The notes beneath the pieces are model-generated. The model saw only the letters and a list, made by a program, of their open reading frames with translations. It had not been told where the DNA came from and did no database searches. A DNA stretch of 64,000 nucleotides from Evansella sp. LMS18 (GTDB taxonomy: Bacteria > Bacillota > Bacilli > Bacillales > Salisediminibacteriaceae). The position numbers and the translations under genes are program-made. The stretch covers positions 4,216,001 to 4,280,000 of the forward strand of contig NZ_CP093301.1 of assembly GCF_024362785.1 (NCBI RefSeq), in the 5' to 3' direction. Shown here one piece after another: positions 1 to 64,000 of this stretch. The stretch's first letter is position 1. Each line of letters opens with the position of its first letter.

Positions 1-24
1 GCATGCTGCCTGGAATGAAAGTTT

Positions 25-1050
25 TTAAGTTGGTGATGATCTTTCATGAAGCCAATCAATCAGAAATTCCGGAAGTTTTCCTTTTACTGCTATAGTGACG
101 TGGCCGCCCCTGACTGTTTTAAAAGTTTTGTCTGTGCTCCCCGTCTTATCCATCATTGGCTGGCTCATTTCAGGAGGAACCAGTTCGTCATCTAATGCCG
201 AAACGATGAGGAGGCTTGATTTAATAGTGGAAAGTTGGACTTTTTCATTTTCTATCAGTAACTGGCCGTTCATTAATTTATTATTGATATACAGGTCACC
301 TATGATTTTTTTCAAGGCCGCCCCTGAGAAAGGGACATGGTCATTTGCCCAGTCGTTTATGGTGGACCATTTTTTCACGTAGTTTTCGTCGCCAGCCCGT
401 TTTAGAACGGACAGGTAAGAGGTGACTGTAATTGGCAGGGTAAGTGTTTTGATAAATGACTTTACACCGCTGGCAGGGATGAATTCCAGGGCATCAATAA
501 GTTCATCAACCGGAAGAGTTTTATTTTTAAAAGCACGATCCCACTTCTTCCATTTCATGCTTTCTTTAAAATCGATTGGCGGCGCAAACAGAACCAGGTT
601 TTTCACCGGTTCTTCAGCAACAGCAGCATAAATGGCAGCTAATGTTCCTCCGAGACAGTAACCGAGGACGCTGATCTGGTCTGCTTTTGAATGGAGCAAA
701 GCTCTTCTGACACCTTTTTGGATATGCTTTTTTATATAGTCATCGAGGGTGAGGTCTTTATCTTCATAGCCGAGGGCGCCGAAATCCAGCAAGTACACAT
801 CATAACCCTCTCTTGTAAAAGCATTTATCATACTCATTTCAGGAGAAAGATCAAGGATAGTAGGTTTATTTAATAATGAGTAGATTAAAAACAAAGGCGT
901 GCGGTATTTCCTTTGTTTTGGCGGATAATGCCAGAGGGTTGATTTATTCTTTTTCCAGACAGGTTGTCTCGAAGTTGAACCGGAAGAGGACCCTGTCAGT
1001 GGATGGGAAAAATCACGTTCCGTGTTGTTTCTCGACGGCTTATCACTCAA
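25..1050 (-). CDS. phaC: Class III/IV poly(3-hydroxyalkanoate) synthase subunit PhaC
   Basis: Alpha/beta-hydrolase-fold protein of 341 residues that should polymerise (R)-3-hydroxyacyl-CoA into polyester storage granules. The lipase-like box is GYCLGG with Cys132 in place of serine, as in PHA synthases; the other triad candidates are Asp287/288 (SALDDE) and His317 (RGGH). The length fits the short class III/IV catalytic subunits (about 350-360 residues). The start is TTG at 1050, overlapping the end of the upstream PhaR-like gene by 8 bp, so the two are translationally coupled. The N-terminal 40 residues are polar and low-complexity. Family assignment is firm; chain-length specificity cannot be read from the sequence. 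Confidence 0.88.
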   Translation of the reverse strand: MSDKPSRNNTERDFSHPLTGSSSGSTSRQPVWKKNKSTLWHYPPKQRKYRTPLFLIYSLLNKPTILDLSPEMSMINAFTREGYDVYLLDFGALGYEDKDLTLDDYIKKHIQKGVRRALLHSKADQISVLGYCLGGTLAAIYAAVAEEPVKNLVLFAPPIDFKESMKWKKWDRAFKNKTLPVDELIDALEFIPASGVKSFIKTLTLPITVTSYLSVLKRAGDENYVKKWSTINDWANDHVPFSGAALKKIIGDLYINNKLMNGQLLIENEKVQLSTIKSSLLIVSALDDELVPPEMSQPMMDKTGSTDKTFKTVRGGHVTIAVKGKLPEFLIDWLHERSSPT

Positions 1051-1612
1051 CTTTATTCAGCCTTTTCAAGAGGGATGCAGTAAGATTGGATAGGTCCTGG
1101 TCCTGTTGTAGGGAAAGACTCTTCAGAATTAAATCCCTTTGAAACTGTCTCAGCGGGTCGATATGTGTGGAGCGTTCGGTTGTGTGGTCAAATGACAGTT
1201 CATTGTCCTGCCCCTCATCTGTGGCTGCATCTTCAGATATATCTGCCGAATTTTCCCCCGAATCACTTTCCCCAGCGTGGCCGGCAGTTTCGGGCAGATC
1301 TTGTAATTTGTCAGCGAGCATTGCGAACTTTTCTTCCAGTGAATCAATCTTTTCCTCTACCTGGATATTCAGTTTAGCGATGTTGGCAACGTCATCTTTC
1401 GTAGGCAGATTCAGACGCAGAGCAACCATTTCACTTAATGACTTAATAAAACTTAATGCATTGGTTTGTTCTGTCATGAACTTCTTTGTCAGGCCGATTA
1501 GTTTTTTATCATCTAAAACAGCGCTAACAAGATCTTTAATATCCGTATCAGCATCCAACTTAGGAAGTTTAATAAGTTTGTCTAATTGAACTGTTTTCTT
1601 GGCAGGCATCAT
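1043..1612 (-). CDS. phaR: PhaR/PhaE-like accessory subunit of PHA synthase
   Basis: About 189 residues, hydrophilic, with a probable coiled coil in the middle (IQVEEKIDSLEEKFAMLADK) and an acidic Glu/Asp/Ser-rich stretch before a basic, leucine-rich C-terminus. It lies directly upstream of phaC and overlaps it by 8 bp, the arrangement of class IV PhaR-PhaC synthases, where the small subunit is needed for activity. Several ATGs follow a GAAAGG Shine-Dalgarno; the one at 1612 (or 1609) has normal spacing, whereas 1618 directly abuts it and the extension back to 1672 has no ribosome site. The call rests on context and general composition more than on a motif. Confidence 0.68.
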   Translation of the reverse strand: MMPAKKTVQLDKLIKLPKLDADTDIKDLVSAVLDDKKLIGLTKKFMTEQTNALSFIKSLSEMVALRLNLPTKDDVANIAKLNIQVEEKIDSLEEKFAMLADKLQDLPETAGHAGESDSGENSADISEDAATDEGQDNELSFDHTTERSTHIDPLRQFQRDLILKSLSLQQDQDLSNLTASLLKRLNKVE

Positions 1613-1706
1613 CGTCATCCTTTCATCAAATCTCAGTGGAAAATTCCTTGGTATAGTATATACTTTGTACAAACATCAGTGATGAAATTAGGTGCCTGTC
1701 ACCACC

Positions 1707-1740
1707 CGAAAAATCTTGTTTCACGGAACAAGATTTTTCG
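1707..1740. repeat. Long perfect hairpin next to a dispersed repeat
   Basis: Two 14-bp arms (CGAAAAATCTTGTT and its exact complement) surround a 6-base loop. The sequence just before it, GTGCCTGTCACCACCCG, recurs at about 8464-8480 beside another inverted repeat ending in TTTGTCG, so this is one member of a dispersed intergenic element. Confidence 0.7.
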
Positions 1741-1770
1741 ACAAGGATAGATAAGGAGATAGCTTTTAAA

Positions 1771-1806
1771 AAACAGCCAGGGAGGAGAGCTTCCTGGCTG
1801 TTTTTC
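1771..1806. terminator. Bidirectional rho-independent terminator
   Basis: AACAGCCAGG and CCTGGCTGTT form a GC-rich stem with a short loop. T-runs follow on the plus strand, and A-runs precede it (T-runs on the minus strand), so it can stop transcription both ways. It lies upstream of the phaRC pair and probably insulates it from a minus-strand neighbour. Confidence 0.75.
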
Positions 1807-1836
1807 ATTAAACCGGAAAGATTAGATATTTGAACT

Positions 1837-1993
1837 CTTGCATGCCCGCTTGGGAGGAAATAAAGCCAAAGCGGTAACGCGAGAGCGTCTTGCATGCCCG
1901 CTTGGGAGGAAATAAAGCCAAGCGGTAACGCAAGGGTGTCTCACGTACCTCGCTCGGGAGAAAGTAAAGATCGAGCGGTAACGCGAGAGCACT
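1837..1993. repeat. Three tandem copies of a 51-54 bp unit
   Basis: Copies lie at about 1837-1888, 1889-1939 and 1940-1993. Each follows the pattern cttgcatgcccgcttgggag, then gaaataaag, then a purine-rich stretch ending in gcggtaacgcgagag. Copies 1 and 2 are nearly identical; copy 3 is diverged. Conserved blocks are GGGAG.AA.TAAAG and AGCGGTAACGC. They form short reading frames by chance, but there is no ribosome-binding site. Confidence 0.85.
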
Positions 1994-2060
1994 TAGCATA
2001 GACGTTTTCTCCAGGCATCAACATGGATACAGTACCGATCCCCCCAATTGTTTAAGAAAA

Positions 2061-2079
2061 GGGACAGGTACGGTGTCCC
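2061..2079. repeat. GGGACAG-type dispersed element (with a partial copy at 2139-2154)
   Basis: The sequence GGGACAGGTACGGTGTCCC is an imperfect palindrome. A related half (ACCTGTCCCTCTGTCC) lies at 2139-2154, immediately after an orphan strong ribosome site (AGGAGGTG) and ATG at 2130 that opens only a 15-codon frame. Similar sequences occur near 8.4, 9.0, 9.4, 23.3 and 28.4 kb. Confidence 0.6.
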
Positions 2080-2200
2080 AGAAGATTTTTTATGTTTATT
2101 TATTTACATATTTCAGGAGGTGTTATTCAATGATCTCGACCTGTCCCTCTGTCCTATTTAATGTTATGATGAAATAACAAACAAATCATACTTAATTTTT

Positions 2201-2292
2201 CCACTAGGGGAGCCAGACCTGGCTGAGACTAACGCATTGCTTTAGACCCTTTGAACCTGAACTATGTAATGATAGCGGAGGGAAGTGGGCAT
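2201..2292 (+). promoter_or_regulatory. TPP riboswitch (THI box)
   Basis: The conserved blocks are present in order: CTAGGGGAGCC, then GGCTGAGA, then ACCCTTTGAACCTGA, then GATAGCGGAGGGAAGTGG. CCACT at 2201 can pair with AGTGG near 2284 to make P1. It lies 98 bases upstream of the LuxE-like gene, with an intrinsic terminator in between, so thiamine pyrophosphate should shut off the operon at 2390-8390 by transcription termination. Confidence 0.95.
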
Positions 2293-2337
2293 CATTTAAT
2301 CAGCTATTTTTCAATAGACTATAGATAAAATGGATGG

Positions 2338-2372
2338 CCGCTTTCAAGACAAGAAAGCGGTTTTTTATTTTT
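2338..2372 (+). terminator. Riboswitch-controlled terminator
   Basis: CCGCTTTC (2338-2345), a 7-base loop, and GAAAGCGG (2353-2360) are followed by TTTTTTATTTTT. It sits between the TPP aptamer and the ribosome-binding site AAAAGGAG of the first structural gene, the normal position for an expression-platform terminator. Confidence 0.88.
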
Positions 2373-2389
2373 AAAAGGAGTGGTTAGCA

Positions 2390-3508
2390 TTGTTGCCAGC
2401 TTATGAAGCGTTAAAACAGGAACTTATCACCTTTATAAATCAGCCTGGCGCCAGTGAGAATCAATTTAACGACATGGCGCTGAAAGTTTTTCAATTTCAA
2501 TATGAATACAACAAACCTTTCCGGAAGTTTTGTAGAAAACGTCGTGTGTCTCCAAGAACTGTCAAACACTTTTTGGATATTCCCCCTGTTCCCATGGATG
2601 CGTTTAAATTAACAACGTTATCAAGCCACCCGATTGAAGAAACAGAAGCAGTATTTATGACTAGCGGAACAACAGATCCCGCGAAACGGGGCAGGAATTA
2701 TCATCGGGACCTGGACACTTACGACATGTCCATGAAGACCTTTTTTAAGAAGGCGATTGTTCCGGATGTGGAAAAGATTAAAATGTATGTCCTTTTTCCA
2801 GAAGAGAACCTCATGCCTCATTCGTCATTGGCCCATTATTTGCATATAGCAAAGGAAACATTTGGCACAGAAGATAGTCTTTATGTTTTCTCCAAAGAAG
2901 AATTTCAAATAGAGAAACTCATTGAAGAACTATATGAAACGGAAAAAAAAGAGGAACCCATTTTATTAATCGGGGCGACTTTTTCTTTTATCCATTTATT
3001 AGACGAGTGCAATAAAAAGGACCTCCGCTTTCAATTGCCTTCAAAAAGCCGGTTGATGGATACAGGAGGAGCGAAAGGACGGTCCCGTGAAATGGAGCCG
3101 CAAACGTTTAAGGAAGAGATGGGCAGACTTTTTTCTGTGCCGGCTGAAAATTGCATAAATATGTATGGTATGACAGAATTAAGCTCTCAAATATATGATG
3201 GAAACTATTTGCATAATGAGCATGATTACTATAATCCAGCGAAATATGCCCCACATTGGGTGAGGACGGTAATTATGGATGTGGAATCAATGGAACAGAA
3301 ACCACCAGGAGAAAGAGGAATCATTGTACATTACGACTTAGCGAACTTAAATTCTGTTATGGGTGTTTTAACAGAAGATGCAGGTATGCAGGGGGAGCAA
3401 GGATTTTATTTGCTGGGGCGGGCAGTAGGAGCAGAAGCGAAAGGATGTTCGCTGGCTGTCGAACAATTTTTAAGGTCAGCTGGCCAGTCAAAGGGAGATA
3501 AAACATGA
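2390..3508 (+). CDS. LuxE-like acyl-protein synthetase (carboxylate activation)
   Basis: A 372-residue member of the ANL adenylate-forming superfamily that most resembles LuxE, the fatty-acyl-protein synthetase of bacterial luminescence. Visible motifs are TSGTT (91-95, ATP/AMP loop), DTGGAKGRSRE (224-234) and YGMTE (259-263). LuxE-type enzymes activate a carboxylate with ATP and pass the acyl group to a cysteine of the reductase partner. Here that partner is the next gene, overlapping by 4 bp. Start is TTG at 2390, 9 bases after AAAAGGAG. It is first in a TPP-riboswitch operon and no luciferase genes are nearby, so the substrate is probably thiamine-related rather than a luminescence fatty acid (inference). 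Confidence 0.85.
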   Translation: MLPAYEALKQELITFINQPGASENQFNDMALKVFQFQYEYNKPFRKFCRKRRVSPRTVKHFLDIPPVPMDAFKLTTLSSHPIEETEAVFMTSGTTDPAKRGRNYHRDLDTYDMSMKTFFKKAIVPDVEKIKMYVLFPEENLMPHSSLAHYLHIAKETFGTEDSLYVFSKEEFQIEKLIEELYETEKKEEPILLIGATFSFIHLLDECNKKDLRFQLPSKSRLMDTGGAKGRSREMEPQTFKEEMGRLFSVPAENCINMYGMTELSSQIYDGNYLHNEHDYYNPAKYAPHWVRTVIMDVESMEQKPPGERGIIVHYDLANLNSVMGVLTEDAGMQGEQGFYLLGRAVGAEAKGCSLAVEQFLRSAGQSKGDKT

Positions 3509-4980
3509 CGCTAAGTTATCCGTGTTATCATGTCCCCACTTCCTGCGTAGACGAGGTGGCTGGTGCCTCTTTTCATAAATTAGTGTTTGAGAACTGCGGG
3601 GAGAGAGCAGAGTTATCTGTGCCAATGCTCACTCCAGCTCTTATTGAACAAATCATGGACAAGCTGAAAGAGCAGCAAATGGAATATGTAAGCACTCTGC
3701 GGACAAATGATTTAATTGAAGTGTTTGATCAAGCGATAGAAAGATGGTTAGACCCTGAGTATGAATTAAGAAAGCTGGCGGAACAATTTTTGCCGGTCAT
3801 TACTGGTTATGACGGGGAAATGATCCGGTTATTTTTAAGTCGTTATTTACGCCAGTTCCGCAAAGTGAAATTGATGCGAATGATTGACGAGGACTTCGTC
3901 AATCCCCTTGTACTCGATGAGTTTCGTCCGAGGAAATCCGGAGGGCTCTATCGGGCGTACGGGCCTCCTGTAATTACCCATATTTTTTCTGGGAATGTGC
4001 CCGCGTTGCCCCTTTGGAGTTTATCCGCGGGAATCTTAATGAAATCAGCCTCGCTTGGAAAAGTTTCTTCCTCTGAACCGCTGTTTCCGGTATTGTTCGC
4101 AAAAACGATTGCTGACATAGACCCTCGTTTAGGAGATGCCTTGGCGGTATTATGGTGGAAAGGGGGAGATCAATCGATCGAAGAGGCAAGTTTCCGTTCC
4201 TCGCATGCAGTTATTGCTTATGGGGGAAAAGAAACGATTGATACAGTCAGGCGGAAAGTTCCTCCCCATGCCACCTTTCATGCCCACGGACATAAAGTAA
4301 GTTTTGGGGTATTGACGAAAGAATGCCTGCAGACGACGAAAGGCTGGCAAGCGGCTAAGCTGGCGGCGAAAGACACTTCATGGTTTGATCAGCAAGGGTG
4401 CCTCTCTCCACATGTCTTTTTTGTTGAGCGGGGAGGCGCGTATTCCCCCCGGGATTTCGCCCAGATGCTGGCAAATGAAATGGCAAACTTCCAGAAGAAA
4501 CATCCCCGCGCCAGTTTAACAGAGGAAGAGCAGCATGCCATTGTAAAACGAAGGACCTCGATTGAGTTTGAAGCTTTTGAAAAATCTTCTCTTGATCTGT
4601 TGAAAAGTGACGGCGGTACAGATTGGACGGTAGTGTATCGTGACGACATGGAAAATAACGAATTCCCTTTTTCTCCCCTTAATCGTTTTGTCACTGTAAT
4701 ACCTGTAGATCGTGTGGATGACATTAAAGGGTATCTTCATCATGTAGAAGGCTTCGTTCAGACAGCCGGTGTGGGCTGTGCTCCTCAATCATTCTCTTCT
4801 ATCATTGATTTGTTAGGAGAATTAGGAGTCAATCGAATTTGCGCCTTAGGGTCTATGCCACACCCTGAACCAGGATGGCATCATGACGGCCGGTTTCATT
4901 TAGCTGATCTCGTCCGTTATTGTGACGTGGAGTCCACATTAGAAGAACAAATAGATCTATTTGATGTATTCAGAGATTAA
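3505..4980 (+). CDS. LuxC-like acyl reductase (acyl-CoA/acyl-protein reductase)
   Basis: 491 residues, aldehyde-dehydrogenase superfamily, LuxC family. FSGNVPALPLWSL (161-173) is the characteristic nucleotide-site segment and Cys299 in DQQGCLSPH is the expected catalytic cysteine. LuxC enzymes reduce an activated acyl group to the aldehyde with NADPH. It overlaps the LuxE-like gene by 4 bp (ATGA), so the two products are made together, as in the fatty-acid-reductase complex. With the SDR at the operon's end, an acid could be taken to aldehyde and then to alcohol. Substrate unknown; TPP control points to a thiamine or pyrimidine/thiazole acid (inference). Confidence 0.87.
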   Translation: MTLSYPCYHVPTSCVDEVAGASFHKLVFENCGERAELSVPMLTPALIEQIMDKLKEQQMEYVSTLRTNDLIEVFDQAIERWLDPEYELRKLAEQFLPVITGYDGEMIRLFLSRYLRQFRKVKLMRMIDEDFVNPLVLDEFRPRKSGGLYRAYGPPVITHIFSGNVPALPLWSLSAGILMKSASLGKVSSSEPLFPVLFAKTIADIDPRLGDALAVLWWKGGDQSIEEASFRSSHAVIAYGGKETIDTVRRKVPPHATFHAHGHKVSFGVLTKECLQTTKGWQAAKLAAKDTSWFDQQGCLSPHVFFVERGGAYSPRDFAQMLANEMANFQKKHPRASLTEEEQHAIVKRRTSIEFEAFEKSSLDLLKSDGGTDWTVVYRDDMENNEFPFSPLNRFVTVIPVDRVDDIKGYLHHVEGFVQTAGVGCAPQSFSSIIDLLGELGVNRICALGSMPHPEPGWHHDGRFHLADLVRYCDVESTLEEQIDLFDVFRD

Positions 4981-4994
4981 GGGAAGTGACGAAG

Positions 4995-5753
4995 ATGTCG
5001 ATTATTACTTGTCAAGACGTTACCTTGCAATTTAAGCAAGATCATCCGCCTGTTCTCAATAACGTTAACCTGGAAATACACGAGGGGGAGTTCGTAAGCA
5101 TCATCGGGAAAAGTGGAAGTGGAAAAACAACTCTTCTGCAAATGATTGGCGGATTGCTCCTGCCGACAAAAGGAGAAATTACCGTGCTGGGACAGGCTGT
5201 TTCTGAGCCTCTTGATGAAATGACTTATGTTTTTCAAAGGGCTGTGCTTTTAGAATGGCGTAATGTGATAGAGAATGTGCTCATGCCAATTGAATTAGTA
5301 AGGAAACCAACTCAACAAGATATAACTAAAGCGATGGACGTGCTTGCAACCGTTGGGTTAGCTGGCCATCATACTAAGTATCCACATGAATTATCTGGCG
5401 GCATGATGTCCAGAGTCACACTGGCGAGAGCTTTTTTAATGGAGCCAAAAATTTTATTAATGGATGAACCTTTTTCAGCACTGGATGCGATGACTAAAGA
5501 ACAGCTTCAATTAGAATTAATGAAGCTGGCAAAAAAGTACAGGACTACAACAGTATTCATTACCCACGATATTGCGGAAGCGGCTTATCTCTCAGATCGC
5601 GTCATGTTGCTTGGAGGACAGCCGGCTGCGGTTGTGGAGGAAAAACAAGTTCCTTTTGCAAGGCCCAGAATAAAAGAGCTGAAGTTCGAGCCGCCGTTTA
5701 ATGCCATTGTCAAGGACTTGCATCACTCCATTGAAGGGGCAGGTGGTGTATAA
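4995..5753 (+). CDS. ABC importer ATP-binding protein, NitT/TauT (ThiZ-like)
   Basis: 252 residues with every ABC ATPase motif: Walker A GKSGSGKT (38-45), Q-loop Gln81, signature LSGGM (133-137), Walker B ILLMDEP (153-159), and a FITHD switch histidine. The sequence is typical of the nitrate/taurine/pyrimidine importer family. ATG 4995 is preferred: AAGGGA lies 10 bases upstream, while a GTG at 4986 is too close to it. It follows the LuxC-like gene by 14 bp and precedes its permease by 1 bp, so it should power the importer formed by the next two genes. Confidence 0.92.
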   Translation: MSIITCQDVTLQFKQDHPPVLNNVNLEIHEGEFVSIIGKSGSGKTTLLQMIGGLLLPTKGEITVLGQAVSEPLDEMTYVFQRAVLLEWRNVIENVLMPIELVRKPTQQDITKAMDVLATVGLAGHHTKYPHELSGGMMSRVTLARAFLMEPKILLMDEPFSALDAMTKEQLQLELMKLAKKYRTTTVFITHDIAEAAYLSDRVMLLGGQPAAVVEEKQVPFARPRIKELKFEPPFNAIVKDLHHSIEGAGGV

Positions 5754-5754
5754 A

Positions 5755-6522
5755 ATGAAAATGGCTAAAATCTACTCCTTTATGCTCTTTCTACTAATGC
5801 TTCTCATTTGGGAAGCGGTTGTCCAGCTAAAAGAGATACCGAAAATCATACTGCCGGCGCCAACTGCTATTGGCGCCAACATGGTGCAGCATTTTCAAAG
5901 TGGATATTTTTACCCTCATATTGCGGCAACTTCTATTGAAGTTTTCGGCGGTTTCTTTGCAGGGGCGATTCTTGGGATCGGCCTTGGATTTTTAGTTGCC
6001 CAGTCTAAGAGAACACAAGATATTATTCAGCCATATATCATTGCGTCACAGGCGATGCCAAAACTGGCTTTGGCGCCTCTTTTAGTATTGTGGTTTGGAT
6101 TTGGCTATACACCTAAAATCGTCATTGTGGCGCTCGTTTGTTTTTTTCCTTTATTTGAAAATACAGTGACAGGACTGTCCAATGTGAGCCGGGATAAACT
6201 GGCGTTATTTCACTCACTGAAAGCGACGCAAACTCAAACTCTGCTGAAGCTGAGGCTTCCATCCGCAATGCCGTATATCTTTTCCGGATTGCGTGTCGCA
6301 ATTGTACTGAGTGTGGTTGGCGCTGTAATTAGTGAATTTATCGGGGCGAATAAAGGGTTGGGGGCGCTCATCATTGCCTCTCAAGGAATGCTCGATACAA
6401 CTTTAATGTTCTCGGTATTCATTTTACTTACTGCGAAAGGAATTATCCTGTATCAATCGATTCATTGGATTGAGGCCGCTTTTTTTAAAAAATATAGTTA
6501 TTCCAGAGGAGAAATGAAATGA
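5755..6522 (+). CDS. ABC importer permease (ThiX-like)
   Basis: 255 residues with about six hydrophobic segments and the BPD_transp_1 cytoplasmic loop (EFIGANKGLGALI near 200-212, matching EAA...G..LG). The family transports nitrate, taurine, aliphatic sulfonates or thiamine pyrimidines. ATG 5755 is one base after the ATPase stop; an upstream in-frame extension to 5701 would overlap the ATPase by 53 bp and is not needed. It overlaps the binding-protein gene by 4 bp. Confidence 0.9.
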   Translation: MKMAKIYSFMLFLLMLLIWEAVVQLKEIPKIILPAPTAIGANMVQHFQSGYFYPHIAATSIEVFGGFFAGAILGIGLGFLVAQSKRTQDIIQPYIIASQAMPKLALAPLLVLWFGFGYTPKIVIVALVCFFPLFENTVTGLSNVSRDKLALFHSLKATQTQTLLKLRLPSAMPYIFSGLRVAIVLSVVGAVISEFIGANKGLGALIIASQGMLDTTLMFSVFILLTAKGIILYQSIHWIEAAFFKKYSYSRGEMK

Positions 6523-7604
6523 AACGATTTATGAAAACGGTTGGCGCGGTTTGTTTAATGGCTATGACGATAAGTATTGCCGGCTGCGGAGGAGCAGAAG
6601 AAGGGCAGAACCAAGAAGGAGTAACAGAAAACGAAGACGAGGCAACAGTAGAAGAAAAGGAAGTGCAGGAGGAAGCTGCCGGCGAGGACACAGCTGAAAG
6701 AATAAGGATGGCTTCCTGGAGCCAGCCGATTACGGAGCAGGCTAATATTTTTTTAGCAGAAGAAAAGGGCTGGTTTGAAAATGCGGGAATCGATTTCGAG
6801 TATATACCTGGAGCTGGAGGGGGAGACGCTGTACGTAACATTATTGCCGGAAACGCCGATATTGCTTTCGCAAATGTGGAAGCGGTTCTTTTAGCGCTTG
6901 AGCAAGGCGAGGAATTAAGGGTAATTTATAATATTTACCCTGAAAATGTGTTTAATTTAATTTCATTAAAAGAAAGCAATATAACGAGTATGGAAGATTT
7001 GCGGGGCGAAGATGTGGGAATATACAGCAGAAGCAGCGGGACGTATCAAAACCTCCTCGTCCTCCTGCACAAGGCAGGAATGACTGAAGATGATGTCAAC
7101 TTAATTGAGACCGGGGTGCTGAACTTTGGCCCATTGATGAATAAACAAGTGGCCGCAACAGCTGCGACAGACACAGGTTTGTTAGATGCCCAGCATAAAG
7201 GCTTAGGAGAAGTGGATGTCATCGAAGTAAAGGACGTTCTTAATACACCTGCAGATGTTTTTGTCGTGACAGAAAAAACGTTTCAGGAAAGGGAGGAAGC
7301 TCTCATTCGTTTTCTGCAAGTGTATCGTGACAGTACAGCCTATACGATGGAGCATCCGGAAGAAGCAGCTGAAATTGCTGTCACTGCAGCGATCGATGGC
7401 CAGGATAAAGAGAGAAATGTGGGGATTATCAACCTTCGCAATGAAACAGCAACGACCGAGGAAATTGCAGAAAAAGGTTTAGGCTGGCTTAACGAACATA
7501 TTCTTCAGGAAGTTGAAGAAACTTATTACGAATTAGGGCTTCTTAATGAAAGAGTAAATATCGAAACGATGACAACAAATGAATTAGTAGAACAATTAAA
7601 CTAA
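6519..7604 (+). CDS. NMT1/THI5-type substrate-binding lipoprotein (ThiY-like)
   Basis: 361 residues. The N-terminus is a lipoprotein signal with lipobox SIAGC, followed by a strongly acidic linker (about residues 26-60, Glu-rich) that should hold the receptor off the membrane. The mature domain (WSQPITEQANIFLAEEKGWF, GGGDAVRNIIAGNADIAFAN) is of the NMT1/THI5 periplasmic-binding type, whose known ligands include thiamine pyrimidine precursors such as formylaminopyrimidine (ThiY). With the TPP riboswitch upstream, a thiamine-related ligand is likely. Coupled by ATGA overlap to the permease. Exact ligand unknown. Confidence 0.88.
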   Translation: MKRFMKTVGAVCLMAMTISIAGCGGAEEGQNQEGVTENEDEATVEEKEVQEEAAGEDTAERIRMASWSQPITEQANIFLAEEKGWFENAGIDFEYIPGAGGGDAVRNIIAGNADIAFANVEAVLLALEQGEELRVIYNIYPENVFNLISLKESNITSMEDLRGEDVGIYSRSSGTYQNLLVLLHKAGMTEDDVNLIETGVLNFGPLMNKQVAATAATDTGLLDAQHKGLGEVDVIEVKDVLNTPADVFVVTEKTFQEREEALIRFLQVYRDSTAYTMEHPEEAAEIAVTAAIDGQDKERNVGIINLRNETATTEEIAEKGLGWLNEHILQEVEETYYELGLLNERVNIETMTTNELVEQLN

Positions 7605-7610
7605 GGTGAT

Positions 7611-8390
7611 ATGATGGATATAAATTTGCAACAAAAAGTTGTGCTGGTGACAGGGGCAAGCCGTGGGATTGGGGCTGCTATTGCAACGGGTTTTGCAAAA
7701 CAGGGAGCCGTAGTCATCATTAATTACTTGAAGAGTAAGGAAAAAGCGGAACAACATGCTGCTTACTTAATGGATACGTATAATATTGAAGCGATGGTTG
7801 TCCAGGGAGATGTAACGAACGAATCTGATGTGAAAGCGATGGTATCTGAAATTATTGCTGAATTTGACACGATTGACATAGCAGTCAATAACGCCTTACA
7901 TGGTTACACGTTTGATCCTGACAGGCGCAAGCTCGCCTGGGAGCTTGATTGGGAAGATTATCAATACCAGATAGATGGAGCTTTAAAAGGGACTTACAAT
8001 GTGTCTAAACACGTCATACCGTTTATGAAGGAAAGGAAGACAGGCAGGATCATCAATATGATCAGTAACTTAGTTTACCGGCCGGTCGTTCCTTATCATG
8101 ATTATAATACAGCGAAAGGTGCTGTCCTTGCATACTCCCAGAACATGGCAGCCGACCTTGGATCTTTCGGAATAACAGTTAATTGTGTTGCTCCCGGCCT
8201 AGTATACCCAACAGATGCAAGCCGAACGACAAAAGAGGAAGTGAAGGAGCTTATTATAAACGAAACGCCCTTGCACCGAATCGCTAAACCAGAAGACGTC
8301 GTTGGAAGTGTGTTGTTTTTTGCGAGCGGATGGTCAGGCTTTATAACCGGACAATGTATCGTCGTCGATGGAGGCTTTGTAATGAAATAA
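7611..8390 (+). CDS. Short-chain dehydrogenase/reductase closing the thiamine-regulated operon
   Basis: 259-residue classical SDR: NAD(P)-binding TGASRGIG (14-21), VNNA (92-95, with Leu-His in place of the usual Gly), catalytic Tyr165 and Lys169 (YNTAK) and a probable Ser152. ARG-type basic residues after the first strand are not evident, so NADP versus NAD is undecided. Ribosome site AAGGTGAT precedes two ATGs at 7611 and 7614; the gene starts 6 bp after the binding-protein stop. General annotation would be 3-oxoacyl-ACP reductase, but in this operon reduction of the aldehyde made by the LuxC-like enzyme to an alcohol is plausible (inference). Confidence 0.88.
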   Translation: MMDINLQQKVVLVTGASRGIGAAIATGFAKQGAVVIINYLKSKEKAEQHAAYLMDTYNIEAMVVQGDVTNESDVKAMVSEIIAEFDTIDIAVNNALHGYTFDPDRRKLAWELDWEDYQYQIDGALKGTYNVSKHVIPFMKERKTGRIINMISNLVYRPVVPYHDYNTAKGAVLAYSQNMAADLGSFGITVNCVAPGLVYPTDASRTTKEEVKELIINETPLHRIAKPEDVVGSVLFFASGWSGFITGQCIVVDGGFVMK

Positions 8391-8485
8391 CGGGACAAGG
8401 GGACGGATCCCTTGGTTTGTGAGTGAGTGGGACAATGACCCTGTCCCTCCGTCCCCCGACAAGTGCCTGTCACCACCCGGAATTT
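8391..8485. repeat. Composite GGGACAG / GTGCCTGTCACC dispersed repeat
   Basis: GGGACAAGGGGACGGATCCC is followed by GTGGGACAATGACCCTGTCCC and TCCGTCCCCCGACAAGTGCC, then TGTCACCACCCGGAATTTGTCG. The last part matches the element at 1691-1708, and a reverse-orientation copy lies near 28370. The element runs into the start of the Nudix gene. Confidence 0.65.
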
Positions 8486-8992
8486 GTCGAACTGTGTCAT
8501 GGGGCGAGGTGGGCGGTTAGAGCGGTTATCATTAGCGGCGGGAAAATTCTCATGCTACATACTAATAAAGGAGATTATAAGTTTCCAGGGGGAGGGGCTG
8601 AGAAAGGGGAGACACATGCAGCATGTCTAACCCGTGAAGTTGCAGAAGAAACAGGATATTTAAATGCTGCCGCCGGAGAGAAGGCAGGGGTTGTAATTGA
8701 ACGAAAGCTCGACGAATTTAAAACTGACACTGTTTTTCAGATGACTTCCCATTACTATTTTTGTGAAGTACCAGGGGAGAGGAGCCAGCAAAAACTGGTC
8801 GGTTATGAAGCTGAACAGGAATTCACCCCTGTATGGATATCAATCGAGGAAGCCATCAGGCAAAACGAAGCGGCCGCTAAGGAGCCAGGGCACAACGGCT
8901 GGATCCAGCGGGAAACCTTTGTAATGAAGGAGCTTCTGAATTTTGCTAGAGAAGAAAAAGGGGACAGGGCCGTTAACCCAGAGGGACAGTGA
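8423..8992 (+). CDS. Nudix hydrolase with repeat-derived ends
   Basis: 189 residues by the longest frame. The Nudix box is complete (GGGAEKGETHAACLTREVAE then ETGY, residues about 57-79), so it should hydrolyse a nucleoside diphosphate linked to another moiety; the substrate is not evident. The first 20 or so codons lie entirely in the dispersed repeat at 8391-8485 (possible GTG 8423 or ATG 8435) and the last codons (GDRAVNPEGQ) in another repeat at 8958-9000. There is no good ribosome-binding site. The conserved part begins near residue 22 (VELCHGARWAVRA). It may be an active gene with replaced ends or a slightly truncated one. Confidence 0.7.
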   Translation: MSGTMTLSLRPPTSACHHPEFVELCHGARWAVRAVIISGGKILMLHTNKGDYKFPGGGAEKGETHAACLTREVAEETGYLNAAAGEKAGVVIERKLDEFKTDTVFQMTSHYYFCEVPGERSQQKLVGYEAEQEFTPVWISIEEAIRQNEAAAKEPGHNGWIQRETFVMKELLNFAREEKGDRAVNPEGQ

Positions 8993-9000
8993 ACCTGTTA
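8958..9000. repeat. GGGACAG-type dispersed element
   Basis: GGGGACAGGGCCGTTAACCC is followed by AGAGGGACAGTGAACCTGTT. It overlaps the 3' end of the Nudix gene and supplies its stop codon. Confidence 0.55.
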
Positions 9001-9099
9001 CTGTGCTCCTAAAAATATTTTTTTGACCAGGCAATCTTCTCAATTATCCGCATATATTAGCTTTTGTGTGAACCAGTTAACAAACGAAGGGCAGGGCTA

Positions 9100-9240
9100 A
9101 TGATGGAGAATAAGAAACAGTTGTCTATACTTAAGGAAGAATTTAACGGGAGCGGCAACGGTTATAAAATTATTAATGAAGAAATAAAGGACCAGCCGGA
9201 AAACATATGGGCGGTATGCACTCCTGTAAAAACACAGTAA
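9100..9240 (+). CDS. Possible small protein, 46 residues
   Basis: An ATG pair at 9100/9103 follows GAAGGGCAGGGC and opens a 46-codon frame ending in TAA. The product is charged with no membrane segment (begins MMENKKQLSILKEEF, ends WAVCTPVKTQ). Codon use looks natural and the intact frame sits in an otherwise empty 450-bp gap, upstream of a terminator at 9342. I do not recognise it; it could be a degraded fragment. Confidence 0.4.
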   Translation: MMENKKQLSILKEEFNGSGNGYKIINEEIKDQPENIWAVCTPVKTQ

Positions 9241-9341
9241 ATTTCAATCACAAATATTACGGCCAGCATATAGCCAAGCACCAAGATTCGGCAACATATT
9301 TGAGTGAATAAGGCGGGACAATTAGGCATGAAAAGGGTGAA

Positions 9342-9372
9342 GCCTTACCGGATAGACGGTAAGGCCTCTTCT
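9342..9372 (+). terminator. Rho-independent terminator
   Basis: GCCTTACCG, 6-base loop, CGGTAAGGC, then CTCTTCTTTT. It follows the small frame at 9100 and faces the end of the minus-strand CPBP gene. Confidence 0.7.
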
Positions 9373-9447
9373 TTTGCAAGAAGGACAGGAGGACAATCCT
9401 TGTGTCCTCAGACCATTTTCAGCTAGTGCAGCCTGTCCCTCTGTCCC
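9373..9447. repeat. GGGACAG-type dispersed element
   Basis: AGAAGGACAGGAGGACAATC is followed within 50 bases by GCAGCCTGTCCCTCTGTCCC, making an imperfect inverted pair of the repeat seen at 2061, 8391 and 8958. It abuts the stop codon of the CPBP protease gene. Confidence 0.6.
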
Positions 9448-10317
9448 TTATAACGGCAGCACAGCAACGATAAACCCTATGGTTGAAACGGCATTACACA
9501 GACAGTGAAAAAGAATCGCTATGAATATGTTTTTCTTTTTCCATGCTAAATAATAAGCGGGGAAAAAGGCGATAATCCTGAACAAATTACTAAATGGAAG
9601 CCAGAAGTGGTACAAAGAAAATAATACCGTCACGATAAACGGGGTGTAATTCCCAAATCTGCTCAATTTTGACGTGAGGTAACCTCGGAAAAACAACTCT
9701 TCCACGATTGGACCGACAAAGACATTCAAAATAAAGAACATTACACAAGTAAACAGCAAAATGTTCCTCGAATAGTTTTGCAGATAATCAATATTCGTCC
9801 AGTCAAAATACGGAGGCAAGACATTAAACAGCCGATCAGAAACTGGTGCAAACAGCATATCTTCTAACGGGGCAATGGTGACACTCATAATACCGGCGAA
9901 TCCAAAAAGGAAAGCAGCATAGACGAAGATCTTCCACCAGGCTAATTTCTGGTGGTTGGCGAAAGCGCTTTTCCATGAATAATTGCCATACTCTTTCTTA
10001 CTTGCCCGTGCCACCACAAAAATCTGGAAGGGGAAAAGAATGAACATAGCCAACAGAAAAAATAGTAAAATGGTGGGAATGGAGTTTCCTAATACATAAC
10101 CTGCCAAAAGGTAGACCAGCGTTAAAACGGTTGTTGGCAGAAAAATAAGGAGAAGAACCTTCCCCATACTTAAGTTATTCCCCAGCTTTTTACTTCCTAT
10201 TTTCATCTGCCGGCCACGACCATCGGTAAGTGGAAAAACGGGAGTATCCTCATTCTTCATAATTTCCTCCAGTTGGTGATGGATATTTTTTATATACTCA
10301 AATTTAGAATAATCCAA
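9448..10317 (-). CDS. CPBP family intramembrane glutamic protease
   Basis: 289 residues from TTG 10317, or 270 from ATG 10260, which has an ideal GGAGG 5 bases upstream. Several transmembrane segments carry the three CPBP/Rce1 motifs: EELFFR (Glu206, Glu207, Arg211), a histidine in SLYHFW (His237) and HCLCN (His271). Family members cleave membrane-associated substrates and in Firmicutes often act in bacteriocin immunity or stress signalling. It stands alone on the minus strand, with no bacteriocin gene visible beside it. Confidence 0.85.
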   Translation of the reverse strand: MDYSKFEYIKNIHHQLEEIMKNEDTPVFPLTDGRGRQMKIGSKKLGNNLSMGKVLLLIFLPTTVLTLVYLLAGYVLGNSIPTILLFFLLAMFILFPFQIFVVARASKKEYGNYSWKSAFANHQKLAWWKIFVYAAFLFGFAGIMSVTIAPLEDMLFAPVSDRLFNVLPPYFDWTNIDYLQNYSRNILLFTCVMFFILNVFVGPIVEELFFRGYLTSKLSRFGNYTPFIVTVLFSLYHFWLPFSNLFRIIAFFPAYYLAWKKKNIFIAILFHCLCNAVSTIGFIVAVLPL

Positions 10318-10676
10318 CTAGGTCAGTGGAAGCTGGATGAAGTGTTACAATATTATGAAAAGAAGATACTTTTGTATTAATGAAGTTGTGAACGGATAAG
10401 AGAAGCGACTTTAGTAGGAAGGAGGAACGGATAACCTGTTCGGAAAAGCTTCCAGTGACCACGCTACTTCCAGGATCTAGAATCCCCTTTCTTTTAAAGT
10501 AGGCAATGTCTATCGATTTTAAAGGAAAGTATTCAAGAGTCCGGTTTATATTAGGATTAAAATGAGTGAAGGTGGGTTTAGCGCTTTTCCTCTAGGTATG
10601 TAACTTTTGTTGAGTTTGTTGAATATGTTGGCAGAAAATAGTAAAGTATAAGTAATAACGAAAGGGGGTAAGTAAT
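10318..10676. other. Intergenic region with no recognisable gene
   Basis: About 360 bases between the divergent CPBP and HTH genes. It must hold both promoters, but I see no clear operator, hairpin or ORF with a ribosome site. AAAGGGGGT at 10661-10669 is the ribosome site of the next gene. Confidence 0.5.
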
Positions 10677-11357
10677 GTGGCAAAGGTAGAACAAGAGCAA
10701 GAGTTGTTGTGGGATACGGTTAAACTTTTAGCTGAGCAAAAAGATTTTGATAAAGCGGAAGCTGTTTTGAAAGCAGCCATTGAAAAGTCTTTACATTACA
10801 TGGATATACCCGCATCAGCTGTCGCTGATTTTCGGTTCTATATACCAGATGATAAGTTATTAACATCCCGGAAGAATTTAGAGGCAAATTTACGAAAAAA
10901 GGATGACGATCCTTTATCGGTAAATTATTATGAAAAAATTATCGAATACATTGAAATGATAAGCGAATTTACGGATCAACCTGAAAAAGCGAAAAAGAAA
11001 ATACTAGCATATATTCTTTTGAATAAATCAAGGAAACGCGCTCGCCATAAGGTGAGAAGAGCGGCATTTGCAAAAAGTCCGATACCGGTGAAGCTTATTA
11101 CGGGAAAAGGCCCAGAAAAAATATTCTACACAACAACGGAAGCTGCACAAACACTAGGTTTTAGTGATCAAACAATCCGAAGAATGTGCGAAAGCGGAAA
11201 AATAAAAGGGGCCAGCCGTTCTGAAGGCGGGCACTGGAGAATCCCTGTCGAATACTTCGCTACAACAAGAGAACAAGATAGAAAAGCAGAGAACATTTTA
11301 ACGCATCTTGATAAAAGAAACAAAGAGGCGGGGGATGCAGATGAGTTCGATCTTTAA
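10677..11357 (+). CDS. HTH antitoxin-like protein paired with a PIN toxin
   Basis: 226 residues from GTG 10677, preceded by AAAGGGGG. The C-terminal third is an excisionase/MerR-type helix-turn-helix (YTTTEAAQTLGFSDQTIRRM then CESGKIKG, about 150-195) with an RSEGGHWRIP wing. The N-terminal 130 residues are helical and charged. Its end overlaps the start of the PIN-domain gene, the layout of HTH-antitoxin/PIN-toxin operons, where the HTH protein neutralises the toxin and represses the operon. This copy is intact although the toxin is broken. A truncated paralogue lies at 28497-28933. Confidence 0.75.
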   Translation: MAKVEQEQELLWDTVKLLAEQKDFDKAEAVLKAAIEKSLHYMDIPASAVADFRFYIPDDKLLTSRKNLEANLRKKDDDPLSVNYYEKIIEYIEMISEFTDQPEKAKKKILAYILLNKSRKRARHKVRRAAFAKSPIPVKLITGKGPEKIFYTTTEAAQTLGFSDQTIRRMCESGKIKGASRSEGGHWRIPVEYFATTREQDRKAENILTHLDKRNKEAGDADEFDL

Positions 11358-11949
11358 TACAGAGCAGCATCCCCCGAGAGCATTTCTGGATACAACTGTT
11401 TTATGTGGTGCCATAAGAAAGGATGGAATTAATCGTAAAATCATACAAGCTGCTCGATTACCAGGGATTTATCAACATATTCTCTCCCGTGTCTGTTAAT
11501 TCGAATTCTTAAAGAATGCGTATAATGGTATTGGTAAAGGTGAAAAAATGATCAAATATACGCCATAGGAAGTTGATTACTTTTTAAATGATTTTGTATA
11601 CCCTGTTTTAGAGTATTATAACGAATTACCGGTCAACAGCGTTGTTGGTCGATACAGCCTCGAAACAAGACATCGTGATAACCGCCCAATAGGTGATGTT
11701 TTAGTTGAATTAACTGGATTAACCGATGAGGAAGCAGAGAAACTAGCCATAGAAAATACAACTGAAATGTCCATACCTCTAAAAAGGTTTGACCAGGAAG
11801 ATTTCCATGTATGGTCAACTGCAATCCAACAAGAATGCAACTACATAATAACAAGTAACACCCGCCGCTTCCCTGCTGCAATTGGCAGGATCGAAAGGAT
11901 TCATCCAACTGATTTTTATAGACAATTAGAGGATTACCTATATTCCTAG
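11335..11949 (+). pseudogene. PIN-domain toxin gene broken by two in-frame stops
   Basis: A single reading frame from ATG 11335 (or 11341) to TAG 11949 encodes a PIN-family ribonuclease-like protein: RAFLDTTVLCGAI with the first acidic residue at the N-terminus and ITSNTRRFP near the C-terminus. It is interrupted by TAA at 11497-11499 and TAG at 11566-11568 in the same frame, so substitutions rather than frameshifts killed it. The second copy near 28.9 kb reads CTTA where this one has TTAA, showing the ancestral codon was leucine. It overlaps the antitoxin gene. Confidence 0.8.
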
Positions 11950-12145
11950 TTTGATAGATGACTAGCCACCTTTGTTAAAAGGGGCTTTTGTTTGAGGGGA
12001 TTTGTAAAACAATATCTTTATCGACCAGGTATATTTCTCGGAAAAAACGAAAGAGCCAAGGACAGAATGCAACAAGGCTGTTCTCCCTACATTCAATTTT
12101 TCCAAAAATAGAGTAAAATTGTCTGTAAGAAAGCGGGGAATTCAT

Positions 12146-13009
12146 ATGAGTTATGAAGAATCGATGAATGAGGTTATGAAAAAAAGAAGTTCAATCAGGA
12201 CATTTGATACGAAACCTTTAACGGAACAAGATGAGGAAATCATAAAAGAATACATAAACAACGAGGACAATTTGATTGGTCCATTCGGCAATAAAGGGAA
12301 GATGGAATACGTGAAGGTCACAAAAAATGTGACTGGTAAAGGGATCAAGATTGGTACATATGGCTTCATTAAAAATCCCCAGGCATATTTGGTGGGCTTC
12401 TGTGCCAACAACAAATATTCCATTGTTGAATTCGGTCATACTTTTCATAAACTCGTCTTATTTTTGACGGCCAGGGGAATCGGAACATGCTGGATGGGCG
12501 GGACGTTCAGCAGGAAATCGTTTGAGAGTGAGCTGTCTATCAGAGACGGGGAATTCATTCCCTGTGTGACACCTGCAGGCTATCCGAAAGAGAAAAAGCG
12601 GGTATTTGACAGAGCGCTGCGGTATGCCGTAAAAGCCGACCGTAAAAAGGCATGGGATCAGCTGTTTTATGACAGGGAAATCGGCACAGCCCTAACACCG
12701 GAAAACTCAGGGCGATATAAAACACCGATTGAAATGGTACGGATCGGCCCGTCCGCATCCAATAAGCAGCCTTGGCGGGTAGTCCTTGAGGAAGACCGTA
12801 AAACATGCCATTTCTATATTGAACATACACCGAATTACAGCACTTCTTTCGGTTATGACATGCAGCTTCTGGATTTAGGCATCGCTATGTGCCAGTTTGA
12901 ATTGGCTTGCAGGGAGCTGGAGATTAACGGTAAATGGGTGATTGAAGACCCAGCCCTCAAGCTTCCAAATGAGCAGACGGAGTATATTGTGACGTGGAAA
13001 GGTGAGTGA
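12146..13009 (+). CDS. Nitroreductase-family flavoprotein (TM1586 type)
   Basis: 287 residues from ATG 12146, behind GCGGGGAATTC; the upstream TTG at 12119 lacks a ribosome site. The N-terminus (MKKRSSIRTF) is the FMN-binding start of nitroreductases, RIGPSASNKQPWRV near 200 is a second cofactor-site segment, and GTCWMGG (about 120) is typical. The two-half layout fits the TM1586-like subfamily. Function in the cell is unknown; members reduce nitro compounds or quinones with NAD(P)H. Monocistronic, with a terminator at 13036. Confidence 0.82.
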   Translation: MSYEESMNEVMKKRSSIRTFDTKPLTEQDEEIIKEYINNEDNLIGPFGNKGKMEYVKVTKNVTGKGIKIGTYGFIKNPQAYLVGFCANNKYSIVEFGHTFHKLVLFLTARGIGTCWMGGTFSRKSFESELSIRDGEFIPCVTPAGYPKEKKRVFDRALRYAVKADRKKAWDQLFYDREIGTALTPENSGRYKTPIEMVRIGPSASNKQPWRVVLEEDRKTCHFYIEHTPNYSTSFGYDMQLLDLGIAMCQFELACRELEINGKWVIEDPALKLPNEQTEYIVTWKGE

Positions 13010-13035
13010 GGATTAAAAAGGGAATTTATACAGAT

Positions 13036-13067
13036 GCAACCAATTTTTATGATTGGTTGCTTTTTTT
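13036..13067 (+). terminator. Rho-independent terminator
   Basis: GCAACCAAT, 7-base loop, ATTGGTTGC, then seven T. It ends the nitroreductase transcript. Confidence 0.85.
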
Positions 13068-13247
13068 AGGTTGGCAATTTAAATCTCTTTTCTAACTGGT
13101 TCAGCAACTATTTTTGAATCTCAAATTTGACTAACTAGTTTTTGAAATTTTTAGTAAGATTAGAATATATGACATTTCCTAACTAAATATTATCAGTTGG
13201 ACTATTAGATATTTAGAGTATGGAGGGTAAAAATAGGGGGAACACAA

Positions 13248-13862
13248 ATGAAAAAAGCAATGCTAATGACAGTTATAGCGGCGGGCATATTGGTTGGTTG
13301 TGGGGGTGAAGAGGCAGATCAGGCACGTGTGATTGAGATGCAGGAGACGATCATCAGCCTTCAGGAGGAGATTGCTGAACTAAGGGCGGCGGAACCGGAA
13401 GTGGTAGAAGTTGAAGTAGTCAGAGAGGTCGAAGTGGAAGTTTGCCCTGAGCCTGAAGAAGTTGTGGCAGAAGAAGAGCCTGTTGTTGAAAAAGCCAAGG
13501 CAGATGATGTTGAAGAAGAAGTGGAAGCTTCTGCTTCGTCTAATCGGACAGGTATAGGTGAAGAACTTGCATGGGCATATGATGTTGACTCACTGTCTCT
13601 GGAAAATACAGGCTACAACTACAACGAGATGTTAACGTGGAAAAAAGAAACAGAGGGAATGAACGAAGCCGAAAAAGCAGACTATCTAGGAATCCATGCT
13701 CTGCGTGCATTTGGAGACGAGACTCTCATTGAAGACATTAGTGAATACATCGACATCTTGCTTCCAAGACTTGAAGAACGTGTTCACTACTTTGGGCAAT
13801 ACAGTGATGAGATCTACGACTATATCCAGCATGAAGGATATGGTGAGTGCTGGGAGTGTTAA
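13248..13862 (+). CDS. Acidic lipoprotein of unknown function
   Basis: 204 residues. Lipoprotein signal with lipobox LVGC (Cys18), then a short probable coiled coil (IEMQETIISLQEEIAELRA, about 29-47), then a Val/Glu-rich low-complexity stretch (VEVEVVREVEVEV; repeated VEV/EEP units to about residue 97), then a globular C-terminal domain of about 100 residues ending in two cysteines (GECWEC). The extreme acidity suits an extracytoplasmic protein of a salt- or alkali-adapted cell. I do not recognise the C-terminal domain. Monocistronic, with a possible terminator at 13904. Confidence 0.75.
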   Translation: MKKAMLMTVIAAGILVGCGGEEADQARVIEMQETIISLQEEIAELRAAEPEVVEVEVVREVEVEVCPEPEEVVAEEEPVVEKAKADDVEEEVEASASSNRTGIGEELAWAYDVDSLSLENTGYNYNEMLTWKKETEGMNEAEKADYLGIHALRAFGDETLIEDISEYIDILLPRLEERVHYFGQYSDEIYDYIQHEGYGECWEC

Positions 13863-13903
13863 AAACTGAGCTTATGCTCGTATAATAGAAACCAAACCTA
13901 AAG

Positions 13904-13936
13904 ATAACCCATCGCCCCTGGCTTTGGGTTATTTGT
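13904..13936 (+). terminator. Probable terminator
   Basis: ATAACCCA and TGGGTTAT with a 13-base loop, followed by TTGT. The T-run is weak, so confidence is moderate. Confidence 0.5.
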
Positions 13937-14149
13937 GCTGGAAGTGAAGGACTATAAGAAAAACACTCTTTCCGAAGTAGCCAGGATGAATGTACGATGG
14001 TTACAACGTTAGGCGAGCAAATACTGGCTGTATTTTCGCCAATGGATTGAAAGAATTATAATTATGAACAAATAAATTAATTATGCAAAAGTGGGTAAAA
14101 AATCCGCTCGGTATTTTCAGAAAAGTTAGAATAAAGCGGGTAGACTAGT

Positions 14150-14165
14150 TGGCATGGAACTTGCA
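14150..14165 (+). promoter_or_regulatory. Sigma-54 (-24/-12) promoter of the NhaC-type gene
   Basis: TGGCATGGAACTTGCA matches the sigma-54 consensus TGGCA(C/T)...TTGC(A/T) with the correct 10-bp GG-to-GC spacing. It lies 68 bases before the start at 14233 and close to the activator gene at 16207. It also explains why the long upstream reading frame (TTG 14149) should not be used as the start. Confidence 0.85.
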
Positions 14166-14232
14166 ACATAAAAAAAACAGAAGCCAAAAGTTAAAGGCTG
14201 AAATGAAAAAATACGAAAGGGGAGTATTATGT

Positions 14233-15675
14233 ATGAAAGATAATACGGAAAATAACGTCAGAAAACCAACTTTAATGGTAGCAATGATTCCGATAGTCTT
14301 CATGATTGTTTCACTTTACATAGGGATCGCTGTACTTGACCTGGATGCACATATTCCATTGTTAATAAGCGGTGTCGTTGCAACTATTGTTGCCATGTGG
14401 CTCGGTTTTTCATGGAAGGAAATCGAAGTTTCCTTTCTTAACACGATCCGGCTGTCTATGCAGGCGATCATTATTCTGTTAGTAATAGGTGCCATTATCG
14501 GTTCCTGGATTGCCGGGGGAATTGTGCCTACGATGATTTTTTATGGTTTAGAATTACTGTCCCCAACGTATTTTCTTGTGAGTGCATGTGCCATCTGCTG
14601 TGTCGTAGCATTAGCATCAGGAAATGCCTGGACAGCAGCAGGTACGATAGGGATTGCAATCATGGGTATCGGCGAGGGGCTTGGCATGAATACGGCAATG
14701 GTTGCAGGGGCGGTCATTTCCGGCGTGTATTTTGGTGATAAGGTGTCTCCTTTATCTGAAACGACAAATATGGCACCAGGTATAACAGGAGCAGAGTTAT
14801 TTGAACATATTAAGCACATGATGTACACTACTGTCCCTGCGCTGGCAATCGCATTAGTTCTGTATACAGTTATTGGCCTCAGGTTTACAAATGTGCAGTC
14901 AAACATCGGCGAAGTGCAGCAGCTGCAAACTCAGTTAAACGATATTTTCCTTATCACACCATGGCTCCTTATCGCTCCTGCTGCAGTCATTGTCATGATG
15001 GCGTTCCGGATGCCTGCAATCCCAGGGCTCCTGATCGGGTCCCTGATTGGTGTAGCATTCTCTATTGGGTTCCAGGGGATGGCTGTAGGAGATGCTTTCA
15101 ACGTAATGTATTACGGGTTTGCGAGCGATATCGGCGTCAGTGTAGTAGACAACCTGTTGAATAATGGCGGGATGGAAAGCATGATGTACACAGTTGCCTT
15201 AATCTTAATCGCAATGAGCTTCGGGGGAATTCTTGAAAAAGCAGGGATACTGGAAGCGATAGTGTTAGCACTGCTGAAATTTGCTAAAAGTACTGGCAGT
15301 CTAATAGCATCTACAGTTGCAACTTGTATCGCGGCTAATATTATTGCCTGCGACCAGTATCTGGCAATCATTCTCCCGGGCCGTATGTATTCAAAAGCGT
15401 ATGAGAATAAAAATCTCCATCCGAAAAACCTTTCCAGGACGATTGAAGATGCTGGAACGATGACATCGCCTCTCGTTCCGTGGAACACTTGCGGTGCGTT
15501 CATGTTCGGGACTTTAGGTGTATCAGCATTTAGTTATGCTCCTTTTGCTTTTTTGTGTATTCTCAGTCCGATCATCGCGATCATTTATGGTTATTTAAAT
15601 TACAAGATCGAGTACTTGCCGGCCAAACCAGCAGTTGCTGAAAAAATTGCAGTAGATGACCGGTTAAACGCATAG
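14233..15675 (+). CDS. NhaC-family Na+/H+ antiporter-like transporter
   Basis: 480 residues with about 10-12 hydrophobic segments. Family signatures include FGDKVSPLSETTNMAPG (about 170-186) and a second conserved polar helix near ACDQYLAIILPG. NhaC-family members exchange Na+ for H+, but relatives exchange organic acids or amino acids. Sigma-54 control and linkage to catabolic genes suggest that substrate uptake is as likely as pH homeostasis. ATG 14233 has AAAGGGGAG 8 bases upstream. Followed by the small lipoyl-like gene after 32 bp. Confidence 0.85.
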   Translation: MKDNTENNVRKPTLMVAMIPIVFMIVSLYIGIAVLDLDAHIPLLISGVVATIVAMWLGFSWKEIEVSFLNTIRLSMQAIIILLVIGAIIGSWIAGGIVPTMIFYGLELLSPTYFLVSACAICCVVALASGNAWTAAGTIGIAIMGIGEGLGMNTAMVAGAVISGVYFGDKVSPLSETTNMAPGITGAELFEHIKHMMYTTVPALAIALVLYTVIGLRFTNVQSNIGEVQQLQTQLNDIFLITPWLLIAPAAVIVMMAFRMPAIPGLLIGSLIGVAFSIGFQGMAVGDAFNVMYYGFASDIGVSVVDNLLNNGGMESMMYTVALILIAMSFGGILEKAGILEAIVLALLKFAKSTGSLIASTVATCIAANIIACDQYLAIILPGRMYSKAYENKNLHPKNLSRTIEDAGTMTSPLVPWNTCGAFMFGTLGVSAFSYAPFAFLCILSPIIAIIYGYLNYKIEYLPAKPAVAEKIAVDDRLNA

Positions 15676-15707
15676 ATGCTGAGCCAATAGCGGAAGGGGA
15701 AAATGAA

Positions 15708-15941
15708 GTGAACTATAAGGAATTAGTCATCAGTCCACATTATGGTAAGATAGCTGAAATTTATATTGAAAAGGGCAGCCGGATTAATGAGGGAGAACAA
15801 CTGTTTTCTATACAGACGTTAGATGGAAATATGGAATACGTTTCCATGGGGGCATACGGTTATATTCATTCTCTTGAAGTGTGCGAGGGAGAAGATGTGA
15901 TACCAGGCATGGTTTTAGCATTTGTTCAGACCGAGTTTTAA
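15708..15941 (+). CDS. Small biotinyl/lipoyl-like domain protein without the lysine
   Basis: 77 residues from GTG 15708, preceded by GGAAGGGGAAAATGAA. The fold signature of a biotinyl/lipoyl carrier is visible: ISPHYGKIAEIYIEKGSRIN, EGEQLFSI, then GYIHSLEVCEGEDVIPGMVL. The hairpin that normally holds the modified lysine (ExMKM or DKA) reads QTLDGNMEYVSM, so it cannot be biotinylated or lipoylated there. Such stand-alone domains may bind a partner rather than carry a cofactor. It sits between the antiporter and its sigma-54 regulator, so a role in transport or sensing is possible. Confidence 0.7.
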   Translation: MNYKELVISPHYGKIAEIYIEKGSRINEGEQLFSIQTLDGNMEYVSMGAYGYIHSLEVCEGEDVIPGMVLAFVQTEF

Positions 15942-15964
15942 AACTGTAAACTAATACACCACCA

Positions 15965-16010
15965 TTCAAGTGGAGAAGTGATTTTTTTACTTCTCCATTT
16001 GAATTTTCTT
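15965..16010 (+). terminator. Rho-independent terminator
   Basis: TTCAAGTGGAGAAGT and ACTTCTCCATTTGAA form a long stem, followed by TTTTC. It ends the NhaC-lipoyl operon, so the sigma-54 activator gene is transcribed separately. Confidence 0.75.
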
Positions 16011-16206
16011 AAAGAAAGGAGATCTTTACTGTGAAAATTTCCGGCGCCAGCAATGAGTGATTACAGCAAGAGCAGGCTGAGAGCTGCCTCCAGAGCCGCT
16101 AATAGCTGGTTCGCTTCGATAAACAGAAATTTCTGACCTTTTTGAATTGAAGAACAGTTTAGTAGTATAATGAAAGAAAAAGAGTTGTACCGGGAGGGAG
16201 ATTGGC

Positions 16207-18336
16207 ATGAACACCACAGCACTGGAAAAACTAATTCCTCTGACATGCATAGCGATGGATGCTCCTGAAGAAGAATTTCTTCGTGAATTAAGAAAAGCCA
16301 CTGCTTCTTTTTTGTTCCTTACTAAAAATAATAAAATCTATGCTTATGTTAATTTAGATGAATTAGACAATGAGCAGCGGTTTAGTTTAGATAAAGAAAT
16401 GGCAGAGACCAAAGCAGTTCTGATTAAAAATATAGGAGAATGGAAGCTGGGACGCCCAATGTCTTTTGCCCAGATGTTTCAGATTATGGGTGAACATATC
16501 ACTCTTGTTAAAAATGATGATGATGAATATATAGGTTATATACATAGGGTAGACGCCTTAATTGAATTATTTCGCCAGGAAAACACTAACACAGATATAT
16601 TTAAGGTCATACTTTCTTCCATTCCAATGGGGATTTTTATAGTAGATTCTGAAAGAAAAATAGTGAATTGCAATGAATCTGGCGTGAAAATGATCAAGTC
16701 TTCTTATGAGAAAGTAATGGAAGCCAAAATCGGGGATATATTTAATGAGGAGCACGTTGATGCTGTTTTTTCCACTGGTGAAACATTACTAAACCAGATA
16801 CATATTACGGAAGACATGGGTGTGCTCGTAGATTACAGCCCGATCTGGAATGAGCACAACCAGGTGGACGGTTTAATGATCATTGTCCAGGATTTGCCGA
16901 TGGTGGAAGAAATGGCAATGGAAATTGAATATGTAAGAGACCTTAATACAGATTTAAACGCAATATTAGCAACTATGTATGATGAGATCCTGGTAGTAAA
17001 TAACGACGGAAAGCTCCTCCGCCACAGTGAAAGTCTGATTCCGGGTTTTTGGGGAGTGAAGGATATTAAGGAACTGGAGGGAAAGAATCTACTGGAAATT
17101 GAAAAAAGCGGTGTGTACAATACGTCTATCGTCAGGCCGGTGCTGGAGAAGAAAAAGAAGGTTTCTATTGTTCAGGAAACGCCTGCAGGAAAGACAGTAC
17201 TGGCAGTTGGCAATCCCATATTTAACGGGAACGGAGAAATACACCGAATAGTAATAGCTCTAAGGGACATCACCGAGACAACGATGTTAAAGGATGAATT
17301 GAGAGAAACAAAACGACTGACCAGGAATTATAAAAATGAGCTGGAGAAGCTCAAGAACAAGAATAATAACTATTCCAGGCAGATTATTTATTGCAGCGGC
17401 AAAATGGAGAAGGTGATGAACCGGATCAGGAAGCTTGCAGACTTCGATTCAACAGTGCTTATATTAGGAGAATCAGGAGTTGGCAAGGAACTGATTGCAA
17501 GATCCATTCACAGCGAAGGCAATCGGGCACGTCGGCCATATTTAGCTGTTAACTGCGGAGCAATTACGGAAGATTTACTGGAAAGTGAATTATTCGGTTA
17601 CACAAAAGGCGCATTTACAGGTGCAGACTCAAATGGTAAGGTTGGCTACTTTGAACAAGCGAATCATGGAGTTCTTTTTCTGGATGAAATCAGTGAAATT
17701 CCTCCCCGTCTGCAGGTGAAACTGTTGAGAGTGCTCCAGGAAAAAGAGGTCACGCCTGTGGGTAGCACAAAAGCCATTCCTATAGATGTCCAGATCATCG
17801 CCGCTACGAATCGCAATTTAGAAAAAATGGTGGAGGAAGGATCGTTCAGGGAAGATTTATTTTATCGTATTAATGTTATTCCTATCCAGGTGCCGCCGTT
17901 AAGGGAAAGGCCGGAAGACATTCCATTGCTGGCATTCCATTTTATTCAGCAGCTCAATGATAAATACAATAAAGATTATCACTTGTCGCCGGAGGCGGTT
18001 ACATTACTGGAAGTATACGACTGGCCAGGGAACATAAGAGAATTGCAAAACCAGATTGAACGGTTAGTTGTAACCGCCGACGATGAGGTGATCAGTGCGG
18101 AGTTAGTTGCCCATTCCTTGAAGTTTGGGCCTATGAAACGGACAAAGCCAATGGTAACCGGAATCCTCCCTATGCACGAAGCAAAGGAGCACCTGGAAGA
18201 ACAACTGATCATGCTGGCGATGAAGCAATATAAAACGACGACAAAAGCAGCGCAGGTCTTACAAATCAGCCAGTCAGCCGTCAGCCGAAAATACCAAAAG
18301 ATCTTAAAAAAACAAACAAATAATCCTGATTCATAG
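16207..18336 (+). CDS. Sigma-54-dependent transcriptional activator (PAS, AAA+, Fis HTH)
   Basis: 709 residues. An N-terminal region (1-125) that looks CBS-like (HITLVKNDDDEYIGYIHRVD) is followed by two PAS-type domains (about 126-235 and 245-360), a coiled linker, an AAA+ domain (Walker A GESGVGKE 421-428, sigma-54 contact loop GAFTGA 468-473, Walker B LFLDEIS) and a Fis-type HTH (TKAAQVLQISQSAVSRKYQ). There is no receiver domain, so it probably senses a ligand or redox state through PAS. The two sigma-54 promoters at 14150 and 18606 flank it and are its obvious targets. Confidence 0.93.
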   Translation: MNTTALEKLIPLTCIAMDAPEEEFLRELRKATASFLFLTKNNKIYAYVNLDELDNEQRFSLDKEMAETKAVLIKNIGEWKLGRPMSFAQMFQIMGEHITLVKNDDDEYIGYIHRVDALIELFRQENTNTDIFKVILSSIPMGIFIVDSERKIVNCNESGVKMIKSSYEKVMEAKIGDIFNEEHVDAVFSTGETLLNQIHITEDMGVLVDYSPIWNEHNQVDGLMIIVQDLPMVEEMAMEIEYVRDLNTDLNAILATMYDEILVVNNDGKLLRHSESLIPGFWGVKDIKELEGKNLLEIEKSGVYNTSIVRPVLEKKKKVSIVQETPAGKTVLAVGNPIFNGNGEIHRIVIALRDITETTMLKDELRETKRLTRNYKNELEKLKNKNNNYSRQIIYCSGKMEKVMNRIRKLADFDSTVLILGESGVGKELIARSIHSEGNRARRPYLAVNCGAITEDLLESELFGYTKGAFTGADSNGKVGYFEQANHGVLFLDEISEIPPRLQVKLLRVLQEKEVTPVGSTKAIPIDVQIIAATNRNLEKMVEEGSFREDLFYRINVIPIQVPPLRERPEDIPLLAFHFIQQLNDKYNKDYHLSPEAVTLLEVYDWPGNIRELQNQIERLVVTADDEVISAELVAHSLKFGPMKRTKPMVTGILPMHEAKEHLEEQLIMLAMKQYKTTTKAAQVLQISQSAVSRKYQKILKKQTNNPDS

Positions 18337-18347
18337 ATTATAAGTGG

Positions 18348-18377
18348 CTGCTTTTCTGTTAAGAAAAGCAGTTTTTT
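18348..18377 (+). terminator. Rho-independent terminator
   Basis: CTGCTTTTC, short loop, GAAAAGCAG, then TTTTTTGC. It ends the regulator transcript before the sigma-54 promoter of the catabolic operon. Confidence 0.85.
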
Positions 18378-18605
18378 GCTTGAAATCGACTGCCCACTGG
18401 ACTGGAATATAAACAGTAATCCAGCCGTCCCTACAGATCCTGGACGAGCATGTTCCCACTCGTATAGAAAGGCATTCGCACTTGCTCTTTTGTTTGTTTA
18501 TTAATTCTAAACTTAGCGTATGCTTTGGAACATAAGCTATGCATAGATTCATAGATATTGAGGGAGGATTGCGGGAAAACGGCGTCAGCTCAGTAATGAA
18601 AAAAC

Positions 18606-18621
18606 TGGCATGAAAATTGCA
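18606..18621 (+). promoter_or_regulatory. Sigma-54 (-24/-12) promoter of the catabolic operon
   Basis: TGGCATGAAAATTGCA matches the sigma-54 consensus with correct spacing. It lies 42 bases before the aminotransferase start at 18664. The ATG at 18610 lies inside this promoter, so it cannot be the translation start. Confidence 0.87.
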
Positions 18622-18663
18622 ATTATTTATAGTGAAGTGAATTTACTTAGGAGGTTTTACAAA

Positions 18664-20049
18664 ATGATTAAGGAGCAGTCTTTAAAACAGCCTGATATCT
18701 CAGCATTAACAGAGCTTGATAAGAGGCATTATATTCACCCAACTACTATACCTAAATTACATGCTGAAAATGGTCCAAAACTTACTTTTAAAGAAGGGAA
18801 CGGTATTTTTGTCAAAGACATTCACGGAGACGAATATATAGACGGCCTGTCCATGCTGTGGAATGTTAACCTGGGCCATGGAAATAAGGAACTGGCGAGT
18901 GTTGCAAAAGAACAGATGGAAAAGCTTGCATTCAGTTCTTCCTTTGCCGGTTACTCTAATGAACCTGCTGTCCGGCTTGCAGAAAAGATTGCTGCCATGG
19001 CGCCTGGGGACTTGAACTCTGTATTTTTTACTTCCGGCGGATCTGAATCCAACGATACAGCGTTTAAACTAGCAAGGTTTTACTGGAACTTAAAAGGACA
19101 GCCTGAGAAAAAGAAAATTATCGCATTAAAACAATCCTATCATGGGGTAACAATCGCAGCACAAACTGCTACAGCGATCCCGGCGTTTCATTCGTTTTCC
19201 GGGTCAGGTATCTCAGAAGTTTTCCATGCTGTTCCTCATCTTACTAACTGTGAGGAAGGAGATAAGAAAGATCCGAATTACAAAAACAGTATTCGTGCTC
19301 TCGTTGAAAGAGAAGGGGCGGAAACGATCGCTGCAGTTATTATGGAGCCTGTCCAGGGTTCCGGAGGAGTGCATATGCCGCCGGAAGGTTACTTGCAGGC
19401 AGTAAGGAAGCTGTGTGATGAATTTAATATCTTGTTTTTAGCGGATGAAGTAATCTGCGGCTTTGGCAGAACAGGCAAAATGTTTGGCGTGGATAACTGG
19501 GAAGTGGTCCCTGATTTAATGAGTGTTGCGAAAGGGATTTCCAGCGGCTATTCCCAATTAGGCGGTGTATTGATCAAGGATGAAATACGAGACACGATCG
19601 TCCAGTACGAAGATGTTTTAGCACATGGTTTCACATACAGCGGCCATCCAACAGCATGTGCTGTAGCGTTAAAGAACATTGAAATTCTTGAGCGTGACCA
19701 GGTTGTTGCTAATGTAAAAAATATGGAAACTGAACTGAAAGCAGGATTTAAGTATTTAGAAGACAAACATCCAACATTTACAAAATCAAGAGCACTTGGT
19801 TTGCTGTCAGGATTTGAGCTTTATGCAGACAGGGATGAAATGTTGCCGTTTGACCAGTCGATTCTTCCTGCAACAGAAGTAGTTGAAGAGTGCTTTAACA
19901 GAAAACTCATTTTAAGGCCGTTAGTATCAAAAGTCGGAAGAAATATTGTTGCGATCGCCCCTCCGCTTATTATCAACAAGCAGGAAGTGGAGCTTATGAT
20001 TAATATTATCGACGAATCTATCTCAGCTTTTGAGCGGAAACATCTGTAA
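18664..20049 (+). CDS. Class III omega-aminotransferase (paralogue 1)
   Basis: 461 residues, PLP-dependent class III transaminase of the GABA/beta-alanine/diamine type. Visible: SGGSESNDTAFKLARF (cofactor phosphate site), FLADEVICGFGRTG (Asp for the pyridine nitrogen), and Lys290 in SVAKGISSGY as the Schiff-base lysine. ATG 18664 follows TTAGGAGGT. First gene after the sigma-54 promoter. It should move an omega-amino group to pyruvate or 2-oxoglutarate and give a semialdehyde for the dehydrogenase at 21178. A close paralogue lies at 23427; exact substrate not determined. Confidence 0.88.
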   Translation: MIKEQSLKQPDISALTELDKRHYIHPTTIPKLHAENGPKLTFKEGNGIFVKDIHGDEYIDGLSMLWNVNLGHGNKELASVAKEQMEKLAFSSSFAGYSNEPAVRLAEKIAAMAPGDLNSVFFTSGGSESNDTAFKLARFYWNLKGQPEKKKIIALKQSYHGVTIAAQTATAIPAFHSFSGSGISEVFHAVPHLTNCEEGDKKDPNYKNSIRALVEREGAETIAAVIMEPVQGSGGVHMPPEGYLQAVRKLCDEFNILFLADEVICGFGRTGKMFGVDNWEVVPDLMSVAKGISSGYSQLGGVLIKDEIRDTIVQYEDVLAHGFTYSGHPTACAVALKNIEILERDQVVANVKNMETELKAGFKYLEDKHPTFTKSRALGLLSGFELYADRDEMLPFDQSILPATEVVEECFNRKLILRPLVSKVGRNIVAIAPPLIINKQEVELMINIIDESISAFERKHL

Positions 20050-20085
20050 ATCAGAGAGAAACGTAAACAGGAAGGAGCAGTCTTG

Positions 20086-21165
20086 ATGGTTAAAAAGCTC
20101 GTTTTGCGTGGTTCTCCAAGGGAAATTGGCAGAACCCATGGAGCTGATGGAAAAAAAGAAGTACATCAGAGCCTGGAAACATATGAAAAGCTTTTTCATG
20201 GATATAAAGGAATCGACTGGACAGAAGCGAAGGAAGCAGGGTTAGTTCACCTGAAAGCAATCGAAAAATATAATATGGATTTTATTGAAGAAATGGAGGG
20301 CGTCGCAGAAGGAGCTGGTGTAGATTTTGAAGATATCCTTGCTTTGAACGCAAGGAGTGAAATCGCGCTGGCGAATTATAAAGGTGCTTCTTTTTCAGAC
20401 GGCTGTACTTCTATTGCAGTAACGGCGCCAGTTTCCGAGCATACAATCATTGGGCAGAACTGGGACTGGAAAGCTTCCCAAATAGAAAGCCTTCTGCTTC
20501 TCGAAATTCATCAGGAAGATAAGCCTGTAATCACTATGGTGACGGAAGGAGGGATGATTGGAAAAATCGGATTTAATTCAGCAGGTGTAGGACTCTGCTT
20601 CAACGCTTTACTGACAGACAAAAAATCCGACGAAGTTCCTGTCCACTTAGGATTAAGAAGCGTACTTAATTCGTCTTCCCTTCATGAAGCAGTTTCTAAG
20701 TTAAAGGGAGGCCAGATCGCTTCTGCCGGAAATATTATGATTGGCTATGATAACGGAGGAGCTGGGATGGCAACTAATGTGGAAACATCCCCTTTTGGCA
20801 TCGATATGATAGGCGGAACTGACGGAAAAGCAGTCCACACGAACCATATATGTTCAGAAGAAATAAAGAAGAATTTAAAAGATATGAATGAATTTGCTTT
20901 CGAAGATTCCATGATTCGCAAAAGGCGTGCAGAGCAGCTCATTCACACGGCATCAGCCAGAAATGAAGAAATAAATGAAACTTCTTTCAAGTGCTGGTTA
21001 TCTGACAGATTTAATGAACCGAATTCGATTAATCATTATGAAAACTTAAATGCTCCGGAACACCGCCGGATGGTCACCGTTTTTTCCATTATTATGAACC
21101 TCACGGAAAGAAGAATGTATCTGAGCACAGGGCACCCGACGGAAGATTCATTTGAAGAAATTTAA
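20086..21165 (+). CDS. C45-family N-terminal-nucleophile amidohydrolase/acyltransferase
   Basis: 359 residues, related to acyl-CoA:6-aminopenicillanate acyltransferase (peptidase family C45). The nucleophile should be Cys107 in SDGCTSIAV, exposed by self-cleavage; the downstream GQNWDWK and NHICSEEIKKN segments are family hallmarks. Bacterial members hydrolyse or transfer N-acyl or beta-alanyl groups on small amides. In this operon it probably releases an amino compound from an N-acyl substrate before transamination (inference). ATG 20086, with GGAAGGAG 9 bases upstream, is preferred over TTG 20083. Confidence 0.82.
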   Translation: MVKKLVLRGSPREIGRTHGADGKKEVHQSLETYEKLFHGYKGIDWTEAKEAGLVHLKAIEKYNMDFIEEMEGVAEGAGVDFEDILALNARSEIALANYKGASFSDGCTSIAVTAPVSEHTIIGQNWDWKASQIESLLLLEIHQEDKPVITMVTEGGMIGKIGFNSAGVGLCFNALLTDKKSDEVPVHLGLRSVLNSSSLHEAVSKLKGGQIASAGNIMIGYDNGGAGMATNVETSPFGIDMIGGTDGKAVHTNHICSEEIKKNLKDMNEFAFEDSMIRKRRAEQLIHTASARNEEINETSFKCWLSDRFNEPNSINHYENLNAPEHRRMVTVFSIIMNLTERRMYLSTGHPTEDSFEEI

Positions 21166-21177
21166 GGGGGAATAAGA

Positions 21178-22608
21178 ATGCTTTATATCAATGGTGAATG
21201 GAAAAAATCTAATTCAGGAGAAACAATTGATATTTTTAATCCGGCAACAGGAGAGCTTATTAGCTCCGTTGCTTCAGGAGGCAAAACAGAAACAGAGGAA
21301 GCAATCTATGCTGCTGAAGGAGCTTTTAAGAAATGGCGAAAGGTGCCAGGGCCAAAGCGGGGGAAATACTTAAAAAAAGTTGCGTCTATTATGAAATCGA
21401 AGGTAAATGAGATTGCTGAAACGATTACGATGGAAATGGGAAAACCCCTCGCAGATGCAAAAGGGGAAGTACTCGGTGCGATTGCTTATGTGGAATGGTA
21501 CGGAGAAGAGGCAAGCCGGGTATACGGAGATATCCTCCCTGCCTCCCATCCGGATAAACAGTTAACCGTACATAGACAGCCTGTTGGTGTAACGGCAGCT
21601 ATCACGCCATGGAACTTCCCGGCTTCTATGATTACACGAAAAATCGCGCCAGCAATTGCGGCAGGCTGTACGGTCGTATTAAAGCCTGCACCGTCCACTC
21701 CATTATCTGCAATTAAAGTATTTGAGTGCTTCCATGAAGCGGAGCTGCCTGCAGGAGTTGTTAATTTAGTCATCGGGCCGGCAGAAGAAATCGGTGATGT
21801 AATGACGGAAAGTCCTGTCGTACGAAAACTTACTTTTACAGGTTCCACAGCAGTAGGTAAACTGCTTTTGAAAAAGTCTGCAGCCACAGTGAAAAAGGTT
21901 TCCATGGAACTGGGCGGCCACGCGCCATTCCTCGTTTTTGAAGATGCGGACATTGACACAGCCGTTACAGGCGTCCTTTTAACAAAGTTTAAAAATGCAG
22001 GCCAGACATGTATCAGCACAAACAGAATTTACGTGCATGAAAGCATTGCAGAAAGTTTTGGACAAAAGCTGTCTGAAAAGGTTTCCGAGCTCAGAGTAGG
22101 CAACGGGATGGAAAAAGGGACAGACGTTGGCCCGTTAATTACCCCGGAGGCCGTTAACAAAGTCGAGAGCCATGTAAAAGACGCAGTTGCCAATGAGGGG
22201 AAAATTCTTTGCGGCGGAAACAGAACTGGAGAGAAAGGAAACTTCTTTGAACCTACCGTAATAAATTTTGCTAATGAAAAAATGAAAATTTCGAAAGAGG
22301 AAACGTTCGGTCCAGTAGCTCCCATCTTCACGTTTACTGACGAAGAAGAAGTTATAAATCTGGCAAACCATGATAGCTACGGGCTTGCTGCTTATTGTTT
22401 TACAAATGATTTAGGAAGAAGCAACCGTCTGATTCAGGACCTGGAGTATGGGATCGTAGGCGTTAACGACCCTGCACCAATTGTTCCGCAAGCTCCATTC
22501 GGTGGAGTTAAAGAAAGCGGAATGGGCAAAGAAGGGGGAAGATCAGGCATTCTTGAGTATCTGGAAGAGAAATTTGTTTCCGTCGCTTCCCTCAAGAGAG
22601 AAGAATAA
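21178..22608 (+). CDS. gabD: NAD(P)-dependent succinate-semialdehyde-type dehydrogenase
   Basis: 476 residues, aldehyde-dehydrogenase superfamily, closest in feel to succinate-semialdehyde dehydrogenase. Catalytic Cys278 (NAGQTCISTNR) and general-base Glu244 (MELGGHAP) are in place, with TPWNFPA for cofactor binding near 140. It follows the C45 gene by 12 bp. It should oxidise the semialdehyde produced by the flanking class III aminotransferases to an acid that enters central metabolism. The gene symbol is given for the family, not for a proven substrate. Confidence 0.85.
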   Translation: MLYINGEWKKSNSGETIDIFNPATGELISSVASGGKTETEEAIYAAEGAFKKWRKVPGPKRGKYLKKVASIMKSKVNEIAETITMEMGKPLADAKGEVLGAIAYVEWYGEEASRVYGDILPASHPDKQLTVHRQPVGVTAAITPWNFPASMITRKIAPAIAAGCTVVLKPAPSTPLSAIKVFECFHEAELPAGVVNLVIGPAEEIGDVMTESPVVRKLTFTGSTAVGKLLLKKSAATVKKVSMELGGHAPFLVFEDADIDTAVTGVLLTKFKNAGQTCISTNRIYVHESIAESFGQKLSEKVSELRVGNGMEKGTDVGPLITPEAVNKVESHVKDAVANEGKILCGGNRTGEKGNFFEPTVINFANEKMKISKEETFGPVAPIFTFTDEEEVINLANHDSYGLAAYCFTNDLGRSNRLIQDLEYGIVGVNDPAPIVPQAPFGGVKESGMGKEGGRSGILEYLEEKFVSVASLKREE

Positions 22609-22626
22609 AAGAGAGGAGAGTTATTA

Positions 22627-23274
22627 ATGGCAAAGACAGAACTGCCCGATTTAGAGAAGGAAATTGTCATCAGGAATATTACGCAGGACGACGTGGAAGA
22701 AGTTGCTGAATTGTCCATTAACAGTTTTGGCCCTGATATATCCTTCAAACAGGAGCATTTTAAAAGCCAGGTGGATATCTTTCCGGAGGGGCAACTCTGC
22801 GTAGAGTATAAAGGAAAAATAGTCGGCTCCTGTTCAAGCCTGATCCTTAATTACCAAGAGTATCTGGATAAAAATAATTATAAGGTTCTTTGTGACAACG
22901 GTTATATCCGCAACCATAGACCGGACGGTATTAATTTATACGGTGTGGAGGTATCTGTTCATCCTGATTACCGAAGTCTTAAACTAGGGAGAAAGCTTTA
23001 TAACGCCCGTAAGAAAATTTGTCAGGACTTCAATTTAAAAAGTATTATTCTCGGCGGACGGATACCATATTTTTATAAGTATGCTGATCAAATGTCAGCG
23101 CAGGAATACGTACAAAAAGTAGCAGATAAAGAGATTTATGATCCGGTACTTACTTTTCAGATAAATAATGGTTTTCAACTAAAGGACGTTATCCCTAATT
23201 ACCTCGAAGGGGATGACGCTTCCCTCTACTATGCAACGTGGATGGAATGGTATAACAAAGATTATCAGTCTTAG
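22627..23274 (+). CDS. GNAT-family N-acetyltransferase
   Basis: 215 residues with the acetyl-CoA-binding core: VEVSVHPDYRSLKLGRKLYN (motif A; the usual R/Q-x-x-G-x-G/A appears as RSLKLGRKL) followed by FNLKSIILGGRIPYF. Longer than minimal GNATs. It lies 18 bp after the dehydrogenase, inside the catabolic cluster, so it may acetylate the amino substrate, an intermediate or a toxic amine. Ribosome site GAGAGGAG. Confidence 0.8.
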   Translation: MAKTELPDLEKEIVIRNITQDDVEEVAELSINSFGPDISFKQEHFKSQVDIFPEGQLCVEYKGKIVGSCSSLILNYQEYLDKNNYKVLCDNGYIRNHRPDGINLYGVEVSVHPDYRSLKLGRKLYNARKKICQDFNLKSIILGGRIPYFYKYADQMSAQEYVQKVADKEIYDPVLTFQINNGFQLKDVIPNYLEGDDASLYYATWMEWYNKDYQS

Positions 23275-23276
23275 AA

Positions 23277-23356
23277 AGATAGGGACAGAGTAAAAAAGGC
23301 CAGGTCATCCGAGTACGGAACCGCCCCCGGTAAACGCAGAGTTCAGGCACCAGGTT
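23277..23356. repeat. Degenerate GGGACAG-type dispersed element
   Basis: GATAGGGACAGAGTAAAAAAGG, a CGGAACCGCCCCCGGT core, and TTCAGGCACCAGG resemble parts of the repeat family seen around 8.4 kb. It splits the catabolic operon before the second aminotransferase. Confidence 0.45.
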
Positions 23357-23426
23357 ATCTGTGTGGAAACAGGAAAATGAGGCCGGTGGCGGTTTAATTT
23401 CTTCTAAAAAGGAGTGTCTTCTTACT

Positions 23427-24821
23427 ATGAGTAACAAACAAATTATCAATCCGAAAAGTCCGAAAACATTATGGAATGAGTTATCTCAATTAGACCGCAA
23501 ACATGTACTGCACCCTTCTACTAATCCTAAAGCTCAGGCAGAATCAGGACCTAAGATTATTTTTTCAGGAGGACAAGGAATATATCTGAATGATTTAAAA
23601 GGAAGAACATACATCGACGGAGTTTCCATGCTGTGGAATGTAAATCTGGGCCATGGAAATAAAGAACTGGCAGAAGCTTCTTATAAGCAAATGTCTGATT
23701 CTGCATATACCACAGGGTTTTATGGCTACGCAAATGAACCAACAGTCCTTCTTGCTGAAAAAATTGCCTCTTTAACTCCTGGTGATTTAAACACCATTTT
23801 TTACACGTCGGGTGGTTCAGAATCGAATGATACAGCTTTTAAGTTATCCAGGTTTTACTGGCAGTTAAAAGGTTACAAAGAAAAAAGGAAGATCATCTCA
23901 CTGAGAAGGGGATACCACGGTGTAACAGTGGCTGCACAAAGGGCAACAGGGATAGAAGTTTACCGGAATTTTTCAGGCTCCCAAGACCCTGATATTGTTA
24001 ATGCAGAACCATATCTGACAGAATGTGAGCTTGGAGACAATAAGCATCCCAGATACGAAGAAAGCATCCGGTATATTATTGAAAAAGAAGGAAAGGAAAA
24101 AATCGCCGCAGTCATCGTTGAGCCGATACAAGGAGCCGGCGGGGTACATATGCCTCCTGAAGGATACCTGGAGGCACTAAGGAAATTATGTGATGAGAAT
24201 GAGATACATTTCATTGCCGATGAAGTAATTTGCGGCTTTGGCAGAACCGGCAAGATGTTTGGCGTGGATCACTGGAATGTCGTTCCCGACTTCATGTCTG
24301 TAGCTAAGGGGATCACAAGTGGTTACGCTCAACTGGGAGGGGTTGTCATGCGTGACTATATAAAGAATGCAATCTCCGAGTTTGACGGCATGCTGGCACA
24401 CGGATTTACTTACAGCGGGCACCCGACTGCCTGTGCGGTAGGTTTGAAAAATATTGAGATACTTTTGAGAGACAACCTCGTTGAGCATGCTGAAAAAATG
24501 GGGGAAGTCCTGGAAGAGGGACTTAACTATCTGGAAGGTAAGTATGAATTTTTTACAAAAACAAGGGTGAAAGGCCTGCTGGCAGGGTTTGACTTAATGA
24601 AGGATCCACAATCCGGTCTGCCGTTTGATGATTCTGTGAAAGCAGCGGCTTCCCTGGTAGAGGAATGTTATCAGCGGGATTTGTTAATCCGGCCATTTGA
24701 CTTCGAGCCAGGGATGAATACAGTAGCTATTGCACCTCCTTTAATTGTTACAAAAGAAGAGGTTGAAAGAATTATTTCTATAGTAGACAGTTCACTGGAA
24801 GCGTTTATGAAAAAGATTTAG
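23427..24821 (+). CDS. Class III omega-aminotransferase (paralogue 2)
   Basis: 464 residues, strongly similar along its length to the protein at 18664 (shared DGVSMLWNVNLGHGNKEL, SGGSESNDTAFKLSRFYW and ICGFGRTGKMFGVD blocks). PLP lysine is Lys294 in SVAKGITSGY. ATG 23427 follows AAAAAGGAGTG; an upstream in-frame GTG/ATG at 23361 has no support and lies in the repeat. Two related transaminases in one cluster could act on two amino groups of a diamine-derived substrate or on different chain lengths. Confidence 0.87.
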   Translation: MSNKQIINPKSPKTLWNELSQLDRKHVLHPSTNPKAQAESGPKIIFSGGQGIYLNDLKGRTYIDGVSMLWNVNLGHGNKELAEASYKQMSDSAYTTGFYGYANEPTVLLAEKIASLTPGDLNTIFYTSGGSESNDTAFKLSRFYWQLKGYKEKRKIISLRRGYHGVTVAAQRATGIEVYRNFSGSQDPDIVNAEPYLTECELGDNKHPRYEESIRYIIEKEGKEKIAAVIVEPIQGAGGVHMPPEGYLEALRKLCDENEIHFIADEVICGFGRTGKMFGVDHWNVVPDFMSVAKGITSGYAQLGGVVMRDYIKNAISEFDGMLAHGFTYSGHPTACAVGLKNIEILLRDNLVEHAEKMGEVLEEGLNYLEGKYEFFTKTRVKGLLAGFDLMKDPQSGLPFDDSVKAAASLVEECYQRDLLIRPFDFEPGMNTVAIAPPLIVTKEEVERIISIVDSSLEAFMKKI

Positions 24822-24875
24822 CGTTAAAACGTAGTTCGGATAAATTACCATGAAACAAAAGAAGGAGGCCTGCAT

Positions 24876-26528
24876 ATGAGGAGAGATTGGGAAGCAGACG
24901 TTATTTTGATGAGTAATACAGTATTTACAGGTCTTAAAAACGAACCAGAAGCAGCCTCCATTGCCATTAAGGGGAACAGGATCAGAGCGGTGGGACATAA
25001 GGACGAAATATCGTCTTTCATCGGGACCGAGACGAAAGTATATGATTTTGGAGACCAATTAATTATGCCAGGGTTCCATGACTTTCATATTCACCTGATG
25101 ATGGGCAGTATAGAAATGGACAGCGTCAATCTAATGGATGCGAAATCGCAGGAAGAAGCGTTGGAAATGGTCAGGACATTTGCAGAAAGCCGGCCGGAAG
25201 AAGAATGGATCTTAGGATTTGCGTGGGATAATGAAAATTGGGCGGACCCAAAGCTGCCTCATCGTTTCTCCTTAGACAGGGTTGTGAAAGACAGGCCTGT
25301 GATCCTGAGCCACGTGGAGTGCCATCATGCATGGGTGAATAGTAAGGCACTGGAGATGATGGGAATTACTAAACATACCGAGGATCCGCCATTCGGCGAA
25401 TTTGCAAAGGACAGCACAGGGGAATTAACAGGAATTGCTTATGAACACGCAATGATCTTAATGTATGAAGGGGCGTTTAGTTCCTTTTCAGAGGATAAAA
25501 AGGTCACCCTGCTCAGAAATTTCTTTCAGGCGGCTGCAGCCTCAGGTGTTACCTCAGTAAATGATGTATATTTGCCCCAAAGTGGAACTCTGGATGAGTT
25601 CCCAATCTTAAAACAAATGGAGGATAATGGGGAATTAACGGCACGTGTACATTTCTCGCCTCCATTAAACGCTGATTTAGAAAAAGCTGGACAAATTAAA
25701 GAGACATATTCTACAGAAAAACTACAGTTTTCAGGGCTGAAACAGTTTGTTGACGGAGTACTGGGAGGAAGAACAGCCTCCTTACTGGAACCGTATTCCG
25801 ATAAACGGGAAACACATGGCACTACTGCATTTCCTCCGGACAGGATAAGGAAATGGATTGTGGATGCAGACCGTGAAGGTTTCAGAGTGCGTTTACATGC
25901 CATTGGGGACGGGGCTGTCCGCTTAGCATTAGATGCTTATGAAGAGGCACGGAAACTAAACGGAGTACGGGATTCACGCCATACAATTGAACATATAGAA
26001 GTTATTCATAAAGAAGATATAAAGCGCTTTCAGGAACTGGGGGTAATTGCCTCCATGCAGCCGTATCATTTAGCAGCAGCAGAAAAAAGTGTATACACAG
26101 CAAGGATAGGCAAAGATCGGGAAGAGCTTGCTTTTCCAATTAACACGTTGAAAAAGGCAGGAGCAAGGCTGGCATTTGGCACAGACTTTCCTGTTGTTCC
26201 GCTTAATCCTATGTTAGGGGTTTTTAATGCAGTAACGAGGGCTGATATTACTAAGGATCCGGATAATGCATGGAATCAGAATGAGTGTATTACGATTTCT
26301 GAAACATTAAAAGCATATACTTACGGCTCTGCTTACAGTTCGTTCCGTGAACGTGAACTTGGAACGCTGGAGGAAGGGAAGCTTGCAGACATCGTCGTCC
26401 TGGACAAAAATCTGTTTACTATAAAACCGGAAGAAATCCTTTCAGCTAAAGTTAGTTTGACGATCATGGACGGAAAGGCAGTGTACGAGAAAAGTACATC
26501 AGGAGCAGGAACCGTACCAGTAAAGTAA
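24876..26528 (+). CDS. YtcJ-like metal-dependent amidohydrolase
   Basis: 550 residues, amidohydrolase family 3. The metal motif is HDFHIH (His71, His73), followed by the long insert of YtcJ-type proteins, a VDGVLGGRTASLLEPY segment, RLHAIGDGAVRLALD and the HTIEHIEVI/GTDFPV metal positions. Such enzymes hydrolyse amide or formamide bonds of small molecules. Ribosome site AAGGAGG precedes ATG 24876. In the cluster it could provide another entry point by cleaving an N-acyl or cyclic amide (inference). Confidence 0.83.
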   Translation: MRRDWEADVILMSNTVFTGLKNEPEAASIAIKGNRIRAVGHKDEISSFIGTETKVYDFGDQLIMPGFHDFHIHLMMGSIEMDSVNLMDAKSQEEALEMVRTFAESRPEEEWILGFAWDNENWADPKLPHRFSLDRVVKDRPVILSHVECHHAWVNSKALEMMGITKHTEDPPFGEFAKDSTGELTGIAYEHAMILMYEGAFSSFSEDKKVTLLRNFFQAAAASGVTSVNDVYLPQSGTLDEFPILKQMEDNGELTARVHFSPPLNADLEKAGQIKETYSTEKLQFSGLKQFVDGVLGGRTASLLEPYSDKRETHGTTAFPPDRIRKWIVDADREGFRVRLHAIGDGAVRLALDAYEEARKLNGVRDSRHTIEHIEVIHKEDIKRFQELGVIASMQPYHLAAAEKSVYTARIGKDREELAFPINTLKKAGARLAFGTDFPVVPLNPMLGVFNAVTRADITKDPDNAWNQNECITISETLKAYTYGSAYSSFRERELGTLEEGKLADIVVLDKNLFTIKPEEILSAKVSLTIMDGKAVYEKSTSGAGTVPVK

Positions 26529-26637
26529 TAGGCATGGAAGTTCTGAAAGATATAGAGAACGTCTAGAAATATTTTTTTCAGCTAAAAATTCCGAATATTT
26601 ACAAATATCAATAAAATGGATAAAAAGGGGTGTTAGT

Positions 26638-27999
26638 ATGGAGGTAGCGGAAACATACGGGATAATCAGCCTCATACCAGTAGCAGTAGTTATAATAGCT
26701 GCTATTATAACGAAAAAAGCAACGGAGTCCCTGATACTTGGAACCTTTGTCGCTGCAATCATTTTAGCAGGAGGGGACTTTTGGAATACGTGGTTTGATT
26801 ATACCCTTACTGAGATTGGAGATTCAGCTTACTATATTATAATGTTTGGTATGTTTGGAGCAATGATAAGGATTCTTAAGAACTCGGGCTCTGCATTAGG
26901 GTTTACAGACATCGGCGCCAAGGTGGCTAAATCAAGAAACAAATCATTGTTACTTACCTGGCTGTTTGGGATCCTGATTTTTGTAGACGATTATCTCAAT
27001 TCTTTGAGTGTCGGTGTGGCAATGCAGAATATAACAGATAAATTCAAAGTTTCCAGAGAGTTTCTGGCTTTTATCGTCAACTCCACTGGTGCAGCTATCT
27101 GTATTTTAGTGCCATTTTCCACCTGGGCGATCCTATACGCTGCTCAGATAGAAGAAGTTGGTGTAGTTGCTGGTGTATCAGGCTTTATGGCATATGTTAA
27201 TTCCATTCCATATATGCTTTATGCCTGGATAGCAGTACTGATCGTTCCATTTTTTATTTTTGGTCTCATTCCATTTTTCGGACCAATGAAAAAAGCAGAA
27301 GCGAGGGCAGCTGCAGGCAGGGTATTACCAGAAGAATATAAAGCAGGGGAAGAAGAAGAGGAAATTGCCGCCACAACAGAAAAATCCAGTGCCTGGAATT
27401 TTATTGTTCCGCTGCTGGCTTTAATCGGAATAACTATTTATTCATCGGATATCGTTCTCGGTGTGATTATAGCAATAGTAGTAGCGTTTGTGATGCTTTT
27501 CGTTCAGCGGTTAATGACATTTGGCCAATTAGCGGACAATATTATAGGCGGGTTTAAAGACATGCTTTATGTTACAATGCTCGTCCTTTCAGCGTTCGTA
27601 CTCCAGAAATTTAATGATGACTTAGGCCTTACACCATATGTAATTGATCAGGTAACACCAATCCTCAGTCCAGCCTTATTCCCAGTAGTGACGTTTATAG
27701 TCATTTCAATTTTAGCCTTTGCTACAGGAAGCTTCTGGGGAGTCGCAGCGATTTCATTTCCAATTATACTGCCGATTGCTCTCGCAATGGGAGTAGACCC
27801 ATATTTAGCAATAGGAACTGTCGCGGCAGCTACAGCCTTTGGAAGCCATGCATGCTTTTATGGTGATGCAGTAACAGTAACATGTGCAGCCGTAGGCATA
27901 AAAAATATCGATTATGCAAGAACATCTTTATTACTCATTATCGTACCATTTGTTTTAGGTATAGCCGGCTATCTGGTACTAGGTTTCATTATGGCATAG
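26638..27999 (+). CDS. NhaC-family antiporter-like transporter (second)
   Basis: 453 residues and about 10-12 hydrophobic segments. Motifs such as FVDDYLNSLSVGVAMQ (about 115-130) and FGSHACFYGDAVTVTCAA (about 401-418) are typical of the NhaC-like superfamily, in the branch closer to amino-acid or dicarboxylate exchangers. There is a charged cytoplasmic loop (EEYKAGEEEEEIAATTEK) in the middle. Ribosome site AAAAGGGGTGTT before ATG 26638. Last gene of the sigma-54 cluster; a likely importer or exchanger for the catabolised compound. It differs clearly from the transporter at 14233. Confidence 0.82.
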   Translation: MEVAETYGIISLIPVAVVIIAAIITKKATESLILGTFVAAIILAGGDFWNTWFDYTLTEIGDSAYYIIMFGMFGAMIRILKNSGSALGFTDIGAKVAKSRNKSLLLTWLFGILIFVDDYLNSLSVGVAMQNITDKFKVSREFLAFIVNSTGAAICILVPFSTWAILYAAQIEEVGVVAGVSGFMAYVNSIPYMLYAWIAVLIVPFFIFGLIPFFGPMKKAEARAAAGRVLPEEYKAGEEEEEIAATTEKSSAWNFIVPLLALIGITIYSSDIVLGVIIAIVVAFVMLFVQRLMTFGQLADNIIGGFKDMLYVTMLVLSAFVLQKFNDDLGLTPYVIDQVTPILSPALFPVVTFIVISILAFATGSFWGVAAISFPIILPIALAMGVDPYLAIGTVAAATAFGSHACFYGDAVTVTCAAVGIKNIDYARTSLLLIIVPFVLGIAGYLVLGFIMA

Positions 28000-28222
28000 G
28001 TGGGACAAGGAGACTGGAAGAAAATGGGGAGCACACAGCGTGAATAACAATAATTGATTTCATGGAATACTATGCAGGTACTCGAAAAGATAGTAGCTCA
28101 TCTCTTCATAAGGATGATGCAAAGACAGAAGATATTTCTTATTCAGAGGCGCCAAATTTGAAGGGCCATGAAGTATAATGCATGCTGTGCTCTCATAGTT
28201 ATCCTGATAAACGTATGCACTA

Positions 28223-28262
28223 AACCTTATGAGGAGACTCTTTCCCCATAAGGTTTTTCTCT
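28223..28262 (+). terminator. Rho-independent terminator
   Basis: AACCTTATG and CATAAGGTT enclose a GGAGACTCTTTCCCC loop that can itself pair, followed by TTTTCTCTTTTTTTT. It probably ends the catabolic cluster transcript. Confidence 0.75.
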
Positions 28263-28348
28263 TTTTTTTAATTGTCATCCTGCCGACTGCACAAAAGAGA
28301 TTTAATCACCATAATTTGTTCGTTCCTTGTGCCTAATACTCCCCTCTT

Positions 28349-28400
28349 GGGACGGAGTACCTGTCCCTTTGTAACTGACAAATTCCAGGGCGGGGTGACT
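28349..28400. repeat. Dispersed repeat, reverse orientation
   Basis: GGGACGGAGTACCTGTCCC is followed by GACAAATTCCAGGGCGGGGT; the second part is the reverse complement of the CACCCGGAATTTGTCG block at 8473-8488. This is the rightmost clear copy before the AT-rich defence island. Confidence 0.6.
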
Positions 28401-28496
28401 GTGAACCTAACGAGAAGCACCAAAAAAGACCATATCAAAGTTTTTATGGTCTATGTCTAAGGTCTCTAAAATGTTTATTTAAATTTCACCTGGGAA

Positions 28497-28933
28497 AATA
28501 TTTTGAAGAAATAATCTAATACATTGAAATGATAAGCGAATTTACAGATCAACCTGAAAAAACAAAAAAGAAAATACTAGCTTCTATTCTTTTGAATAAA
28601 TCAAGGAAATGTGCTCGCTCTAAAGCGAGAAGAGACACAGGTACAAGGACTTCGATACCATCATTGGAGATTCTTACGGTATAAGACATGGAGAAACCGT
28701 TTTACACCACAACTGAAGCTGCACAAAAACTAGGTTTTAGTGATCAAACGATCCGAAGAATGTGTGAAAGCGGAAAAATGAAAGAGGCCAGCCGTTCTGA
28801 AGGTGGTCACTGGAGGATCCCTGCCGAATACTTCGCAACAACAAGAAAACAAGATAGAAAAGTGGATACCATTTTCTTGCATCTTGATAAAAGAGACAAA
28901 GAGTCGGGGGATGCAGATGAATTCGCTCTTTAA
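28497..28933 (+). pseudogene. Truncated second copy of the HTH antitoxin gene
   Basis: The stretch 28497-28660 matches 10920-11065 of the intact antitoxin gene almost base for base, but the N-terminal coding part is missing and stops interrupt it. From ATG 28688 an 81-codon frame remains that encodes only the HTH domain (TTTEAAQKLGFSDQTIRRMC, then RSEGGHWRIPAEYF). A short HTH protein might still be made, but no good ribosome site precedes it. Confidence 0.8.
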
Positions 28934-29270
28934 TTCAGAGCAGCATCCCCAGAGAGTTTTCCCGGATACTACTGTTTTATGTGGTGCCATTAGAAAGGAT
29001 GGATAATCGAAAAATCATACAAGCTGCTCGATTACCTGGGATTTTCAATCCTATTCTCTCCCGCGTCTGCTTATTCGAATTCTTGAAGAAAACGCATAGC
29101 GGAATTGGCAAAGCAGAAAAAAATGATCAAATATACACTATGGGAAGTTGATTCCTTTTGATTTTGTATATCCTGTTTTAGATCATTATAACGAATTACC
29201 GGTCAACAGCGTTGTTGGTCGATACAACCTCGAAACAAGACTTCTTGAGAACCGCCCAATAGGTCCCGAC
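28911..29270 (+). pseudogene. Decayed second copy of the PIN toxin gene
   Basis: Matches 11335-11690: the start (ATGCAGATGAATTCGCTC), the RVFPDTTVLCGAIRKDG segment, LLFEFLKKTHSGIGKAEKN and the block that follows. Several small deletions put the parts in different frames, and the copy stops abruptly near 29270 (after AACCGCCCAATAGGT), losing the C-terminal half. It is more degraded than the copy at 11335, and its end coincides with the start of the defence island. Confidence 0.78.
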
Positions 29271-29347
29271 TACTAACTAGATCTTCTGTTAATAGGGAGA
29301 TTTTACCAATAAAACGTAAATAAATAGTATAAAAAAAGAGTTGATGG

Positions 29348-29390
29348 GACAGATTCAATATCGCTTAGTGTCAGCGACATTGAATCTGTC
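29348..29390. terminator. Long imperfect hairpin at the left edge of the defence island
   Basis: GACAGATTCAAT and ATTGAATCTGTC enclose a second small stem (CGCT/AGCG). Only a short T-run follows, so it may be a weak terminator or a mobile-element end. Confidence 0.5.
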
Positions 29391-29524
29391 TCTGGTAAAT
29401 TAACCTTTTCTTTCTGCCATACTTCTAATATGTTAGAATAATATTATACATTTTATGGAACTTTGAATAATTAATAATACATATCAAATTTTGTTGCTCA
29501 GGTGTAAAAAAGGGGGGGGCTTGG

Positions 29525-30511
29525 GTGAGTCACAGATTAAAAGTTGGAGAGCTGAAAGAACCGTATTTAACAGATGAAGAAATCTGGAGAACTTTTACCA
29601 TAGTCTTGTCCAATAAATCGGTTAAATCCTCTACATATAAGTATGCATTAATAAAATCACTTATTGAAAATCTGTATCAGGCAAATGATCAATTTGAGCT
29701 GACATATGATCAACTGGCTTACTCATTCACAAAAATTTACTGGAATTTAATTGTACATCATGACTTAATCAGGCAGAACACAGGTAAAAATGCCAGAGTG
29801 GTCACTATTATTAAAGACATACAAACTAAATATGCCATTCCTTCTGAATTTAGTTTTGACAAGATTGATCCTGGTATTCAGGTGAAACTCGTTAGTAAAG
29901 TTAAATCTGTAATGAAGATAAATGTGTATGGTGCTCTATACGGTGATACAAGAGGAAGGTTCTATGCTTTTAATCATCAGCAGGAATATTTTCAGTTAAA
30001 CCCTACTGTGTATACTTTCATGCTGAATTATCAGAGACTTATAGTTAATTTAACCAATTACCATATGGCATCAATGATTGAAGATTTGAATGAAGTGCCG
30101 AGTGTTAATTATCTCCTCGGTAAGGTAGAGAGCATCGCGAAGCGTTCCTCCTTAAGATCTTATGAAAAAATATTACTGAATTACTTTGAAGCATGCTGTT
30201 TCTATTGTGGAAAAGCCCTAAGTGATCAAAAGAGAGAAACTCATGTTGATCACTTTATTCCTTGGTCCTTCGTTCAGTCTGATAACTTATGGAATCTCGT
30301 CTTATCGTGTAACCGTTGTAATAGCTCCAAAAGTGATAAACTGCCGGAAAAGCTTTTTCTCGAATACTTAATAGAGAGAAATCATGAATTGAATACTAAA
30401 CATGATAATGAAGACGTTTCCAGCCTGATGACTAACTATAAAGATAATAAGATAATAATGCTCTATGATTATTCTATAAAAAATGGCTTTGATATAATTT
30501 GGAGTCCTTAA
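29525..30511 (+). CDS. HNH endonuclease
   Basis: 328 residues from GTG 29525 behind a G-rich ribosome site. The C-terminal part is a zinc-supported HNH nuclease: Cys225/Cys228 (CFYC), His240-Val-Asp242-His243 followed by FIPW, then LSCNRCNSSKSD with Cys262/Cys265. The N-terminal 210 residues are helical and unlike anything I recognise; they may recognise DNA or sense infection. It stands alone 370 bp before the paraMORC operon and is the first gene of the island, so it is probably a stand-alone restriction or defence nuclease. Confidence 0.85.
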   Translation: MSHRLKVGELKEPYLTDEEIWRTFTIVLSNKSVKSSTYKYALIKSLIENLYQANDQFELTYDQLAYSFTKIYWNLIVHHDLIRQNTGKNARVVTIIKDIQTKYAIPSEFSFDKIDPGIQVKLVSKVKSVMKINVYGALYGDTRGRFYAFNHQQEYFQLNPTVYTFMLNYQRLIVNLTNYHMASMIEDLNEVPSVNYLLGKVESIAKRSSLRSYEKILLNYFEACCFYCGKALSDQKRETHVDHFIPWSFVQSDNLWNLVLSCNRCNSSKSDKLPEKLFLEYLIERNHELNTKHDNEDVSSLMTNYKDNKIIMLYDYSIKNGFDIIWSP

Positions 30512-30881
30512 TATATTGTTGCCTTTACGATAAAAGCATATTAAATGACCAAGGGTAAAGTTTAAACTGGTTTCCAATAGTTATCAAGCGTGGAGGTATT
30601 TTTTATCATCTGGCGAAATAATATATGAATAGTTCCTTTATTTAACCACATTGAGTGTATGTAGAGGATATATTTGTATAATAAAATACTAAAATATATA
30701 TTAAACTAGTGGTTTTGCAGTAAAAAAAAGTCCGAATTATTTAATTAATTGATTTAACTTTTGTTTATATAAACAAATTCACATTCTATTACTGTATTTA
30801 CCTCTTGATATTCTATACATAAATTGTAAAAATATTATATAGCAAAAGAACGGTTTTCATTTTAAAAATATATATATAAAC
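30512..30881. other. AT-rich promoter region of the paraMORC operon
   Basis: 370 bases of very AT-rich sequence with no ORF. The only clear structure is the 18-bp palindrome at 30760-30777. Promoter boxes cannot be chosen with confidence in such AT-rich DNA. Confidence 0.55.
30760..30777. promoter_or_regulatory. Perfect 18-bp palindrome, possible operator
   Basis: TTTGTTTATATAAACAAA is fully self-complementary and lies 137 bases before the operon's first start codon. A dimeric repressor could bind here. No obvious regulator gene is linked in the operon. Confidence 0.45.
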
Positions 30882-30896
30882 ATGGGGGAGTTATTA

Positions 30897-33695
30897 ATGA
30901 TTGACATAAATAAACCTAGTGCGGATAAATACAGGGAATGGGTAAGAATGGCCAGGAATAATGGAATAGATTGGAGAAAGATATATTACGCCAACGGTGA
31001 GTCTGAAACTTATTTAATACAGTTTTTAGAAACTCAAAAAATGAATAACTTTTGGGCGATTGATTTAACTCCGGAAGATTGGTATAAAATAGTGGATTCT
31101 GAGAAGGAGTCTGAAGAAGAAAGTGTCAACCTTGAAATAATGAACCGGAGTGCTGAATTAGTAGATATCAGCCAAGATAATAAAGTTAACGTACCTACAG
31201 TCCCTCAATCTTCATGGCAGTTATATAAACAGAATTTATTGGATAATGGATTTAATAAAAATGCCGTGGAAGATATTGAGAAAGCATCTATCTCTATTTT
31301 AAAGAAGTTAAATAATAACACAGTCGAGACCGGACCTGTTAAGGGTTTGGTAGTTGGTAATGTTCAATCTGGAAAAACTGCAAATATGGCTGGATTAATG
31401 GCCATGGCTGCAGATTGGGGATGGAACTTTTTTGTAGTATTATCAGGTACTGTGGAGAACCTGAGAAAGCAGACTCAAAGCAGACTCAACAGAGATTTGA
31501 ACAGACCCGGGAATGTCAACTGGCTGCCACTGGAACATCTCTCGAAGCACACTGAAACGGGAAAGAGAGCACAGGATCTTCACTTTGAAGATAGCCGAAG
31601 AAATGCTTATTTTAATGTATGTTTGAAAAACAGTACTAGACTAAAAAATTTAATAGAATGGATGCAGAAAGACGAAAATAAATATCAGCAAATGAAGGTC
31701 CTCGTTATTGATGATGAAGCTGATCAGGCGAGTATTAATACTGCAGATATAAATTCAGATGAAAGAGCAAGAATAAACAGTTTAATAGTTAATTTAGTTG
31801 AGGGCAACAAACCAAACGGCAGGGCAGTTAACAGTAAAGTAATGTCAATGAATTATATTAGCTATACTGCGACTCCTTATGCTAACTTTTTAAATGAATC
31901 AACTCCTGAATCTTTGTATCCGAAAAACTTTATAAAAACCTTAAATACATCTAATGAATATTTTGGACCTAAGGAAATTTTTGGTCTGGAAGGTGTAGAA
32001 GGATATGATGGGTTAAATATAGTAAGAACTATAAATGAAGAAGATGAAGATCAGATAAAAATGCTTCACGAAGGAGAAACAGACAGCCTGCCTGAAAGCA
32101 TGAAAAATTCAATTTGCTGGTTTTTATGCTCAACTGCCTCTATGAAATTAAATGGTTACAAAAAACCAATTAGTATGATGGTTCACACAAGTCAAAAACA
32201 AAACCATCACCGACAAGTAGCGGGTGCTATTAAAAATTGGCTGTATACAGAGGATAAAGAAAAAATCTTAAATAAGTGTAAATCTGTTTGGCTTAAAGAA
32301 ACATCTGAATTTACAATTGAGACATTCAGAGAATCATATAAAAACTATGGGAAAACCGACGATAAAATTATTCAATATCCAAAATTTCGTGAAATTGAAG
32401 GGATAATCTTAACCTTAATTAAAGAAGTTACACATATCCCCCTAGATGAAGATGAAGAGCTAGATTACCATGAGAATATTCATTTGTGTGTTGATAACTG
32501 TGCCAATAATGGTATAAATGATGAAAACATGCATGTCAGACTGGCTTATCCTACTTCTGAAAAAAATAAAGAACTGGATCATGCTACAGCGTTTATTATA
32601 GTTGGAGGTACCACACTCTCTCGTGGTCTGACTATTGAAGGACTGGTAAGCACATATTTTCGAAGGACTACTCAACAGGCTGACAGTTTAATGCAGATGG
32701 GGAGATGGTTTGGTTACAGACCTTCATACGAACTTTTCCCCAGAATATGGATGACAGATGATACAATTGAAAAATTTACATTTCTTTCAACCCTGGAATA
32801 TGAATTAAGAGAAGATTTATATCAGTTTTCCCTTGCGGGTGCAGATCCTTCTGTTTATGGCCCCAGGGTGAAAAATACACCAAAAGTATCCTGGATGAGG
32901 GTTACTGCAAGAAACCGTATGCAGATGGCAAGAGAGATAGAAATTGATTTCACTGGAACAAGCGCACAAACAATAGTATTTGAAAATAATCCAGCTGTAC
33001 TTCAAAAAAACATTAATGTCACTGAAGCATTTTTAAATGTTCTGGGTGTTGCAGAAGTTTCTGATTTAAACAACTCTTTTATATTTAGAAATATTGATTT
33101 TAATATAATCAAAGAAAGCCTTCTTGACAAGTTTATTTTGGAGTACGGACCAAGTGTTTTTAATAACGTTGAAGCATTTGGAGAATGGATAAATCAAGTT
33201 ACAAAGACAGGAAAAATGAATAAATGGAATGTTATTGTTGCAGGTACAGGTACAGTAAATGATGAAAAAAATGAATGGAACCTTCCGTTTGGTTCTGTAG
33301 GTGTTGTAAACAGATCCAGAAAAAATATAAAAAAGAAGGACCAAAATATTATTAATATAGGTGTTTTACGGGCACCAAAGGATTTACTGGCAGATGTGAA
33401 AGAAAAAGATTTGCCGGAAGATTTAAAGGGAGTTTATAAAAATTCAAAGATAGATCCTTCTGAAATAAGGAGTAAAGCTGGTCTTGCTAATACACCTCAA
33501 CTGCTTATTTACAGAATTGATAAAAATTCAAAAGCTATGAAAAATACAAAGTTGAGAGAAGATTTAAATGCCTGTGAAGATATAATTGGTCTTTGCTTAA
33601 CAATTCCCGGCATAAGGTCTGCAAATAATTTATATGGAGCCTTACAGGTGAAGATTGTTGACAATGGTAGACAAGAATGGAGTCATGATGAATGA
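30897..33695 (+). CDS. Z1-domain superfamily II helicase-like ATPase of a paraMORC defence system
   Basis: 932 residues from ATG 30897, which has GGGGGAG 6 bases upstream (that site lies inside the frame opening at 30882, so the earlier ATG is unlikely). Motifs: GNVQSGKT (154-161, Walker A), VLVIDDEAD (about 268-276, Walker B), YTATPYANF (motif III-like), GGTTLSRGLTIEGL and QMGRWFGYR (motifs V and VI). This is the Z1 family, known from prokaryotic MORC-type restriction neighbourhoods. It should couple ATP hydrolysis to DNA translocation or remodelling. It overlaps the GHKL gene by 4 bp. Confidence 0.88.
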   Translation: MIDINKPSADKYREWVRMARNNGIDWRKIYYANGESETYLIQFLETQKMNNFWAIDLTPEDWYKIVDSEKESEEESVNLEIMNRSAELVDISQDNKVNVPTVPQSSWQLYKQNLLDNGFNKNAVEDIEKASISILKKLNNNTVETGPVKGLVVGNVQSGKTANMAGLMAMAADWGWNFFVVLSGTVENLRKQTQSRLNRDLNRPGNVNWLPLEHLSKHTETGKRAQDLHFEDSRRNAYFNVCLKNSTRLKNLIEWMQKDENKYQQMKVLVIDDEADQASINTADINSDERARINSLIVNLVEGNKPNGRAVNSKVMSMNYISYTATPYANFLNESTPESLYPKNFIKTLNTSNEYFGPKEIFGLEGVEGYDGLNIVRTINEEDEDQIKMLHEGETDSLPESMKNSICWFLCSTASMKLNGYKKPISMMVHTSQKQNHHRQVAGAIKNWLYTEDKEKILNKCKSVWLKETSEFTIETFRESYKNYGKTDDKIIQYPKFREIEGIILTLIKEVTHIPLDEDEELDYHENIHLCVDNCANNGINDENMHVRLAYPTSEKNKELDHATAFIIVGGTTLSRGLTIEGLVSTYFRRTTQQADSLMQMGRWFGYRPSYELFPRIWMTDDTIEKFTFLSTLEYELREDLYQFSLAGADPSVYGPRVKNTPKVSWMRVTARNRMQMAREIEIDFTGTSAQTIVFENNPAVLQKNINVTEAFLNVLGVAEVSDLNNSFIFRNIDFNIIKESLLDKFILEYGPSVFNNVEAFGEWINQVTKTGKMNKWNVIVAGTGTVNDEKNEWNLPFGSVGVVNRSRKNIKKKDQNIINIGVLRAPKDLLADVKEKDLPEDLKGVYKNSKIDPSEIRSKAGLANTPQLLIYRIDKNSKAMKNTKLREDLNACEDIIGLCLTIPGIRSANNLYGALQVKIVDNGRQEWSHDE

Positions 33696-35803
33696 AGATA
33701 GAAATTGCAAAGCATGAGAGAATGTCGGAAAGAGGAAGTTCTTTGCTTAGGTTAATTCAAAACAATGATATGCCTACATTGGACCTGCTTGTAAGAGAAT
33801 CTGTGCAAAATAGTATAGATGCGTCTTTGGAAGGTGAAGGGTTTACCAATATTAATTTCAGCAAAGGTGAATTTAATTCAGCGGAGTTAAACAAGCATTT
33901 TGAAGGGATAGAAAGTAATCTTAATCTAAGATACCCGGAAAATCAGAGACATGAGTATATGGAAATCAGAGATTCTAATACTACAGGGTTAACAGGGCCG
34001 CTGGACTACTCTGAAGTTCGTGATAATAACTTCGGTAATTTGCTGAAGCTGGTATATGAAATTAGCATGCCTCAGCAAAAAGAGGGCTCCGGAGGATCCT
34101 GGGGGTTAGGTAAAACTGTTTATTTCCGTATAGGAATTGGACTGGTTATTTATTATAGCAGAATTAAGAATGATCAGGGGTATTTTGAATCAAGGATGGC
34201 TGCATGCTTAGTAGAAGATGAAACCAGTGATAATGCTTTGCTTCATGATCCTGAAAGTATGGGTTTAAAGAGAGGTATCGCATGGTGGGGAGAAGGTACA
34301 GGTGATAATAAAACCCAGCCGTTAACAAATGAATCTGAAATAATGGAAATCCTAAATGTACTGAATATAGAGCCTTTTAAAGAAGAGGAGACAGGAACTT
34401 CAATTATCCTTCCATATATTAATGAAGAAAAGATACTTGAGAGTGTTACTGCAAAATACAAAAACACCGAAAAAGTACCAAAATGGTGGGAAACAACTGT
34501 AGAAGATTATATTAAAGTAACAGTCCAGCGATGGTATGCACCTAGAATCATGAATTTAAACTATCCTTTTGGACGTGCACTCCGGCCTATGATAAACGGC
34601 AGAGTAATAAACCAGGACGAAATGCTTCCACTGTTCCGGATAATACAAGCGTTATACAATAAAACCCCTTTAAGAATAGGAGCTGAAAGAGAAGATCCAA
34701 TCTTAAAAGGAATTAAAACAAACGTGGAAAAAGTATTGTTGAGAAATGTATTTTCTAAAACAGGAACCGCCGGTTATATAGCTTTTACTAAGTTAACTAG
34801 AGAGCAGTTGTTAATGCTGGCACCAGACAATCACCCCAGCCCACTGGAACAGGCTGATATTCAGGAAGAATTTAATGGAGAAACCAACCCGCCAATTATT
34901 ACTTATGTCAGAAAGCCAGGAATGTTGATAAACTACGAAACTTCCGGACCGTGGGTAGAGGGCATTGGGGATAGTTCTGAAAAAGAGTTCTTAATAGGAA
35001 TTTTTGTTGCCAATTCTGAGAACATGCTTAAAGATGAGATAGCAAAAATTTCTCTGGAAGAATATATCAGAAAAAGTGAAAAAGCTGATCACACTTCCTG
35101 GTCAAACTGGAATGTGGGAGACTACAATCCTTTAATTATCTCAAAAATTCAAAGACAATCAAAAAAGCATATAAGAGATCAATTCACAGAGGTGAAGAAA
35201 GATTCTAAAGAAAACAAGAAATTAGGATTAGGAAGGGCTCTTGCAGAAGTACTTCTTCCTCCTGAGGATTTTGGAAGTAAATCCAATGTTCCAAGGAGGA
35301 CAGGCGTGGGAGGCACAAGTTCTTCCAATAAAAAAAGTTACGGACTAAAAATACTTGGAGAGCCTGAATTCACCGAGGGTGAAATTGAACTGAACTTTCA
35401 GCTTAATTTTGGTAAAAAAACACAGACAGTTGATTTGGAATTAAGAGTACTTTCAGAAACAGGAAATATACTGGCAAACTCCTGGGAAGGTGAAAGTGGA
35501 ATTGGAACAGCGTTTCCTTTGCAAATCACCAGTATTCAGTTGACTAAAATATTCACAGGAAAAGAAAAGCATCCAGAAGAGTTAACTAACTTCAGTTTTC
35601 CTGTTAATATGAATTCCGTTTCAGTAAAGAATTTAAGTTTTGAAACGTTATATACTGAGGAATTTGGAGTACCCTACGGGATCAAAGTAAGTGTCCCGGA
35701 ATTGACCGGATATTCGATTGAAGGTGCAGTAAGATTTAAGACTAAACAATTGAAAATTCAAGGAATACTTTCCGTAGTTAAGGATGAAGGTGGAGCATCA
35801 TGA
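33692..35803 (+). CDS. ParaMORC GHKL ATPase
   Basis: 703 residues with an N-terminal GHKL (Hsp90/MutL/histidine-kinase-type) ATPase. The N box is RESVQNSID (Glu36, Asn40, Asp43), the G1 motif MEIRDSNTTGLTG (Asp94), and the ATP lid GSGGSWGLGKTV (132-143). Prokaryotic MORC-like proteins of this kind are thought to close around or compact DNA in restriction-modification systems. The C-terminal 200 residues are beta-rich and unassigned. It overlaps neighbours on both sides by 4 bp, so it is stoichiometrically coupled to the Z1 helicase. Confidence 0.85.
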   Translation: MKIEIAKHERMSERGSSLLRLIQNNDMPTLDLLVRESVQNSIDASLEGEGFTNINFSKGEFNSAELNKHFEGIESNLNLRYPENQRHEYMEIRDSNTTGLTGPLDYSEVRDNNFGNLLKLVYEISMPQQKEGSGGSWGLGKTVYFRIGIGLVIYYSRIKNDQGYFESRMAACLVEDETSDNALLHDPESMGLKRGIAWWGEGTGDNKTQPLTNESEIMEILNVLNIEPFKEEETGTSIILPYINEEKILESVTAKYKNTEKVPKWWETTVEDYIKVTVQRWYAPRIMNLNYPFGRALRPMINGRVINQDEMLPLFRIIQALYNKTPLRIGAEREDPILKGIKTNVEKVLLRNVFSKTGTAGYIAFTKLTREQLLMLAPDNHPSPLEQADIQEEFNGETNPPIITYVRKPGMLINYETSGPWVEGIGDSSEKEFLIGIFVANSENMLKDEIAKISLEEYIRKSEKADHTSWSNWNVGDYNPLIISKIQRQSKKHIRDQFTEVKKDSKENKKLGLGRALAEVLLPPEDFGSKSNVPRRTGVGGTSSSNKKSYGLKILGEPEFTEGEIELNFQLNFGKKTQTVDLELRVLSETGNILANSWEGESGIGTAFPLQITSIQLTKIFTGKEKHPEELTNFSFPVNMNSVSVKNLSFETLYTEEFGVPYGIKVSVPELTGYSIEGAVRFKTKQLKIQGILSVVKDEGGAS

Positions 35804-36741
35804 ATATAGCTTTAAATTTTTTTCCTAAAATTAATGAAAATATGCTTAACAGGATAGGATATCAGGCTACACAATATGAGTTTTCCTATATACATGATGG
35901 GGATGTCCAATTACTCGAGACAAATTTCCTGGACAATAAAGGTGATTCTATTGGTTTTACGGATCCCCGCCATGAATGGGTTCCCGAAGACCATAATTTG
36001 ATAATCAGAAGGACTTATACGATTAATATGCTTAACTTTTTATTCGGTCCAAAAGGTGTTGCAAACAATAAGGCTGAAGTTGGTATCGGGATCATATGGT
36101 CTTCCAAATCATCGAATAACCGAGGCACCAAAAAAATAGCAACCTTTTCTAAGGACAAAGCCAGCCCTGTTACCTTTAATTCGGAATTGACATTTTTCCC
36201 GGGGGAATTAAGAGAAAGTATTAATATTCAAACCGTAATTTTTATCAGTAGTCCAGGGGTACCTTTACCAGGAGAGGAACATATCGGGAATGAGCCAGGA
36301 ATTATACTGGGTATTTTAGATAACTACAATATAATTATTGAAGGAAACGGGTCAGTATTTCCTATTGTTGAAGTAAATCAATCTTCAATGCCGCTTTGGT
36401 GGGTAAGTTGTGATTGGACAGATCCTCAGGAGGATAGTTTTGATGAAGAAAATGTTAGAATATGTCTTAACCGGGCACATCCGCATTTTAAAATTCTAAA
36501 TTACGAAAATGGATTAAAAGACTCACCAATGTTATTTGATATTGTTGCGAGCGCTATTCAGATCATCATTCAAAAAGTAAAAGAAAGCGACTCCTGGAAT
36601 GAAATAATACAAGGACAAAATCTTTTGCCGGGGAGTGTAGGGGAAGCTGTAAAATATTTTATAGACACTTTTGACTGGGAAACAAACTCACCGGACCAGC
36701 TGGCATTAACAATCCGTAAAGACTTAGAGTCAAGGATATAA
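35800..36741 (+). CDS. Unknown protein of the paraMORC operon
   Basis: 313 residues, overlapping the GHKL gene by 4 bp. I recognise no domain. The N-terminal 230 residues look beta-rich, with a Trp-containing stretch (SMPLWWVSCDWTDPQEDSF); the C-terminus is helical (IVASAIQIIIQKVKESDSW). No nuclease or ATPase motif is visible. Tight coupling to the ATPase suggests an obligate structural or DNA-binding partner rather than an independent enzyme. Confidence 0.75.
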   Translation: MNIALNFFPKINENMLNRIGYQATQYEFSYIHDGDVQLLETNFLDNKGDSIGFTDPRHEWVPEDHNLIIRRTYTINMLNFLFGPKGVANNKAEVGIGIIWSSKSSNNRGTKKIATFSKDKASPVTFNSELTFFPGELRESINIQTVIFISSPGVPLPGEEHIGNEPGIILGILDNYNIIIEGNGSVFPIVEVNQSSMPLWWVSCDWTDPQEDSFDEENVRICLNRAHPHFKILNYENGLKDSPMLFDIVASAIQIIIQKVKESDSWNEIIQGQNLLPGSVGEAVKYFIDTFDWETNSPDQLALTIRKDLESRI

Positions 36742-36754
36742 AGGGAGTGGGGAA

Positions 36755-37447
36755 ATGAAATGGAAGAAACTAAATAAAAACGAATCAGAAGCAGTAATGA
36801 ATAGCTGGCCTGACTCTGCTCCGGAAGAATTTGATTACCAATATAAATCTTTTAGGGATAATTTAATATACACCTTTGAACACGTGATGAAGAAGCTTCA
36901 AATTTCAAAAGAAGATATTCATAAGAGTGGATATAAATTTGATTTGCACTTTGGCATGGAGCTTTATCAATTATTAAATAACCATTATAATTTTAATATA
37001 AGATTCGCATCTGATAATGATCTATGGAGATACATCTCCATAAAAATCATACCGGATATTGTTTATTACAGATGGGGGTTAAATCCATCCAGGTATTGGA
37101 AGGAACCCAGACGAATCTGGATAAAAACTCTATGGTGGTACATTCACCTGTCTTGGCAGGGAAATGCCGAAGCTACATTAAAGGTTCTGGAAAATAATAC
37201 AACTGATGAAATTGTTCAGATAGTAGAGCGATCAGGCCCTTCAGGCTACAGAGTAGATTTATCAAGAGAAATAATGTTCTATTACGGAAATATAGATAAA
37301 GAGTTAAAAACCAGAGGAGGGCAGATTTTCAGAAGAGTAATGAAGCTGAATACGACGAGGGTAAAAGTTATAGAGCCTGCATTTTACAGAGGCGGAGAGA
37401 GAGAGTACGTAAAGGAGTTGTTTGAGTACTTTGAACAAAAAAAGTAA
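36755..37447 (+). CDS. Unknown protein of the paraMORC operon (DUF6339-like)
   Basis: 230 residues, basic and tryptophan-rich. The segment RRIWIKTLWWYIHLSWQGNA (about 119-138) and the following NNTTDEIVQIVERSG / YRVDLSREIMFYY look like a small helical domain that I associate from memory with DUF6339, which has no known function. No catalytic motif is seen. Its last 26 bp overlap the methyltransferase gene. Basic character fits DNA binding. Confidence 0.72.
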   Translation: MKWKKLNKNESEAVMNSWPDSAPEEFDYQYKSFRDNLIYTFEHVMKKLQISKEDIHKSGYKFDLHFGMELYQLLNNHYNFNIRFASDNDLWRYISIKIIPDIVYYRWGLNPSRYWKEPRRIWIKTLWWYIHLSWQGNAEATLKVLENNTTDEIVQIVERSGPSGYRVDLSREIMFYYGNIDKELKTRGGQIFRRVMKLNTTRVKVIEPAFYRGGEREYVKELFEYFEQKK

Positions 37448-38822
37448 TCTTCCGGTTGTTATTGATTTATTTTCCGGATGTGGAGGTCTTGCATACGGAT
37501 TTAAGATGGCTGGTTTTGATATAGCTGGAGGAATCGATTTAAACAAGCATGCCGCTTACACTGCATCTTATAATCTCCATTGGAAATATGGTGAAGATAG
37601 GGAACACTACAGCGGAGATATAAAGGAAATAAATACAGATGAATTCAAGAAAGAAATAGGTAAAGAAGGATGTATAGTAATTGGAGGTCCCCCTTGCCAG
37701 GCATACTCCCAAGCTGGCAGAGCAAAATTAAGATCTTTGGGGGAGGAAAGAATTCACACAAATGATAAAAGAGGTTTTTTGTTTTTTGACTTTATTAACA
37801 CTGCTTTAGATTTAGATGCTAAAGCTATTATTATGGAAAACGTACCTGAATCTGTTAACTTTGGTGGGTTAAATGTACCTCAGCGCGTTTGTGAAATACT
37901 TGAAGAGAATAATTATGAGGCCAGATGGACTATTTTAAATGCTGCGGACTTCGGGGTTCCTCAAATTAGAGAAAGAATATTCGTTATTGCTATTAAAAAA
38001 GATGAATTGGAAGATTTCACATTACCTGCGCCAACCCACAGACCAATAGTAGATAAAAAAACACCAGGTCAAAAAAGGATTAAAACATTTTTAAACTGTG
38101 AAAACTTTATAAGTCCGTTGGTTCATGAAGATAAACTTCCTTATTGGGTGACAGTAGGAGAAGCTTTATCTGATCTGCCAAGCATTTTCCCAACTTCTGG
38201 GAGTAAGTATCAGCTATACCCATTGAATATTCAATTAAATTATAAGTCAGATATACAGAATGACTATCAAAAGAAAATGAGGAAATGGGAAGGTAATGTT
38301 ATTAATTCTGTATCAGGACACGGTTTTAGGAAGACCTTGAGGGATTTTCCAATTTTTGAACGAATGAAACCGGGTGATGACTACAGAGATGCATCGGTCA
38401 TAGCTGAAGAGATTTTTGACGAATACTGTACATCATTTTCTTTGAATGAATTTAAAAATCCTGAAGAATATAAAAAAGTCAGGAAAACTATAATACCGCC
38501 GTATGACAGGAATAAATTTTATCATAAATGGCGGAAGTTAAAACCGGAATCTCAGTCACATACACTAGTTGCTCACTTGTCAACTGACACATACAGTCAT
38601 ATCCATCCATGGGAGCCGAGGGGAATATCTGTAAGAGAGGCAGCAAGACTTCAGTCTTTCCCGGATGGCTTTATATTTAACTGCAGTATGGGAGAGGCTT
38701 TTAAGCAAATCGGTAACGCGGTGCCGCCATTAATGTCATATTCTATTGCAGATAGAATAAAAAGCAATTTTACAAAACTTGAACATAGTAGGTGTTTGTA
38801 TGCAACTGGATCTGTTAATTAG
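37422..38822 (+). CDS. DNA (cytosine-5) methyltransferase of the paraMORC system
   Basis: 466 residues with the ordered 5mC methyltransferase motifs: I, DLFSGCGGLAYGF (15-27); IV, GGPPCQAYSQ with catalytic Cys92; VI, MENVPE (138-143); VIII, PQIRERIFVI; X, QIGNAVPP. It should methylate the site recognised by the system and mark self DNA. The start TTG 37422 has AAAGGAG 4 bases upstream and overlaps the preceding gene; a TTG at 37431 is an alternative. The target-recognition region (about 250-390) is long, and the recognised sequence cannot be inferred. Confidence 0.92.
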   Translation: MSTLNKKSNLPVVIDLFSGCGGLAYGFKMAGFDIAGGIDLNKHAAYTASYNLHWKYGEDREHYSGDIKEINTDEFKKEIGKEGCIVIGGPPCQAYSQAGRAKLRSLGEERIHTNDKRGFLFFDFINTALDLDAKAIIMENVPESVNFGGLNVPQRVCEILEENNYEARWTILNAADFGVPQIRERIFVIAIKKDELEDFTLPAPTHRPIVDKKTPGQKRIKTFLNCENFISPLVHEDKLPYWVTVGEALSDLPSIFPTSGSKYQLYPLNIQLNYKSDIQNDYQKKMRKWEGNVINSVSGHGFRKTLRDFPIFERMKPGDDYRDASVIAEEIFDEYCTSFSLNEFKNPEEYKKVRKTIIPPYDRNKFYHKWRKLKPESQSHTLVAHLSTDTYSHIHPWEPRGISVREAARLQSFPDGFIFNCSMGEAFKQIGNAVPPLMSYSIADRIKSNFTKLEHSRCLYATGSVN

Positions 38823-39720
38823 AACTAAGGAATTCTTTGCAACACTGGAAAGAGGCAAGGCGAGGGCGATTTTTACAAATGATGATGGTTATGAAGCCTG
38901 GGCAATAAAGTTTATGGACGGTACTTACGGGGTGGGTATTCCTTACTCTGCTAACACAATAATTAATGAAAGATTCGCTAACGTGAGACTGTATTCTGAT
39001 ACTGTTTATATAAACAAAGAACAGAGGAAATTTCTTTTATTAACATCATCAATTGAGTCGCTTAGAAATGAATTTGCAGCTATTGCTTCTCAATTTATAG
39101 AAACCGGGGAAGAACACAAAAACAGAAAAGATATTATAAATGATCCATTTGACTGGTGGGATAAATGGAGAAATCTTCTGGGAAATGCTGTTCGGGAGAA
39201 AAAAGTTTATAGTTTATTGGGTGAAATGAAGGCTTTAGAAATGCTTTTAAAGAATGGTGAGAATGTTGATTGGACCCCGACTGATTTTGCAACTCATGAT
39301 ATTGAAACAAATTCAAAAGCCTATGAGATCAAGTCAACTACTTCAAGATATGATCAAAAAATTACTATAAGCAGTCAATTTCAAGGCCAATCAGAGAAAG
39401 AATTAAGCATTATTTTCTGCAGATTTGAAAAGTCAAATTTAGGATTTTCTATAGATGATATGGTAAGTAGGTTATCTGACTTGGGAATGGATAAAACATT
39501 GTTAAATATAGAAATTGATAAAATGGGTTACGAAACAGGATCAAAATCCAGAATAGAAAAATATAAACTTCACGAGATGAGGGATTATACTGTTGATGCT
39601 TCCTTTCCGGTAATAGCACTTAATTCATATGTTGCAGAACACTACTCAAATAATATTATGAAATTAACATATGAAATAGATTTGACAGGACTTCCGTTTA
39701 AATTTATTGAAACCACATAA
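38800..39720 (+). CDS. PD-(D/E)XK nuclease-like protein (DUF4420 type) of the paraMORC system
   Basis: 306 residues from ATG 38800 (AGTAGGTG 5 bases upstream; a TTG at 38779 would extend it). The probable active site is Glu142 (LLGEMKALE), Asp167 (THDIETNSK) and Glu176-x-Lys178 (AYEIKST), a typical restriction-endonuclease fold arrangement. The DUF4420-type PD-motif protein is a regular partner of Z1 and paraMORC genes. It would be the DNA-cleaving subunit. Last gene of the operon, followed by a bidirectional terminator. Confidence 0.8.
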   Translation: MQLDLLIRTKEFFATLERGKARAIFTNDDGYEAWAIKFMDGTYGVGIPYSANTIINERFANVRLYSDTVYINKEQRKFLLLTSSIESLRNEFAAIASQFIETGEEHKNRKDIINDPFDWWDKWRNLLGNAVREKKVYSLLGEMKALEMLLKNGENVDWTPTDFATHDIETNSKAYEIKSTTSRYDQKITISSQFQGQSEKELSIIFCRFEKSNLGFSIDDMVSRLSDLGMDKTLLNIEIDKMGYETGSKSRIEKYKLHEMRDYTVDASFPVIALNSYVAEHYSNNIMKLTYEIDLTGLPFKFIETT

Positions 39721-39723
39721 AAG

Positions 39724-39757
39724 AAAAAAGACAGAACTACTTATTCTGTCTTTTTTT
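39724..39757. terminator. Bidirectional terminator between convergent operons
   Basis: AAAAAAGACAGAA, 7-base loop, TTCTGTCTTTTTTT. A-rich and T-rich flanks make it work for both the paraMORC operon and the minus-strand NgoFVII-like gene. Confidence 0.88.
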
Positions 39758-39759
39758 CT

Positions 39760-40725
39760 TTATTTTTTTTCGCTGAAGTCCATAAAATAAGTTTCGCTGT
39801 CAATTTTATATATTCTCACATAATCTCTGCCATAATTTGCAAGATCCGAATTTGTTACCTTCTGTCCGTGAGGGACATTTAACCTGGACCGAAAATACTT
39901 TCCCAACACACTGTTGCTTTTAGATGATTCAATCGCTTTTCTGTTATCCTGAGCCATAACACAAATGAAATTTTCCCCGTTATCTGTTAATAAAGTAAAT
40001 TCTTCTTTTTTCTCAGGGAAAAATCCAGGATATTCTTTATGTACCTCAATTGGAACGGGAATGTATGCCTGGTTAGGTTCTCTTCCATCTCTTTGCCCCC
40101 AATTCAAACCGCTTTTGTCATGTATATCTTCACTTTTGTTTTTTTTGAGCGAGAGGTCAGTAAATTGCAGGCTGCTTGCAGGAAGATGATATACTACTGT
40201 TGATCCATGAGAATTTGTAATAAATATTCCATCTTTATGTTGGTTAAGTGAGAGATCATTAAGAGCTATATATTCTTCAATATTATCCTTGTTACAGTTA
40301 ATAAAATCTTTTTCATCAAGTATGTTAAAATTTGCATCATTGGCGCTATTTATTATTTCCTGGCGGTCTCTAAAGCTTTTCCAAGTAAAGCTGGCTGTAC
40401 CAGAAAAGAGCAAATCATTTGAAAATAGTGAAGTTGATTTCCAATAATACATATTAAAATGAATAGGTTTTCTTCCGTTATAATACATTATTTTAATATT
40501 CTTGTTTTCACTGGTTATTCGTTTGAATTCTTCGTGATCCCATAGGTTAACCCCAGTATACTTTGACATCCCTATCACTAAGTTTATTTCGATATCTGGA
40601 AAGTCGTCAATTATGCGAAACAAAAAAGAAGAAGTTGCCTCACTGGTGATAATAGTTAAATTGCGGTAATCCTGGTAATATGGATTAAAAAAAAGATGTT
40701 CATATAAATTAGTATTATACAACAT
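39760..40725 (-). CDS. NgoFVII-family restriction endonuclease (PLD fold) with altered active site
   Basis: 321 residues. The N-terminal half is a phospholipase-D-type nuclease domain (MYYNGRKPIHFNMYYW, then SGTASFTWKSF), and the C-terminal half has the GLNWGQRDGREPNQAYIPVP block and B3-like region of NgoFVII-type type II enzymes, which cut GCSGC. The family's HxK dyad reads His89-Phe-Asn91 here, with no lysine in place, so cleavage activity is uncertain. It is divergent from its probable cognate methyltransferase at 40956. ATG 40725 has a GGGGG ribosome site. Confidence 0.8.
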   Translation of the reverse strand: MLYNTNLYEHLFFNPYYQDYRNLTIITSEATSSFLFRIIDDFPDIEINLVIGMSKYTGVNLWDHEEFKRITSENKNIKIMYYNGRKPIHFNMYYWKSTSLFSNDLLFSGTASFTWKSFRDRQEIINSANDANFNILDEKDFINCNKDNIEEYIALNDLSLNQHKDGIFITNSHGSTVVYHLPASSLQFTDLSLKKNKSEDIHDKSGLNWGQRDGREPNQAYIPVPIEVHKEYPGFFPEKKEEFTLLTDNGENFICVMAQDNRKAIESSKSNSVLGKYFRSRLNVPHGQKVTNSDLANYGRDYVRIYKIDSETYFMDFSEKK

Positions 40726-40955
40726 TAAGACATTGCCCCCTTCTATATTTACATTTTCATTTTAACAAAAAACAGCTATTAAGTGACTGATTTTTCCAAA
40801 TAAATATTAATATTGTTAACTATTGATTATTTAACAAAAGTTGTCCTTTCTTTGTTAAAATATTTATACGATACAAAGATAAAGTAATTTATTGTCGTCT
40901 ATTATATACTTAATTTAAATATTTTAGTCGTTATAAGAAATTGGAGTGGTTGTAG

Positions 40956-42107
40956 ATGATTTTTAAAAAAGGAGAACTTTTCTGTGGTCCAGGGGGATTG
41001 ACACTTGGTATGAAAGAAGCCGAATTGAAGCGGGACGACGGTAAAATCTTTAAGGTAGAACATGAATGGGCAAATGATATTGATGCTAATACATGCGAAA
41101 CCTTTCGACAGAATATTTGTCCTGACAATCCTGAATCAGTAATAGAAAAAGATGTAAGAGAACTGGATATTGAAAGTCTGAATCCTATCGATGCCTTTGC
41201 TTTCGGTTTTCCGTGCAATGATTACAGCATTGTTGGTGAAACAAAGGGAATGGATGGGGATTATGGACCGCTTTACAGTTATGGAGTAAAAGTCCTGCGG
41301 CATCATAAACCCAAATGGTTTATAGCTGAAAACGTTGGAGGACTTGAAAGTGCAAACGAGGGAAAAGCTTTTCTTCAGATTTTAACAGATCTTGAAGAGT
41401 CGGGATACGTTATTACACCTCATTTATATAAATTTGAGGAATATGGGGTACCTCAAGCTAGGCATAGAATTATAATTGTTGGAATTCGAAAGGAAGAAGA
41501 ACTGGAATTTAAAGTACCTGCGCCCACACATTCCAAAGAGAATTTTGTTACTTCGAAACAAGCAATTGAAAATATACGAATTCCTGAAGATGCATTTAAC
41601 CATGAATATACACGCCATACAGAAAAAGTAGTGAAGATGTTATCCAATATTAAAGCAGGAGATAACGCCTGGAGTGAAGACATACCTGAAGATCTGCGCT
41701 TAAATGTCAAAGGTGCTCGTATGAGTAATATTTATAAGCGACTTGATCCTAATTTACCGGCCTATACAGTAACAGGATCAGGAGGAGGCGGGACTCATAT
41801 GTATCACTATAAAGAGGATCGAGCACTAACCAATCGCGAGAGAGCAAGGCTTCAGACGTTTCCTGATGATTTTGAATTTATCGGAGGGAAAGAGTCTGTA
41901 AGAAGACAGATAGGTATGGCTGTTCCCCCGCAGGGAATTAAAGTAATTACTGAGGCAATATTAAAAACATTTGCAGGAATTCCCTATAAATCAGTTGAAT
42001 CAAAATGGAAATTTAAGGTGGAAGAAGCCTTGGAGAAGAGTATTAAAAAGCAAAGTGTAGAGAAAGAGGAACTCGAGAAAAAAACAGTACAAACAACCTT
42101 ATTCTAG
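40956..42107 (+). CDS. DNA (cytosine-5) methyltransferase, M.NgoFVII type
   Basis: 383 residues. Motif I is GELFCGPGGLTLGM (6-19), motif IV AFGFPCNDYS with catalytic Cys87, motif VI AENVGG (124-129), motif VIII PQARHRIIIV, motif X RRQIGMAVPP. The PCND variant and GPGG start are typical of the NgoFVII group, and it is encoded head-to-head with the NgoFVII-like nuclease, so the two form a type II restriction-modification pair. By family the target would be GCSGC (inference). The C-terminal 40 residues are a charged Lys/Glu tail. Confidence 0.9.
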   Translation: MIFKKGELFCGPGGLTLGMKEAELKRDDGKIFKVEHEWANDIDANTCETFRQNICPDNPESVIEKDVRELDIESLNPIDAFAFGFPCNDYSIVGETKGMDGDYGPLYSYGVKVLRHHKPKWFIAENVGGLESANEGKAFLQILTDLEESGYVITPHLYKFEEYGVPQARHRIIIVGIRKEEELEFKVPAPTHSKENFVTSKQAIENIRIPEDAFNHEYTRHTEKVVKMLSNIKAGDNAWSEDIPEDLRLNVKGARMSNIYKRLDPNLPAYTVTGSGGGGTHMYHYKEDRALTNRERARLQTFPDDFEFIGGKESVRRQIGMAVPPQGIKVITEAILKTFAGIPYKSVESKWKFKVEEALEKSIKKQSVEKEELEKKTVQTTLF

Positions 42108-42173
42108 TTTAGTTATTAAACAGATGGAGATAATGCATTCAAGCCAATAAAAAAATGATTGTTGGTGATCTAT

Positions 42174-42680
42174 ATGTTGAATTGGCAGTATTATCCTAAA
42201 ACGAATAAAATACCTGGACATTTAATGGAAGTCGTAGAAATCTTTGAAAAAAATATAAATTATATTTCTTCCAGTAAATATAAGCTTCCAAGTAATCAGG
42301 TATTAGGTATATTAACTTCAGATCTGGAGAGTATAAATTTTCATGTTGAAAAGAGTAAAAAAAGCAGTGATAAGATTAGAATTCCTGTTTTATTCGGTAG
42401 AAATGGTGGGCTTGACTTAGCTTTTGAAGCCGATGCCTTTAATCAGAAAACTAAAACAGTAATTGAAGTTGAAGCAGGCCGGGCAGTAGATAACTACCAA
42501 TTTTTAAAAGACCTATTTCAAGCTAGTATGATGCATGATGTAGATCACTTGGTAATAGCTGTTAGAAATTTATATCGGCAACAAAAAGATTTTGAAAAAG
42601 TGAATTATTTCCTTGATGCATTGTATTCCAGTGAGAGATTAAAACTACCCTTTAAAGGTGTTTTGATTGTTGGGTATTAG
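42174..42680 (+). CDS. Small PD-(D/E)XK-like protein beside the NgoFVII-type methyltransferase
   Basis: 168 residues from ATG 42174 (GGTGAT 5 bases upstream; the frame extends back to 42159). The segment LAFEADAFNQKTKTVIEVEA (82-101) looks like a nuclease core with Asp87 and Glu98-x-Glu100, resembling BamHI/BglII-like and other REase folds where E-x-E replaces E-x-K. It may be a second nuclease for the methyltransferase upstream, or a fragment of a fuller enzyme. Followed by a terminator. Confidence 0.65.
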   Translation: MLNWQYYPKTNKIPGHLMEVVEIFEKNINYISSSKYKLPSNQVLGILTSDLESINFHVEKSKKSSDKIRIPVLFGRNGGLDLAFEADAFNQKTKTVIEVEAGRAVDNYQFLKDLFQASMMHDVDHLVIAVRNLYRQQKDFEKVNYFLDALYSSERLKLPFKGVLIVGY

Positions 42681-42682
42681 AT

Positions 42683-42711
42683 GGGTGTTAACAAAGTTAA
42701 CACCCTATTTT
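42683..42711 (+). terminator. Rho-independent terminator
   Basis: GGGTGTTAAC, 3-base loop, GTTAACACCC, then TATTTTTG. Confidence 0.85.
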
Positions 42712-42844
42712 TGATTGTTTAGGAAATTATATATTTGTCGTTCTTTGGATAACTTTTCGTTACACTTAAAGTAGGGGAGGGATGGTCATGAAGAGGGAAG
42801 GTGTAATTAAGCAAATCATAAAAAACACTTTGACGGTTATTTGG

Positions 42845-43270
42845 CTAAGGCGCACTAGAGCTTTTGTTCTTGTTAATAAAATCTGAAATCTCTTTAACGG
42901 CTCCCTCAAAATCCTCTTTGAATTCATGTTCCCACACCCGAAGAATGTTCCAGCCATTAGTCTTATAATATTCCGTCACTTCCTTATCCCGCTCAATATT
43001 TCTGTTAAGCTTTTTCTTCCAGAATTCTGCATTATTTTTCGGCATATTTGAATGAAGCTCACATACGTGCCAAAAACATGAATCGATAAATATTACTATC
43101 TTATATTTTTTTATTGCTATATCCGGCTTTCCGAATAAGTCCTTATTATTCTTTCTGAAACGGTGTCCTTTTTTCCAAAGAGCTTTAGTTACTTTGTCCT
43201 CAAGCCTGGATCGTGACTTAATTGCCTGCATATTTCTTCTTCTTTGTTCTTTAGTATGGACGTCTGTCAA
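42845..43270 (-). CDS. vsr: Very-short-patch mismatch repair endonuclease Vsr
   Basis: 141 residues, full length for the family. Asp50 in FGKPDIAI is the catalytic aspartate and FIDSCFWHVC (61-70) carries the zinc and aromatic wedge residues. Vsr nicks next to T:G mismatches that arise when 5-methylcytosine deaminates, so it protects the sites methylated by one or both cytosine methyltransferases nearby. TTG 43270 follows AAAGGAGG by 7 bases. Convergent with the restriction-modification genes. Confidence 0.9.
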   Translation of the reverse strand: MTDVHTKEQRRRNMQAIKSRSRLEDKVTKALWKKGHRFRKNNKDLFGKPDIAIKKYKIVIFIDSCFWHVCELHSNMPKNNAEFWKKKLNRNIERDKEVTEYYKTNGWNILRVWEHEFKEDFEGAVKEISDFINKNKSSSAP

Positions 43271-43420
43271 GTAAATACCTCCTTTGCTAGTTACATATAT
43301 TGTACCCTGAAAATTTAGAGATCAAATGTCATCCTTATTTTTACAAGGAGTAATTCGTTATTTGTTTTTATTCATGTTTATTCTACAATATACTTAGAGA
43401 GAAAGCAGAGGGGGAGAGAA

Positions 43421-45156
43421 ATGAACGCGTTTCCTACAGAAAGTGATATAAACAATGCACTTGAATTACTTCTGGATTACTATAAGGTTCCGGAAACAAT
43501 TATAAAGGGATTATTTGATGAAGAGAAATATTCGAGACTTAATAAAGTTCTTACTACCCTTGAAAAAAACGAAGTGTCACCGAGAATGCTGGCAAGGATG
43601 CTGGTTATTGAAAAAGGTGCCTACCTCTTTTCCGGAAGTGATAATGAAGTAAGGGCTTTAAGAGAACATACTCTGCGTCAGTTATCCGAAAAGGAGTTAA
43701 CAGAGCTTTATCGACGTAACTCGGATAATAAACGGTCAATTACATCTCCATCGTATATGGTCCGTCCTCTTGTACATAAAAAATGGGTGGTGGGTGGAAC
43801 CTGGCCAGGAGTTTTGTAACAACTCTTGGATTTCCTTTGAATTTTTCAGGAATTTCTATACCAAAAAGTAATAAGACGGAAGCGGTTATGGATGTAGAAG
43901 CAAGAAAGGCAGTTACACCACTGGCACCTTTCCAGATGAGATTAAAAGAGGAAATGCTGAGTGTGTTAAATCGTGAGGCTGATAAAACGAGATGTATTGT
44001 AACCCTGCCAACTGGCAGACTCGCCTGGCTGTAGAGAGTTTCATTGAATGGATGCATGTACGTTTTTCAGAAGGTAAATACATGATATGGATTGCGCAGA
44101 GCGAAGAATTGTGTGAACAGGCAATTTCCTGTATTAGTGATATGTGGCAGGAAAAAGAATTTCCTGAAGCTCTTAGAATTTATCGTTATTTTGCAGGCAA
44201 ATCTGTTGGAGAAGATCAGCTCGTTGGCTGAGCGGTAGTAGCCAGTATACAGCAACTCTATGCCCGGCTGCAAAAAGGTGACAAAGTGCTGGAAGAAATG
44301 TTGAAGAATTGTGGTGCTATGATTATAGACGAAGCGCATCATGCATCAGCTCCCATCTATAGTGCATTGCTGAAAAAAGCAGAAGAGTTATGTGGTCCTG
44401 ATTTATTTCCTGTATGCGGCCTGACCGCTATACCGGGGAGGAGCAATGATGAAACTGCATTACTGGTTGACAGGTTCCAGGCTTACCTTATCCAGCCAGA
44501 GATGCCTGACGAACCACAATACAGGGATAATCCTTTACAATACTTTCGGGAAGAGGGGTATCTGGCAACACCTCACCACCGTATTTATGAGCCGGGCAGG
44601 AAATATAAAGTAAAAGAAGAGGATATTGAGGCTGACCAGGATGATCTGACACCAGAGTTTCTTGAAGTGCTTGCCAATGATGAAGTAAGAAATACGAGAA
44701 TTATTGAAAGACTTATTGATATACCGGAGGGAAAACAAACACTGGTGTATGCCTGCACGGTTAGTCATGCAGAATTTCTAACTTCTGTATTAAATTCTGC
44801 AGGCAGGAAGGCGGAAGGCGGTGGCAATATCTGCAACCACTCTAAAAGCAACAAGACGTATGTTAATCATGCTTTTTATAAATGGAGAAATTAAATTTCT
44901 GTTAAACTACGGGGTTTTAACAACTGGTTTCGATGCTCCGAAAACTGAGTACAAAATGATCTGCCGACCGACGACCAGTGTTGTCCTTTATGAACAAATA
45001 GTAGGTCGCGGTTTACGTGGACCCAGGTTTGGAGGAACTGAACACTGTACGATAATCGACTTTGCAGATAACTTGCAAAGTTTAGGAAAGCCACTTGCAT
45101 ATCAACGATTCCATGATTTCTGGGAGAGTGAAGATGAAAAGGTACTTACAAGGTAA
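43421..45156 (+). pseudogene. DEAD/DEAH-box superfamily II helicase gene, multiply broken
   Basis: The pieces read in order across three frames: an N-terminal piece (43421-43819), a piece ending RCIVTLPTG at about 44010, IEWMHVRFSEGKYMIWIAQS onwards, GAMIIDEAHHAS (DEAH box near 44310), LVYACTVSHAEFL, then YGVLTTGFDAPK and YEQIVGRGLRGPRFGG. Damage includes a frameshift near 43790, a small deletion that removes the GKT of Walker A after PTG (about 44015), an in-frame TGA at 44229-44231 and a frameshift near 44820. The protein cannot be an active ATPase. It was a stand-alone helicase of the restriction-subunit type. Confidence 0.88.
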
Positions 45157-45166
45157 AAGCAATTAA

Positions 45167-45195
45167 AGTCAGCTGTCACAAGCTGGCTTTTTTTC
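45167..45195 (+). terminator. Rho-independent terminator (copy 1)
   Basis: AGTCAGCT and AGCTGGCT pair with one G:U, followed by a T-run. An almost identical terminator occurs at 48111-48137 as part of a duplication. Confidence 0.75.
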
Positions 45196-45229
45196 TATGT
45201 CTTAGAAACATAAAGATGTTTGAAGAAGC

Positions 45230-45360
45230 TACCTTTGATCAGAACGTTTGTTCTGAAGAAGGAATATCAGCTGATACCCAGACTGATTTTCTTATATTTT
45301 TCTGCTTTAGCCAGTCTGTATAAGAACTAACTTGCAGGATTTTACTCAGAAGACTCGAAT
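45230..45360 (-). pseudogene. Remnant of a MutT-type Nudix gene end
   Basis: GGAATATCAGCTGATACCCA then GACTG resembles the DIPA..WA C-terminal coding region of the intact MutT gene at 48160-48555 (GGTATATCAGCCGGTGCCCA then GACTA). It lies directly after the helicase 3' end and terminator, as the intact one does after the duplicate. Only the gene's end remains. Confidence 0.55.
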
Positions 45361-45472
45361 AATAAAGAGTAAATTATATCTCAACAGCTTATTAAAAAAT
45401 TATTGAGGAGATGACTGCTTAGTCTAAATCAATTACTTAGATAGGAAGTTTAAAAAGAAAGGAAAGAAAATT

Positions 45473-46095
45473 ATGGAACATGAACTTAATGAGATATTCA
45501 AATTTCTGAATATATAAAATTTATTGGATGATGATAGAATTCTGTCATTAAACTTTATTGATGGCGAGATTATAAGTACTACTTGGAACAAACAGTGGGA
45601 GTTTTGTCAAAATGTAGCAGGGAGTATACAAATTTGGATATTCTGAAATTTATCAAAGCGGTGGAACTATCCGGTGCTGCTACCAGAGAAGATGAGCTAT
45701 TCTCGGTTTATTATATATCTCCATATCTGATTCAGGTTCCAAATGACATAAACTATGTGCTAATTAATAAAGTAGGTCCCCGGTTCATGCCTTACGAGAA
45801 ACTGGGTGAACTATGGGAGAATAAAATACCCTACAGTATAGACCAGGAACATTTAATATGTGAATGGCAAGGGAATTGCAAAAAGGTTGCCCATGAAGGT
45901 GAGAAACAGCTGAATTTTCTTAAATGTCTAATCCCCACATTATCCTGGGATATGGATTCTTACCAAAGTTTAAACATATACGGTGATTCATGTATGAAAG
46001 TCCACACAGAGACCTTCACGCTGGCAAATGAAGATTTAATTATAATTCAATATGAGTATGGAAACCTTGTTGAAATGAGGCACTTTATGAAATGA
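45473..46095 (+). pseudogene. Broken gene of unknown function
   Basis: ATG 45473, behind a GGAAAGAAAA-type ribosome site, opens MEHELNEIFKFLNI then a TAA at 45515; the same frame continues as coding-like sequence (LLDDDRILSLNFIDGEIIST) to about 45620, after which the long frame from TTG 45583 (170 codons) continues to 46095. So one stop and one frameshift appear to separate two parts of a single protein of about 205 residues. The 3' frame could still be translated from TTG 45583, but lacks a ribosome site. No domain recognised. Confidence 0.55.
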
Positions 46096-46205
46096 ATGAT
46101 TACTATTAATATAAGATAATTGGGATGTCGGAGCTGTTTATTATTTATGGCGGGCACTGATACCACAGATGTCAGTAGTGGTTTTATTAACAGGAGGAGC
46201 AATGA

Positions 46206-47855
46206 ATGAATGGGAAACTTTCAGATATTAAGCATAGGATCACAGAAAACATCTTAATCGAATTTGATAATTTAATAACAGAAACAAGCCTGCTCTACGA
46301 AGCAAAATTGAAGGAAGCAGATAAACACAATGCAACTATCAAAGAAGTGCTGAACTTAGAAAATGAAAAGTCTATTCTGCTTACAGATACTTTAAACTTA
46401 TGCGAACTGGTTATGGCCGAAGAGGATTTTTATCCGGAGTTTAATGAAAAATTTCTCTCTGTAATTGGTAAAGCTTACAGTTTAAATCACGGTGATACTG
46501 TTTTAACAGTTCTGAAGGTATTGAGTAAAATACAAAGACTGACTTCCAGATTAGAAGATGGGATTATTGTCAAAGCAGCTGAACTGCTTTATTTAATAAT
46601 GACAATTTCCTATGAGAATAAGAGAGAAGAAATATATCTGCTCTCCCTTAACCTTATAAACAGCTTTAAAAGAAAGGACATAGAAGAAAAGCTTAACGAT
46701 TGCCTGCTAAATAATTTTAAGGCAGTAGAGGGAAATATATATGAATGTTTGTGGTTCCCCTTACTGGGTGAATGGATGAAAACAAACCTGATTTACGGTA
46801 ACAGGGAAGAAGTTAATATCTTATATTATGACATGTTAACAGATTTTAAATCATTTTCGCCGTCTCAAATGAATGAAACAATATTTAATAAACTGCTATG
46901 GTATGGTTTTCTGAATGAGCTTGATCAGGAATTTATCGCGTACAAAAATGATCAATATAAGGGAAATACTTCAGAAGAAAAAATTATATATAAGGAATTA
47001 GACAATACCCTCAAAGATTCAAAAATTATTGATAAAACACATATTAATTATTATGTCAGAAGGTTTGAGAAGCTTCCTGGCTTTACTGCAGAAGAGAAAA
47101 TGATATTGGTCAATAAAATTGAAGCAAGGCTATTGATGAAAATGCAACAACTGAAGTCCAATAGCCTGTCTGCAGTGGAAAGTAAGGATGAAATCAGACA
47201 GCTGGAAAGAGTAGTAAAGTTATCTCCCAAAAACCTGCCGAAAGATGCTGATTTAAAGGATGTAAGTAAAGAAACAGTATACCTAACAATTTTCAAGGAT
47301 AAAAATTTTACTATTTCTGCTGGGAAGATAAAGGTAGATGCTCTTTCACTAAATGGTAAAGGAGATGTATATATTACCAAGCGAACACAGAAAGAATTAG
47401 CAAGGAAAATTAAAGAAGGTTATTTCCAGGTTATCCCGACAAAAATGCCTTTAAAAGTTCATGCTGTGGCGAGTAATAGCCAAAATGTAAGTTCAGCCGG
47501 AAAGATAAAATCTGGTAAAACAAATGCTAAAATTAACATAGAGACAGCAAAAGTAATAAACAACAAAGGAAAACAGCTTGAAGATTATAGTTTAAGAGAT
47601 AAAAGTGCTCTTCGGAATCTGGGCTATCAAATTACAAATATGAGGAGGATACAGAGGTGGGAAGTCCTAGAGACTGCTGTCCCCAGGCTTGGATTAAAAA
47701 AAGTAGTATATATAATTGCTCATAATTTAAAACTCAGGAAGGGACAAAAAAATGGTTCAATCAAATTCAGGCATTCTATAACTGAGTGGCAGTATGATTT
47801 AGACCGGTTAAAACAAAAGTATTATAAAAAGGATTTTCGCTGGCCTGATACGTAA
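46206..47855 (+). CDS. Large helical protein of unknown function with a conserved-looking C-terminal module
   Basis: 549 residues behind ACAGGAGGAGC. The first 350 residues are helical and repeat-like without a recognised motif; 350-450 is a lysine-rich linker. The last 95 residues (SALRNLGYQITNMRRIQRWE, LETAVPRLGLKKVVYIIAHN, RKGQKNGSIKFRHSITEWQY) form a compact basic module that looks like a nucleic-acid-binding or partner-binding domain. The gene is intact between a broken gene and a duplicated helicase end, in a defence island. I cannot name its family. Confidence 0.72.
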   Translation: MNGKLSDIKHRITENILIEFDNLITETSLLYEAKLKEADKHNATIKEVLNLENEKSILLTDTLNLCELVMAEEDFYPEFNEKFLSVIGKAYSLNHGDTVLTVLKVLSKIQRLTSRLEDGIIVKAAELLYLIMTISYENKREEIYLLSLNLINSFKRKDIEEKLNDCLLNNFKAVEGNIYECLWFPLLGEWMKTNLIYGNREEVNILYYDMLTDFKSFSPSQMNETIFNKLLWYGFLNELDQEFIAYKNDQYKGNTSEEKIIYKELDNTLKDSKIIDKTHINYYVRRFEKLPGFTAEEKMILVNKIEARLLMKMQQLKSNSLSAVESKDEIRQLERVVKLSPKNLPKDADLKDVSKETVYLTIFKDKNFTISAGKIKVDALSLNGKGDVYITKRTQKELARKIKEGYFQVIPTKMPLKVHAVASNSQNVSSAGKIKSGKTNAKINIETAKVINNKGKQLEDYSLRDKSALRNLGYQITNMRRIQRWEVLETAVPRLGLKKVVYIIAHNLKLRKGQKNGSIKFRHSITEWQYDLDRLKQKYYKKDFRWPDT

Positions 47856-48159
47856 TAAGATATAAGTAATGAAGTATTTGATAGCGGGCTTAAGCTTCTT
47901 CTCCCGAATTAACATTAAAGCGGAAGACAGGTGTTAAACTAAGCAGCAGGACGTGGTTTGCATGGCCTTAAGAATGGTGGAAATAAACAGGTCATTTTAG
48001 TTTGATTAGCTGAAAACTTGCAGTGTTTAGGAAAGACACTTAATTTCAGTGATTCCATGATTTAAGCGAGAGTTGAGAAGAAAAGGTACTTATAAGATAA
48101 ATATAACTGAAGTCAGCTATCAACAGCTGGCTTTTTTCTTTGAAGAGATTTTGTAAAAA
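47856..48159. other. Duplicated, decayed 3' end of the helicase gene
   Basis: Bases 48005-48100 align with 45060-45160 (ACTTGCA.TGTTTAGGAAAG, CACTT, ATTCCATGATTT, GAAAAGGTACTTA.AAG) and are followed by the same terminator (48111-48137). They encode remains of FADNLQSLGKPLA and FHDF...KVLT, full of stops. The intact MutT gene follows, as the Nudix remnant follows the first copy. Confidence 0.72.
48111..48137. terminator. Rho-independent terminator (copy 2)
   Basis: AGTCAGCT, short loop, AGCTGGCT, then TTTTTT; a near copy of 45167-45195, now serving the region convergent with the MutT gene. Confidence 0.7.
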
Positions 48160-48555
48160 CTAGTTTTCGCACACTAGTTGATCAACCGCCGGTATATCAG
48201 CCGGTGCCCAGACTAATGATTTAAGGTTTTCTCGTTTGAACCATACAAGCTTAGAATGTTCACTAGCTGTTGGCGTACCACTTACTAATTTCGCCTTAAT
48301 GGCAATTAAATTGATGGTGAAATTATCGTATTCATGAGTATTATCATTGAATACTTCCTCAGTATGTATTTCACAATTCATTTCTTCTTTAATTTCTCTC
48401 TTTAATGCTTCGTATATATCTTCGTCTTTCTCAACCTTCCCGCCTGGGAACTCCCACATGTTAGGGATGCTCATTTCAGGTGATCTTAAGGCACATAAAA
48501 TTTCATTCTCGTCATTTTCTATAATGGCTGCTACAACTTTAACTGCTTTTTTCAT
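48160..48555 (-). CDS. mutT: MutT-type Nudix hydrolase (8-oxo-dGTP pyrophosphatase-like)
   Basis: 131 residues, the usual MutT length. The Nudix box is complete: GGKVEKDEDIYEALKREIKE followed by EM. The start VKVVAAIIENDENEILCALR and WEFPGGKVE are typical of enzymes that clear oxidised purine nucleoside triphosphates. ATG 48555 has TAGGAGGAAC upstream. A remnant of a second copy lies at 45230-45360. Confidence 0.87.
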   Translation of the reverse strand: MKKAVKVVAAIIENDENEILCALRSPEMSIPNMWEFPGGKVEKDEDIYEALKREIKEEMNCEIHTEEVFNDNTHEYDNFTINLIAIKAKLVSGTPTASEHSKLVWFKRENLKSLVWAPADIPAVDQLVCEN

Positions 48556-48676
48556 TTGTTCCTCCTATTTTAAATCTCGTTATTTTACTCTCTGTAAGTG
48601 TATATAAAGTATAATAAAATGTAAATTATCTTTCTTGTGGTTAATTAAATTAAAGCGTAAAAAGGGGATGTTGAAG

Positions 48677-49519
48677 ATGACTTTAAAAACATATTTTGAA
48701 AGGTACCATCAATTTCAGCAAATGCATCACCAGGGGCATCCTTTTGTTTTACCTAATGCGTGGGATGTTATTAGTGCCAAAGCATTTGAGAAGAGTGGGT
48801 TTAAGGCAGTTGGGACAACCAGCGCCGGAATTGCACTGGCCCATGGGTATCAGGATGGGGAGAAGATCCCTATCGAACGCGTGATATACATGTTGGAAAG
48901 GATAGTTTCTGCTGTTGATATACCAGTGAGCGCAGATATCGAAGCTGGGTATGGAAAAACGGCAACGGAAGTACTTGAAACAATTCGTCAAATAATTGAC
49001 GCTGGTATAGTTGGTATTAACTTAGAAGATGGTATCAGTTTTGAGGGAAACCCACTCTCTGATATACATATACACCAGGAAAAAATTCGTGCTATTAAAG
49101 ATCTATCAGCTTCTTTATCAAAACCACTCTTTGTTAATGCAAGAACGGACATTTACTGGCTTAACATTGGAGAGGAAGAAGATAGGTTTGAACTGGCTAT
49201 CGAGCGAGTGAAAGCGTATGAAAAGGCAGGAGCTGACTGCATTTTCGTCCCCGGGTTAACAAATCGGACAGAAATTGAAAAATTAAGAAAGGAAATTACA
49301 CGTCCTATAAATCTTTTAGTAAGTCCAGACCTTCCAGATTTAAAAGAACTGTCCCGAATAGGAATTGATCGGGTAAGTACAGGGTCGGCACCTTTTCGTT
49401 CTGCTATATCAATGATAAAGAAAATGAGTGATGACTTGCAGAAGCATGATTCCTTTCAGCTGATGACAGAAGGGGTGTTGTCTTACCAGGAGGTCATGGA
49501 CATGTTGCTCGAGAAATGA
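48677..49519 (+). CDS. Isocitrate lyase/PEP mutase superfamily protein
   Basis: 280 residues from ATG 48677 (AAAAAGGGG 9 bases upstream; ATG 48668 is too close to it). A TIM-barrel of the ICL/PEPM type: PNAWDVISAKAFEKSGFKAV, TTSAGIALAHGY, SADIEAGYG (metal-binding Asp and Glu), GINLEDG, NARTD. The KKCGH loop of true isocitrate lyase is absent, and the protein is shorter. Members cleave or form C-C or C-P bonds of oxo-acids (oxaloacetate hydrolase, methylisocitrate lyase, PEP mutase); specificity undetermined. Seems to be ordinary metabolism inside the island. Confidence 0.85.
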   Translation: MTLKTYFERYHQFQQMHHQGHPFVLPNAWDVISAKAFEKSGFKAVGTTSAGIALAHGYQDGEKIPIERVIYMLERIVSAVDIPVSADIEAGYGKTATEVLETIRQIIDAGIVGINLEDGISFEGNPLSDIHIHQEKIRAIKDLSASLSKPLFVNARTDIYWLNIGEEEDRFELAIERVKAYEKAGADCIFVPGLTNRTEIEKLRKEITRPINLLVSPDLPDLKELSRIGIDRVSTGSAPFRSAISMIKKMSDDLQKHDSFQLMTEGVLSYQEVMDMLLEK

Positions 49520-49680
49520 ACGGTGGAGGTAAGGGATTTTATGGAACAACTATAAGCTAAAACCGCATTAATGATTTCATTTGTTCCACCATAGAAATTA
49601 TATACATAAACATTATGAGTATTTTCCAACCAGTTGAAATATTCAACATCGTTATTTTTAAAAGTTTGCATGTTTAACAA
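49483..49680 (-). pseudogene. Probable 5' fragment of an unknown gene
   Basis: ATG 49680 (or 49671, MQTFKNNDVEYFNWLENTHN) follows AAGAAAGGTTGTT on the minus strand. About 45 codons look natural, then the frame runs into the convergent ICL/PEPM gene. The NNDVEYFNWLE start resembles N-termini of some small nuclease-associated proteins, but the rest is missing, so I treat it as a truncated remnant. Confidence 0.35.
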
Positions 49681-49855
49681 CCTTTCTTGGTTTAAATTTG
49701 ATTAACATTAACTGTGCTGCACTTTCCTTATTCTCAGGTATTGATACTCTCCAAATAAATTGATTTAAAATTAAGAATATTTGTTTTCGCCGCCTGTAGG
49801 CGGTGGAGTATTTCTTTTTACAGATAGATAATATTTGTAAAAAGGAGCTTGTACA

Positions 49856-50131
49856 TTGAATGACACAGAGTTAAGAAAACAAATAAAAGAATGTATAGGC
49901 AAAGATATACGAAAGAGAAGAAAAAAAATAGGTTTATCAATGGACGAATTTGCGGTTGATTGTGGTTTAAATGCAAAGTTTCTCGGTAGAGTTGAAAGAG
50001 GAGAAACAATGCCTTCAGTACATACTATGGTTAAACTGAGTTTAGGTTTTCAGTTAGAGCACTATACGATTCTACTTGAAAAAGTAAATACAGAAATCTA
50101 CCATAAACTAATAGAAAATCAAAAGGAGTAG
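49856..50131 (+). CDS. XRE-family helix-turn-helix regulator
   Basis: 91 residues from TTG 49856 with AAAAAGGAGC 8 bases upstream. A Cro/CI-type HTH spans about 14-70 (IRKRRKKIGLSMDEFAVDCG, then LNAKFLGRVERGETMPS). The short C-terminal tail is helical. It is a probable repressor; a palindromic region upstream (CCGCCTGTAGGCGG at about 49791-49804) could be its operator or a terminator. Next gene is comK after about 110 bp. Confidence 0.82.
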   Translation: MNDTELRKQIKECIGKDIRKRRKKIGLSMDEFAVDCGLNAKFLGRVERGETMPSVHTMVKLSLGFQLEHYTILLEKVNTEIYHKLIENQKE

Positions 50132-50239
50132 GGAAGCCTCTCCCGCTCCTTTGCTAAAACTTTAACCCCTTGTTTGCCTCACGCTTCACCCATATACATT
50201 CCCATTCGCTACCCATCCCACCAATAAGGAGCTGTTTTA

Positions 50240-50740
50240 ATGAACGAAATGATTCTGGAAAACTATCGAATTAATGGACAGACTTTGGCTATCTTGCCGG
50301 CTTATCACATTGGCTATCAGTCTGTTGTGCTGGAAGGCTCGAAAACTATTTATGTAAAAATGAAGCCGATGAAGCTGATTGAGTCGGCCTGTATTTCCGG
50401 CGGTGCTGATTATAATGGAAGGCGGCGGGCGGTTATGTGCCAGCTGGATATCAGGCGCAAGGTGCCGATCCCTATTAACCGTGAGAAGGATATATACGTA
50501 TTTCCCACTCATTCACCGAAACAGTATGACTGCCACTGGCTTTTCTACTCCCAAATCTTCTGTATTACCCCTCACCCAGATAACCCGCACAATTCCCAAA
50601 TCACCTTTATTAATGAAAGACGGCTTGAACTTGATATTGCCCCATGGCTCTTAGTGAAACAAATGTATAAAACCGGCTATGTAAAAACAAAATTTGGCCT
50701 TGAGCTAACTAATCTCCATAATTCTAAAGAGATGCTTTAA
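50240..50740 (+). CDS. comK: ComK-family competence transcription factor
   Basis: 166 residues behind AAGGAG. Similar to ComK throughout: YRINGQTLAILPAY near the start, KTIYVKMKPMKLIESACISG, IYVFPTHSPKQYDCHWLFYS, VKTKFG near the end. B. subtilis ComK is about 192 residues and activates DNA-uptake genes and recA by binding K-boxes as a tetramer; this one lacks part of the C-terminal extension, as several ComK2-type proteins do. Its place among defence genes is unusual. Confidence 0.8.
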   Translation: MNEMILENYRINGQTLAILPAYHIGYQSVVLEGSKTIYVKMKPMKLIESACISGGADYNGRRRAVMCQLDIRRKVPIPINREKDIYVFPTHSPKQYDCHWLFYSQIFCITPHPDNPHNSQITFINERRLELDIAPWLLVKQMYKTGYVKTKFGLELTNLHNSKEML

Positions 50741-50890
50741 CTGAACTGCGGGAGCTGATTGAGTTTTGAAACCGTGATTGTCAGGCTTCAGAAAGCTCCC
50801 GCCTTCTAAATATACTCCCACTTTATTTTTCCACGTAAGGTCTTTAAGTATTGCACCAAAGTTTACCCCATATTGAAGGAGAAGTGCCCG

Positions 50891-51796
50891 ATGATGAAGA
50901 TTGGTTCTGTTGAGAGTTTCTGCGAGTTTTCCCAGTTTACGAGTGTTGGTGAGTTTAATGAGCATGTGAGGTGCTGGCTTGATGTGTATGGCGAGAGATT
51001 TACGAAGGGGGAGAGAGTTGGCCTTCACCGCCTGCTTCGCTATGCGGTGAAGGTGACTGGTGTGGCGACTGGTAGGATTGGTACTTTTCTGAAGGTGATT
51101 CATGAGGAGTACGCTGGCAACGGGATTTCCCGGTCGACGTTTAAGCGGATGGTTGTGAAGGCGAAGGAGATCGGATTGCTCTGTGTATTTGAGCTGGAGC
51201 GGGAGAAGGGCGGCCAGTCGAGCAATTTGTATGTGTTTCAGCGGTATGGGGGAAAGGAAGGAGTAGTTGTTTCGTCGGCGGTGGAGGTAAAGGAAGAGAG
51301 GGCGGAGTTTTTTGTGGGAGGTAGGTGTTCCGGTGTAGTAAAGGAGGAGGGGGTGGAGTATGGGGGCGAGGGTGTGGTGGCTGCTGAACCTGAGGCGGCC
51401 AGTGAACTACCCAACAAGGAACAATTGAACCACCATAAAGCTTATTCTTTTTTTAAAACTAAAACAAAAGAAAAAGATAATAAACGTAACGAACCGCTGG
51501 ATCACAAATTTACGTGTGAATCTGTCCCTCAGGCATTCGTGAGCCTGGTGAAGTGCTTTTACGATTCGGCTAGTGTCATTGAGGAATACTGGAAGATGGT
51601 GAAGATCGCAGCGTATAAGAAAGTGTTTGACCAGGAACCGGGAGTTATGTTGGAAGTTGGTTTGGCGGGGTTCCGGCAGATGGTTCGGGCAGTGAAGAAG
51701 GGGAGGGGGAGGAAGCCGATCGCTTATTTCTATGGAGTGGTAAACAGGAAATTCAAGGTGGAGTTTGACAGGATGGTGGAGGAGTGGGAGGAGTGA
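50891..51796 (+). CDS. Winged-helix DNA-binding protein, replication-initiator-like
   Basis: About 301 residues from ATG 50891 or 50894, after GAAGGAGAAG; the frame extends back to TTG 50873. The N-terminal 120 residues look like a winged helix of plasmid or phage replication proteins (HRLLRYAVKVTGVATGRIGT, GISRSTFKRMVVKAKEIGLL, SNLYVFQRYG). A variable Glu/Val-rich linker follows, then a C-terminal helical domain ending PIAYFYGVVNRKFKVEFDRM. The coding strand is strongly G-rich with many GTG/GAG/AAG codons, unlike its AT-rich neighbours. Role unknown. Confidence 0.7.
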   Translation: MMKIGSVESFCEFSQFTSVGEFNEHVRCWLDVYGERFTKGERVGLHRLLRYAVKVTGVATGRIGTFLKVIHEEYAGNGISRSTFKRMVVKAKEIGLLCVFELEREKGGQSSNLYVFQRYGGKEGVVVSSAVEVKEERAEFFVGGRCSGVVKEEGVEYGGEGVVAAEPEAASELPNKEQLNHHKAYSFFKTKTKEKDNKRNEPLDHKFTCESVPQAFVSLVKCFYDSASVIEEYWKMVKIAAYKKVFDQEPGVMLEVGLAGFRQMVRAVKKGRGRKPIAYFYGVVNRKFKVEFDRMVEEWEE

Positions 51797-52087
51797 TTTT
51801 ATCGGATTAATATTAGTACATAAAACATTACTATACTCTGCCGTCATGAAAGAAAAGCACCAACTTCTTTAGTAACTACTCCCTTTTTATTTTTGATTTC
51901 CCTCTAGAAATATGAGAAAAAATAATCTTTGTACTGCACCTACAGGCAAGGAGGTGGATAGTCAGTATGCTTAAGAATAGCAAAAAGTGGAATATTATAG
52001 ACGAAAAAATAATTTACTGTAGTATGATAGATATATATTGTTGATGGATAACTGATCTCTATAAAAATATACAAGGAGGCTTCTTGC
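51797..52087. other. Intergenic region with no recognisable gene
   Basis: About 290 bases, AT-rich in its right half. CAAGGAGG at its end is the ribosome site of the next gene. No hairpin or ORF with support. Confidence 0.5.
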
Positions 52088-52681
52088 ATGCCTATTCAGC
52101 TTATTATTAAAAGAACTGTAGAGTATGTTAAAGCGAACCCCGAAAAGGCAGCTAAGATTGCCACTGCGGTTGGTACAGGATTAACTTTTATTGCAACTAA
52201 TTTAGGAAGTACCTTTGAAAAAAACAGATTAAGAAAGAAAGAGAAATTAGAAGAAGGAGGCTTCCCATACAGGAAAGAAAGATTAATTAGATACAGTTCA
52301 GAAATACAAAAGCAATTTCCTGATATGCAAAAGAAAAAATTATTTTTTCATTTATTAGAAGTTGAAGATATTATACAAGCTGTGAATAACGATATTAAGA
52401 ATACAATTAAGGTCAATCCAGCACTAATTTTAAAGAAAGAATTGAAGGCATGGAAGGATATCCAGGATGGGATAGTCAGAACAATGGAGAATCTCGACTA
52501 TGAAGAATTACTGTTAGTCTATAATGATTCCACTTATAAAAGTGACTATTTGGAAGGGTTTAATTTGTATATTGAAACTATCAATAAATTAATGGAAGAA
52601 GGAGATAAAAAGAAGATCCATCTTTATATTAAAGAAATAACCAATAAGCCAATGTCTAAAATAGAAAGGGATTTTTTATAA
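52088..52681 (+). CDS. Unknown protein, 197 residues
   Basis: Strong ribosome site CAAGGAGG before ATG 52088. The N-terminus (ANPEKAAKIATAVGTGLTFIATNLG) contains a weak hydrophobic stretch that could be membrane-associated; the rest is charged and helical (YSSEIQKQFPDMQKKKLFFH, MENLDYEELLLVYNDSTYKS). No catalytic motif. It lies before the DUF91-like nuclease in the island, separated by a hairpin at 52757. I do not recognise the family. Confidence 0.65.
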   Translation: MPIQLIIKRTVEYVKANPEKAAKIATAVGTGLTFIATNLGSTFEKNRLRKKEKLEEGGFPYRKERLIRYSSEIQKQFPDMQKKKLFFHLLEVEDIIQAVNNDIKNTIKVNPALILKKELKAWKDIQDGIVRTMENLDYEELLLVYNDSTYKSDYLEGFNLYIETINKLMEEGDKKKIHLYIKEITNKPMSKIERDFL

Positions 52682-52756
52682 ATTTTTCACCACTTAAGTA
52701 AGTCAGGAGGTTTAAACTAACCTCTATAGTAAAACCTAAAGAACAAAAAGGAAGCA

Positions 52757-52793
52757 GCATTTTTGGTAAGGTGAATTCCATAAGCAAAAATGC
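52757..52793. terminator. Hairpin between unknown gene and DUF91-like nuclease
   Basis: GCATTTTTG and CAAAAATGC with a 19-base loop. No T-run follows, so it may be a control element of the next gene (start at 52814) rather than a terminator. Confidence 0.4.
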
Positions 52794-52813
52794 ATGCTTG
52801 GGGGTATCAGTAA

Positions 52814-53797
52814 ATGTACAACATTACAGACAAAAAGGCATTTAGAATAGATTCAAAAACTTTTACAGAATTAAATATGAAGGAAAACGATATCGAAGAG
52901 CTATTAAGAGGCAATATTGACATGATATGTGATGAAGAGGAATCCATGCTGATTGTTGGAAAACAAGTGAAAAATGCTTCTCGTGGAATCAGTGATTTAA
53001 CGGCCATTGATAATAATGGGAATATTGTCTTGATTGAAATAAAGAGGGACCGTAAAGATATCGAAAACCGCAGGGAATCGTTTGAATTTCAGGCGATCCG
53101 CTATGCCGCCAGTTATGCAACGATTAAGGACATAGATGATTTAGTTACAAAGATTTATGCCCCTTATATAGAACAATTCCGCGAAGAATTTGAACAGACC
53201 TCGTTAACCAGCTCTGAGCTTGGATACAGAAAAATTAAAGAGTTCCTGGACAAAACGGGTTCCGAGCTGACATTCAACAGTAAGCAAAGGATTATATTAG
53301 TTGCTTCCGATTTTGATGAACAGACTCTGTCTGCTGTCGCCTGGTTAGCAAATAACGGGGTAGACATGAGTTGTTTTAAATTAATACCCTATAAAATTAA
53401 TGAGGAAGTACTTCTAAATGTAGAGAAAGTTTTACCTTTGCCTAATTATGATGATTATTATGTTACTTTTCTGGAGAAGGGTACTTCTGGCTTCAAACAT
53501 AAGAAGGGTATCAGGCGAAGAAGCCTACCGAAGATTGATACTATGCTTGAATGGGGAGTGGTTAAGCCAGGGGATAAGATTGTCGCAAAAGACCGTGAAG
53601 ACGAGGGAGTACTTACTGAAGACGGGAATGTAATAGTGAAAAACGAAGAAATGTCTATGCAGAAATGGCTGAAGGAGCTGTTTGGCTGGTCAAGTATACA
53701 AACTTACGTCTTTGCAGTACACAAGGAAACCGGAAAGTCGCTGGCAAGATTGAGAGAAGAGTATATGAATAAGCAAGATAATGAAAGCAGTGACTAA
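52814..53797 (+). CDS. DUF91/NucS-like nuclease with a RAMA-like C-terminal domain
   Basis: 327 residues. A PD-(D/E)XK nuclease core is visible as Asp61 (ISDLTAID) and Glu75-Ile-Lys77 (IVLIEIKRDR), in the manner of DUF91/NucS proteins. The C-terminal 80 residues (TMLEWGVVKPGDKIVAKDRE, VIVKNEEMSMQKWLKELFGW) resemble the RAMA domain found with restriction systems and modified-base recognition. The pair suggests a nuclease directed to particular DNA states. Apparently monocistronic; start ATG 52814, weak ribosome site (GGGGGTA). Confidence 0.75.
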   Translation: MYNITDKKAFRIDSKTFTELNMKENDIEELLRGNIDMICDEEESMLIVGKQVKNASRGISDLTAIDNNGNIVLIEIKRDRKDIENRRESFEFQAIRYAASYATIKDIDDLVTKIYAPYIEQFREEFEQTSLTSSELGYRKIKEFLDKTGSELTFNSKQRIILVASDFDEQTLSAVAWLANNGVDMSCFKLIPYKINEEVLLNVEKVLPLPNYDDYYVTFLEKGTSGFKHKKGIRRRSLPKIDTMLEWGVVKPGDKIVAKDREDEGVLTEDGNVIVKNEEMSMQKWLKELFGWSSIQTYVFAVHKETGKSLARLREEYMNKQDNESSD

Positions 53798-53825
53798 ATT
53801 CAGGAGCACAGGAACTATTTTTATT

Positions 53826-53970
53826 AGCAGGAACTCGGTATAAGTAAAAAGACCGTTGGTGCCGGTATACAAACGGCTGCAATAGCTTAAATCCCTTCAA
53901 AGGGGCAGGGATAAGAAGATAAGTTACCCCATTTTGAGCCGCGGACTCATTTTGGGGCTTATCTTTTTCT
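53826..53970 (+). ncRNA. RatA-like antitoxin RNA, copy 1
   Basis: Aligns with 60968-61118: AGCAGGAACTCGG, ACCGTTGGTG, AAACGGCTGCAATAGCTTAA, ATCCCTTCAAAGGGG, then a terminator formed by AAGATAAG...CCCC (53916-53931) and GGGGCTTATCTTTTTC. A hairpin CCCTT/AAGGGG lies in the middle. Conservation of non-coding sequence with terminator, opposite the 3' end of a small toxin gene, is typical of TxpA/RatA-type antitoxins. Exact 5' end not known. Confidence 0.6.
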
Positions 53971-54050
53971 TGGAAAGATAATATGGCTACTACTAGTATG
54001 CCGAACGAAATGATTATAATTTATTGTTCCGCGATTCCATTGATAGAGTT
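53950..54050 (-). pseudogene. Broken holin-like type I toxin, copy 1
   Basis: On the minus strand the frame reads IIISFGILVVAILSFQEKD, matching the intact toxin at 61108-61197, but an in-frame TAA precedes the hydrophobic segment, no ATG with ribosome site is left, and the usual stop after EKR is missing. The toxin of this copy is inactive; its antisense RNA region is still recognisable. Confidence 0.65.
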
Positions 54051-54113
54051 AAAAGTGCAAATAAGAATGAAAGGCAGAGGGCGGAAAGAGTAAGCCCAAG
54101 CCCAGTTGCTTAG

Positions 54114-54147
54114 AACGGCAGGTGAATGTGAAACCTGCCGTTTTTTA
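54114..54147 (+). terminator. Rho-independent terminator
   Basis: AACGGCAGGT, 9-base loop, ACCTGCCGTT, then TTTTTATAT. Confidence 0.85.
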
Positions 54148-54289
54148 TATTTCATATTGTACGTACCACCGGAACTATATTATTAGGGGTAAAAAAACTA
54201 TTAAGAAGGAAAAACCTTAACACCGGTGGAATATACATTAGTATTTAATAATCTATCAAATCTGCTGCATGAAAGCGGGGGAAGTGTGA

Positions 54290-55360
54290 ATGCCTCACTA
54301 CCAAAGAATGACACTTGAGGAGTTAGAAGCAATGGAGAGTTCTGTTCTTGATAAACTTGATTCAGAAGAGGATTGGGGAAGTTTTGGTGATGTAATTCGA
54401 TTCTATGAGGCCTATTACGGCAGAGCACTGAACAGGGCAAAAAAAACAAGGGATGAATTTGACCGGGCTTCTGAGAGTTATATTAAAGAAAAACTCATAA
54501 GATACCTTGTTGAATACGGCACCTACATGAAAATGATATATCAAAAGAGCGATAAACATGCTGAGGAAGCGTTAATAAAGGCGGTGGCATTAAATCCGGC
54601 ACTTCCTATTGCCTATTACCGGCTTGGTTTTTTAGCCTATAAGAAGAAAGATTACAAGACTGCGGCGCTGCGCTTTCAGCAGACACTAGATGATCAGGGC
54701 AGAGCCCGGGACAATAAATGGCAGTTAAATGACCGGCAGCTGTACCATGCTCATTTATATTTAGTAAACAGTTCTTTATTTGTGGCTAAGGAAACAAACG
54801 AACGCCTGAAGGAGTTTCCTGAAGGGGAGTATGAAAAACTTGCCTATGATATTTCCCCTTTATATGAGTGGATTGATGAGAATGAAGCAAAACTCCAAAG
54901 GAATGCGTTTGTGAAGCGTACAAATGAGGGCAGCGAATACTGTTCAAGAGAGGAGTGTGATTATATTTATGAGAGAGCGGATCTTAAGGATTGCCTTATT
55001 TTATACAATTCAGACCGAAGCTATTTAATCCGTTTCAATAACCAACGAAGAAATGATGTAACAGCAGACAGAGCAAGAATGTTAAGGCATTTCTTATTGA
55101 ACAGCTCCAGAGAGAATCCTCTGAAAAAGTCTGATTTAATTGAGCATTTTCAGACAACAGAAGTAAGTAACAATGCTTTCGTTCAGAAAATAAGTAGGTT
55201 GAGGAAACAGCTTAATAATATAGATATACCGGAAATTATTGAAACCGCTCCCCAGGATACGGAGATGATTAGGCAGGGTGTCAGGACAGAGACCGCCTAT
55301 TTTTATAATGGGCGTTTTCCTTTTATTATTATGGAGCGGGTGGGGGACGAGCTGTACTGA
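54290..55360 (+). CDS. TPR protein with C-terminal winged-helix DNA-binding domain
   Basis: 356 residues. The middle holds TPR-like repeats (HAEEALIKAVALNPALPIAY, then YRLGFLAYKKKDYKTAALRF, about 95-155). The C-terminal 100 residues (TADRARMLRHFLLNSSRENP, KSDLIEHF, AFVQKISRLRKQLNNI) resemble a response-regulator-type winged helix. It is probably a transcriptional regulator that senses a peptide or protein through TPRs. Followed 63 bp later by an M20 peptidase gene, which would fit a peptide-signal pair (inference). ATG 54290 follows GGGGGAAG. Confidence 0.7.
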   Translation: MPHYQRMTLEELEAMESSVLDKLDSEEDWGSFGDVIRFYEAYYGRALNRAKKTRDEFDRASESYIKEKLIRYLVEYGTYMKMIYQKSDKHAEEALIKAVALNPALPIAYYRLGFLAYKKKDYKTAALRFQQTLDDQGRARDNKWQLNDRQLYHAHLYLVNSSLFVAKETNERLKEFPEGEYEKLAYDISPLYEWIDENEAKLQRNAFVKRTNEGSEYCSREECDYIYERADLKDCLILYNSDRSYLIRFNNQRRNDVTADRARMLRHFLLNSSRENPLKKSDLIEHFQTTEVSNNAFVQKISRLRKQLNNIDIPEIIETAPQDTEMIRQGVRTETAYFYNGRFPFIIMERVGDELY

Positions 55361-55423
55361 TGACAGGGGTGTCACACGCCTTTTGGGATAATGGGTTTAC
55401 AAACCAAAAGGAGATGATGCCAT

Positions 55424-56836
55424 ATGAAATGGTCTAAACTGTTTATTCGTCACGGGTTTCAGGTGAAAGAGGCTGAAGGCAGGGAGAACTGCTTTGACTG
55501 CATCAATGAGAGTAAGGAAAATCTGGAGTTTTTGTTTGAATCTCTGGAAAGAGGGGCAGTTTCTTATAAATATGCTGAGGAACGGCTGTTGATTCAAAGT
55601 GACGAGATGGATGAGGCTGACTGGATTGAGCTTGTTGATACGCGGGACCGTGGCAGAACGGAAATGCTGTACACGAAGCCTTGGCTGATAAACCTGGAAG
55701 TGAGTAAGCTTGATACGTATATCTGCGGAATTGTTAAGGAACTTAACAGGCTTGAGCTGTACACATATGGAAGCTGTGATGGACATGGGAGAGGATCTGC
55801 CGCTGTTTACTTTAACTCTGAGGATGACTTGGAAACCGCTTCAAAGCTTTTTCTCGCCTGTGGTATACAACGAATTACTACGCAACGAGGGAGGATGAGT
55901 CTTCACATTTCAAAAAACAAGCAACTGCTGGATGTTGCTGAGCGGCTTCATCTGGTTCAAAAGGAGTCGCTTGATAAGGACCTGGAGTTTTTTCAAAAAC
56001 TGTTTTTTCTGGCGAGATTAGAAGAAACCCTGTCAATAAGCGGTGTGAGCGGGGATGAAGGCAGCATCCGGGATTATGTACTGGAACAGCTTGATGTGCT
56101 GACAGAGCATACTGTTGTTGATAATGCTGGTAATATACTTGCTCACAGAAAATACGGAAATGGGCATGGACCCACGATTATGTTAAATGCTCATCTTGAT
56201 ACTGTAGAAGAGTTTGTCCCTGGCCGCACGATTGTTAAAAATGGCCCGGTATGGACCAGCAGTGAAGGGATTCTCGGTGCAGACGATCGAGCAGGTGTGA
56301 CGGTTATACTTGAAATGGCAAGATGGCTGGACATTATCCGTTTTAATGGGAAGGTTAAATTCGTATTCACAGTAGGTGAAGAGGCCGGGCTAATCGGTGC
56401 AAGAAGGCTCAATGAAAGTTTCCTCTGGGACGTGGACGCGGCGATTGTAGTTGACCGGCGGAACACGAATGATATCGTGGTGTCATGTGGAGGAGTTATT
56501 CCTTTTTGCCACGAAAAATATGGTGAGTTTTTCGAGAAGACAGCAAAGGAAAATGGGCTTGGAGACTGGAATGTGACAGCAGGAGGAAGCAGTGATACAA
56601 GAATCTGGGCAGGGCACGGCATACAAAGTGTGAATCTTTCCGCTGGTTATAACAATGAGCATACAGATGACGAATTTCTGGATACAGATGCCTGCTTCAA
56701 CACACTTCGGTTAATTCAAGCTGTATTTAAGGAAAAAAACGAGCTTAACAGAGTACTAAACAGAATTAATACTTTCAAGGAGGTAGATAAAAGAAGAGGT
56801 GGTTTTGCAGGGGAAAGGTGTGTGGATTCTTTCTGA
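55424..56836 (+). CDS. M20-family zinc peptidase with an extra N-terminal domain
   Basis: 470 residues. The catalytic part (about 200-460) has the metal ligands of M20/peptidase-T-like enzymes: NAHLDTVEEF (His, Asp), GADDRAGVTV (bridging Asp), TVGEEAGLIG (catalytic Glu-Glu), VVDRR (Asp), and YNNEHTDDEF (His). The N-terminal 190 residues are an uncommon extension containing CDGHGRGSAAVYF. Ribosome site AAAGGAGATG. No signal peptide, so it acts in the cytoplasm on small peptides. Probably co-expressed with the TPR regulator upstream. Confidence 0.83.
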   Translation: MKWSKLFIRHGFQVKEAEGRENCFDCINESKENLEFLFESLERGAVSYKYAEERLLIQSDEMDEADWIELVDTRDRGRTEMLYTKPWLINLEVSKLDTYICGIVKELNRLELYTYGSCDGHGRGSAAVYFNSEDDLETASKLFLACGIQRITTQRGRMSLHISKNKQLLDVAERLHLVQKESLDKDLEFFQKLFFLARLEETLSISGVSGDEGSIRDYVLEQLDVLTEHTVVDNAGNILAHRKYGNGHGPTIMLNAHLDTVEEFVPGRTIVKNGPVWTSSEGILGADDRAGVTVILEMARWLDIIRFNGKVKFVFTVGEEAGLIGARRLNESFLWDVDAAIVVDRRNTNDIVVSCGGVIPFCHEKYGEFFEKTAKENGLGDWNVTAGGSSDTRIWAGHGIQSVNLSAGYNNEHTDDEFLDTDACFNTLRLIQAVFKEKNELNRVLNRINTFKEVDKRRGGFAGERCVDSF

Positions 56837-57412
56837 TAATGATGTTAAGTTTTAGTACCAGTAGCGTTTCTGAACCAGGGCTGGGCAGTGTATAACTGCC
56901 CCTTGTCAAGTGACAGTGGAATTATAAAAATGATCTAAGCGGCCTTAGCTCTATATTCCATAGGGATAAGGCCGTTTAATCATTTTTGGTATCTTTCATA
57001 ATTATAAATAGTATTTATTCAACATTGATGTCTTGAAATTTCCCCATGCTGCTTGTTAAAACCGCAATGTAAAAATGAAATTTAGTCTTGAGCTTGACTT
57101 GCTACTTTCGATGTTTCCATTAAAATGTATTAACTGAATAGTGGGAGCTGGGGGTTACTCATACTGTAGTGATTAACTACTAGATCTTTTGCCTGTGAAA
57201 TCAGCAAATGGAGGCTATACAAACTTGTAATGTTTATCGTTCGCTAAAGATGCATTCATCCATTTCCAAGATTCTCACAACCCTGCTATAGATTAATAGG
57301 TATCTTTTTTAAAATAAGATTATGTATTTTTTATAAATATTTTACAGGAAATTACCAATCCTTGTCGAAGTAAAATATAACAATTAATCATAGTAAAAGA
57401 GGGCTATATAAA
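56837..57412. other. Intergenic region with one terminator, otherwise empty
   Basis: About 575 bases. CGGCCTTA (56940-56947) and TAAGGCCG (56967-56974) with a GTTT tail make a probable terminator for the peptidase gene. The rest is AT-rich with no ORF or repeat that I can support; it must include the Hachiman promoter. Confidence 0.55.
56940..56977 (+). terminator. Probable terminator of the M20 peptidase gene
   Basis: CGGCCTTA, 19-base loop, TAAGGCCG, then TTTAATCATTTTT. Confidence 0.6.
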
Positions 57413-58321
57413 ATGGATATTAGTATTAGAAATTATAATTTTTTAGATTCCTTTGAATGTTTATGGTCTGAAGATGCGGACGAATTTGGTAAAAACAAAC
57501 TTAATTTATTCATTCTAAAAATAAATGCAAATGAATTTAATTACAAGTTACTCGAAAGGAATTTATTAGAACCTTTATTGGATTTTTCCTTTTCCCGAAA
57601 AGCAAAAGAAGAATATAAAAACAACTATATGACCCTTTCCAAAGAAGCAAGAGAAAAGTTTGTTGAACATATCCGGAATACAGGTGAACTTGGTGAACTT
57701 TTGCTATATTGTTTTTTGGAAACCCATTTAAATGCTCCTAAAATTTTATCAAAACTCGAACTAAAAACCTCAACTAGTCACTACGTGAATGGTTCAGATG
57801 GCATCCATTTTTTAAAGTTAAATAACGGAGACTTTCAAATAATATTTGGAGAGTCAAAAACTGTAGAAAATTTGTCTACTGCATTATCACAAGCATTTAA
57901 GTCTATTTATAACTTTAAAAATGAGGTTAATGAGAAAGGTATTGAGAAAAGTGGAATTGGATACGAACGTACATTGATTAGTAATAATCTAGGTAAAGAA
58001 ACATTTTCTGAAGAAGAAAAGGCTTTTATAACAAATATAATATATCCTAAAAGGGAAAATGACTTTGAAGTAGACGATGCTTTTGGGATTTTAGTAGGGT
58101 TTGAAGTTGAAATTAGAAAAGAGGATAAGAAATTACCAAATAATCTTTTTAGAGATAAAATCAAACAAAATATTGATAATGAGGTAAGAAAAAGAATACC
58201 TCATATTAAAAAGAAAATAGATGAATATGAACTATGGGGGCATAATTTTTACATTTATGTCTTACCGTTTACGGAATTAGATGATAATCGGAAATCGATA
58301 CTAAAGGAGATTACAAAGTGA
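57413..58321 (+). CDS. hamA: Hachiman defence protein HamA (DUF1837 nuclease)
   Basis: 302 residues of the DUF1837 family. The conserved core is GELGELLLYCFLETHL (91-106), then GSDGIHF (Asp129) and FGESK (Glu147-Ser-Lys149), a PD-(D/E)XK active site. In Hachiman, HamA is the nuclease effector held by the HamB helicase and released to degrade DNA when HamB senses phage-induced damage. It ends 4 bp into the HamB start (GTGA). Low GC compared with the flanks. Confidence 0.88.
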   Translation: MDISIRNYNFLDSFECLWSEDADEFGKNKLNLFILKINANEFNYKLLERNLLEPLLDFSFSRKAKEEYKNNYMTLSKEAREKFVEHIRNTGELGELLLYCFLETHLNAPKILSKLELKTSTSHYVNGSDGIHFLKLNNGDFQIIFGESKTVENLSTALSQAFKSIYNFKNEVNEKGIEKSGIGYERTLISNNLGKETFSEEEKAFITNIIYPKRENDFEVDDAFGILVGFEVEIRKEDKKLPNNLFRDKIKQNIDNEVRKRIPHIKKKIDEYELWGHNFYIYVLPFTELDDNRKSILKEITK

Positions 58322-60870
58322 ATTTTTTAGAAGAACTAGCGACTAAAGTTATAAACGATGAATACTTTGAAGAAATATTTCTCAAACTAGAAAATAAGTA
58401 TACATTAGATTTTTTTAAAATGGGACTTCAAATAAATGATAAATTATCCGAAAAGGAATTTATAGATTTGTTAAGATTTGCTGATATTTTATCACATTCT
58501 AAAATAGCATCCAATAAAAATCTTTCTTATAAAGTGTTAAGCTTATTGTATGATAACTTTAAGGATAACGAAAGTTTCGTTTATTTTTCGAGAGCAATAT
58601 TAACTAAACTAGGTAATTTCCCTGCAATTAGTTTACTAGATAAGGAAAATGATAATAAGGTAAAAGAACCTTTGGATAAAGCATTTGAAAGAACAATTAA
58701 AGAAGTATTCCAAAAAGATCCAAATAGTAATTTTATTTTTACAGATACTCAATATGAAATATTTGAATCTTTAAAAGCTAGTAATCACTTTAGTTTCTCA
58801 GGTCCAACTTCACTCGGTAAGTCTTTCTTAATTGAGGCATTCATTAAGTTTTTGATAAATGAGCAAAATAGTAAGGATAATATAGTTGTTTTAGTTCCAA
58901 CAAGGGCCTTAATCAACCAAGTTAGTAACAAATTAAAAGAAGAAATAACGTTTAATACAAAATATAAGATTTTAACTCACCCTAGTATACCATTTATTTA
59001 TGAATCAAAGAATTTCAACTATATTTTTGTGTTTACACCAGAAAGATTAATTTCCTATCTTTCTGAACAAAGTAATCCTAAGATAGACTATTTGTTCATT
59101 GATGAAGCACAGAAAATAGTCTCCGTAAATGATACTAGAAGCCCACTATACTACCATGCAATTCTTCAAGCAGAGAGGAAAAGTGTTAAGCTCTTCTTTT
59201 CTTCACCCAATATTTCAAATTCGGAAGTATTTCTAAAGCTCTTTGAGAAAAGTACTAATGAATCACTGAGTGTAAAGGAGTCACCAGTATCACAAAATAG
59301 ATTCTTCTTAGATATTTTAGATAAAAAATTAAAGTATTTCTCTGATATAGGCAGGGAGAAGGATTATAAATTAATGGATGAAAAGAATCTAAACTTTTAT
59401 GATTGGCTTAGTAAATTAGGGTCAGATACAAAAAATTTAATTTATTGTAATACCGTGAATGATACTATTGATTATGCAATAAACTTTTCAGAAACTTTAC
59501 CGAATAAAGATAACAAACAACTAAATGACCTAATATCGTTAATAAAAGAGTATATTCATAAAGATTATTATTTAATAGATTGTTTACAAAAAGGTGTGGC
59601 CTTCCATTTTGGTAAGCTTCCACAGCGTATACGTGAAAGAATAGAATTTTTGTTCACGGAAAAAATAATTGATTACGTGTTTTGTACTTCTACACTTTTG
59701 GAAGGTGTTAATCTACCTGCTAAAAACATTTTTATTATTAATAATGCTATTGGGTTAGCAAAATTTAAAGATATAGATTTTTGGAATTTAGCAGGTAGAG
59801 CTGGCAGACTAGCAAAAGAGTTATCAGGAAATATAATATGTGTAAGAGTTGAAGATAAAAGGAATCGTTGGGATAATCCAGAAAAAGATTTGAGGATAAT
59901 TAAAGATAAAAATATAAAAAAGATTGAGCCAGTACTAATAAAAGGACAAAAGAATTTCTTTGAAAATATTGGTAGATCCCTAAGCTCGGAGGATTTCACT
60001 GTGAAAAAGCCATCCTTTGAACAAATAAATATATGGGATCATTATGCAAATATTACATTAATACATGAAGTTAGAAATGATGAATCTGTTCTTAAATCAA
60101 ATTTTATAAAAAAAAATAAAAGAGCTAGAGAAATTTTGAATATTGCTGTAAAAGAAAATAATGTTCCAGATTCCATATTAGCACAGTCATCTACCATAAA
60201 ATTTATCTATCAGAATGATATTTATAATAGAGAGGACTTAAACAAACATACACTTCCATTAGAAATTGATTATACTACATGCAGATATTTTTTGGTTGAA
60301 CTTTATAAATTTTATAATTGGGAGGAAGAAGAAACGGGAGGAAGAAACCCATTAGCGAAAAATATTAAAAGATTAAACTATTTTGCTTATTTGATGAATA
60401 ATTGGATGAATTCTAAACCGTTAAACATAATTATACTAAACTTATTAAATTATCATGAAAGACAGGGGGAAATCTGGGTTAATAATCAATATATTCCCTT
60501 TAATAAAAGTGATAGAAGTCAATTAAACCTAATTATTAATAGTGTAATATCTGATATTGATAATATGCTGAGATTCAAGTTAAAGAATTATTTTTTAAAT
60601 TACTATTTGATTTTAAAAGAAAAACTTGGAGAGGAATATTGTGGCGAAAACTGGGCTGAGTTTTTAGAATATGGAACAACTGATAAAAAATTAATCGAAC
60701 TTCAAAATGTGGGGTTGGAAAGACATTTAGCCTCTTTTATCCTTAAAGATCATGCGGATTGTTTAGTTTTTGAATTAGATAAATTATTAGATATTGATGA
60801 ATCTAAATTAATAAATAAGATTGACCCCAATACCCCTGAATATCAAGAACTTTTAAAGGTGCTTGCTTAA
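58318..60870 (+). CDS. hamB: Hachiman defence helicase HamB
   Basis: 850 residues from GTG 58318, overlapping hamA by 4 bp. Superfamily II helicase motifs: FSGPTSLGKSFLIEAF with Walker A 162-169, LVPTRALINQV (Ia), LFIDEAQKI (DEAQ 262-265), LFFSSPNIS, TSTLLEGVNLPAKNIFI (V) and LAGRAGRLAKE (VI). The C-terminal 250 residues are helical. HamB surveys DNA and controls the HamA nuclease. The gene is very AT-rich and its codons match hamA, so the pair moved as one unit. Confidence 0.9.
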   Translation: MNFLEELATKVINDEYFEEIFLKLENKYTLDFFKMGLQINDKLSEKEFIDLLRFADILSHSKIASNKNLSYKVLSLLYDNFKDNESFVYFSRAILTKLGNFPAISLLDKENDNKVKEPLDKAFERTIKEVFQKDPNSNFIFTDTQYEIFESLKASNHFSFSGPTSLGKSFLIEAFIKFLINEQNSKDNIVVLVPTRALINQVSNKLKEEITFNTKYKILTHPSIPFIYESKNFNYIFVFTPERLISYLSEQSNPKIDYLFIDEAQKIVSVNDTRSPLYYHAILQAERKSVKLFFSSPNISNSEVFLKLFEKSTNESLSVKESPVSQNRFFLDILDKKLKYFSDIGREKDYKLMDEKNLNFYDWLSKLGSDTKNLIYCNTVNDTIDYAINFSETLPNKDNKQLNDLISLIKEYIHKDYYLIDCLQKGVAFHFGKLPQRIRERIEFLFTEKIIDYVFCTSTLLEGVNLPAKNIFIINNAIGLAKFKDIDFWNLAGRAGRLAKELSGNIICVRVEDKRNRWDNPEKDLRIIKDKNIKKIEPVLIKGQKNFFENIGRSLSSEDFTVKKPSFEQINIWDHYANITLIHEVRNDESVLKSNFIKKNKRAREILNIAVKENNVPDSILAQSSTIKFIYQNDIYNREDLNKHTLPLEIDYTTCRYFLVELYKFYNWEEEETGGRNPLAKNIKRLNYFAYLMNNWMNSKPLNIIILNLLNYHERQGEIWVNNQYIPFNKSDRSQLNLIINSVISDIDNMLRFKLKNYFLNYYLILKEKLGEEYCGENWAEFLEYGTTDKKLIELQNVGLERHLASFILKDHADCLVFELDKLLDIDESKLINKIDPNTPEYQELLKVLA

Positions 60871-60967
60871 CTCTATATAAAGCATTTTTAGAATAGAGTA
60901 ATACTAGAAGTACGTATGCAAATGCAAAAATAAATTTTGCTTAGATTTCCAATTTCGGGTAAAGTAT

Positions 60968-61118
60968 AAGCAGGAAATCGGAATAAATGAAAGATCGTTA
61001 GTGTTGCTATCCTAACGCCTACAACAGCTTAGGATCCCTTCAAAGGGGAGTGGCAACTAGCGGACTGAAAGATAAGCCCTGAAAGGTGTGAACTCATTAA
61101 CTGGGGCTTATCTTTTTT
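60968..61118 (+). ncRNA. RatA-like antitoxin RNA, copy 2
   Basis: Conserved with 53826-53970: AGCAGGAAATCGG, TCGTTAGTG, AACGCCTACAACAGCTTA, ATCCCTTCAAAGGGG, then the terminator GATAAGCCC (61071-61079) / GGGCTTATC (61104-61112) with TTTTTT. Its 3' end overlaps the 3' end of the intact toxin gene on the other strand, as in TxpA/RatA and BsrG/SR4. A TATAAG at 60965 could be its -10 box, but no clear -35 is seen. Confidence 0.6.
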
Positions 61119-61197
61119 CATGGAAAGAAAATATGGCTACAATTAGTAAACCAAACGAAATCATTAGTATTAAATGCTTTTCCGTGGCTATAACCAT
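61108..61197 (-). CDS. Holin-like type I toxin (TxpA/BsrG class), 29 residues
   Basis: ATG 61197 has a perfect AAAGGAGG ribosome site with 8-base spacing; the ATG at 61203 is too close to it. After a short polar start (MVIATEKH) comes one transmembrane helix, LMISFGLLIVAIFSFHEKR, with a charged end, the pattern of Hol_Tox-family type I toxins, which insert into the cell's own membrane. The 3' end faces the conserved antisense RNA on the plus strand. The copy at 53950 is broken. Intact coding, strong ribosome site and a paired RNA make it probably functional. Confidence 0.72.
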   Translation of the reverse strand: MVIATEKHLILMISFGLLIVAIFSFHEKR

Positions 61198-61396
61198 AGG
61201 CATCACCTCCTTTCAGACGGAGATGATGCCAACCCTCTATGAGCTTATATAAACTACTATCTGTTATTTTAACATTTAATTCAATTAATTCTAACGGTTT
61301 TCCGAAATGGAAGAGAAACAACCGTCCGATTCTCGGAACCTGTTTTTTAATTAAAAAAGTCTGCCTGCTTAAATTAGAAAGAATTTGTATTTATTC

Positions 61397-61800
61397 TTAG
61401 ATTTCTACACTCACAGTTTCAGCATTTTTATCCAGTTGGAAGCTAATTTTCTTATCTCCACAGATAAGTCCATAGTCACCAAGGAAGCCTTCAAATGAGA
61501 CCTTTCCGTTGTGATCTGTCTGGCGTGTCACGGTTGTATGCCAGTCTCCTTTAATCAGTTTCTTTAAACTTCATAAGACGGTTTTGGACGTTATCTTTTC
61601 GGATGAATCCGGAAGGAGCATTAATCCAGGCCCCATCATCAATGAATTCCTAGGAGGAGATGGCTTCTGCTAAAGGATGTTCAAATAGTTTCGTGTACAT
61701 TTCTTCTACTTCTTTTGCCTTGCGTTCTTCAAATTCAGAAGTTGACGGCCAATTTGTTACTTTGTAATCATTAAGGTCCACGATTTCAGGTGGCATAAGT
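61397..61800 (-). pseudogene. Degraded 3' end of a GH10 xylanase-like gene
   Basis: On the minus strand the pieces read EMYTKLFEHPLAEAISS, a TAG, EFIDDGAWINAPSGFIRKDN, a frameshift, KGDWHTTVTRQTDHNGKVSF, EGFLGDYGLICGDKKISFQL and end VSVEI-TAA at 61397. The D-GAWINAPSG-IRKD and EGFLGDYG blocks are those found at the C-terminus of glycoside hydrolase 10 endo-xylanases and near relatives. The catalytic two-thirds are missing. It marks old host DNA at the island's right edge. Confidence 0.6.
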
Positions 61801-62172
61801 TTGCAGATCTATTAAAGTCATTCAAAAGAAGAGTGGAACCAGCATTTGATTCCCTTAAACACATTACTGAAAACAATTTGTTGAAATACAATGTTTGGAT
61901 GATATACTAATTACAAACTAAATCATGTTTTTCATATAATCGCGGGGATATGGCCTGCAAGTTTCTACCAGTTTACCGGAAATAAACTGACTATGGAAAG
62001 CGAGTACGGATAACATTCAGACGGATGTTTTATAATATCGAACTCTACAGCTCGAAGTACATGCTTTTTACATAGTAAAGCGTGTGCTTCGAGTTTTTTC
62101 GTAGATTACATGAAAGATACATGGTTAGTGGGTACTATAATTATTCTATACATAGAAGGAAGGAAGTAAAAA
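61801..62172. other. Intergenic region with a terminator before ade
   Basis: Holds a short decayed frame on the plus strand (SFKRRVEPAFDSLKHITENN, about 61821-61910), which I cannot place, and a terminator at 62052-62100. No purine riboswitch motif was found before the adenine deaminase gene. Confidence 0.5.
62052..62100. terminator. Rho-independent terminator
   Basis: CTCGAAGTACATGCTTT and AAAGCGTGTGCTTCGAG pair with two G:U positions, then TTTTTT. It isolates the adenine deaminase gene from upstream transcription. Confidence 0.8.
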
Positions 62173-63978
62173 ATGGCTTATAAACGTACACCGCAATATG
62201 AAACTTTACGAGATTTGAATGCCACGGCACGTGGTGATCAACATGCAACACTCGTTATTCAGCGAGCAAAATTAGTAAATGTGACAACAGGTGAAATCCT
62301 TCAGAATGTAGACATTGCCGTTCAGGGTGCGAGAATTGCTTATGTTGGAAAAGATGCTGGTCACACCATTGGAAGAAAAACAAATGTCATTGATGCAGCT
62401 GGCCGATATGTAACTCCAGGATTTCTTGATGGTCATTGCCATATTGAAAGCAGTCAGATTACTCCAGTACAATTTGCCAGAGCTGTGCTGCCAAAGGGAA
62501 CAACCGGGGGATTCTTTGATCCCCATGAAATCATCAATGTATTAGGGATGGATGGATTAAAACTGATGCTGGAAGAGGCACGTACAACACCAATGGCAGC
62601 CTATATGCAAATTGCATCCTCTGTGCCTTCCACGAGTGATGAATTTGAAACGAATGGTGCTTCTATCGGACCAAAAGAAGTTGCAGAAGCATTTACATTG
62701 GGAGAAGATGTCATTGCATTAGGTGAAGTAATGAATTTTCCAGGGGTTGTCTATGGGGACGAGAAGATGCTTAGTGAAATAGAAGAGACTTTGAAAGCTA
62801 AAAGGATCGTCGATGGACACTATACGTGGCCAGCCGATGATGACGCTAAGCTCTCTGCTTATGTGGCTGCTGGTGTAAGTGGAGATCATGAGGTAACGAG
62901 TGTGGAAGATGTAGTGAACCGGCTGCGATTAGGACAATATGTAAAGATGCGAAGAGGTTCTGCCTGGCATGATGTTGCAGAAACGATTAAAGCTTATACA
63001 GAGTTAAAACTTGATACGAGAAGAATGATTTTAGTAACCGATGATCGCAGTCCTGAATCGTTAGTGGATGAAGGTCACATGGATTTTGTCATTCGCCACG
63101 CTATATCACAAGGGGTTCCTCCCATGGTTGCGATTCAAATGGCAACGATTAATACAGCGGAACGATTCGGGCTCTCCAATGATATCGGTATGATTGCACC
63201 AGGCCGGTTTGCGGATATTGTCATTTTGGAGGGGCCGTTAGTTGATATCAAAGTTGGGATGACTATTGCAGCCGGGGAAGTTGTTGCTGCGGATGGTGCG
63301 ATGAAAGTGGAGTTACCAAAGTTTCAGTACCCCAAGTCAGCAGTTGAATCAGTGCACATAGACCGTAAAATTTCTCCAAAAGATTTTGTCATAGAGGGAC
63401 CAGTGGAAAAGGGTACAGCCGAGGCCAGAGTGATTGAAGTAAGGGAAAACCATGTAGGCACCGTGGAAAAACATGTTCCAGTAAAGTGTCTGTATGGCCA
63501 CGTCCAGCTGGAGGATGGCCTGTCAAAAATGGTAGTGTTCGAGCGCCACGGTAGAAATGGAAACATTGGGCAAGGGTTATTATCAGGCGTTGGTTTTACA
63601 AAGCCAGCAGCAATGGCTACCACGGTAGGGCATGATAGCCATAACTTAATGGTGATCGGAAATGATGATGCTTTAATGGCACAAGCAGCAAATCGAATTA
63701 TGAATATGCAAGGCGGGATTGTTGTCGTTACGAAAGAGGAAGTGACAGAACTCCCATTGCCGATTGCCGGCTTAATATCAGAAGCTCCATTTGAAGAAGT
63801 GGCAGCAGGTTCTAAAGCAATTAGTAAAGCTCTGCTAGATGCCGGTTGTACAATGAATTATGCATTTATGACGTTATCCCTGTTGTCACTAGTTGTTATA
63901 CCCGAAATTCGTCTATCTGACAAAGGGTTAGTGCGAATTACGGACACAGGTTTTGAAATCGTACCGTTGTTTGTATAA
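62173..63978 (+). CDS. ade: Adenine deaminase
   Basis: 601 residues of the Ade/amidohydrolase family. It should convert adenine to hypoxanthine and ammonia for purine salvage. The metal site starts at DGHCHIESSQ (about 85-94); PKGTTGGFFDPHEI, RIVDGHYTWPADDD, and MATINTAERFGL are family landmarks, and the C-terminal domain (FERHGRNGNIGQGLLSGVGF, ATTVGHDSHNL) is complete. Ribosome site GGAAGGAAG before ATG 62173. No controlling riboswitch seen. Ends 22 bases before the window end. Confidence 0.9.
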   Translation: MAYKRTPQYETLRDLNATARGDQHATLVIQRAKLVNVTTGEILQNVDIAVQGARIAYVGKDAGHTIGRKTNVIDAAGRYVTPGFLDGHCHIESSQITPVQFARAVLPKGTTGGFFDPHEIINVLGMDGLKLMLEEARTTPMAAYMQIASSVPSTSDEFETNGASIGPKEVAEAFTLGEDVIALGEVMNFPGVVYGDEKMLSEIEETLKAKRIVDGHYTWPADDDAKLSAYVAAGVSGDHEVTSVEDVVNRLRLGQYVKMRRGSAWHDVAETIKAYTELKLDTRRMILVTDDRSPESLVDEGHMDFVIRHAISQGVPPMVAIQMATINTAERFGLSNDIGMIAPGRFADIVILEGPLVDIKVGMTIAAGEVVAADGAMKVELPKFQYPKSAVESVHIDRKISPKDFVIEGPVEKGTAEARVIEVRENHVGTVEKHVPVKCLYGHVQLEDGLSKMVVFERHGRNGNIGQGLLSGVGFTKPAAMATTVGHDSHNLMVIGNDDALMAQAANRIMNMQGGIVVVTKEEVTELPLPIAGLISEAPFEEVAAGSKAISKALLDAGCTMNYAFMTLSLLSLVVIPEIRLSDKGLVRITDTGFEIVPLFV

Positions 63979-64000
63979 ACCTTGCATCTGCCAGAATTAG

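What the first reader, a model, noticed from the sequence alone, without database searches (positions are those of the whole stretch)
2201..8390. TPP-riboswitch operon coding for acid activation, acyl reduction, import and a dehydrogenase: possible new thiamine-salvage pathway
Seen: a canonical TPP aptamer and terminator control six coupled genes, namely LuxE-like (ATP-dependent carboxylate activation), LuxC-like (reduction to aldehyde, Cys299 present), an ABC importer with an NMT1/THI5-type receptor, and an SDR. No luxAB is present. Known: LuxE/LuxC reduce an acid to an aldehyde; NMT1-type receptors bind thiamine pyrimidines. Inference: the operon imports an oxidised thiamine-related acid (for example 4-amino-2-methylpyrimidine-5-carboxylate, a thiazole acid or thiamine acetic acid) and reduces it through aldehyde to alcohol, restoring a usable precursor. 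I recall no published description of this combination.
Basis: partly seen in the sequence, partly recalled or inferred. Interest (0 to 1): 0.9.

Follow-up and report, generated by a model that had tools for sequence, protein, structure and literature searches.

The report
Vitamin B1 operon reducing imported acids
A gene set under a vitamin B1 riboswitch, found in distantly related bacteria and on plasmids, appears to import an oxidised (acid) piece of vitamin B1 and turn it back into a usable building block with relatives of enzymes known from bacterial light production; which piece it is has not been shown.

Summary
A TPP riboswitch (2196-2300, 72.1 bits) and terminator precede six tightly packed genes: LuxE-like, LuxC-like, ABC ATPase, permease, NMT1-type binding protein, SDR. 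It is not a one-strain oddity. In 36 further loci LuxE-LuxC is adjacent in 36, the SDR follows in 35 of 35 complete loci, and a TPP aptamer lies upstream in 36 (29 over Rfam's cut-off, 3 just below, 4 found only with my own model). Twenty-six carry the ABC trio, six an NCS2 permease instead, three no adjacent transporter, one is cut. Nine opened plasmid records, Azospirillum to Lactiplantibacillus, carry it too, with full or partial aptamer matches. Six of the 36 loci and one plasmid share an operon with thi genes. Best reading: TPP-repressed salvage of a thiamin-related carboxylic acid by acid-to-aldehyde-to-alcohol reduction. The ligand is unresolved: 4-methylthiazole-5-acetic acid (to HET) slightly ahead of the pyrimidine acid (to HMP), thiamin acetic acid third. 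Searches of an open-access library found no description. No activity was tested.

The parts
2196..2300 (+). TPP riboswitch aptamer
   Evidence: RF00059, 72.1 bits, gathering score 54.3
2336..2372 (+). intrinsic terminator (expression platform)
   Evidence: 10-pair stem 2336-2362 then a T run; also in the predicted fold
2390..3508 (+). LuxE-like acid-activating enzyme, 372 aa
   Evidence: PF04443 82.2 bits; matches LuxE of 7xc6; Cys353 in 37 of 37
3505..4980 (+). LuxC-like acyl reductase, 491 aa
   Evidence: PF05893 323.3 bits; matches LuxC of 7xc6; Cys299
4986..5753 (+). ABC importer ATPase
   Evidence: PF00005 109.8 bits
5755..6522 (+). ABC importer permease
   Evidence: PF00528 104.4 bits
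6519..7604 (+). NMT1/THI5-type substrate-binding protein
   Evidence: PF09084 154.6 bits; model pLDDT 83.4, Foldseek top hits thiamin-bound 4nmy and ThiY 3ix1
7614..8390 (+). short-chain dehydrogenase/reductase
   Evidence: PF13561 186.4 bits; Tyr164 and Lys168 in 36 of 36

Best explanation
The operon is a TPP-repressed, horizontally mobile thiamin-salvage cassette. When TPP is low the riboswitch lets transcription pass. The ABC importer (elsewhere an NCS2 permease) brings in a thiamin-related carboxylic acid. LuxE activates it with ATP to an acyl thioester, LuxC reduces that to the aldehyde, and the SDR reduces the aldehyde to the alcohol that ordinary thiamin kinases use. My leading ligand is 4-methylthiazole-5-acetic acid giving hydroxyethylthiazole (HET) for ThiM. 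The confidence below is for the general scheme, whichever thiamin-related acid it is; the thiazole acid alone I put at about 0.4. Shown: riboswitch, genes, conservation, thi genes in the same operons, conserved residues. Inferred: repression, the reactions, their direction, and the ligand.
For: TPP aptamer upstream in 36 of 36 further loci and in 9 of 9 opened plasmid records, 5 by full-length and 4 by partial matches. LuxE-LuxC-SDR core in 35 of 35 complete loci. Same-strand thi genes in the operon: L022 thiF-thiE-thiS-thiG-thiO (thiD follows after a 362-base gap), L082 thiS-thiG-thiH-like-thiF, L128 tenI-thiO-thiS-thiG-thiF, L043 thiW before and thiM-thiD-thiE after, L044 thiM-thiD-thiE before, L130 thiM, L141 thiW; L052 a ThiN-domain gene. 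For the thiazole side: four loci (L082, L128, L130, L141) have only thiazole-related partners (thiS/G/F, thiM, thiW) and none has only thiD; no thiC or tenA match stands in any of the 36 operons. G422 lacks thiC and thiG hits and has a CytX (HMP transporter family) gene at another aptamer, so a thiazole source would complete its needs. ThiM is in 12 of 12 carriers of the order sample against 214 of 287 non-carriers (Fisher p 0.03; not corrected for kinship).
Against: No binding or enzyme data. ThiM was not found in two of 27 carriers tested, P. daejeonensis (G696) and a fragmented draft (G695): HET would be of no use there unless the assembly is incomplete. A thiazole source is redundant where the cassette shares an operon with thiazole-making genes (L022, L082, L128). 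G293 lacks thiC and thiG hits, has thiW at another aptamer and so would need a pyrimidine source rather. The binding protein is structurally nearest to proteins that bind thiamin and a pyrimidine. The own genome makes both moieties, so the benefit there is unproven.
Confidence: 0.7

Rival explanations
1. Same mechanism, but the ligand is 4-amino-2-methylpyrimidine-5-carboxylate, giving HMP for ThiD.
For: P. daejeonensis has no ThiM hit and carries the cassette with thiazole-making genes, thiE and, after a 362-base gap, thiD, which with HMP would complete thiamin. In G716 the cassette stands with thiS-thiG-thiF, although that genome also has three ThiC hits. G176 lacks a ThiC hit but has ThiG. 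The binding-protein fold is closest to thiamin- and FAMP-binding proteins, and an NCS2 nucleobase permease can replace the ABC importer.
Against: In all 18 aligned binding proteins the His of the W-x2-N-x2-H stretch seen in 4nmy and in two other TPP-controlled proteins (L013, L063) is missing, and the Asn in 17 of 18; that this stretch contacts the pyrimidine is not tested. No operon has a pyrimidine-specific partner without thiazole-related ones.
Confidence: 0.28
2. The ligand is thiamin acetic acid, reduced to thiamin.
For: Closest solved binding-protein structure is thiamin-bound. It would not need ThiM, ThiD or ThiE. Described as a thiamin metabolite in the rat (title in a reference list).
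Against: An NCS2 permease, a family known for nucleobase-sized solutes, replaces the ABC importer in 6 of 36 loci. Operon partners are precursor genes.
Confidence: 0.1
3. LuxE/LuxC act on long-chain fatty acids or another non-thiamin acid, and TPP control is incidental.
For: Family names; characterised LuxE/LuxC reduce long-chain acids (recalled; NCBIfam names).
Against: Far below the curated cut-offs for the bioluminescence enzymes (LuxE 56 of 550 bits, LuxC 110 of 750). An aptamer was found at each of the 36 loci and nine opened plasmid records of this clade, from Bacillota to Proteobacteria. The one distant LuxC/LuxE pair examined (L053, 27%/25% identity) has no aptamer over the cut-off and no thi match nearby.
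Confidence: 0.07

Closest known systems
LuxC-LuxE fatty acid reductase complex (PDB 7xc6)
   Same: Same superfamilies, adjacent genes, both cysteines aligned; same chemistry expected
   Different: Far below luminescence cut-offs, no luxAB alongside, TPP control, a transporter and an SDR in the operon
ThiXYZ importer for formylaminopyrimidine (ThiY, PDB 3ix1) with TenA
   Same: Group of NMT1/THI5-type binding proteins and ABC parts, under TPP riboswitches
   Different: 17% identity to ThiY, changed W-x2-N-x2-H stretch, reductases in place of hydrolases
ThiW-ThiM and CytX-ThiD-ThiE-ThiM precursor salvage operons
   Same: Same regulon and in several loci the same operon; clustering of CytX with thiD, thiE and thiM is reported in PMC5874261 (passages seen)
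   Different: Those import ready-made alcohols; here three enzymes would rebuild the alcohol from an acid

Membership tests
TPP riboswitch (RF00059) | sequence and structure model score over the gathering score | tested here: met
   72.1 against 54.3 bits
TPP riboswitch (RF00059) | binds TPP and controls the genes | not testable with these tools
   needs in-line probing and a reporter
LuxE superfamily (PF04443) | profile score over the gathering score and C-terminal Cys | tested here: met
   82.2 against 24.9 bits; Cys353 in 37 of 37
LuxC superfamily (PF05893) | profile score over the gathering score and active-site Cys | tested here: met
   323.3 against 21 bits; Cys299 in 36 of 37
Bioluminescence long-chain LuxE/LuxC (NF052244, NF052251) | curated equivalog cut-offs | tested here: not met
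   56.4 of 550 and 110.1 of 750 bits
lux operon | luxA and luxB with luxC, luxE | tested here: not met
   none recognised in window 1-13000; the rest of the genome not searched
ThiY/THI5-type pyrimidine-binding protein | NMT1/THI5 profile and fold | tested here: met
   PF09084 154.6 against 20.5 bits; 3ix1 second among Foldseek hits
ThiY/THI5-type pyrimidine-binding protein | W-x2-N-x2-H stretch shared by 4nmy, L013 and L063 | tested here: not met
   His absent in 18 of 18, Asn in 17 of 18; a defining role is my inference
Thiamin salvage operon | TPP control and thi genes in the same operon in relatives | tested here: met
   36 of 36 loci with aptamer; 6 of 36 loci and one plasmid with thi genes in the operon
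Thiamin salvage operon | supports growth of a thiamin auxotroph on a precursor | not testable with these tools
   needs an experiment

The most novel reading that the evidence does not exclude
A previously undescribed thiamin-salvage route: oxidised thiamin pieces are imported and reduced by a LuxE-LuxC-SDR relay, carried as a TPP-controlled mobile cassette with interchangeable transporters across Bacillota and Proteobacteria.
Probability: 0.68. Interest if true: 0.8.

Novelty: new variant of a known kind. Interest (0 to 1): 0.72.

Why it matters
It would add acid reduction to the ways bacteria recover vitamin B1 pieces, give a function to a clade of 'acyl-CoA reductase' genes annotated by their light-producing relatives, and imply that oxidised thiamin acids are common enough in soil, alkaline habitats and fermented food to be worth a mobile operon. 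A few named acids make it directly testable.

Tried and rejected
(1) 'Unique to one strain': excluded by 36 further loci. (2) SDR2 in the own thiazole operon (L008 4720-5517, 45% identical to the cassette SDR) as proof of a thiazole substrate: none of 20 ThiG neighbourhoods taken from other carriers shows a match to it, and three plasmid homologues opened, of 18 records found, sit beside no annotated thi gene, so I give it little weight. (3) The Nudix gene downstream (8423-8992) as a seventh gene: no BLAST match to it in L014-L022; against this, L128 has a Nudix-like ORF after its SDR (10540-11172, by eye). (4) SDR2 in four family relatives by guessed synteny: no thi gene match in the 16 stretches taken; one aptamer there (L155) was not followed. 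(5) Missing de novo genes as a guide to the ligand: three tested carriers lack both ThiC and ThiG hits, G176 lacks ThiC only, and G719 and G723 lack ThiC but were not tested for ThiG, so this does not settle it. (6) Literature: searches returned no paper; the 4 papers and the 8 were judged from title and start of abstract and none looked relevant; some searches listed 6, 6 and 10 (of 23) papers, seen as listings. Passages of three papers were seen; no paper was read whole. The library is open-access PMC only, so absence there is not proof. A recalled name for a TPP-regulated SDR (oarX) was searched and not found. (7) One scan of the collection of phage records was not made.

Full report
Observation. 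The riboswitch, terminator and six genes are present at the coordinates given. Genes that overlap by 4 bases or are 1-9 bases apart make a single operon likely. The host genome (one contig, 4.9 Mb) has seven TPP aptamers; the other six precede ordinary thiamin genes, including a thiazole operon, thiC, thiW-thiM-thiD and two tenA-like genes (ThiM, ThiC and ThiG confirmed). So this host can probably make thiamin, and the operon looks like an extra route.

Conservation. A protein search of named genomes gave nine loci; all nine have the aptamer and all six genes in order, down to 40% LuxC identity in Paenibacillus daejeonensis. LuxC profile searches found matches in 12 of 299 genomes of the order, 5 of 398 of the phylum (one of them, G575, weak and in an unrelated setting), 6 of 82 in the class of G422 and 11 of 398 of the class. 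The own genome is counted in three of these searches and G422 in two. Without duplicates (L035 and L036 repeat L017 and L018) I examined 36 loci beside the window, leaving out G575. LuxE-LuxC is adjacent in 36 of 36. The SDR follows in 35 of 35; L136 ends at a contig end. The ABC trio lies between LuxC and SDR in 26, an NCS2 permease lies upstream of LuxE in 6 (two of them confirmed as PF00860; the rest by similarity), and 3 have no adjacent transporter.

Riboswitch in relatives. Rfam's cut-off is passed in 29 loci. L037, L038 and L041 score 53.1, 53.9 and 49.5 against 54.3 (on the shorter loci L026, L027 and L030 of the same places). L127, L129, L130 and L136 were found only with my own model R1, built from 20 sibling aptamers, with 10 base pairs and so resting mostly on sequence. 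In L044 and L128 the aptamer stands at the head of a longer thi operon. A hairpin ending at a T run follows the aptamer in 12 of 15 leaders scanned (L018, L019 and L081 show none that convinces; no shuffled control was made for this).

Plasmids and transfer. LuxC matches 30 plasmid records, 27 over at least 80% of its length. I opened nine: Pantoea dispersa, Pantoea sp. SO10, Priestia megaterium, Niallia taxi, Azospirillum ramasamyi, A. lipoferum, Lactiplantibacillus plantarum (10.3 kb), Levilactobacillus brevis (21 kb, mobilizable) and Pseudomonas silvicola. In eight LuxE-, LuxC- and SDR-like genes stand together, by annotation or by similarity; in P. silvicola no feature is annotated under the match, which comes in two pieces, and I did not check LuxE or SDR. 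Upstream of LuxC all nine show a match to R1: full length in P. dispersa, Priestia, Niallia (two), L. plantarum and L. brevis, and only the 36-38-base 3' core in the other four, at E-values of 1e-5 to 5e-5. The two lactic acid bacteria list the same four protein accessions. In the LuxC tree the NCS2-linked genes of different classes and the lactobacillus plasmid group together, while genomes of one family (f54) and of one genus (g461) fall in different branches (a quick tree, support values not printed). This suggests transfer as a cassette.

Links to thiamin genes. Six of the 36 loci and one plasmid share a same-strand gene row with thi genes: L022, L043, L044, L082, L128, L130 and L141. In L022 thiD follows thiO after 362 bases and may be separate. 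L052 has LuxE-LuxC-SDR followed by an AIRS-ThiN fusion, divergent from thiD-thiM-thiE; L081 follows a thiM-thiE-thiD row, with its aptamer in between. Operon membership is judged from strand and spacing only. No TenA or ThiC match stands in the rows.

Enzymes. LuxC aligns with LuxC of 7xc6 through the active-site Cys, and LuxE with its partner up to the C-terminal GCSL stretch; that these cysteines carry the acyl group is recalled. Both fall far below the curated bioluminescence cut-offs: superfamily members, not luminescence enzymes. The SDR keeps Tyr164 and Lys168 in 36 of 36; it scores near the cut-off of NF006393 (290 of 292 bits; 298 and 304 in L045 and L128), a family named for 3-oxoacyl reductases whose substrate here is unknown.

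Ligand. The binding-protein model (pLDDT 83.4; residues 1-56 disordered) matches a thiamin-bound protein and ThiY first, at 17-19% identity, too low to transfer a ligand. The His of the W-x2-N-x2-H stretch of 4nmy, L013 and L063 is absent in 18 of 18 cassette proteins and the Asn in 17 of 18. Operon partners favour a thiazole acid: four rows have only thiazole-related partners, none only thiD. That argument is not tight, because in Bacillus subtilis the pyrimidine-salvage gene tenA stands in the thiazole operon (recalled). The lack of a ThiM hit in P. daejeonensis and the cassette's place beside thiazole-making genes there and in G716 favour a pyrimidine acid. G422, with CytX but no ThiC or ThiG hit, fits a thiazole acid; G293, with thiW but no ThiC or ThiG hit, fits a pyrimidine acid. 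Across carriers tested, ThiM is found in 25 of 27, ThiC in 21 of 27 and ThiG in 19 of 22; the ten new carriers were not tested. 4-Methylthiazole-5-acetic acid and thiamine acetic acid are described thiamin metabolites of mammals (titles in the reference lists of PMC4515825 and PMC7575681); that the pyrimidine carboxylate is one too is recalled.

Verdict. A real, widespread and apparently mobile TPP-controlled acid-reduction operon, most likely a thiamin-precursor salvage route; the exact acid is an open and directly testable question.

Noticed in passing
window 61912-62013 +: Purine riboswitch (RF00167, 82.9 bits).
   Followed up: no
window 25-1672 -: Two genes with weak resemblance to PHA synthase subunits PhaC and PhaR, both below the curated cut-offs (255 of 365 and 33 of 148 bits).
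   Followed up: no
window about 1840-1990: Three imperfect direct repeats of about 50 bases upstream of the riboswitch, seen by eye.
   Followed up: no
L008 4720-5517: A second SDR, 45% identical to the cassette SDR, ends the own genome's TPP-controlled thiazole operon; not seen in 20 ThiG neighbourhoods of other carriers.
   Followed up: partly
L141 4582-4879: Two TPP aptamers in tandem before thiW-NCS2-LuxE-LuxC-SDR on a Niallia taxi megaplasmid.
   Followed up: no
L052 7826-9379: Protein joining AIR-synthase-type and ThiN domains directly after the SDR.
   Followed up: no
L135 14660-15429: Divergent from the cassette, a second TPP aptamer (83.2 bits) before a YkoE-like membrane protein (by eye; no NCBIfam match).
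   Followed up: no
L053: Distant LuxC/LuxE pair in what looks by eye like a biosynthetic cluster, without a TPP aptamer over the cut-off.
   Followed up: no
L057 (genome G293): TPP aptamer before what looks by eye like an amino-acid-type ABC importer, an unusual target.
   Followed up: no
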